Assembly (NCBI GenBank): GCA_020720325.1
Contig: DYOW01000001.1
Location: 1 to 32,048, forward strand
Source of the DNA: Desulfobulbus propionicus
GTDB lineage: Bacteria; Desulfobacterota; Dissulfuribacteria; Dissulfuribacterales; DYOW01
Direction of reading: 5' to 3'
Length of the DNA stretch: 32,048 nt
The translations under genes and the position numbers were made by a program. The notes beneath the pieces were generated by a model. That model did not search any database. It saw only the letters and a program-made list of their open reading frames with translations, and was not told the origin of the DNA. This document shows, piece after piece, positions 1 through 32,048 of the stretch. Within the stretch, counting starts at the first letter, position 1. The number at the start of each line of letters is the position of its first letter.

Positions 1-2043
1 CTTGCGTCTGGATTTATTTCTTTTTTAAGCCTGTTTCTGCTGTCATACTCAAAATCAATCCATTTTTTAAGACTACCTGATGAATCCTTTATTTCCTCAC
101 GGATTCTGTTGCCTTCTGTGTCATATTGATAAGTTATGGAATTATTAAGACCGTCTCTTACCCTTATCTGTCTGTTGAGAGAGTCGTAATCATAATAAAT
201 GGTAATATTTCCCGGAAGAACCGTTGATATTAAATTGCCTGTGGCGTCATAATTATATGTTGTGACTGCTCCTGCTGTTGTAATGGTCTTTATTCTTCCC
301 ATTGGGTCGTAGGCATAGGTTGTCACAACATTATTGGGGTCAGTGACTGTTCCGGAATTTCCGTTTGAATCATAGTTGGAGTAGGTGGTTGTCCCTATAA
401 CAGGCATAGTTCTGGAAATCAGCCTTCCATTTGAATCATATAAAAAGATTGTCACATCTGAAACATCTGTCCTTGGTCCGTCTATTGATGTTATCTGTCC
501 GTAAGCATTATAGGTATTGGTGCTTATATAGGTATAAGGACTGCTGTTTGAATAACCCTGTTCCTGTATCTGAGTTAGATTTCCGCTTGAATCATAAGTG
601 TATGTTGTGACCTTGTTTTGCCCCTGGGTGTCAACGCCTGACTGGGTAAGAGTCAAAAACTCTTCCGAAGAAATCGTAAGTATAAGTCTTTGTTATCTGA
701 TCCGCTGTTCCATAAGCCTCAATAACAGTTCCAGAATTGCATTTTGTGTCATAATCCTGATATTTTGTTATGTTTCCGTTTGCGTCAATAAGCTCTATAA
801 GGTTTCAGGTTTTATCATAATGTTTGACAACATCATTTCCAACACAACCTGAACAGCCAGGTCCGGACACAGTGAAATCATCTGTTGTAGCGCCCTCAAT
901 AAAGTTATAGGTTGTGATTTCGCTTTTTGAGTTGGTTACACTGACTGTCTGGGCTGAATCATAACTTATTGAGACATATTCGTTATTATCATGGCCTTTT
1001 GACAAAATCGCCCTGTCGCTTGTGTTATATGACCACATATATCTTGCAACACCGTTTGCATTTACATATTTTGTAAGGTTATGTATATCTCCTCCGTTTG
1101 TTAAACCAAGTTTAGGATAATCAACATAATAGAACCTGTCTGTGGGGTTATTATTGGGATCTGAGTCGCCGTCAGGATATTTTACGGATGCGAGGTTGTT
1201 TGAGCTGTATGTCATAGAATAAACATTGCCGTTTGGGTCTGTCACACTTGACACCTGCCCGTAACCATTATAGGCAAGGGTTATTGTCCTTCAGAAGTTA
1301 TCCGTTATTGTGACAGGGCCATAAGTTCCATGTGTTAAAATTACTGAAGTTCCGTTTGTTGCGGTTACTGATAAAAGCTTGCCTGTGAGGTCAAATCTGT
1401 AAGTTTTGCCGTCTTTTTTCGTCCATGTATAACCTGTGGCATCCTTGGAAAGGCTTGAGAATTTCTGTTTGCCAACCTTCCATGTTAATCCGCCGTCAAC
1501 CGTGTCAAAAACAGTGCGCGCCAGGCTGCCTTCCTCTGTGATAACCACTCTTTCAGAACTTACGGGATTAAGCCATGCGGAGTATGAATGAGACCAGCCA
1601 TAACCCATTGTCTTTTTCTCATTCCTGCCGCTCTCATAATATAAGTTAAACTCCATAGGAAGTCCAAGCTTTGGAAGGGAGAAGAACCTGAATTTATGGT
1701 GCATTGAACCTGTAAGAAGACTGATTGGCTGTCCGGTATTTTTATAGCAGTCCTGGCATTTATCATCGCAGTCAGGGCAGAAAGTAGTAAGATTCAGATC
1801 GGTATCATCGCAGTCGTCTTTATTTGGCTCACCATCGCCGTCTTCATCAATATTTCATTTGTCACAACCCTTGCCAAGACATATTGCCGAAAGGGGGCTT
1901 CCGTCACAACACATGGTGACCCAGCCTGTGCAACACACTCCCCCATGCCATGAACAGCACCCGGTGCAATCTGCATTTACATTTGAGGCAAAGAATAAAA
2001 AGTTTAAGAAAAGAAGGACAAGGAGATTAATAAAATTTTTCAT
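1..2043 (-). pseudogene. Secreted RHS/YD-repeat protein, interrupted and partial
   Basis: The gene runs off the left edge. The start chosen is the ATG at 2043, because GGAGATGAAGG lies 5 nt upstream; an earlier ATG at 2061 overlaps that Shine-Dalgarno site. Residues 1-24 form a signal peptide ending near VNA. A Cys-rich segment with a CCSWHGGV motif follows, then a D-rich stretch (DEDGDG, DDCDD) like the putative metal-binding motif family. An RHS N-terminal domain comes next (NTGQPISLLTGS, GYGWSHSY), then YD repeats (YDSSGN, YDSNGR, YNAYGQ) to the window end. The frame is broken by TGA at 1855-1857, 1291-1293 and 805-807, all in the same frame, and by a +1 shift in an A5 run at 655-659. Below 655 the frame is open to base 1. 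RHS proteins are large secreted or surface proteins, often polymorphic toxins; the C-terminus is outside the window. It is a pseudogene unless the stops are sequencing errors or are read through. Confidence 0.85.
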
Positions 2044-2061
2044 AAAAACCTTCATCTCCAT

Positions 2062-2575
2062 TTAAGGTTTAAAAAAAATGTTATAAATTACAAGCAATTA
2101 GATAAGACATGCGCACAAGAAGCCCTGTTTCATTCAGAGCAAATGTATCATATATATATATTGTCAAGAAAAAAATGAAGGATTATAAAAAAAAAAATTG
2201 GGTTTATTTTTTTAGAAGTTTTTATCAATACTTTTAGTTCTGTAAATTCTAAAAATTCCATAAATTCAGGTTCAGACAATGGGAACACCCCATCTGCTTC
2301 GCATCCACCCCTCTGAGAGATGGATTTTTTCTGTGTAATCCTGTAATCCGTGATTCAGACAAAAAAGTCAGCAACAAGGGCTGCCACTACAAAATTATAA
2401 TCTTGCAAATTCAGTTAATTTTATTTTTTTGCCTAAAGCCGTTCTTTTGTCCTTTCCTTCACCTTTTCTTGAGAATGATTGTTTATTTCCTGATTTTACG
2501 AATAAAGGTTAAATATAAATGATAAAAACTTTTCTATACCAAACCTTACAGAAACTATAAACTTACTTAAAATTC
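2062..2575. other. Non-coding spacer with short repeats
   Basis: I see no credible gene in these 514 bases between cheZ and the RHS gene. The stretch is very A/T-rich. It holds two short direct-repeat clusters that both end in TTCAGACAA (2271-2279 and 2354-2362), and a weak hairpin near 2368-2395 followed by a T run on the minus strand. The promoter of the RHS gene should lie here, but I could not identify it. Confidence 0.6.
2271..2362. repeat. Paired short-repeat clusters ending in TTCAGACAA
   Basis: TGTAATCC occurs twice in tandem at 2334-2349 and is followed by GTGATTCAGACAA. About 80 bases to the left, three AAATTC/AAATTC-like units at about 2242-2268 are followed by GGTTCAGACAA. The two clusters share the layout of short tandem units plus the same 9-base end. 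I recall similar ATCACGGATTACA strings as dispersed intergenic repeats in other genomes, but could not check this. Confidence 0.45.
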
Positions 2576-3265
2576 TTATAATCCAAGCTTTGCAAGAAGT
2601 GAATCAACATTATCCTGCGAGGCTTTTTCCTGTGGGCCTTTAAGTAAATCCATTGCTTTTTTGGTTTCTTCAACAATAAGCCTTTCGTCTTTACCGGTTT
2701 CCCTGCCCTTAATCCTGACTCCTGTAGTCACAAGAAGTTCCAAAAGCTTTGATTCCACATTTTTTACTGCGGCTACTACTTTTTTTATTCTTTGACCTGT
2801 TATATCCTGAAATGAACATGCCGTAAAAATGGATAAGAGGCTGTTTGAAATATATTGAAGCTCTGCCTTAACCTTGTCTTGTATTTCCTTGTCAACAGAA
2901 GAGATTGAAGATGAGATATTGCTTATTCTTAGCTGTATGCCTTCTGCCAAGTCCATTATTTCTGTTGTTGCGCTTTCAGTTGAGCGCACAATTGCATCAA
3001 GCTGGTCAGAGACCTCCTGAAAGGCTGAGTTTGAATCCTGAGATGCAGACTGGAGTTCCTTCAGCGCCTTTTTAAAATCAATAAGGGTGGAATAAACATC
3101 ATTTAACCCTTGTTTCATCTCAAATACCATATCTTTATAAAACTTGCCTTCGATGATATTCTTTTGATATGCGTCAAACTTACTTTCTAATACGCCTGCG
3201 CATGATTTGCTTATTTCTTCTGTAAGGATTTTCTTGAGTCTTTCAACAATTAAATCTTCATTCAT
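2576..3265 (-). CDS. cheZ: Protein phosphatase CheZ
   Basis: CheZ dephosphorylates CheY-P and so ends the flagellar motor signal. The 229-aa protein is nearly all helical. It has the CheZ catalytic signature SFQDITGQRIKKV at residues 151-163; D154 and Q158 correspond to the family's catalytic Asp and Gln, Q158 being the in-line activator. Residues 99-108 (ATTEIMDLAE) match the upstream conserved helix. The last residues, QDNVDSLLAKLGL, are the typical C-terminal CheY-binding peptide joined by a flexible linker. The length fits the family (about 210-240 aa). No other che gene lies beside it. The ribosome-binding site is poor: an AAGG lies rather far upstream. The identification is firm. Confidence 0.93.
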   Translation of the reverse strand: MNEDLIVERLKKILTEEISKSCAGVLESKFDAYQKNIIEGKFYKDMVFEMKQGLNDVYSTLIDFKKALKELQSASQDSNSAFQEVSDQLDAIVRSTESATTEIMDLAEGIQLRISNISSSISSVDKEIQDKVKAELQYISNSLLSIFTACSFQDITGQRIKKVVAAVKNVESKLLELLVTTGVRIKGRETGKDERLIVEETKKAMDLLKGPQEKASQDNVDSLLAKLGL

Positions 3266-3450
3266 ATTTTTTTATTAAAACCTTAAAATTTATTATTATA
3301 ATAATACCTCATTTTAAAGATATTATTAATACTTAACGGATTTTTTTTGCGAAAAATTTAGTTTTACAATGGAATTTTTTTTTTAATGAAATATCTAAGA
3401 GAGTGAAAAATTATAAGATAAACCGTAGAATAAAAATTTTTGGGAAAGGT

Positions 3451-3484
3451 TTGGAAAACCCTTTTTATAAAAAGGGTTTTCCAA
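3451..3484 (-). terminator. Strong terminator after lon
   Basis: This is a perfect 34-base inverted repeat: TTGGAAAACCCTTTTT and its complement around a two-base centre. It lies just after the lon stop on the minus strand. The stem is long and A/T-flanked, and may work in both directions. It separates the tig-clpP-clpX-lon operon from cheZ. Confidence 0.75.
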
Positions 3485-3501
3485 AATATTGGAATAAAAT
3501 A

Positions 3502-5928
3502 TTAATGCGTTCTTATCTCTTCTTTTTGTTTGGGTTGCTCAGCAGGGGCATTTAACCAGTCAAAAGCGTTTATATTATCGCAAAAAGCCAGAAAATCTTC
3601 AGGGGTCTCCAGTCGTAATGCAGTTTTTAAGACAATATCAACATTTTCAACAGGGATAATATTCAAATTTTTTGTTATTTTTTGGGGAATTTCTCTTAAA
3701 TCGAGCTTATTCTCATCAGGTATAATAACATCTTTAATGCCTGCCCTTCTTGCAGCCAGGAGTTTTTCCTTTAAACCGCCTATGGGAAGAACCCTGCCGC
3801 TTAAGGTTATTTCCCCTGTCATCGCAATATCATGACGCACTGGAATTTTTAAAAGGGCTGAGACAATGGCAGTCGCAATGGTAATACCAGCTGAAGGTCC
3901 GTCTTTTGGTGTTGCTCCCTCTGGCACATGAAGGTGAACATCTATTTTCTGATAAAAATCCCAGGGAAGTTTCAGAATATTTGATCTGGAACGGATGTAG
4001 CTCATTGCAGCCTGAACAGATTCCTGCATAACATCACCAAGTTTTCCAGTGATTAAAAGGTTTCCTTTTCCGGGCATAATGGTTGCTTCAATTTTTAACA
4101 TGGTGCCGCCGGTTTCCGTCCATGCAAGACCATTTGCAACACCTGTCTGATCTTTTTCAATGGACTTTGCCTGCCTGTACTTTGGAGCGCCAAGATATTT
4201 AGGAATATCTGCAGACTTAGGTTTATATTGCAACTCAAGATCTTTTTCAGTAATAATCTCTTTTGCAATTTTTCTGCAAATTGTGGCAAGCGTTCTTTCA
4301 AGATTTCTTACACCTGCTTCTCTTGTATAATTTCTTATAATATTTAAGATAACCTTATCTGAAAACTCAATATTTTCAGGTTTTAGTCCGTGTTGTTCTA
4401 TTTGTTTTGATACAAGAAATCCCTTTGCAATTTCCTGTTTTTCATCTTCTGTATAGCCAGGAAGCTCTATGACTTCCATTCTGTCAAGAAGAGGGGCAGG
4501 AATTGTGTGTAAAGAGTTCGCAGTTGTTAAAAATAAAACCTTTGAAAGGTCATAATCAAGGTCAAGATAATGATCATTAAAGGAAAAATTCTGTTCGGGA
4601 TCCAATACCTCAAGAAGGGCTGATGAAGGATCTCCCCTGAAATCATGGGTCATTTTATCTATTTCATCAAGACAAATAACAGGATTTATGGTCTTTGCCT
4701 TTTTCATTGACTGAATTATTTTCCCTGGCATTGAGCCAATGTATGTCCTTCTGTGACCTCTGATTTCTGCCTCGTCTCTGACACCTCCAAGGGATACCCT
4801 TACGAAATTTCTGCCAAGCGCCCTTGCGACTGACTTTGCAAGAGAAGTCTTACCAACGCCAGGAGGGCCGGCAAGGCAAAGTATCGGGCCTTTTAATTTT
4901 TTTGTTAATCCCTGAACAGCAAGGTATTCGAGGATTCTCTCCTTTGGTTTCTCAAGACCGAAATGATCTTCCTCAAGTATTTTTTCTGCTTCCTTTATAT
5001 TATAACTGTCTGAGGTCTTTTCCATCCATGGCAAGGATAGAATCCAGTCAATATAATTTCTTACAACAGTCGCCTCTGCTGAAAGGGGCGGCATTTGTTT
5101 TAATTTTTTTAATTCATGCCTTATTTTTGCAGCAGCTTCTTTGGGAAGTTTTTTCCTTTTTATCTGTTTTTCAAGTTCGGCAAGCTCATTAAAAGAATCT
5201 TCTTTTTGTCCAATTTCTTTTTGTATTGCCTTTATCTGCTCATTAAGGTAGTAATCCTTTTGATTTTTCTCTAATTGTTTCTTTACTCTTTCCTTAACCT
5301 TTTTCTCAGTTTCAATAATCTGGATTTCTTTAAAAATAATTTTATAAATAAGCTCAAATCTTTTTCCAAGAGAGATAGTTTCAAGTATCTGTTGTTTATC
5401 AGAGACTTTTAATGGAAGGTGGGCGGAAAGAGTATCTGCAAGTCTTACATTATCTGTTATTGATGTTATGGAAAAAGCAACCTCTGAAGGTATTTTTTTT
5501 TCAAATTTAATATATTCTTCAAAGGCAGAAAGCGTTAGTCTTACATTTGCATCAACTTCGGGACCAGATTCTTTTCCATGGGGCAAAAAATCAATATCAA
5601 CGACAAAATATTCCTTTGTAGGAGTAAATTGTTTTATTCTTGCCCTTTGTTTTCCCTCTACAAGAACCTTTACAGTTCCGTCGGGCAGTCTTAATATCTG
5701 AAGTATTGTGGCAAGTGTGCCGATTTTGTATATGTCATTTTCTTTTGGGTCTTCCACCCTTGCATCTTTCTGGGCGCTCAAAAAAATCTCATGGCTTCCG
5801 GCCATTGCATCTTCAATAGCCTGAACTGATTTTGCCCTTCCTACGAATAAAGGGGAAACCATATGTGGAAAAAGCACTATGTCTCTTAACGGGAGCACTG
5901 GTATTCTTTTTATATTTTCTCCATTCAT
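3502..5928 (-). CDS. lon: ATP-dependent protease Lon (La)
   Basis: Lon degrades misfolded and regulatory proteins in the cytoplasm as a hexamer. The 808-aa protein has the full domain order: N-terminal substrate-binding domain (about 8-205), a coiled segment (about 206-260), an AAA+ module with Walker [10 protein letters not shown] at 354-362 and Walker [10 protein letters not shown], and a C-terminal Ser-Lys protease. The protease dyad is S679 (in DGPSAG) and K722 (in GGLKEK), the same numbering as E. coli. The last about 30 residues ([12 protein letters not shown]) are a polar tail. It starts 13 nt after the clpX stop, with no clear Shine-Dalgarno site, which suggests translational coupling. 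It is the last gene of the operon. Confidence 0.98.
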
Positions 5929-5941
5929 AATTTTTAATTTA

Positions 5942-7198
5942 TCAGCTTACAGCTACTTTTTTTGCATATAATAATATTGGTTCTGCGTTATTTAATATAA
6001 CATCTTCACTTATTACGCATTCATTAACACCTTCAAGGGATGGGAGATTAAACATTATTTCCATCATAGTGTGTTCCATAATTGCCCTTAATCCCCTTGC
6101 GCCGGTTTTTCTTTTTATTGACTCGGTGGCAATTGCCTTAATAGCTCCGTCAGTAAAATGAAGTTCAATGGCATCCATAAGAAAAAGCCTCTGATATTGC
6201 TTTATAAGGGCGTTTTTAGGCTCTTTAAGGATGCGTATAAGGGCGCTTTCATCAAGCTCATCAAGTGTGGCCAATACAGGAAGTCTTCCCACTAATTCGG
6301 GAATCAGTCCGTATTTAATAAGGTCTTCCGGCTGAACACTTCCTATAAGCTCGCTTAAGTTCATTTCCTTTGCGCCGTGGATGTCAGCTCCGAAACCTAT
6401 TGACGCCTTGCCCATTCTTGATTTAACCATGGAGTCAAGACCTACAAAAGCGCCGCCGCATATAAAAAGAATGTTTGAAGTGTCGATCTTTACAAAATCC
6501 TGTTGCGGGTGTTTTCTGCCACCTTTTGGAGGCACATTAGCGGTTGTTCCCTCAACTATTTTTAAAAGGGCCTGCTGGACGCCTTCGCCGGATACATCAC
6601 GGGTTATTGACGGGCTGTCGGTTTTTCTGGCAAGCTTGTCAATTTCGTCAATATAAATAATACCGCGAGAAGCAAGATCAACATCATAATCCGCTGCCTG
6701 TAAAAGGCTTAAAATAATGTTTTCAACATCTTCTCCGACATAGCCTGCTTCAGTTAGAGTTGTTGCGTCTGCTATGGCGAAGGGGACTTTTAATATCCTT
6801 GCAAGGGTCTGGGCAAGAAGGGTTTTTCCTGTGCCTGTAGGACCAATAAGGAGGATGTTGCTTTTCTGGAGTTCAACGTCGTTTCTCTGGGGTTTCTTTT
6901 CTATTCTTTTATAATGGTTATAAACAGCAACTGAAAGTATTTTTTTGGCTTTTTCCTGGCCCACAACATAATCGTCAAGTAATTTTTTTATATCATGAGG
7001 CTTTAGTATGGTTGTGTTTCCTGATTCAAAATAATCCTTTGAATCATAACCTTCCGCAAGAATATCATTACAAAGCTCTATACATTCGTCACAGATATAC
7101 ACATTAGGACCTGCGATAAGCTTTTTGACTTCGTTCTGTCCTTTGCCGCAGAAGGAACATCTGAGATCAGTTCCTTCAAGGTCCTTGCGTTTTGCCAT
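5942..7198 (-). CDS. clpX: ATP-dependent Clp protease ATP-binding subunit ClpX
   Basis: ClpX is the hexameric AAA+ unfoldase that feeds substrates, including ssrA-tagged proteins, to ClpP. At the N-terminus is the C4 zinc-binding domain (C14, C17, C36, C39). Walker A GPTGTGKT lies at 119-126 and Walker B YIDEIDK near 221. The arginine finger and sensor regions ([25 protein letters not shown]) are present. The 418-aa length is normal. Its ATG follows directly after the clpP TAA stop, and its Shine-Dalgarno site (GGAGGT) lies inside the last codons of clpP, so the two are coupled. The gene ends with TGA directly followed by TAA. Confidence 0.98.
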
Positions 7199-7801
7199 TT
7201 ATTTTACCTCCTGTGAGTCTGTTCTCTTGCTTATCACTTCGTCAATAAGTCCGTAATCTTTAGCCTCTTCACCGCTCATAAAAAAATCTCTTTCGGTATC
7301 GTCGGAAATTTTTTCAATGGGTTGTCCGGTATGACCTGCCATAATCTCATTTAATTTCTGCCTTAGTCTCAGGATTTCCCTTGCATGTATGTCTATATCA
7401 GTTGCCTGACCGTGAAATCCGCCCATTGGCTGATGTATAAGGATACGGGAATTAGGCAGGGAAAATCTTTTTCCTTTAGCGCCTGCGCAAAGAAGAAAAG
7501 CTCCCATGCTCGCCGCCTGACCAATGCAAAGCGTGCAAACATCGGGCTTTATGTATTGCATTGTGTCATAAATGGCAAGTCCTGCGGTTACATGACCTCC
7601 CGGAGAATTAATATATAACGTTATATCTCTCTTTGGATCCTCTGCCTCAAGAAACAATAACTGAGCAATAACAAGGCTTGCAATATCATCATCAATTGCT
7701 CCGCCAAGAAAAACAATTCTTTCCCTTAAAAGTCTGGAGTAAATGTCATAAGCCCTTTCTCCGCGTGAGCTTTGTTCTATAACTATAGGCACCAGTGGCA
7801 T
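7199..7801 (-). CDS. clpP: ATP-dependent Clp protease proteolytic subunit ClpP
   Basis: ClpP forms the barrel-shaped serine protease that partners ClpX. The 200-aa sequence carries the triad S98 (QAASMGAF), H123 (IHQPMGG) and D172 (ERDFFMS). It has the short N-terminal propeptide and axial-loop region typical of the family ([20 protein letters not shown]). A good ribosome-binding site, AAAGGAGA, lies 8 nt before the ATG. It sits between tig and clpX, the order seen in most bacteria. Confidence 0.98.
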
Positions 7802-7843
7802 TAAAAAAATCTCCTTTAATTTATAAAAAACTTATTAATTCGC

Positions 7844-9115
7844 TTATTTTTTAATATGAGCATTCTTAATTATAAAGTCCAGCACTTCCCTTGCAAAAAG
7901 TTTGGGAAGGATATTAAATCTCAGCGCTGCGGCAAGCTGGTCTTTATTTAACCCCTCAAGTCCCTCCTGCTGGCTTATATATTCGTTAATTCTTTCCTTT
8001 GAGATGTCAATATCTTCCTTGTCGGCAATTTTATCCATAATAATCTCACATTTCACGAGAAATATTGCTTCTTCTCTGTATCTTATTCTTAATCTTTCCT
8101 CGGTAATACCTGTCTTTTCAAAATCAACTCCGCGGTCTCTGAGATAATTAGCGACATTATCAACCATCTGGTTTATTTTTTCTTCTATAAGACATTCAGG
8201 AATAGGAATATTAACCTTTTCAGCAAGGGAGTCAAGTATTTGTTTTCTGATAAGACTCTGGATAGACTCTTCTTTTTCAAGAAGCATTCTTTCTTTTAAT
8301 TTTTTTCTTAACTCATCTACAGAAATCTGTTCCTGCATAAACAGTTTTGAAAAATTCTCGTCAACAGGTGGAAGAGTCTTGCATTTAAGTTCTTTTAGCG
8401 TAACTTCATATTTTATTTTTTTGCCGGCGATTTTGGCATTAATTGAATCGTCAGGATACTCAACTTCAACAGTACGGGTTTCCCCTAAATTCATGCCAAC
8501 GATCTTTTCTTCAAAAATAGGATGAAATGAGCCCATCCCTACTTCCAAAAAATATCCTTCTTCATTAAGAAAATCGAGTTGCGCATCATTTACAAAACTT
8601 TTAAAGTCTATTACCGCCACATCGCCTTTTTGTAAAGCTCTTGGTTCTTCAATTGGTTTTATTTCAGCGACATATCTTCTTAAATATTCTATTTGTTCAT
8701 CAATTTCCTCTTCTGTTACCACTGCATCAGGAATTTCAATCTCAAGCCCCTTATATTCGGGAAGCTCAATGTCAGGATAAACTTCCAGCATGGCGGTATA
8801 ACAAAAGGGTTCATTATTTTTTAAATTTGTGCCAAAATCAAACTGGGGGTTCCCGGCAACGGGTATTTTATTCTCTTCAATGGCTTTTGAGAGAGAATCC
8901 TTAACAATCTCTTCCTTTGCCATTGCCTCAACTTCATTGGGATAGTATGACATTAAGATATCATTAGGCACTTTTCCTTTTCTAAAACCTTTTAGATTAA
9001 TTTTTTTTCTGAAGTGATTAAATGCCTTTTCAAAAGACTTAGATACAATTTCCGACGAAATCTCAAAATTGACCTTTTTTTTAATAGGATCAACATCGTC
9101 AACGGTAAATTTCAT
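7844..9115 (-). CDS. tig: Trigger factor (ribosome-bound chaperone/PPIase)
   Basis: Trigger factor binds nascent chains at ribosomal protein L23. The start is set at the ATG at 9115, giving 423 aa. An upstream in-frame ATG at 9160 would read through the 3' half of tRNA-Leu, so it is rejected. AAAGGGG lies 6 nt before the chosen ATG. The ribosome-docking signature GFRKGKVP is at residues 43-50. An FKBP-like PPIase domain covers about 145-240 (GDVAVIDF, FEEKIVGM), and the C-terminal helical chaperone arms follow. It is co-oriented with clpP, 42 nt upstream of it, and follows the operon promoter and tRNA-Leu. Confidence 0.96.
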   Translation of the reverse strand: MKFTVDDVDPIKKKVNFEISSEIVSKSFEKAFNHFRKKINLKGFRKGKVPNDILMSYYPNEVEAMAKEEIVKDSLSKAIEENKIPVAGNPQFDFGTNLKNNEPFCYTAMLEVYPDIELPEYKGLEIEIPDAVVTEEEIDEQIEYLRRYVAEIKPIEEPRALQKGDVAVIDFKSFVNDAQLDFLNEEGYFLEVGMGSFHPIFEEKIVGMNLGETRTVEVEYPDDSINAKIAGKKIKYEVTLKELKCKTLPPVDENFSKLFMQEQISVDELRKKLKERMLLEKEESIQSLIRKQILDSLAEKVNIPIPECLIEEKINQMVDNVANYLRDRGVDFEKTGITEERLRIRYREEAIFLVKCEIIMDKIADKEDIDISKERINEYISQQEGLEGLNKDQLAAALRFNILPKLFAREVLDFIIKNAHIKK

Positions 9116-9130
9116 AAAAAACCCCTTTTC

Positions 9131-9215
9131 TGGTGCGAGAGGCGAGATTTGAACTCGCACAGGTCACCCCGCTGGATTCTAAGTCCAGTGCGTCTACCAA
9201 TTCCGCCACTCTCGC
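9131..9215 (-). tRNA. tRNA-Leu (anticodon TAG)
   Basis: This is an 85-nt type II tRNA with an extra arm. Acceptor stem is GCGAGAG/CTCTCGC; the anticodon loop CTTAGAA gives TAG, reading CUA. The T arm is GCGAG-TTCAAAT-CTCGC. The CCA end is encoded. It lies 15 nt before tig and behind the same promoter, so the two are probably co-transcribed and separated by tRNA 3' processing. Confidence 0.96.
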
Positions 9216-9282
9216 AATTTTTGATTTTAATTAAAAATTTAAAAACTTTTTTTGGATTCAAATACAGTGTTAAATTTTTTCT

Positions 9283-9311
9283 ATTTTATATTAATTAATC
9301 TAAATAGTCAA
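9283..9311 (-). promoter_or_regulatory. Sigma-70 promoter of the tRNA-Leu/tig/clpP/clpX/lon operon
   Basis: On the minus strand, TTGACT (9306-9311) and TAAAAT (9283-9288) are separated by 17 bases. The predicted start is near 9276, about 60 nt before tRNA-Leu. No heat-shock operator such as CIRCE is visible nearby. Confidence 0.65.
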
Positions 9312-9513
9312 TATTTAAGATTAACTTCAAAAAATAAAAAGACCTTCCAGCGCTTTAACAAAATTGCAATACAAAGGTAACATAAAAGTCAAATTTAAAT
9401 CTTTAACTTTACATATATTAATTTTTTAATCAACTTATATTGAAAAATTTAATTGATTAAATTTTTTTTATAAAATTATTGCTTAAAATTTTTGATTAAA
9501 CATAAAAATCTGA

Positions 9514-9552
9514 TTATGAAAGAACCCTTGAGAGTGTAGGGTTTTTTTCATA
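9514..9552. terminator. Long hairpin with T run, no gene upstream
   Basis: TTATGAAA-G-AACCCT pairs with AGGGTT-TTTCATAA around a 9-base loop, and the plus-strand side carries a run of seven T. It looks like a rho-independent terminator. On the plus strand, however, no gene lies between 9216 and 9513, and on the minus strand it is upstream of the tRNA-Leu promoter. It could insulate the divergent operons or end an unseen small RNA. Confidence 0.5.
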
Positions 9553-9617
9553 ACTTTATCCAAATTTTTTTACATAAAAACCATAATAGAAATTTTTATT
9601 TAAATTTTAAAATAGTA

Positions 9618-9626
9618 TGCTATAAT
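9618..9626 (+). promoter_or_regulatory. Extended -10 promoter of the CoBaHMA/ATPase operon
   Basis: TGC-TATAAT is an extended -10 element, with TATAAT at 9621-9626. It lies about 25 bases before a strong Shine-Dalgarno site, AGGGAGGA (9643-9650). No good -35 is seen, which is usual for extended -10 promoters. Confidence 0.6.
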
Positions 9627-9655
9627 AACTCGTTAAAAAATTAGGGAGGATTGAC

Positions 9656-9958
9656 TTGGCTTCTATAAAAGACTTATTTAAAGGACATATGCTGACAGGC
9701 ATACTTGTGGGATTAGGTTCTGCTTTTATCCTTCCCAAAATTATCCCTGTTTTTGGCGGGTCCGTCAAACCTGTGATAAAATCCGCTTTGAAAAATGCAA
9801 TTATTCTTGCGGACAAAGGAAAAGAAGTGACCGTTGAAATGATGGAAGCTGCGGAAGACCTCTGGGTTGAGGTAAAAGCTGAGATTGACGAAGAGCACAA
9901 GTCAGCAAGCATGAATATGTCAGACATAGAGGAGGAAGATAACAGTGAGACTACCTGA
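9656..9958 (+). CDS. Small DUF5132-like membrane-associated protein
   Basis: The 100-aa protein starts at TTG, 5 nt after AGGGAGGA. Residues 10-34 form one glycine-containing hydrophobic helix (LTGILVGLGSAFILPKIIP). An amphipathic helix follows (about 38-80, with alternating Lys/Ala and Glu) and an acidic tail. This matches the pattern of the DUF5132 family, small proteins found beside HMA-domain and P-type ATPase genes; the family call is from memory of the pattern. Its TGA stop overlaps the next start by 14 bases, so the two are coupled. Likely an inner-membrane accessory protein of the neighbouring ATPase. The function is unknown. Confidence 0.75.
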   Translation: MASIKDLFKGHMLTGILVGLGSAFILPKIIPVFGGSVKPVIKSALKNAIILADKGKEVTVEMMEAAEDLWVEVKAEIDEEHKSASMNMSDIEEEDNSETT

Positions 9959-10418
9959 TGCAATGGTTATACAAAATGTTGCGGGACATCTTCGTATCAG
10001 GGTCCCTTCCAAAAAAAATGACACTGAGTATTTCAGGATGGTTGAGCAGGTGTTTCTTGCCTGTGAGAATGTTAAATCAATAAAAGTTAATCCTTTAACA
10101 ACGAGCATTACCTTAAAATATACCGGCGACCTCACTGATATAAAAGATTTTGCCTTCACTCATCACCTTTTTTCACTTACACTTAAATCCTCACAGCTTA
10201 CCCCATTAATGGATAACTGTGAAAAAGGAGTAATGAAAGCAGATAATCTTCTTAATTTTTTAACTTTTGGTCAGCTTGATTTCCGATCCATTGCATTTGT
10301 TTTTTTTGTGGGTGTTGGTATCTTTCAAATTGCAAGAGGCAATTTTATGCTACCTTCATGGTTCACAGCGCTCTGGTATGCTAGCAAACTCATAAACACT
10401 GAAAAAGGTCATCTCTAA
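9945..10418 (+). CDS. HMA-like (CoBaHMA-type) domain protein with membrane hairpin
   Basis: The 157-aa protein starts at GTG inside the previous gene, preceded by GAGGAGGAAG. Residues 8-62 have the beta-alpha-beta pattern of an HMA/ferredoxin-like fold. The usual CxxC metal site is absent; instead strand 1 is basic (GHLRIRVPSKK, 14-24). This agrees with the CoBaHMA class of HMA domains, which lack metal ligands and have conserved basic residues thought to face membranes or anionic ligands. Residues 113-150 form a hydrophobic hairpin interrupted by R131. So it is likely a membrane protein with a cytosolic CoBaHMA domain. It shares this domain with the N-terminus of the ATPase two genes downstream. 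Confidence 0.75.
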   Translation: MRLPDAMVIQNVAGHLRIRVPSKKNDTEYFRMVEQVFLACENVKSIKVNPLTTSITLKYTGDLTDIKDFAFTHHLFSLTLKSSQLTPLMDNCEKGVMKADNLLNFLTFGQLDFRSIAFVFFVGVGIFQIARGNFMLPSWFTALWYASKLINTEKGHL

Positions 10419-10454
10419 ACAGAAACCATAATCCAAAAAAAAAGGAGAAAAAAA

Positions 10455-11072
10455 ATGTCAGAAGAAAGCAACAAAAATCTTTTAGAACAGGCAGGCATAA
10501 CAGTTAAAGACGGCATTGTCAAGAGTTTAAGAGGCATCAATGAAATTGAGGATGAAATGGTAAATCTTACAAGAAATACTGTTTGCAATACCCTGAGACT
10601 TACAGGTGATATTGCCAAAGAAGGCATAGGCGTCACAACAGAAGTTGTTAAAAGCGCGATGAAGGCAACAGAGGAAGTGGGAACAGGACTTATAATGGGC
10701 ACAAAAAGCGTTGCAAAAGGCGCTATAATGGGTGTAAGCGATGTAGGCGGCGACCTTATAACCTTTGCAACCCATATTACAAGAACAGCGGTTAAAGGCG
10801 CTTTTGATGTTGGAGCTGATGTTGCCACTGTTGCCAAAAAGGCAGTGGACGGAATAGTCGAGGCAACAAAAGAAGTTGGCGGCAATGTTGAAGAAGTTGC
10901 AAAAGGCGCTGTCACAGGCGCGATTGACGCTGCAAGCCACATCAGCAAAAGCGCTACAAACGCAGTTGCTGATGTTTTAGTAGGCGTTGTTGATAACACC
11001 AAAAATGTTTTTGGCTCAGCGCTTCCAAAAGGCGAAAAAACTTCTGAAAAAGAAGAAAAAACATCCGAATAG
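10455..11072 (+). CDS. Glycine-zipper, 22-residue-repeat amphipathic protein
   Basis: I know no named family for this 205-aa protein. AAGGAG lies 8 nt before the ATG. The centre (about 60-165) is a repeat: VGTG at 75-78, VGGD at 97-100, VGAD at 119-122 and VGGN at 141-144 are each exactly 22 residues apart. GxxxG motifs (GLIMG 78-82, GAIMG 89-93, GAVTG 151-155) lie between them. The Lys/Ala/Val/Gly pattern predicts long amphipathic helices, with 22 residues equal to six turns in an 11-residue periodicity, as in apolipoproteins. A charged tail (EKTSEKEEKTSE) ends it. There is no signal peptide. It probably coats or inserts into a membrane, or self-assembles like the GlyZip region of calcyanin; this is inference. 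It sits between the CoBaHMA genes. Confidence 0.8.
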   Translation: MSEESNKNLLEQAGITVKDGIVKSLRGINEIEDEMVNLTRNTVCNTLRLTGDIAKEGIGVTTEVVKSAMKATEEVGTGLIMGTKSVAKGAIMGVSDVGGDLITFATHITRTAVKGAFDVGADVATVAKKAVDGIVEATKEVGGNVEEVAKGAVTGAIDAASHISKSATNAVADVLVGVVDNTKNVFGSALPKGEKTSEKEEKTSE

Positions 11073-11121
11073 AGCGGATGCGGAATGTTAAAAATATAAA
11101 AATTATTTATAGTGGGATAAA

Positions 11122-14100
11122 TTGAATAATCAAATTTCAACAATTCATAAAATACCGGGAAGGGCAAGGCTTAAAATAAATTGTCTTTATAAATCGCCTG
11201 AAATTGAAAAAAAACTATCTGAGATCCTTCCCGGAATTGAAAACATTATTACAGCAAAACCCAACCACATAACCGGAAATATACTTATATTTTTTAATCC
11301 TGATATACCTTTGGAATCTCTTTTACAATCTATTGAAAAAATAGTGGATGAAATAAAACCAGAGGAATCTTATGATAATTCGCATAATAATTCGCAAAAA
11401 TTTAACCAGCTAACTTTTGGAAGCTTTATACCAAAAGATATTATTCCCAAAGATATTATTCCCAACATAAACTTAAATTTTAATCTTGACTTTTTATCTC
11501 GTTTTAAAGATTTATGCGCTGTAAAAAAAAACAAAAATAACAATGAAAAATTAATAAAATCATCTGAAATTCAGTCAACAACTCACTGGCATCTGCAAGA
11601 AACACAGGATATTTTTGATTATTTTACAACAAATAAAGAATATGGTCTATCAAATAAAGAAGCGCTTGAAAGACTACAGAAATATGGCTCAAACATACTT
11701 CCAGAGGCAGTTCCCAGATCAAAATTTGATATCTTTTTTGATCAGTTAAAGTCTGTTCCGGTTGCCCTTCTTGGTGTTGCCGCAGTTATTTCCATATTTA
11801 CAGGCGGGGCAATTGACGCAGTGGTGATTACTTCAGTTGTTTTGCTTAATGCTGTCATTGGATATGTCACTGAAAACCAGTCTGAAAAAACCATTAATTC
11901 ATTAAAAAGCCTTGTAAGACCCACTGCATGGGTAATAAGAGAGGCTCAAACAAAAGAAATTGGCGCAGGAGATATTGTTCCCGGAGATTTAATACTCTTA
12001 AGACCAGGCGATTATGTCCCTGCTGATGCCAGGATAATTCAGGCCAAAAGACTAAGTATTGATGAGTCTGCATTAACAGGTGAGGGAGTTCCTGTAAATA
12101 AAGACGCAAATGTCATACATGACCCTAACTGCCCTATCTGTGACCGCCTGAATATGTGTTTTATGGGCACACTTGTCACAGGAGGTCAGGGTCTTGCAAT
12201 TGTTGTGGGAACAGGAAGATTTACTGAAATGGGAACAATCCAGTTTATGGTGGGTGAGGCAAAACCTCCTGAAACCCCAATGGAAAGACAACTTGAAGAA
12301 ATGGGAACAAAGCTTGTTATCTTTTCAGGCGTTCTTTGCTGCATTGTTTTTGTAATGGGTCTTTTAAGAGGATACGGCGTTTTACAAATGCTTAAAACCG
12401 CAATATCCCTTGCAGTAGCAGCTGTGCCTGAAGGTCTTCCCACTGTCGCCACAACCACCCTTTCCCTTGGTGTAAAAGAAATGAGAAAACACAAGGTTCT
12501 TATACGCCATCTTGATGCGATTGAGGCCCTTGGCGCAGTTCAGGTAATATGTCTTGATAAAACTGGCACTATCACAGAAAATAAAATGAAGGTTGTTCAG
12601 ATTAGGGCAGGAAAAGAAATTATCCAGCTTCCTGCGGAACTCAAAAATTATGACCAGGCTTCTGTTTCACCTGTTTTGATAGATGAAATAATGGGATTAT
12701 TAATTGTTTCAGCCCTTTGCAATGAAAGCGAAGTTATATACGAAAATGATAATTTTAAAATACACGGTTCCCCCACAGAAAATGCCCTTGTTTTTCTTTC
12801 TGTTTCAGGTGGATTGGATGTCCCCCATCTCAGGGAGGACTGGCCAAGATCAAAAATCATCCATCGCTCTGAAAGAAGAAACTATATGGCAACTATCCAT
12901 AATGTAATGGACGGTAAAAAACTTGTTTGTGTAAAGGGAAGTCCCAGAGAGGTGCTTAATCTCTGCACCCATTATATGAAAGACGGCTTTACTTACGAAC
13001 TGACAGAAGATGATGATCTTTTTTTCCAGACCCAAAATGAACAAATGGCAGGCGAGGCTTTAAGGGTGCTTGGAATGGCATATTCACTTTCAGATGAGGC
13101 GCCTCCCCTTGAAGAAACAACAGATGACGATGATGAGCAAATAACCCACAGACTTGTATGGCTTGGGCTTGTGGGCATGACAGATCCTATAAGACCGGGT
13201 CTAACCAAACTTTTCCCTCAATTTCATTCTGCTGGCATAAAAACCGTCATGATAACCGGAGACCAGTCACCAACCGCCTTTGCTGTGGGAAAAGAACTTA
13301 ACATAAGCGGTGAGCCTAATATGGTCATTCTTGATTCAAGCAACATTGTTGATATGGATCCGGTTGCTTTACGGGCATTGGCATTAAAAACCAGTGTTTT
13401 TTCAAGAGTTAGTCCTGGAAACAAACTTGAAATCGTAAAGGCTTTGCAGGATTCCAATAAAGTTGTAGCAATGACAGGGGATGGAATTAACGATAGCCCC
13501 GCCCTCAGAGCTGCAGATATTGGTGTTGCAATGGGCTGCACAGGCACTGATGTTGCCCGTGAAGTTGCGGATGTGGTTCTTGAGGATGATAACCTTGAAA
13601 CTATGATTATCGCAATTAAAATGGGCAGAACAATATACGGAAATGTTCAGAAATCTCTCAGATTCCTTCTTTCAACAAATTTAAGTGAAATTATGGTAAG
13701 CTTTGCATCTAATACCTTTGGTATGGGGCAGCCACTTACTGAAATGCAGCTTCTCTGGATTAATCTTGTCACAGATATTTTTCCAGGTCTTGCCCTTGCA
13801 ATGGAGCAGCCTGAAAACGATATAATGGAAAGAAAACCAAGAGACCCCCATAAACCCATTATAGATAAGGATGAGCTAATGGATATTTCCCGCGAGGCAG
13901 GCATGATAAGCCTTACATCCCTGGGAGCATATGGATATGGAATAGCCAAATACGGAATAGGACCAAATGCAACAGCAATTTCTTTTCTTTCCATTACTTC
14001 GAGTCAGCTTTTACATGCCTTAACTTGCAGATCAAAATACAGCGGTATATTTAAAGGTGAAAAATTGCCCTCAAATCATTATCTAACCCTTGCAATTGGC

Positions 14101-14277
14101 GGCTCATTTGCGCTTCAGGGACTCGCATTGTTTGTTCCGGGTCTCAGAAGTCTTCTTGGATTAGGACAATTAGCCTTAACAGATATGCTTGTGGTTGGCG
14201 CCGCATCAACCCTTCCGTTTTTAGTAAACGAAATAACCAAAAAACCAAAAGAGTTAACAGAGGTAAAAAATGATTAA
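11122..14277 (+). CDS. P-type ATPase (Ca2+-type, PIIA-like) with N-terminal HMA-like domain
   Basis: The 1051-aa protein starts at TTG behind GTGGGATAAA. Residues 5-82 are an HMA-like domain without CxxC, with a basic IHKIPGRARLKI motif (8-19). A low-complexity linker follows, with a duplicated PKDII. A cation-ATPase N domain (about 152-200) and the pump core come next: TGE at 319-321, phosphorylated D479 in DKTGT, and TGDGIND at 785-791. M4 has PEGLP (436-440), M5 has NLSE (N853, E856), and M6 has NLVTD (N881, T884, D885). These match the SERCA ligands E309, N768, E771, N796, T799 and D800, so Ca2+ (or Mn2+) is the likely substrate. HMA domains normally belong to PIB heavy-metal pumps, so the fusion is unusual. 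The stop overlaps the start of the metK-like gene. Confidence 0.93.
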   Translation: MNNQISTIHKIPGRARLKINCLYKSPEIEKKLSEILPGIENIITAKPNHITGNILIFFNPDIPLESLLQSIEKIVDEIKPEESYDNSHNNSQKFNQLTFGSFIPKDIIPKDIIPNINLNFNLDFLSRFKDLCAVKKNKNNNEKLIKSSEIQSTTHWHLQETQDIFDYFTTNKEYGLSNKEALERLQKYGSNILPEAVPRSKFDIFFDQLKSVPVALLGVAAVISIFTGGAIDAVVITSVVLLNAVIGYVTENQSEKTINSLKSLVRPTAWVIREAQTKEIGAGDIVPGDLILLRPGDYVPADARIIQAKRLSIDESALTGEGVPVNKDANVIHDPNCPICDRLNMCFMGTLVTGGQGLAIVVGTGRFTEMGTIQFMVGEAKPPETPMERQLEEMGTKLVIFSGVLCCIVFVMGLLRGYGVLQMLKTAISLAVAAVPEGLPTVATTTLSLGVKEMRKHKVLIRHLDAIEALGAVQVICLDKTGTITENKMKVVQIRAGKEIIQLPAELKNYDQASVSPVLIDEIMGLLIVSALCNESEVIYENDNFKIHGSPTENALVFLSVSGGLDVPHLREDWPRSKIIHRSERRNYMATIHNVMDGKKLVCVKGSPREVLNLCTHYMKDGFTYELTEDDDLFFQTQNEQMAGEALRVLGMAYSLSDEAPPLEETTDDDDEQITHRLVWLGLVGMTDPIRPGLTKLFPQFHSAGIKTVMITGDQSPTAFAVGKELNISGEPNMVILDSSNIVDMDPVALRALALKTSVFSRVSPGNKLEIVKALQDSNKVVAMTGDGINDSPALRAADIGVAMGCTGTDVAREVADVVLEDDNLETMIIAIKMGRTIYGNVQKSLRFLLSTNLSEIMVSFASNTFGMGQPLTEMQLLWINLVTDIFPGLALAMEQPENDIMERKPRDPHKPIIDKDELMDISREAGMISLTSLGAYGYGIAKYGIGPNATAISFLSITSSQLLHALTCRSKYSGIFKGEKLPSNHYLTLAIGGSFALQGLALFVPGLRSLLGLGQLALTDMLVVGAASTLPFLVNEITKKPKELTEVKND

Positions 14278-15472
14278 AAAGGACTATGTCTTTTTTTCTG
14301 AATCAGTCATTGAAGGTCATCCGGATAAATTATGCGATCAGATAAGCGATGCGCTTGTTGACAGATTTCTTCAGCAAGACCCATATTCTTCCATTATTGC
14401 AGAAACAGCAGTGTCCCAGTCCATTGTCTTTCTTGCGGTGCAATTTGCTTCCACTGCCATTGTTGATGCCCCAAGCGTTGCGAGAGAGGTAATAAATGAT
14501 ATAGGCTATCAAGATGAATCATTTAGCGGAAGAAGCTGCACTGCCCTTACAAGCCTTAGAGAAATACCTCTTGATGAAGAAAACAGGTTTGATGAAATAA
14601 ATTTGCTTGACGATGAAATTGAAAAAATATATGTTAGAAATCAGGTAAATGTCTTTGGTTTTGCCTGTAATCAAACAAAATCTCTTATGCCTCTTCCAAT
14701 TTGGCTTGCCCATAAAATTGCAAAAAGATTAAATTTCGTAAGAAGATCAAAAATATTAAATTATCTCACCCCTGATGCAAAGGTTCAGGTTGGAGTTGAA
14801 TATCAAAAGGGAATCCCCAAAAGAATCCACAGCATAACACTTCAGATATGTCTTAAAAAGAATTCAAAAACCGGTAATATCCTTGAAGACATCAGGGAAA
14901 ATGTCATTAAAGATGTTTTCTGGGGAGCTGATCCGGAACAGGTTTGTCCTGATGAAAAAACCAAACTTTTTGTAAGACCAAATGATCCAATAATAGGTTG
15001 CGGCCCAAATGTGCATTCAGGATTAACCGGAAGAAAAAACGCTATTGATACCTATGGTGAATATGCAAGACACAGCGGCGCATCATTAAGCGGAAAAGAC
15101 CCAAGAAGAATTGACAGAATAGGCGCTTATGTTGCTCGTTATGCTGCCAAAAATATTGTTGCAGCAGGTCTCGCAGAAGAATGTGAAGTGCAGCTAAGTT
15201 ATTCAATTGGTTTTTCAAGACCTGTCAGTATCTTTGTGCAGACCTTTGGAACAGGTAAAATATCAGATGACCAGCTTACAGATATTCTTAAAAAACATTT
15301 TGAATTCAGACCTGCCGGAATACTAAAAGAATTTAAGCTGAGACATCTTCCTTTGCATAAAGGCGGCTTTTACAGGAAACTTGCCTCTTATGGTCACATG
15401 GGCAGGATTGACCTTGACCTTCCTTGGGAAAAAATAGATAGACTTGATATTCTTGCCCAATATTTGCCTTAA
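14270..15472 (+). CDS. Divergent S-adenosylmethionine synthetase (MetK-like)
   Basis: The 400-aa protein aligns along its whole length with bacterial MetK, which makes SAM from Met and ATP. Present are EGHPDK (15-20), PDAK (168-171), GLTGRK (251-256) and SGKDP (274-278). The usual GAGDQG loop has become VRNQVN, putting N124 at the metal-binding Asp118 position of E. coli. GGPMGD has become CGPNVH, with H249 at the Asp238 position. K269 is R280. A second canonical metK is probably elsewhere in the genome, and this copy may be specialised or altered in substrate. Its ATG overlaps the ATPase stop (ATGATTAA), and GAGGTAAAAA precedes it, so it belongs to this operon. The fold is certain; the activity is not. 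Confidence 0.88.
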   Translation: MIKKDYVFFSESVIEGHPDKLCDQISDALVDRFLQQDPYSSIIAETAVSQSIVFLAVQFASTAIVDAPSVAREVINDIGYQDESFSGRSCTALTSLREIPLDEENRFDEINLLDDEIEKIYVRNQVNVFGFACNQTKSLMPLPIWLAHKIAKRLNFVRRSKILNYLTPDAKVQVGVEYQKGIPKRIHSITLQICLKKNSKTGNILEDIRENVIKDVFWGADPEQVCPDEKTKLFVRPNDPIIGCGPNVHSGLTGRKNAIDTYGEYARHSGASLSGKDPRRIDRIGAYVARYAAKNIVAAGLAEECEVQLSYSIGFSRPVSIFVQTFGTGKISDDQLTDILKKHFEFRPAGILKEFKLRHLPLHKGGFYRKLASYGHMGRIDLDLPWEKIDRLDILAQYLP

Positions 15473-15507
15473 TAAAATAATTATCTTATAAAACTTCAAA
15501 AACTCTC

Positions 15508-15816
15508 ATGGCTCTCTTAAACCTTGAAAGCATGCTAAACAGGGTGGAAAAGGAATTAAGGGGGTTGTCAAACAATACAGGCTTTGAAATCCTCTCATAT
15601 AAAAGAAACAGAGGAGTTTCTGTTTTAAAGATTGATGCAAATAATTTTATAATAAGAGAAAAGGGGTATTGTGATGAGGAAAAAACCATTTCCCAACCAG
15701 AGATAATCAAGATACTCGAAACTATAATAAAAAGAGAATTCCCCAGGAGCAGAAAATTAAGGATTTATTCCATTTCAGCCCCGGAAGAGCTTAATAAAAC
15801 GAGAAAAAAACTTTAG
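15508..15816 (+). CDS. Conserved-looking 102-aa protein of unknown function
   Basis: I do not recognise a named family. It begins MALLNLESMLNRVEKELRGL, a predicted helix. Two or three beta strands follow (GFEILSYKRNRGVSVLKI, NNFIIREKGY), then a helix (EIIKILETIIKREF) and a basic end (PRSRKLRIYSI). It is small, soluble and basic, with no signal peptide. It lies 35 nt downstream of the metK-like gene and is the last gene of the operon. It has no clear Shine-Dalgarno site, and no terminator separates it from tRNA-Arg. The codon pattern and lack of internal stops suggest a real gene. Confidence 0.7.
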   Translation: MALLNLESMLNRVEKELRGLSNNTGFEILSYKRNRGVSVLKIDANNFIIREKGYCDEEKTISQPEIIKILETIIKREFPRSRKLRIYSISAPEELNKTRKKL

Positions 15817-15858
15817 GCAATTCTTATAATTTTTTGTTAAAATAACTAATTCTATTAC

Positions 15859-15887
15859 TTGAAAAATAACTTAAAATTCAGTATAAT
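15859..15887 (+). promoter_or_regulatory. Sigma-70 promoter of tRNA-Arg
   Basis: TTGAAA (15859-15864) and TATAAT (15882-15887) are separated by 17 bases, near consensus. The predicted start is about 15894, four bases before the mature tRNA end. Confidence 0.75.
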
Positions 15888-15897
15888 ACTTTTTTTT

Positions 15898-15971
15898 GTG
15901 CCCGTAGCTCAGCTGGATAGAGCGCCGGACTACGAATCCGTAGGTCGGGGGTTCGAATCCCTCCGGGCACA
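15898..15971 (+). tRNA. tRNA-Arg (anticodon ACG)
   Basis: This is a 74-nt tRNA with acceptor GTGCCCG/CGGGCAC, a D arm (GCTCAGCTGGATAGAGC), anticodon loop CTACGAA giving ACG (inosine-modified, reading CGN), and T arm GGGGG-TTCGAAT-CCCTC. The CCA end is not encoded. Confidence 0.96.
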
Positions 15972-16078
15972 ATAATTATTTCAAGCAGTTACAAGAAATA
16001 AAAAATTTCAAAAGTTGCCAACCCAAACAAACAAGCTGGAAAATAAGATAGGTTAAAACCCTCTGTCTTTTCAATAAA

Positions 16079-16510
16079 ATGCTGTCTGTCATATTAATTT
16101 CACTTAGTATTTTTTCTATTGTTTTTATCTCTCCAACATATATACTGGCAAAATGTCCTTTTGAAACCTACACGGTCAGAGGACAAGTAGTAGACGTAAA
16201 CCGAAATCCATTAAATTGTGCTTCAGTGTCAGTATTTTTTGATGATGATAAGTCAGGAGACAATGGGGAATCATTTGATGAAGGCAAATTTGAAATAAAA
16301 TATTACTACTCTACATATAGATATACATCATTCTGGGGTGATAGATGTGGCAAGAAACCTTCATCAGTTACTTTGGTAATACAATCGCCTGGCTATGCCC
16401 CGAATAGGATTACATTTCAACTTGACGATCTTGTTAAAGAGATCGGGGATAACATAATAGAAATTCCGGTGATAATTCTAATCCCAGCATGGAAGAATAA
16501 TAGCCAATAA
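16079..16510 (+). CDS. Small secreted protein with carboxypeptidase-regulatory-like fold
   Basis: The 143-aa protein has an N-terminal hydrophobic segment (about 3-24) ending ILA, so it is probably exported through Sec. The Cys after LAK is not in a proper lipobox. The mature part begins YTVRGQVVDVNRNPLNCASVSV, the first strands of a CarboxypepD_reg-like (CNA-B-like) beta sandwich, and includes a D-rich loop (DDDKSGDNGE) and VIQSPGYAPNRI. Such domains occur in many surface proteins; alone they say little of function. ATG at 16079 is the first possible start after the upstream in-frame TAG. No Shine-Dalgarno site is seen. A terminator follows. Confidence 0.7.
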   Translation: MLSVILISLSIFSIVFISPTYILAKCPFETYTVRGQVVDVNRNPLNCASVSVFFDDDKSGDNGESFDEGKFEIKYYYSTYRYTSFWGDRCGKKPSSVTLVIQSPGYAPNRITFQLDDLVKEIGDNIIEIPVIILIPAWKNNSQ

Positions 16511-16601
16511 ATTAACAAGATAATCGTAATTTTCTGTTTATAGAAAAATTTTAAAATTTTTGATGAAAAACATCCATGTGGAAAATTTGAAAGGTTATAA
16601 A

Positions 16602-16633
16602 GGGGGACTTTAACTAAAGCCCCCCCTTTTTTT
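16602..16633 (+). terminator. Rho-independent terminator
   Basis: GGGGG-A-CTTT pairs with AAAG-C-CCCCC around AACT, followed by seven T on the plus strand. It ends the transcript of the secreted-protein gene. The fhs gene converges on it from the other side and may use the same stem. Confidence 0.8.
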
Positions 16634-16668
16634 ATATTAATAATTAAAAATTATATACTAAAAACTTC

Positions 16669-18432
16669 TTAAAACAATCCTTTAACTTTACCTGACTCAG
16701 TATCAACATCAACCCTTCTGTATGCAGGATCTGAACCTGTTCCAGGCATTAATGTGATTGTTCCAGCCACAGGCACAACAAAACCTGCTCCTTTATATGT
16801 AAGAATGTCTCTGACATGCAAAGACCACCCTTTTGGTATTCCCTTAAGATTCGGATTATCTGAAACGCTAAGATGGGTTTTAACCATACATGTTCCAAGC
16901 TTTGAAAGCTCAGGATCTTTTTCCATAATCTCAGCCTTTTGATTTGCCTCAGGGCTAAATGTAACACCCTCACCGCCATAAACTTCTTTTGTAATCATTT
17001 CAATACGTTTTCTTAATGGCACATCAAGGTCATAAAGGAACTTAAATTCATTTTTCTCCTCACAGGCCTCCATTACCGCTTCTGCAAATTCAATTGCCCC
17101 GTCTCCGCCTTTGAGCCAATGTTCTGAAAGGGCAACTCTTGCTCCTGATGCCTCGCAAAGCCTTCTTACTGCGTTAATTTCATTTTTGGTGTCTGTATAA
17201 AAGGCATTAATACAAACAACAGGATTAATGCCTGCTTTTTTAACTGTTTCAATATGATGGAGAAGATTTGTGCAACCTGCCTCAACCCATCCCACATTCT
17301 CTGTATTATATTCTTCAGGCATTGGTCTTCCGGGTCTTGGAATCGGCGCGCCTCCGTGACATTTTAATGCCCTTATTGTAGCCACAACAACTGCGCAGTT
17401 TGGCTTTAACTGGCTGTAACGACACTTAAGATTCCAAAATTTTTCAAATCCTATGTCTGCTCCAAAACCACTCTCTGTAATGAGATAATCGGCAAGTTTT
17501 AAGCCAACTCTGTCTGCAATAACAGATGACTGACCAATCGCTATATTTGCAAAAGGGCCAGCATGAATAAGACATGGCTGTCCTTCTATTGTCTGCATAA
17601 GATTAGGATTAATTGCCTCCACCATCCATGCGGTCATTGCGCCGGCAACATCAAGGTCTTCTGTGGTGATTGGCTTTCCGCTTCTGTCATACGCAACAAC
17701 AATCTTGCCGATTCTTTCCCTTAAATCTTTAAGGTCAGTTGCTATTGCAAGTATTGCCATTATTTCAGAGCTAACTGCAATGTTAAAGCCGCTGTCCATA
17801 AGACATCCGTCCATCTTGCCGCCGTGACCAATGGTGATATTTCTTAATGACTGGGCACAAAAATCAATAATCCATCTGAATTCCACCATTTTGGGATGAA
17901 TATTAAGCCTTTTTAATCCTCTCTGGGCAAGTTCTTCGTCTGTATAATTATTTTCATGCTGCATCCTTGAGGTAAGCGCAACCATGCCAAGATTATGGGC
18001 ATTCATTATGGCATTAATATCACCGGTTAATCCAAGGGAAAATTTGCTTAAAGGAATAACCTGGGCAAGTCCGCCGCCTGCGGCGCTGCCTTTGATATTA
18101 AAGGTTGGACCGCCTGAAGGCTGTCTTAAAGCGCCAATAACGCTTTTTCCCTTTTTGCCGAATCCCTGGATAAGTCCAACAGAACTTGTGCTTTTTCCTT
18201 CTCCTAGAGGAGTGGGTGTTATGGCAGTCACGTCAATATATTTTCCCTCAGGTCTGTCTTTAAGCCTTTCAAGCGCCTTTGCATAATCAATCTTAGCGAC
18301 ATAATGTCCGTAAGGAAGCAATTCCTCTTTATCAAGCCCCATTTCTTCGCCAAGCTGATAAACTGTTTTCATGTTTTCTTCAGCTGCTTCTGCTATCTGC
18401 CAGTCTTTGAGTTTTGTTGGATCAAGTTGCAT
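16669..18432 (-). CDS. fhs: Formate-tetrahydrofolate ligase
   Basis: This enzyme makes 10-formyl-THF from formate, THF and ATP, for purine and formyl-Met synthesis and, in acetogens and many anaerobes, the methyl branch of the Wood-Ljungdahl pathway. The P-loop [12 protein letters not shown] covers about 73-83. Other family stretches are present: [41 protein letters not shown] and [16 protein letters not shown] near the C-terminus. The 587-aa length is somewhat longer than the classical clostridial form (about 557). A good ribosome-binding site, GGAGG, precedes the ATG. It is a single-gene unit with its own promoter; no folD or other one-carbon gene is adjacent. Confidence 0.97.
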
Positions 18433-18479
18433 TTTATTTCCTCCGCTAAATTTATTTATTTAAAATAATTAAATAAAAT

Positions 18480-18508
18480 AGGCTAAAGGATTTTTTGTGC
18501 AAAGTCAA
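18480..18508 (-). promoter_or_regulatory. Sigma-70 promoter of fhs
   Basis: On the minus strand TTGACT (18503-18508) is followed after 17 bases by TAGCCT (18480-18485). The predicted start is about 40 nt before the fhs ATG. No riboswitch would fit in so short a leader. Confidence 0.6.
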
Positions 18509-18583
18509 CTATTTTTTTAAATAATATGTGGTTGTAAGTGAAAAAAAACAAATAAGGTCTAAATAAATAATAATTTCTTAAAA

Positions 18584-20506
18584 TTAAACCTTTTCAAAGG
18601 CCTTAACCCTGTTAATTGCAGAAATATCTTCTTTCTTGTCCTTTTCATCAATCTGGTAATGATACTCGGATACAATTGAACGGATGCCGCTTTTTATTTC
18701 CATTTCTTCTTTTGCGGATTTTAATCTCTTTAACTGTGCCTGAAGCCATATCCAGTCAACGCTTTTTCCCCTGGCAAGCAACAGTTTTGAATAAGGTGTG
18801 GGGGCAGGGCTTTCTTCAGGATAGAAAAGTTCTTCATAAAGTTTTTCACCAGGTCTAAGACCAGTAAATTTGATTTCAATATCTTTATTTGGCACATAAC
18901 CCGCAAGCTTTATTATCTGTTCGGCAAGGTCAATAATTCTAACAGGCTCTCCCATATCAAGCACAAATATCTCGCCGCCTTTACCCACAGACGCAGCCTG
19001 AAGCACAAGCTGACATGCCTCTGAATTGGTCATAAAAAAACGTTCTATTTCAGGATGTGTGACAGTAACCGGGCCGCCCTCGGCAACCTGTTTCTTAAAT
19101 AAAGGAACAACAGAACCAGATGATTCAAGGACATTTCCAAAGCGGGTGATAATATAGGAGGTATTTTCAGAAACATCGTTTAATGAAATACATAACAGCT
19201 CTGCAATTCTTTTTGTAGCGCCCATTATATTTGTAGGAAATACTGCCTTGTCAGATGATATAAATACAAACTTTGGAACATTACAGGCAGATGCAGCCTC
19301 TGCCATAACCTTTGTGCCAAATATATTGGTAAGTATTCCTTCACGGGGATTCATTTCAACAATTGGGACATGTTTATAGGCTGCCGCATGAAATATTATA
19401 TAGGGTTTTTCTTTTTTAAGGATTGATTCCACATAGTCCCTGTCTTTAACATCTCCAAGATATGAGGCAATGCATATTTCCGGAAATTTATTTTTAAGTT
19501 CAAGCTCTATGTGATAGAGGGCGTATTCGCTCTGTTCAAAAAGGATAATTTTATCAGGTTCTCTTTTGGCAATCTGCCTGCAAAGTTCCCCTCCGATTGA
19601 TCCTCCCGCGCCAGTCACAAAGATTGATTTATTTTTAATTGTTTCATTTATCCTTCTCCATTCAAGCTCAATGGGGTTGCGGCCTAAAATATCCTCCATG
19701 GTAACCTCACGGATGGAAGAAAGAACTGCCTGACCTGATATAAGTTCATGCGCTGATGGCAGAATTCTGTATTGCACCCCGATATCCCTGCATCTTTCTG
19801 TTATTCTTTGTATTGTCTGGGATTTTAAGCCTGGATTTGCAATTAATACCATTTCAATATCAAGCCTTTTTATAATCATATCAAGAATGCGGCATCTGCC
19901 TAATACCCTTATGCCAAGTATCTCTTTTCCCTGCTTATCCCTGTCATCATCAAGAAAACCCACTGGAAAGTATGTTCTCTGACCTTCCCTCAAAAGTTCC
20001 CTTGCAAGTATCTCCCCTGCCCTTCCGGCTCCTATAATTAAGGTTCTGAGGCCTTCACCCTTTGGTTTAACTCCCTCCCTGAAAAGAAGGTAAACAAGCC
20101 TTCCTCCTCCGAGAAAAACAACCATAAAGATAGAATCAAGAAGAAATGTTGTAAAGGGAATATCCTGTATCTGCTCAAGCATTATGGTTAGAAGGTATAT
20201 TGTAAGTGTCGCGGATAAAGAGGACTGAAGTATCCTTACAACATCATGAAGGGATATAAACTGCACAATTATCCTGTCAAGTCTGAAAAGGGCAAGGGCG
20301 CCCAGTTGAAGAAAAATCACAAGGGGCAAAATATCAAGGGAACTCATAAAGCCACTGGAAAAAATCTCAAAATTAAATCTGAAGAGATTGGCAAGGAACC
20401 ATGACGCAACAACCACAAAAAAATCATAAAAATATGTCACAAATCTGACCCACAGCCATCTGTGCGTGGCTAAATAATGTTTAAACTGTCTCGAAATATT
20501 TTTCAC
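18584..20506 (-). CDS. Membrane nucleotide-sugar 4,6-dehydratase (WbpM/CapD/PglF type)
   Basis: Members convert UDP-GlcNAc to the 4-keto-6-deoxy sugar that leads to QuiNAc, FucNAc or bacillosamine. Four membrane helices fill about residues 20-140. A CoA-binding/Rossmann domain follows (TLIIGAGRAGE, about 156-165), then the SDR catalytic domain with VTGAGGSIGGE (about 297-306). The active-site stretch SSDKAVFPTNIMGATKR (about 417-433) has Met in place of the usual catalytic Tyr before Lys, as is typical of this subfamily. The start is GTG at 20506, 4 nt after GGGAGGG; a TTG one codon earlier is less well spaced. It is the last gene of the glycan cluster. Confidence 0.93.
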   Translation of the reverse strand: MKNISRQFKHYLATHRWLWVRFVTYFYDFFVVVASWFLANLFRFNFEIFSSGFMSSLDILPLVIFLQLGALALFRLDRIIVQFISLHDVVRILQSSLSATLTIYLLTIMLEQIQDIPFTTFLLDSIFMVVFLGGGRLVYLLFREGVKPKGEGLRTLIIGAGRAGEILARELLREGQRTYFPVGFLDDDRDKQGKEILGIRVLGRCRILDMIIKRLDIEMVLIANPGLKSQTIQRITERCRDIGVQYRILPSAHELISGQAVLSSIREVTMEDILGRNPIELEWRRINETIKNKSIFVTGAGGSIGGELCRQIAKREPDKIILFEQSEYALYHIELELKNKFPEICIASYLGDVKDRDYVESILKKEKPYIIFHAAAYKHVPIVEMNPREGILTNIFGTKVMAEAASACNVPKFVFISSDKAVFPTNIMGATKRIAELLCISLNDVSENTSYIITRFGNVLESSGSVVPLFKKQVAEGGPVTVTHPEIERFFMTNSEACQLVLQAASVGKGGEIFVLDMGEPVRIIDLAEQIIKLAGYVPNKDIEIKFTGLRPGEKLYEELFYPEESPAPTPYSKLLLARGKSVDWIWLQAQLKRLKSAKEEMEIKSGIRSIVSEYHYQIDEKDKKEDISAINRVKAFEKV

Positions 20507-20532
20507 CAAACCCTCCCAGGTTTTGCCCGAAA

Positions 20533-21528
20533 TTATTTTTTTATATGTCCTGATTTTATAAAAAATTTCTCAATTATTATTAATACAATAATTAAAAAAA
20601 ATAAAGAAAAAAATTGTGTTATAACGCTGTTTTTTAATAGATAAAGCACAGCGCTTCCACAACAAAATATTATGACTATTTCAAGATATAAAGTCTTTAA
20701 TTTACCTATATCAGATGTGGCAAGCCTTTGATAAAAATGTTCCCTGTGCGCCTGCCATGGTTTTTCTCCCCTTAAAATCCTTTTTATAAGCGTTAAGCTT
20801 GCATCGTAAATAAACGGTAAAAAAATTATAACAGGTATTAAAAGTGTAAAAATCCCCTTGCAAACACAATAAACCGATAACACAGCAAATAAGTAGCCAA
20901 TGCCTATAGCCCCGGCATCTCCCATAAATATCTTTGCCGGTGGAAAATTAAATGCAAGTAAGGCAATAAGAGCTCCTGCAAAAATAAAACAAAAAAGCGA
21001 TAAGTCGAAAATTTCATGCTGAAAAAAAATAATGCCAAAAACCAGAAAACCGCTAAGGCTCATGCTCCCGCAAAGACCATCAAGACCATCCATAAAATTA
21101 TAAAGGTTTATAAACCACACAACAAAAAATATTATAATAAATAGCTGCAACAAAGATAATACTGAAAAAAAAGAAATATAATTAACAAGAAATATCCCTG
21201 AACCCAAAAAATGCATTGTAAGTCTTATTAACGGACTTACTCCCTTTATGTCATCCATTAAAGAAACAATCACCATGATTATAAAACCCAGCAATGGATA
21301 TAACACATTGGACTCTCTTACAAAACTACTGAAACAATAAATTAACGGCAATAATACCCCTGAATAAATTGCAATCCCTCCGGTTCTGGGGATTGGTTTG
21401 GTGTGCAAAGACCTGTTATTTGGATTATCAAGGATTCTAATAAAGGAATTTTGGGATATAAAATATCTGATTAAAAAAAATGTTGTCATGAAGGATATAA
21501 GTGGATAAGAAATAATAGCAAAAATCAT
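20533..21528 (-). CDS. Undecaprenyl-phosphate sugar-1-phosphate transferase (WecA/WbpL family)
   Basis: It moves a HexNAc-1-phosphate from UDP-sugar to undecaprenyl phosphate, the first membrane step of O-antigen or other glycan assembly. The 331-aa protein has about ten membrane helices. Family motifs, numbered from ATG 21528: NRSLHTKPIPRTGG (38-51), DD (92-93, Mg site), NFMDGLDG (144-151), GDAGAIGIG (203-211) and HREHFYQRL (261-269). The last motif is typical of WbpL-like enzymes. The start may instead be TTG at 21549, inside the SDR gene; ATG 21528 lies 5 nt after the SDR stop. Confidence 0.93.
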   Translation of the reverse strand: MIFAIISYPLISFMTTFFLIRYFISQNSFIRILDNPNNRSLHTKPIPRTGGIAIYSGVLLPLIYCFSSFVRESNVLYPLLGFIIMVIVSLMDDIKGVSPLIRLTMHFLGSGIFLVNYISFFSVLSLLQLFIIIFFVVWFINLYNFMDGLDGLCGSMSLSGFLVFGIIFFQHEIFDLSLFCFIFAGALIALLAFNFPPAKIFMGDAGAIGIGYLFAVLSVYCVCKGIFTLLIPVIIFLPFIYDASLTLIKRILRGEKPWQAHREHFYQRLATSDIGKLKTLYLEIVIIFCCGSAVLYLLKNSVITQFFSLFFLIIVLIIIEKFFIKSGHIKK

Positions 21529-21533
21529 AATTT

Positions 21534-22442
21534 TCAGATATCCCCGCAAATCTCGTGAGCCGCCTGAAAAAAAGTGGATGAAGGCTGAAAATCCAACATA
21601 TTTTTTGCCTTTTTATTGCTGTAATATGCAGATTCATACAGGGAATTGTAACCGTAATGCCAGAAAATTCTTAAAAATTTTTTCATAAAATAATCAAGCA
21701 TAAAATTTTTAACCATTATCTTTTTATTTTCCACGCAGGCGGCATCTAACATTGCCTTAAGCATATCTTTTGTGGAATAAACTATTCCATCCGTTAAGAT
21801 AAAGCATTCTCCGGCTGTGTTTTGAGAATTTGCAGCCTTCATTGCAAAATAAACCACATCATCCACATATACCATTGATCTTTTGTTAGCGCCTGAAAAA
21901 CAATGAATAAAAGGAGATTTTTTTATAAACTTAAAAAGATTAATAATCCCGCCCTTGCATCCCTTCCCGTAAACAGGAGGAAGTCTTACTATAACCGGAT
22001 TTAATAAATTGCTTTTTAATACAACTTCTTCGGCAAGCAATTTTTGCCTGCCATATTCTGATTCAGGTTCCGGTAAAAGACCTTCGTCAGTTTCCTGTTC
22101 TGTTATTTCTCCCATTGCCTTTACAGAACTAAAAAAAATAAAATTCTTTACCTCTGCTTCCTTACATGCCTTAATCAGACGTTTTGTGCCTTCCACATTA
22201 ACCCTGCGCATCATTGAAATATTTCGGGTATTCTGACAGGACGCAAGATGAAATACAGTGTCAATGTCTTTTAAATTTTTCGGATTAATTTCATCAAAGG
22301 ATAAGTCGCAGATAATTTTATTTTGTCCCTCAAAATAAGATTCATTTCTTAGGAGTAACAGGGGTTTTATCCCTTTTTCAAGTAAGATTTCAACAAAACG
22401 ATGGCCAATAAAACCATTTGCCCCGCTAACGAGACATTTCAT
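21534..22442 (-). CDS. NAD-dependent sugar epimerase/reductase (extended SDR)
   Basis: The 302-aa protein has the NAD-binding motif GANGFIGHRF (7-16) and the SDR active-site YGRQK (about residues 130-134). Between them lie the usual HLAS and FFSSVKA strands. The size and the neighbours (WbpL-like and WbpM-like genes) match the Pseudomonas O-antigen trio in which an SDR such as WbpV or WbpK reduces the 4-keto sugar made by WbpM, giving UDP-QuiNAc or UDP-FucNAc. The stereochemistry cannot be told from sequence here. The start ATG overlaps the preceding glycosyltransferase stop (ATGA), showing tight coupling. Confidence 0.88.
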   Translation of the reverse strand: MKCLVSGANGFIGHRFVEILLEKGIKPLLLLRNESYFEGQNKIICDLSFDEINPKNLKDIDTVFHLASCQNTRNISMMRRVNVEGTKRLIKACKEAEVKNFIFFSSVKAMGEITEQETDEGLLPEPESEYGRQKLLAEEVVLKSNLLNPVIVRLPPVYGKGCKGGIINLFKFIKKSPFIHCFSGANKRSMVYVDDVVYFAMKAANSQNTAGECFILTDGIVYSTKDMLKAMLDAACVENKKIMVKNFMLDYFMKKFLRIFWHYGYNSLYESAYYSNKKAKNMLDFQPSSTFFQAAHEICGDI

Positions 22443-23287
22443 AAAAAATTCCAGCCGTGTTTGTTATAAAATGCTATTCCTGAACGGATAAAATAGAAAA
22501 TATGCCTTATGCCTTTTTTTGACGCATTACCGCCATAATGAATTATTTTTACATCAGGATTATAACAAATCTTCCATTTTTTTAATAATCTCAGGGAATA
22601 ATCAAAATCCTCAAAATAGAGAAAAAAAGCCCTGTCAAACAGTCCTGTATCCTTAATGGCTGCATTTCTTAAAAACATAAAACAACCGCTTGCAATAGGG
22701 ATTTCTTTTGTTAAATTCTCATGTGTCTCTTGTTTCATCTCATATCTGTCAAGCCTTTCCCTGAATTTGTTTTTAATAAACTCCGGGGCAAATCCCCTTA
22801 GAAAAAGGTCAAACGCTGAAGGATAACGCTTGCATAAATATTCCTGACAATTATTTTTCCGGCATGACCTGGGTGTGATCATACCAACATCAGGGTTGTT
22901 TTGCATGAATAAAAATGCGTTTTTAATACAATCAGGGTCTAATATCACATCGGGATTTAAGACAAGGTGCATATCGGATTCAGAAAAATTCCCCTTAGTA
23001 ATTTTATTTAAGATAATGTTATGCGCCATGCCAAAGCCTTTATTGGAACTGTTTTTTATAAATTCAAAGGGAGTGTCCCAATTTTTTACGATTAAATCAA
23101 TAATATTATCATTTAATCCCTGTATATTATCAGAATTATCTATTATAAATAATTTTTCCAGAAGAAGGCCTGAGCTTTTTGCGTTTTTTACAGAGGTATT
23201 CAGTGATTTAAGAAGATTTTCAAAGATTAATAAGTCCTGATTGAAAAGGACAATGGATATGGTTAATTTTTTAGAAAAATTTTGCAA
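22439..23287 (-). CDS. Family 2 glycosyltransferase (rhamnosyltransferase-like)
   Basis: The 282-aa cytoplasmic enzyme has a GT-A fold. It begins LTISIVLFNQ and continues FIIDNSDN and HLVLNPDVILDPD (NPD in the nucleotide-sugar/metal-binding place of DxD). GCFMFLRNAAI and FDRAFFLYFEDFDYSLRL carry the acidic ED pair of the catalytic base region. WbbL/rhamnosyltransferase-type GT2 proteins have this pattern; the actual sugar is unknown. The start is TTG at 23287, only 3 nt after the small upstream gene, without an evident Shine-Dalgarno site. Confidence 0.9.
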   Translation of the reverse strand: MQNFSKKLTISIVLFNQDLLIFENLLKSLNTSVKNAKSSGLLLEKLFIIDNSDNIQGLNDNIIDLIVKNWDTPFEFIKNSSNKGFGMAHNIILNKITKGNFSESDMHLVLNPDVILDPDCIKNAFLFMQNNPDVGMITPRSCRKNNCQEYLCKRYPSAFDLFLRGFAPEFIKNKFRERLDRYEMKQETHENLTKEIPIASGCFMFLRNAAIKDTGLFDRAFFLYFEDFDYSLRLLKKWKICYNPDVKIIHYGGNASKKGIRHIFYFIRSGIAFYNKHGWNFL

Positions 23288-23290
23288 GGA

Positions 23291-23479
23291 TTAAAGATTG
23301 TTATCCGTTAAATCTGATATTTTTTTATAAATTCGCTCAAATATCGGATCAAAATTCACAGGCGTAACCTGTCCCATCTCAATAAATTTTATAATAATCT
23401 CTTTGCTTGTCCTCATGGCAAGCTCGGTGTTTTTATATCTTATTTCCCTGTCTTTTTCTTCGTCTTTGATGTTTTTCAT
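23291..23479 (-). CDS. Small conserved-looking protein, unknown function
   Basis: The 62-aa soluble protein has a charged N-terminus (KDEEKDREIRYKN). A helix-turn-helix-like pair follows: AMRTSKEIIIKFIEMGQ, then VTPVNFDPIFERIYKKI. I know no function. Similar short proteins with a (K/R)-x-F-I-x-x-G-x-(V/I)-x-P-x-N-F pattern seem familiar from other anaerobes, but I cannot name a family. It lies immediately before the glycosyltransferase and after the tRNA-Ala terminator. The start has no Shine-Dalgarno site; an internal ATG (MRTSKE) is an alternative. Confidence 0.6.
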   Translation of the reverse strand: MKNIKDEEKDREIRYKNTELAMRTSKEIIIKFIEMGQVTPVNFDPIFERIYKKISDLTDNNL

Positions 23480-23491
23480 TTTTTATATGAT

Positions 23492-23536
23492 AAAAAAACA
23501 TCCCCTCTTCAGAGAAGGCCAAAATCCAAAGAGGGG
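23492..23536 (-). terminator. Terminator after tRNA-Ala
   Basis: On the minus strand CCCCTCTT (23529-23536) pairs with AAGAGGGG (23502-23509) across a 19-base loop and is followed by ATGTTTTTTT. It would end the tRNA-Ala transcript before the glycan cluster. Confidence 0.6.
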
Positions 23537-23602
23537 AGAGGTTACAGAGATAATCCTTTTAAAAACCATCCCCGTAAAATTTTATATTTTCCGTTAAAAA
23601 AA

Positions 23603-23678
<76 letters not shown>

Positions 23679-23732
23679 GAAAGTAGTTAAAACGTTAAAC
23701 TTATAATAATAAATTTTATTTTTAAATTATAA

Positions 23733-23760
23733 ATTATATAAAAAATTAATAATAAGTCAA
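23733..23760 (-). promoter_or_regulatory. Sigma-70 promoter of tRNA-Ala
   Basis: On the minus strand TTGACT (23755-23760) and TATAAT (23733-23738) are separated by 16 bases. The predicted start lies about 48 nt before the tRNA. Confidence 0.7.
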
Positions 23761-23842
23761 TGTTATTTTAAATAATTATATTATAAATCTATGTAATGCA
23801 AGCAATACAAAGCTGCTTAAGACTTAAATCCGAAAATTCTCT

Positions 23843-26104
23843 TTACCATACCCCCCGTAATCCTATATCCTTTCTTATTTGATCAAGTCTCTTTTCAAGG
23901 TCAACCCTCCATTCCGCATGAATCCTTGCTGCAGGAAGGGGAATTAGTTCAGGAAGACCGTAAACCACCCTATCCGCTGCATGGCTTGCCTCAATAACCG
24001 CCTCTATTGACCTTGCGCCAAATTTATATTCTGCTATAAGAAGCCTTAACAATAAGCCGGATGTCTTTCTTGCAGCCTTTTTCCAGTGAGTGTTCATCTG
24101 ATGCGCGATTATAAACGCCCTCTTTAACAGAATTCTCCTTAATTCTTCCAGATCTTCCGTTGTGGCTGAATCCCTCAGAAGGCTTTCAGGGATTGAAATT
24201 CCCTCGATATCAAGAACAACCCTTAATCTGCTCATAAAATCAGGCACTTTTAATGTTTTTATAAAATTAGACGCATCCAAATCAGGCTGTTCCAAAAGCG
24301 CAAGCATATCTTCCCATGAAGACTTAACCCCTCCTGCAAATACAAATATAGCCCTTCCAATGTGTCTTGGAATACCATGAATGTAAGTTACGCCATCCTG
24401 CATGGAAGGCAGGAAATATCTCAGATATCCAAATTCATAACCGTCATAACGGCAGTCAAACTCATCCCAGAAGGTTATTGGTATCTTGCCCTTTGCAACA
24501 GATGCCCTTACAAGGTCAATAGCAGAATTTATCTCTTCCGGCCCTGCAAACTGGGTAAGATTAAACTGGAATATTTCAAAAGGATTATTATCATACTTTT
24601 TTGAGATAACTGAGGCAACCTGTTCCACTGCAAAGGATTTTCCAGAACCCGGAGGTCCGAAAACACCAATACAAAGTGGTCTTTTATAAGTCTCTTTTGA
24701 TACATAACTGTCCATTACCCCCTGAAGTGTGACAACAGGCTCAATCTCCACAGAATCAGTTGTCCTTAAAGCGCCCACCTGAAATAATCTCAAATACTTA
24801 AAACCTTCTTTTTTATTCACCTCTTCTTTGAGATATTTTAATACTGATAATATAACCCCCATGTAGTTTATTTTTTTCTCTGAATAAATATTAGAAGGTA
24901 ATAAGCAATTACTAATTGAGGCGTTAGCATTAAAAACATCTCTTATTGCCTGTTTTCTTTCCTCTCCCCACTTTTGTGAAGATATAATCTCAATAATTTT
25001 ATCAAATTCTCCGCCAATTGTCGGAAGCGAAAAGAAACACGGGTCGTCCTGAGAAGGAAGAAAAGAACAGGGAGTGCCTGTGGGATAGGTGGATGAAAAA
25101 TCCAGATTGGGAAATTCAAGTCCGTCTGTAAAAAAATAGCCTTTTTGAAACAACAACTGCCAGTTAAGAAGCGCCCTTTTTGAAAGATCAAAAAAATAGC
25201 TTGTATTAAGAGGAACTCCGCTGGTTCTGAGACAGTCTATCGCAAGCATGGCAACAATGAGGGTATCATAACACGGAACAGACCCTTTTTTCCTTGAAGA
25301 ACCTTTGTGAGGCAGAGCGCCTTCTTTATGGCGAAAAAGAATTGCCTCAGGTCCAATATAAAGCATGCCTCCCGGAAACATTTCAACTATAATATGACAT
25401 GAAAATTTTTTTTTGCTTTCATCCCAGAGAGCTACCTCAGGGGTTTTTAAAGCCCTTATTGTCATCGCTACTATTGTTTCCCACAATACCGCGCTGTCAA
25501 CCTCCATTCTTGTAATTTCAAGGTCTGAAAGCCTGCAGAAAAGAACAAACCTGTCGCCAAATTCCTTTGCCCATTTGTCCCAGTGAGCAACGCTAAGCCC
25601 AAGACTTAATACCCATGCGTCAGAATTAAGCTCTGCCAGTTCCTTTTGAATCAGAGGTGGATGTCCGCTGTCATCTATTATGATTATTCCTGAGTTATCC
25701 TGATATATTTCCCTATTTTCCTCGGTAATTTCAAGATGATGGGGTTTTAAATCCCTTCCTCCAGGCGGGAGTATCTGGTGCATCATAAACCATCCGTGTG
25801 TATTTTCCGAAGGATTGCCGTCCCGTTTTTTAAATATCTGATAAAGTTGTTTTTTCTCGCCGTAAGTAATTGTGTTGATTTTGGGACAGATTCCGGCTGA
25901 GGTAAGAAATAAAGAAAGCCATGTGAGTCCCTGATCAAGCCTTCCCTCCTCTACTGTGACTTTTCCCGCAAGAAGTTCTATAAAATCGCCAGGATCATAA
26001 CCGTATGCAGGAAGGCTTCCCTGGGATAACAGGCTTACTTCCTTTACCGGAAGATTGGTGATTTCAGCATTTGAGCCAATTACAAGCAGTTTATTTCTAT
26101 CCAC
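23843..26104 (-). CDS. Ribokinase-like domain fused to AAA+ ATPase
   Basis: The 753-aa cytoplasmic protein starts at GTG, 5 nt after AGGGG. The N-terminal about 280 residues resemble a degenerate PfkB/ribokinase-like fold (GLTWLSLFL, SGIIIIDDSG, RFVLFCRLSDLEITRMEVD, GGMLYIGPEA, CYDTLIVAMLAIDCL), but the GAGD active-site motif is missing, so kinase activity is unlikely. A linker of about 170 residues follows. The C-terminal AAA+ module has Walker A GPPGSGKS (483-490) and Walker B ITFWDEFD (543-550), then a lid with a helical end. I recall similar kinase-like plus AAA proteins, some near RyR-domain proteins, in bacterial conflict or sensing contexts, but the role is unknown. The flanks hold a tRNA and a broken outer-membrane gene. 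Confidence is high for AAA+ and moderate for the N-terminal fold. Confidence 0.85.
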   Translation of the reverse strand: MDRNKLLVIGSNAEITNLPVKEVSLLSQGSLPAYGYDPGDFIELLAGKVTVEEGRLDQGLTWLSLFLTSAGICPKINTITYGEKKQLYQIFKKRDGNPSENTHGWFMMHQILPPGGRDLKPHHLEITEENREIYQDNSGIIIIDDSGHPPLIQKELAELNSDAWVLSLGLSVAHWDKWAKEFGDRFVLFCRLSDLEITRMEVDSAVLWETIVAMTIRALKTPEVALWDESKKKFSCHIIVEMFPGGMLYIGPEAILFRHKEGALPHKGSSRKKGSVPCYDTLIVAMLAIDCLRTSGVPLNTSYFFDLSKRALLNWQLLFQKGYFFTDGLEFPNLDFSSTYPTGTPCSFLPSQDDPCFFSLPTIGGEFDKIIEIISSQKWGEERKQAIRDVFNANASISNCLLPSNIYSEKKINYMGVILSVLKYLKEEVNKKEGFKYLRLFQVGALRTTDSVEIEPVVTLQGVMDSYVSKETYKRPLCIGVFGPPGSGKSFAVEQVASVISKKYDNNPFEIFQFNLTQFAGPEEINSAIDLVRASVAKGKIPITFWDEFDCRYDGYEFGYLRYFLPSMQDGVTYIHGIPRHIGRAIFVFAGGVKSSWEDMLALLEQPDLDASNFIKTLKVPDFMSRLRVVLDIEGISIPESLLRDSATTEDLEELRRILLKRAFIIAHQMNTHWKKAARKTSGLLLRLLIAEYKFGARSIEAVIEASHAADRVVYGLPELIPLPAARIHAEWRVDLEKRLDQIRKDIGLRGVW

Positions 26105-26139
26105 ATTAACCCCTTCAATAATTTTATTTTTTTATTTTC

Positions 26140-26181
26140 TCAAAAAAAATCCCCATCCTACAAATATGTCAGAGGGGGAAA
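26140..26181 (-). terminator. Weak terminator after the beta-barrel remnant
   Basis: On the minus strand TCCCC pairs with GGGGA over a loop of about 20 bases and is followed by TTTTTTTT. It lies between the remnant and the AAA+ gene. Confidence 0.35.
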
Positions 26182-26209
26182 ATACTTATAAACATAAAAA
26201 AAAGATAAA

Positions 26210-26539
26210 TTAAAACTTAAATGATATTATTGCATCAACCATAAAACGGCTTTCTAAAAGGGATTCTTCCTCTTCTGTTAAAGGGAATTCATAAACAGCC
26301 CCAAGATCAAGCCATTTCGTGACCTTAAACCTGCTTCCAAGCGCAAGTATAACAAGATTTCTATTTTCATCATTATATTTTCCACCAAGATTAACTATAT
26401 CACAGCCGCTAAATGTTGCAATGCCGGCAACAAGATCATCTTCATCATCTGTCCTAATTGCGCCTAAACCGGTTTTGGGAAGCTCTCTTTCCCCTGAGCT
26501 TAATACGTGAAATTGGATTTTATCAAAAATGCTTAAATA
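26210..26539 (-). pseudogene. C-terminal remnant of an outer-membrane beta-barrel protein
   Basis: A minus-strand frame of 109 codons opens after a TAG at 26540-26542 and has no plausible start codon. It reads as alternating beta strands (VAGIATFSG, NLVILALGSRFKV, WLDLGAVYEF, SRFMVDAIISFKF) and ends in Phe, the usual signal for barrel insertion by BamA. This is the end of a porin-like or transporter-like outer-membrane protein whose first part has been lost. No upstream portion is visible before the hydrolase gene. The parent family is not identifiable. Confidence 0.6.
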
Positions 26540-26568
26540 CTAAATGCGCTTACTTAATAAAGATACAA

Positions 26569-27384
26569 TTATTTTTTACTGGAATTTAGCAGGGATACAA
26601 ATTCATTAATGATATTATCATATTTTTTTCCCGCAGCAGATGCCAGATTAATATGATCAGCATCATCCACCCAAAGGAAAAGCTTTGGATCGTTTGCCTT
26701 TTCAAAAATTTTTTGACCATGCCAGAATGGGACAACATCATCTTTTTTTCCATGAAGGACAAGGACAGGACAATTTATTTTGCTTATTTTTGAGATATTT
26801 CTGTATCTGTCAAAGGGAAAAAGAGGAAACTGGGTGATTACCCTGAATGCCGAGATAAAAGGAGCCTCAAGAATAACCCCAGCAACTTCTTTTTGAGTTG
26901 CAAGGTCAATGGCAACTGCAGCTCCAAGAGAATGTCCGTAAATAATAATCTTTTCAGGGGGAATATTTAATTGTTTGACCACATATTCATAAGCTGCCTG
27001 GGCATCCTGATATGTATTTTTTTCAGAAGGCTTGCCGCTTATTATTCCGTATCCAGTGTAATCAAAGGAAAAAAAAGAAAAATTCAATTTGTATAATTTA
27101 TTAAGCACATAAAAGGTAAAAACACCAATATCCTCCGCATTTCCGTGACAGTAAATAATAGTATATTCTGATTTAGGATTTTTATAATAAGTTGCTGTTA
27201 TCTTTTGTCCTTTTGGAATATCTATCTGTAGTATTGTCTCATTGTCTGAATAAGATGGGGGGTTAGGAGGAAAAAATATCAGCCTTTCCCCAAAAAAATA
27301 TACCAATAAGGAAACCGAAAAATAGGTTATAAAAAAAATCATAACTATACGAAATACTTTTTTTAATTTATTATCTATATTCAT
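26569..27384 (-). CDS. Membrane-anchored alpha/beta hydrolase (BEM46/ABHD-like)
   Basis: The 271-aa protein has one N-terminal membrane helix (about 8-33), so the catalytic domain is probably anchored. Key features: oxyanion loop YCHGNAED (about 78-85), nucleophile elbow GHSLGA with S152, acid D215/D216 in HGKKDDVVP, and H244 in DDADHIN. This matches the serine hydrolase family called BEM46/ABHD17-like; substrates are unknown, with acyl esters or thioesters likely. The ATG at 27384 is preferred to a TTG at 27399; neither has a clear Shine-Dalgarno site. It stands between the beta-barrel remnant and a 45-aa ORF on the same strand. Confidence 0.88.
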   Translation of the reverse strand: MNIDNKLKKVFRIVMIFFITYFSVSLLVYFFGERLIFFPPNPPSYSDNETILQIDIPKGQKITATYYKNPKSEYTIIYCHGNAEDIGVFTFYVLNKLYKLNFSFFSFDYTGYGIISGKPSEKNTYQDAQAAYEYVVKQLNIPPEKIIIYGHSLGAAVAIDLATQKEVAGVILEAPFISAFRVITQFPLFPFDRYRNISKISKINCPVLVLHGKKDDVVPFWHGQKIFEKANDPKLFLWVDDADHINLASAAGKKYDNIINEFVSLLNSSKK

Positions 27385-27399
27385 AAAACTTAACTGCAA

Positions 27400-27587
27400 A
27401 TTTAAAAAAATTATCGATTAAAACTTAATCCAAAATAAAAAAAAATCAAATAATATCTTTATCAAGACGATAAATTCCGTATATTTTTACATGATTTATT
27501 TCTTTTTTATAGTCATTACATGAAATTTTTCCTGAAATTCAGGTATAATTAGATGAATCAAATAAGGTCTGCACAAATCCATAATAT
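27400..27587. other. Spacer with a 13-base palindrome
   Basis: I see no gene in these 188 bases. CCTGAAATTCAGG (27531-27543) is a perfect palindrome joined directly to TATAAT (27544-27549) on the plus strand. No plus-strand gene follows, so promoter function is doubtful. Confidence 0.4.
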
Positions 27588-27725
27588 TTATTGATGTCTT
27601 TCAATAATAAAACCGACAACCTGCCTGCGCATCTCCTTTATGACGAGTCTTGCAAAATGGGGATATTTTTTTATTCTGCTTAATTTAAGGGCAATATCAT
27701 TATCCCAGCGCTTAACATCTGGCAT
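27588..27725 (-). CDS. Small 45-aa ORF downstream of glmS
   Basis: The frame begins MPDVKRWDNDIALKLSRI and ends GFIIERHQ. It is basic, predicted helical and has no signal sequence. It begins 24 nt after the glmS stop on the same strand; the ribosome-binding site is weak (AAAG). I do not recognise it. It may be a true small protein or the end of a decayed gene. Confidence 0.45.
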   Translation of the reverse strand: MPDVKRWDNDIALKLSRIKKYPHFARLVIKEMRRQVVGFIIERHQ

Positions 27726-27749
27726 TTCTTTAAAAATTTTTGTGTTTAA

Positions 27750-29591
27750 TTATTCAACTGTAACGCTTTTTGCAAGATTTCTGGGCTGATCCACATCACA
27801 ACCCCTTATTTGGGCTATCTCATATGCAAGCAGTTGAAGGGGTATTGTATAAAGAAAAGGTATAAGGTCAGGGTCATCAACTTCGGGCAGGGATATTTTA
27901 TATGTCGCAAGAGGCATATCGGTTCTGTCCTGAGTTATTGCAAGTATCACCCCTTTTCTTGAACGGACCTCTTCGAGATTGCTTAACATCTTCTCATAAA
28001 CACTATCCGGGGGACAAAGCATAACAACAGGCATATCCTTGTCAATAAGGGCAATAGGGCCATGCTTCATCTCACCCGCAGCATAACCTTCGGCATGTAT
28101 GTAGGAGATTTCCTTTAATTTTAATGCGCCTTCAAGGGCAAGGGGATAACAGATATTTCTTCCGAGATATAAAAAATTTCTGTAATGATATAATTTATCA
28201 GCAATATTAATGCACTGTTCGTGAATTTCAGGCATTTTAGCATTAATAAGAGGGGATATTCTCATAAGATTAATGATTTTTTTATTAAGTGTCTCATTAT
28301 CCAGATGTTTTTTTAACATCCCCGTATAAAGAGAAAAAAGATAAAGCGCTGTAAGCTGCGCTGTAAATGTCTTTGTGGCTGCAACGCCAATCTCAGGCCC
28401 TGCGTGGGTATATAAGGTCGCGCCTGATTCCCTTGTTATGGTGCTTCCAAGGACATTACATATTGAGATGGTATTGCCGTTGTTTTCCTTTATTAATCTT
28501 AGGGCAGAAAGGGTGTCCGCGGTTTCACCGGATTGTGAAATAGGTATGTACAGGGTTTCACTGTTTCCAAGAAAAGGAGAATACTTAAATTCAGAGGCCA
28601 TTTCCACATCCACAGGGATGCCTGCAATACGACCAAGCCAGTATTTTGCAACAAGCCCGGCATTAAGGGATGTCCCGCATGCAATAAACACAATCCTTGA
28701 TATTTTTTTTATTATGTCCTTAAAGTCTGAAAGCTCATAAAGGTCAATCTGAGGAGGGTCTGCTGTTATCCTTCCCCTTATGGTGTTAAGGATGGAAGAG
28801 GGCTGTTCGTAAATTTCCTTTAGCATAAAATGCTTATAACCGCCCTTTTCCGCCATAGAGCTTGACCATGTGATAACATTTGTTTTTTTGATTACTTCTT
28901 CGTTTTGATTTAAAGAAAATATCCTAACAGAATCTGATTTTATCACTGCTATTTCATTGTCGTCCAGAAAAATAACATTTTTTGTGTAGGGAAGCACAGC
29001 CGGCACATCAGACGCCACAAAGTTTTCACCTTCTCCAAGACCAAGAACAAGGGGACTTTGTTTCCTTGCCGCAAGGACAATATCGGGATATTTTCTATGG
29101 ATTGCTGTCAGGGCAAATGAACCATGTAATGTATTCAGAGATTCTTTCATTGCTGAAAAAAAATCAGGAATGGTTTTAAGATTTTCTTCAATCAGATGGG
29201 CGATAACCTCTGTATCAGTGTCAGAACGAAAAATATGTCCCTTACTTAAGAGCATATTTTTTAAGGTTCTGTAATTTTCTATTATGCCATTATGAACAAG
29301 GACAAGATCATTACTGCAGTCAGAATGCGGGTGGGCATTTTTTTCATCCGGCTCTCCGTGTGTCGCCCATCTGGTATGACCGATTCCCAGATGGGAAACC
29401 AAACCTGATAGCTCAGGAAGCCGCGCATAAAGATTCTGTATTTTACCTTCTGCCTTGACACGGTTAATTTTATCATTATCTAGCCAGGCAATTCCCGCAG
29501 AGTCATATCCCCTGTATTCAAGCCTTGTCAGACCGTCAAGAAGGATAGGAATAACAGGCTTATTTCCAATATAACCAACTATGCCGCACAT
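27750..29591 (-). CDS. glmS: Glutamine-fructose-6-phosphate aminotransferase
   Basis: GlmS makes glucosamine-6-phosphate from fructose-6-P and Gln, the entry to UDP-GlcNAc for peptidoglycan, LPS and the glycan cluster in this window. The 613-aa protein begins MCGIVGYIG, with Cys2 as the glutaminase nucleophile, followed by RWATHGEP and the class II amidotransferase domain (to about 225). Two SIS domains follow (FIACGTSLNAGL, SQSGETADTL, NFLYLGRNICYPLALEGALKLKEISYIHAEGYAAGEMKHGPIAL region). The C-terminus DQPRNLAKSVTVE is the family end. Its ATG overlaps the HU/IHF stop (TAATG). No glmS ribozyme is possible in this arrangement. Confidence 0.98.
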   Translation of the reverse strand: MCGIVGYIGNKPVIPILLDGLTRLEYRGYDSAGIAWLDNDKINRVKAEGKIQNLYARLPELSGLVSHLGIGHTRWATHGEPDEKNAHPHSDCSNDLVLVHNGIIENYRTLKNMLLSKGHIFRSDTDTEVIAHLIEENLKTIPDFFSAMKESLNTLHGSFALTAIHRKYPDIVLAARKQSPLVLGLGEGENFVASDVPAVLPYTKNVIFLDDNEIAVIKSDSVRIFSLNQNEEVIKKTNVITWSSSMAEKGGYKHFMLKEIYEQPSSILNTIRGRITADPPQIDLYELSDFKDIIKKISRIVFIACGTSLNAGLVAKYWLGRIAGIPVDVEMASEFKYSPFLGNSETLYIPISQSGETADTLSALRLIKENNGNTISICNVLGSTITRESGATLYTHAGPEIGVAATKTFTAQLTALYLFSLYTGMLKKHLDNETLNKKIINLMRISPLINAKMPEIHEQCINIADKLYHYRNFLYLGRNICYPLALEGALKLKEISYIHAEGYAAGEMKHGPIALIDKDMPVVMLCPPDSVYEKMLSNLEEVRSRKGVILAITQDRTDMPLATYKISLPEVDDPDLIPFLYTIPLQLLAYEIAQIRGCDVDQPRNLAKSVTVE

Positions 29592-29914
29592 TATTTAGCC
29601 TTCTTTGACCTTGTTTTTTTTTCCTTTTTTTCTTCCTTATTCATTTCTTTTCTTAAAATATGGGAAGGTGAAAAGGTTATCACATTTCTGGGATCAAGTA
29701 TGATTGTCTCTCCTGTCTGTGGGTTTCTGCCCCTTCTTTCCTTTTTACTTTTAACCTTGAACTTGCCAAATCCGCTTATAAGCAGATCTTCTCCCTTTTC
29801 AAAGTTTTTTTTCATAATTTCAAGAAGTAAATCCACATAGTTAAGTGAATTTTGAAGCGTTAGGGAATGTGCGTTTAGAACTCTTCTTGCAATTTCTTCT
29901 TTAGTGATCTTCAT
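29591..29914 (-). CDS. HU/IHF-family DNA-binding protein with Lys-rich tail
   Basis: The 107-aa histone-like protein starts TKEEIARRV and has the core GFGKFKVKSKKERRGRNPQTGE. This is the beta-arm region with the RNPxTG signature that inserts Pro into DNA minor grooves. PSHILRKEMN and a strongly basic tail (KKEKKTRSKKAK) follow. It resembles IHF alpha more than HU in the N-terminal helix and sequence, but one gene alone does not settle this. It overlaps both neighbours: TAATG with aroD upstream and TAATG with glmS downstream, so all three are translationally coupled. Confidence 0.93.
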   Translation of the reverse strand: MKITKEEIARRVLNAHSLTLQNSLNYVDLLLEIMKKNFEKGEDLLISGFGKFKVKSKKERRGRNPQTGETIILDPRNVITFSPSHILRKEMNKEEKKEKKTRSKKAK

Positions 29915-30597
29915 TATGCCTCCACAATATCTATTATTTTTTTCATTTTTTTTATTGGGATCTGACCGGGCGCAGTCTTTCTGCTTCCGGAAGGGGCTGT
30001 ATAAGTAAAAGGAGCCCCAAGCGCAAGGCAGGCGACACGGCTGATTTTTCCCATCTCTCCCATAGAAAAAGCTATAAGATTTATTTTATTTTTTTCCGTC
30101 AAACAATAGAGATTCAGTAATAATTTAACATCATCTTTTGTTTTAGGGGTTGCAACTATTTTGGCAAGGTCACATTGGGAAAAATTTATTTTTATTAATT
30201 TTTCTTCAAGGTCTGTAAAGGAAGGTGTCTTTTCAAAGTCATGAAAGGAAACTATGACCTTAATCCCTTTATTTTTTGCAATTTTTATGATATTATCCCT
30301 TAAATCTTCCGTTGTGTCCAATTCAATATCAATATATTCTGGTGAAACATCCAGCGCCTTAAGAAGTATATCAGTTCTTTGGGCTTCTGTTCCCTTAAAC
30401 CTGCCTCCCTCCTCTTTTTTCCTGTTGGTAAAAATAAAAGGTTTGGAGGTGATTTTTTTTAATTTTTTTAATTCTTTTATGTCAGTCTCTTCCAGATAAT
30501 CAAGCCTTATTTCAAACAAATCGGCTATATCATTAAATTCATTAATTTTTTTATAAAGTTCAAGAGGACTTTTTTCTGATAAACTAAGACAAAGCAT
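29914..30597 (-). CDS. aroD: 3-dehydroquinate dehydratase, type I
   Basis: AroD converts 3-dehydroquinate to 3-dehydroshikimate in the shikimate pathway for aromatic amino acids. The 227-aa protein has the class I Schiff-base features: EIRLDYLEE (29-37), FTNRKKEEGG (56-65), H119 in VSFHDF (general base) and Lys146 in AKIVAT (imine). MGKISRVACLALGAPFTY and SGSRKTAPGQ close the site. The length is normal. No other aro gene is in the window. It starts 25 nt after purH, with no evident Shine-Dalgarno site. Confidence 0.95.
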   Translation of the reverse strand: MLCLSLSEKSPLELYKKINEFNDIADLFEIRLDYLEETDIKELKKLKKITSKPFIFTNRKKEEGGRFKGTEAQRTDILLKALDVSPEYIDIELDTTEDLRDNIIKIAKNKGIKVIVSFHDFEKTPSFTDLEEKLIKINFSQCDLAKIVATPKTKDDVKLLLNLYCLTEKNKINLIAFSMGEMGKISRVACLALGAPFTYTAPSGSRKTAPGQIPIKKMKKIIDIVEA

Positions 30598-30622
30598 AAT
30601 AAAAATAATAAATAAGATAAAA

Positions 30623-31219
30623 CTATAAAGTTATATTATCAAGATATTTTGATATTGCCATATCATATTGGAATGTAAGCCTGAAAACCTTTTTGGCCAT
30701 CTCAAACCTGAAATTTAATGTTGTGACCCCGTTATTTTCTTTCATCTGTGATATTACGAGGGGATAATCAGCGGGATCAACAACAACAGTGACAAATTTA
30801 TAATTTTTGGCAGCGGATCTTAACATTGAAGGCCCACCAATATCAATATTTTCAATTGCTTCTTCTATGGTCACACCCTGTTTTGCAATGGTTTTTTCAA
30901 AGGCATAAAGATTTACCGCAACAAGGGAAATAGGTTCGATTCCATGATTTTGCATATCCTGCGCGTGTTTAGGATTATCTCTCAGGGCAAGAAGACCACC
31001 GTGAACCTTGGGATGTAGGGTTTTAACCCTGCCGTCCATCATCTCAGGAAAGCCTGTGACCTCGCTTATATCCTTTACGGTTATGCCGGATTCGCGGATT
31101 GTCTTTGCAGTTCCGCCTGTTGATATTATCTCTACATTCATTTTTGATAACTCACCAGCAAATTCAGCTATCCCTGTTTTATCCGTGACACTTAAAATCG
31201 CCCTTGTTATCTTTTCCAT
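30623..31219 (-). CDS. purH: IMP cyclohydrolase (PurH N-terminal domain only)
   Basis: The 198-aa protein is the MGS-like IMP cyclohydrolase half of PurH, the last step of IMP synthesis. The sequence has [33 protein letters not shown] and [15 protein letters not shown]. It ends at KYLDNITL, the natural domain boundary, with a clean TAA. The AICAR transformylase half is absent, and no remnant is seen in the 25 bases before aroD. The transformylase must be a separate protein elsewhere. GAGG lies 7 nt before the ATG. The tRNA-Pro gene is just upstream on the same strand. Confidence 0.95.
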
Positions 31220-31245
31220 GTTTTAACCTCATTTATCTTAAAATT

Positions 31246-31319
31246 TCGGGACGAGAGGATTTGAACCTCCGGCCCCAGCGTCCCGAACGCTGTGCTCTAC
31301 CAGACTGAGCCACGTCCCA
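31246..31319 (-). tRNA. tRNA-Pro (anticodon CGG)
   Basis: This is a 74-nt tRNA. Acceptor TGGGACG/CGTCCCG has a U-G first pair; the anticodon loop TTCGGGA gives CGG, which reads CCG. T arm GGAGG-TTCAAAT-CCTCT. CCA is not encoded. It precedes purH and is probably co-transcribed with it. Confidence 0.95.
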
Positions 31320-31356
31320 GTTTCATAAAAAATTTAATTTAACACATTAATTTAAT

Positions 31357-31386
31357 TTTATCATCAAGTTAAAAATAACATGTCAA
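31357..31386 (-). promoter_or_regulatory. Sigma-70 promoter of tRNA-Pro/purH operon
   Basis: On the minus strand TTGACA (31381-31386) is followed after 18 bases by GATAAA (31357-31362). It lies back-to-back with the sigma-54 promoter of the divergent plus-strand gene, with the two elements about 10 bases apart. Confidence 0.5.
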
Positions 31387-31395
31387 TATTTTTTT

Positions 31396-31411
31396 TGGCA
31401 TGTCTGTTGCT
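31396..31411 (+). promoter_or_regulatory. Sigma-54 promoter
   Basis: TGGCATGTCTGTTGCT matches the sigma-54 consensus TGGCAyr-N4-TTGCw at every fixed position. The predicted start is near 31422, about 22 nt before the ATG at 31444. Sigma-54 needs an enhancer-binding activator, such as FlrC/FlgR-type regulators for flagellar genes. Confidence 0.85.
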
Positions 31412-31443
31412 TAATAAGTATTAAAAAAAGCCGGAGAATAATC

Positions 31444-32048
31444 ATGAATGATTTTTTACCCATTGTAACAGAAACTCCAAATGAATTAAATTTTCAGGTT
31501 AAACCTAATAATAATGACAGTTTAATAAAAGATGAAAAAAATTCAAAATCATTTCATGAGATTTTTTCCGCAAAAAATAATGATAATAGCGCCCCAAAGA
31601 CATCCTTACAGAAAAAAAACACTGAAAATAACACATCAAAAAAACATGAAAATTCAAACAATTCTGCCATAAACAAAAAAAATACCAAAAATTCCGGCAA
31701 TACAAATAAGACACAGGCAAATAAAACAAGCGCCAATGAGACAAATGATAAAAATATCACTGAAAATGACAATGCCGTAACAAAGGAAACAGAAAAAAAT
31801 ATTTCAACGCAGGAGTCAAAAACAGCGAATAATGTCACTGAAAACACAAGCGCTGCAACTATTGACCAGCAGGAAAAAAATACCGCTGAAAATTTTTCCC
31901 AACAGGATGAAAATTCCCAGAATGTCTATGTTGAAATAGAAATTTTTTATTTTGAGTTCTACAGTGTAATTGAAACTGTCAACAATAATTTTATTAATAA
32001 TAATCTTAATAACTCTGAATTTGCAAATTTTGCTTCAAATCAAAATTT
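31444..32048 (+). CDS. Flagellar hook-length control protein FliK-like, N-terminal part
   Basis: The gene starts at ATG 31444 behind GGAG (7-nt spacing) and runs off the right edge; 201 codons are visible. Residues 1-45 are mixed; SFHEIFS at about 36-42 resembles the start of secreted flagellar hook proteins. Residues 45-150 are a long N/K/T/E-rich low-complexity stretch, as in the disordered ruler region of FliK. No signal peptide is present. The FliK call is inferred from composition, the sigma-54 promoter and the flagellar setting implied by cheZ. The conserved C-terminal domain that would confirm it is outside the window. Confidence 0.45.
   Translation, partial: MNDFLPIVTETPNELNFQVKPNNNDSLIKDEKNSKSFHEIFSAKNNDNSAPKTSLQKKNTENNTSKKHENSNNSAINKKNTKNSGNTNKTQANKTSANETNDKNITENDNAVTKETEKNISTQESKTANNVTENTSAATIDQQEKNTAENFSQQDENSQNVYVEIEIFYFEFYSVIETVNNNFINNNLNNSEFANFASNQN

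Follow-up and report, generated by a model that had tools for sequence, protein, structure and literature searches.

Calcyanin (ccyA) belongs to cyanobacteria that form intracellular amorphous CaCO3. It is a single protein in which three glycine-zipper repeats are joined to an N-terminal domain, either of the CoBaHMA type or another variable one. CoBaHMA domains are hypothesised to bind an anionic lipid or another anionic partner, and discussion of the family has so far centred on how cyanobacteria form calcium carbonate. Ferrosomes use a P1B-type ATPase of the FezB kind. MetK, the methionine adenosyltransferase (MAT), is among life's most conserved enzymes. The window analysed here, the whole stretch of 32,048 nucleotides from contig DYOW01000001.1 of Desulfobulbus propionicus, contains an operon that recalls each of these. 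It has a CoBaHMA-type domain and glycine-rich helical repeats in one locus, as calcyanin has in one protein, and small membrane proteins adjoining a P-type ATPase, as in the ferrosome (fez) clusters. It differs from calcyanin in carrying the domains on separate genes, in its 22-residue repeat with a solenoid model, in the presence of a pump and a MetK paralog, and in not being tied to cyanobacteria. The operon is real, widely conserved and made up of five genes, A to E, and thus provides a defined operon for the CoBaHMA family outside cyanobacteria. We consider it rather probable that these genes form one functional module, in which a CoBaHMA-tethered divalent-cation (Ca2+, perhaps Mn2+) pump acts with a MAT-fold, ATP-using partner that does not make S-adenosylmethionine (SAM). 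Nothing relevant on CoBaHMA, DUF5132, PF19991 or this combination of genes came out of a literature search.

All the genes lie on the plus strand. Genes A (9656-9958) and B (9945-10418) overlap by 14 nt, a gap of 36 nt separates B from C (10455-11072) and one of 49 nt separates C from D (11122-14277), D overlaps E (14270-15472) by 8 nt, and another 35 nt lead to a sixth gene, F (15508-15816). The earlier note described six packed genes with three joints overlapping or within 40 nt. The genes, their strand and their close packing are as it stated, while the joints of this kind number four of five and the six-gene unit reduces to A-E, F being unrelated. F (102 aa) matches no family; among 46 genomes of the order, 23 carry a homolog, most of these having no D like the present one, and one genome (G038) carries the F homolog and D on different contigs. 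F is thus order-specific and independent of D and E, and we rejected it as an operon member; in relatives it is not tied to a tRNA. A promoter-like site precedes gene A (9599-9626, plus strand; TTTAAA-16-TATAAT with extended TG, 10/12), found by consensus scan only; such matches are frequent by chance in the window (40 vs 23 expected), and the site carries no functional evidence. An Rfam scan found tRNAs and nothing else. A set of long ORFs antisense to C (cluster c10), considered as a separate gene, proved to be frames opposing the C gene.

Gene A encodes a 100-aa DUF5132-like protein (PF17195: 23.4 bits, E-value 6e-5, under the Pfam cut-off of 25) with a hydrophobic N-terminal helix (residues ~12-34, located by hydropathy) and a charged helical tail. 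Gene B encodes 157 aa, beginning with an HMA_2 (PF19991, CoBaHMA-type) domain that scores 42.7 bits in Pfam against a cut-off of 30. Its AlphaFold2 model (pLDDT 88.7) has the beta-alpha-beta-beta-alpha-beta order, followed by hydrophobic helices at residues 88-106, 113-130 and 137-151, so that the HMA-like domain proposed earlier is supported. In Foldseek this model superposes on HMA domains at ~2 A over ~60 residues (TM-score to the target ~0.65), with weak E-values of 0.04-0.1. The ferredoxin-like fold on which the earlier reading depended therefore fits B, the one protein of the two for which it was modelled.

The second HMA_2 domain forms the N-terminus of D (residues 3-61; 11128-11304, plus strand; H-x-[IV]-x-G-R-x-R), scoring 29.5 bits in the protein scan, just under the cut-off of 30, and 33.6 bits, over it, in another search. 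CxxC is absent from all 65 N-termini of D and all 34 B proteins, and basic residues are conserved instead (GR.R in 64/65 D,.R.R in 34/34 B); the mean net charge is about +5 in both domain families and +2 in the window proteins. The description of two basic-rich, HMA-like domains without CxxC is thus borne out, both belonging to PF19991. What sets this locus apart within the CoBaHMA/HMA_2 family is that a single operon holds the domain twice, once fused to a P2A pump and once in a protein with membrane helices, and that both are linked to a MetK paralog. Together with the membrane-anchored B and the helix tail of A, the CoBaHMA-type domain of D may dock on an anionic lipid or another polyanion.

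Gene C encodes a conserved, glycine-rich protein of 205 aa without a known family. Its periodicity of 22 residues was equalled in none of 2000 shuffled sequences, and its homologs (28-row alignment) are 49-63% identical to the window protein. The AlphaFold2 model is a helical repeat, a solenoid, with helices at residues 79-97, 101-119, 123-141 and 145-163. The protein is too weakly hydrophobic for a membrane span (best 19-residue mean 1.07), and Foldseek matches to the model are chiefly designed helical repeat proteins, which give no functional lead. Of the glycine-zipper protein that the earlier note saw here, the 22-residue repeat stands and the membrane zipper does not. C would serve as a scaffold alongside A, B and D. 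Pfam gives no HMA_2 match on C, so the single-protein architecture of calcyanin is not found here, the domains being on separate genes. C is moreover missing from some loci (L073-L076) and from all Cyanobacteria examined, where the comparison with calcyanin would need it.

Gene D (1051 aa) is, by profile searches, a complete P2 ATPase with the N-terminal HMA_2 domain, in agreement with the fusion proposed earlier. Its nearest solved relatives are SPCA1 and LMCA1. The catalytic DKTGT, TGE, GDGxND and PEGLP motifs are present in 65/65 sequences and the M5 TNxSE motif in 64/65. With the type IIA Ca2+ pumps SPCA1/PMR1 and LMCA1 it shares the P2A core, these DKTGT, TGE and PEGLP motifs and the M4, M5 and M6 ion-site residues: positions matching SERCA E309, N768, E771, N796 and D800 are conserved. 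It differs from them in the HMA_2 domain, in a Gln at the position of SERCA E908, in its constant partner genes A, B, C and E, and in scores under the NCBIfam cut-offs for named Ca2+ pumps (PMR1-type, 622 vs 798 bits; SERCA-type, 532 vs 703). Judged from its sequence, D is P2A-like and falls outside the curated PMR1-type and SERCA-type subfamilies. Given these scores, we infer Ca2+ as its ion; D would move a divalent cation out of the cytoplasm, most likely Ca2+ and possibly Mn2+. Neither SAM synthetase nor HMA is mentioned in the main text of a study on bacterial SERCA relatives and their neighbours (PMC7016017).

The pump type also disposes of the ferrosome likeness suggested by the earlier note, since D is a P2A Ca-type pump resembling SPCA1 and LMCA1 and not a P1B ATPase. 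The HMA_2-bearing P1B ATPases of the same genome lie elsewhere (G000:C128 and C149), with no A, B, C or E adjoining.

The same parts have been read as a split version of a calcyanin- or ferrosome-like system that builds and loads an intracellular compartment storing Ca2+ (or Mn2+), with D to fill the lumen and A, B and C to give its membrane shape or a coat. The CoBaHMA-type domains of B and D, the glycine-rich 22-residue repeats of C and the presence of three small membrane or scaffold proteins beside one pump agree with this, and phosphate-transport neighbours in some genomes would fit Ca-phosphate storage. PstB was found in 14 of 94 loci (PstS in 12, PstA/C in 12, PhoU in 11) against none of 20 control loci, a count that includes related genomes and is weak against the size of the control sample. 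These neighbours occur in several arrangements, in one locus (L172) directly downstream, and Pst genes are not present in the window. However, C is modelled as a solenoid insufficiently hydrophobic to span a membrane, it is lacking in the cyanobacterial loci, and a pump with accessory proteins is explicable without any compartment. We regard a storage compartment as unlikely, although it is the best of the alternatives to the pump and ATP-using partner outlined above.

Gene E encodes the 400-aa partner in that preferred reading. It has the full-length MetK fold and scores 360 bits against the NCBIfam equivalog for S-AdoMet synthetase (cut-off 309), and in the tree it forms a single clade (100/100 support) apart from canonical MetK. 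In MAT, D238, E55, Q98 and K269 bind methionine and H14 is the catalytic acid (PMC3853416). Across the E clade the methionine contacts are replaced: D238 is His and K269 is Arg in 62/62 sequences, E55 is lost in 62/62, mostly to Arg, which is a charge reversal, and Q98 is lost in 58/62. The ATP, metal and triphosphate site is kept, with H14 (60/62), D16 (62/62), K165 (61/62) and R244, K245, K265 and D271 (each 62/62) retained. E thus resembles methionine adenosyltransferase in fold, length, catalytic His and ATP-site residues, and differs from it in the methionine contacts of a separate clade. A separate canonical metK is present in the same genome (G000:C37), which excludes E as its only copy. 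The assignment as a MetK-like enzyme was right as to family; the incidental role given to it was not, E being the most tightly linked partner and its methionine site gone.

It is conceivable that E is still a true SAM synthetase with an unusual active site, providing SAM locally at the pump, for example for lipid or protein methylation. The score above the equivalog cut-off and the retention of His14 and of the triphosphate and metal residues speak for it. Archaeal MATs bind the methionine carboxylate by other residues (PMC3853416), and for this reason replaced residues alone are no proof of lost activity in E. D238, on the other hand, is common to the E. coli and archaeal enzymes, where it serves the methionine amino group and the ribose (PMC3853416), and this is the residue that has become His throughout the clade. 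Given also the prevalence of Arg at position 55, the canonical metK of the genome and the lack of any methyltransferase conserved in the module, a SAM synthetase appears quite improbable.

We rather see E as a MetK-derived, ATP-using enzyme that would have lost methionine recognition. Tentatively, and with less assurance than for the module as a whole, we propose that it catalyses a new reaction on the MAT fold, either transferring the adenosyl group of ATP to an acceptor other than methionine, probably an anionic one, or cleaving ATP or triphosphate in a controlled manner. This reaction would be obligately coupled to the CoBaHMA-tethered Ca2+ pump, supplying or sensing a phosphate or nucleotide signal tied to it, in an undescribed cation/phosphate homeostasis module of at least four phyla. 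The Pst and PhoU neighbours described above, with the limits of that count, speak for such a phosphate link as well. A clade with the ATP site kept and the methionine site replaced in all members examined is a concrete, testable candidate for new chemistry, which is tied to ion handling in that the clade is almost always paired with a Ca2+-type pump bearing a CoBaHMA domain.

The linkage that the earlier note had made a test of its proposal is found in distant taxa. Outside Cyanobacteria, D is followed immediately by E in 44 of the 46 loci that could be tested, and upstream of non-cyanobacterial D genes A is present in 37, B in 36 and C in 32 of 41 loci. The order A-E recurs in Nitrospirota, Desulfobacterota-type and Planctomycetota records, and the D-E pair alone is also found in Cyanobacteria. 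In a phylum sample of 395 genomes all 23 testable E genes adjoin D, the remaining 3 being at contig ends. No A, B, C or D was found around canonical metK in 20 genomes, and plasmid searches with D and E returned only P-type ATPases and MetK of less than 60% identity. Some Cyanobacteria lack an E-type gene although they carry D (L056, L077 and L094). An ordinary Ca2+ efflux operon with E and the small proteins as loosely associated passengers is highly improbable, for although D as a P2A pump is normal and catalytically intact, no E stands away from D where this could be tested in the phylum sample, A, B and C keep the same order in distant taxa, and even in Calothrix, where E is apart from full-length D, it adjoins a degenerate D-like protein in four genomes. 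Calothrix, Fischerella and Chlorogloeopsis are culturable carriers, in which the D-E pair is open to deletion.

Six plus-strand genes (A to F, 9656-15816), flanked by tRNA-Leu on the minus strand (9131-9215) and tRNA-Arg on the plus strand (15897-15972), are packed together as the earlier note described: A/B and D/E overlap by 14 and 8 nt, respectively, and the remaining gaps are 36, 49 and 35 nt. The window lies on contig 137 of its genome assembly (2.44 Mb, 204 contigs). From a reading of the translations, the opposite strand upstream presumably carries trigger factor, clpP, clpX and lon, and we take the downstream genes to be a small secreted-protein gene and then, on the opposite strand, formate-tetrahydrofolate ligase. 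The left end (805-1704, minus strand) exhibits broken RHS/YD-repeat-like reading frames, as judged by eye.

The order A-B-C-D-E recurs in other genomes, a point that the earlier note had raised. Searched once with D, the genome collection yielded 61 loci. HMM searches of these loci and of whole-genome neighbourhoods identified the five-gene order in Nitrospirota, Desulfobacterota-type and Planctomycetota genomes, and the D-E pair in Cyanobacteria, all taxon names being those given in record titles. Counting loci, which are not independent events, and with duplicates removed, E lies within 1 kb after D in 44 of the 46 non-cyanobacterial loci with enough sequence, and A, B and C are present upstream in 37, 36 and 32 of 41, respectively. 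Among cyanobacterial loci, 18 of 32 have E after D, and C was found in none of those searched. Calothrix genomes with D and no adjoining E have E elsewhere; three Cyanobacteria with D exhibited no E-type gene. In reverse, an E alignment searched with a strict limit against 395 genomes of the phylum identified 26 E genes, 23 of which have D within about 0.8 kb on the same contig, the other three being at contig ends. A, B, C and D were all missing from 20 canonical metK flanks (up to 20 kb). Taken together, the results support A-E as a conserved module built around a pump for divalent cations and anchored by CoBaHMA-type domains; such an operon may already have been described. A second complete D-E pair is seen in Chlorogloeopsis, Fischerella and one Calothrix (L152, L153, L154), in the first two with a B-type gene upstream.

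Gene D matches HMA_2 (PF19991) and a complete P2 ATPase in Pfam/NCBIfam, confirming the proposed fusion of an HMA-like domain to a P-type ATPase. The nearest chains of known structure are SPCA1 from human and LMCA1 from Listeria. The motifs DKTGT, TGE, GDGxND and PEGLP are intact in 65/65 homologs and the M5 TNxSE in 64/65. By our own assignment to SERCA numbering, M6 keeps its Asn and Asp but not its Thr, and Gln occupies the Glu908 position. Nearly every member carries H-x-[IV]-x-G-R-x-R in the N-terminal domain, where CxxC is absent. Ca2+ is our best guess for the ion, and Mn2+ would be allowed because of the SPCA relationship.

Gene E matches S-AdoMet synthetase, as anticipated, and exhibits 41% identity to the canonical metK of the same genome (contig C37). 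In a maximum-likelihood tree of 96 proteins, a single branch (100/100; stem length 1.17 changes per column) separates all 62 operon-type E proteins from the rest. These 62 were aligned with 34 canonical proteins and an E. coli MetK reference sequence, residue roles being taken from PMC3853416 and PMC1282579. At positions holding methionine in E. coli MetK, Asp238 is His and Lys269 is Arg in 62/62, Glu55 is Arg, Gln, Met or other in 62/62, and Gln98 is replaced in 58/62; the loop about Gly115-Gly120 is also rewritten. His14, Asp16, Glu42, Lys165, Arg244, Lys245, Lys265 and Asp271 are retained in nearly all. The D-to-H, K-to-R and E-to-Q changes are also visible against the deposited PDB chain 7r3b, and the methionine-site result is therefore independent of that E. 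coli reference. Tree and alignment support E as a MetK-derived enzyme with a probably changed substrate or function.

In four of the Calothrix-group genomes whose D has no E next to it, E adjoins a D-like protein of 657-658 aa (L150:6848-8821, minus strand; L151:11251-13224; L155:11163-13139; L156:11136-13112) in which the phosphorylation motif and nucleotide-binding domain are missing; PEGLP and the M6 ion residues are kept, DKTGT and TGE are gone. Judging from these motifs, the MetK paralog is paired here with a P-type ATPase that is conserved and catalytically dead.

Among the small genes, B was assigned to HMA_2, and its AlphaFold2 model (pLDDT 88.7) superposes at about 2 Å on HMA domains such as MerP and CsoZ, in agreement with the HMA-like domain first proposed. 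The small size of the domain makes for weak Foldseek E-values, and the family claim is therefore based on Pfam score and fold. A resembles DUF5132, as suggested, with a score slightly below the cut-off. For C, read before as a 22-residue-repeat glycine-zipper protein, the period holds (lag-22 identity 0.219 versus 0.133 for the mean of shuffle maxima, with 0/2000 shuffles reaching 0.219) and the AlphaFold2 model (pLDDT 75.7) has helices at 22-residue spacing; Pfam/NCBIfam gave no firm family. Identity is 49-63% over 27 homologs. F (15508-15816) had been counted as the sixth operon gene, a place it loses: Pfam/NCBIfam gave no family, and its relatives (about 100 aa, without known domain, in half of the order's genomes) are unlinked to the operon.

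That the module builds a storage compartment, as the earlier note proposed, is a reasonable rival reading; Ca2+, lipid docking, a scaffold role of C and a particular E reaction are each a step that we infer. The flanks offer a lead. Within the flanking sequence searched, PstB occurs at 14 of 94 loci, PstS and PstA/C at 12 each and PhoU at 11, versus 0/20 control loci, and these phosphate-uptake genes take at least four different arrangements; in L172, PstS lies about 0.2 kb downstream of E. PstSCAB/PhoU flank the operon in L038, L044, L046, L047, L049, L050, L052, L090, L104, L160, L172 and others. Shared ancestry explains part of this recurrence, and we therefore treat a function of the module at sites of phosphate handling as a lead.

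Further recurrent neighbours are CorA, a cation diffusion facilitator, TerC, DUF3562 and a divergent HMA_2 gene. The DUF3562 gene, absent from the window, was seen at 13 loci (including L040, L041, L048, L066, L071, L089, L101, L104, L164 and L165), each time downstream of E. The stand-alone HMA_2 gene (about 123 aa, either strand; L038, L047, L048, L050, L052, L068, L159, L164, L169 and others) often overlaps or adjoins a zinc-ribbon gene of about 100 aa. The genome of the window also encodes, away from the operon, two heavy-metal ATPases of the P1B type that carry HMA_2 at the N terminus (contig C128, L105:9527-11704; contig C149, L106:8316-10427, minus strand); these are candidate members of another system, either metal-related or ferrosome-like. 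Chlorogloeopsis fritschii PCC 6912 exhibits, apart from its D-E pair, a dense HMA_2 gene cluster (G424:C96:23852-29640), some genes of which carry several HMA_2 copies within one frame.
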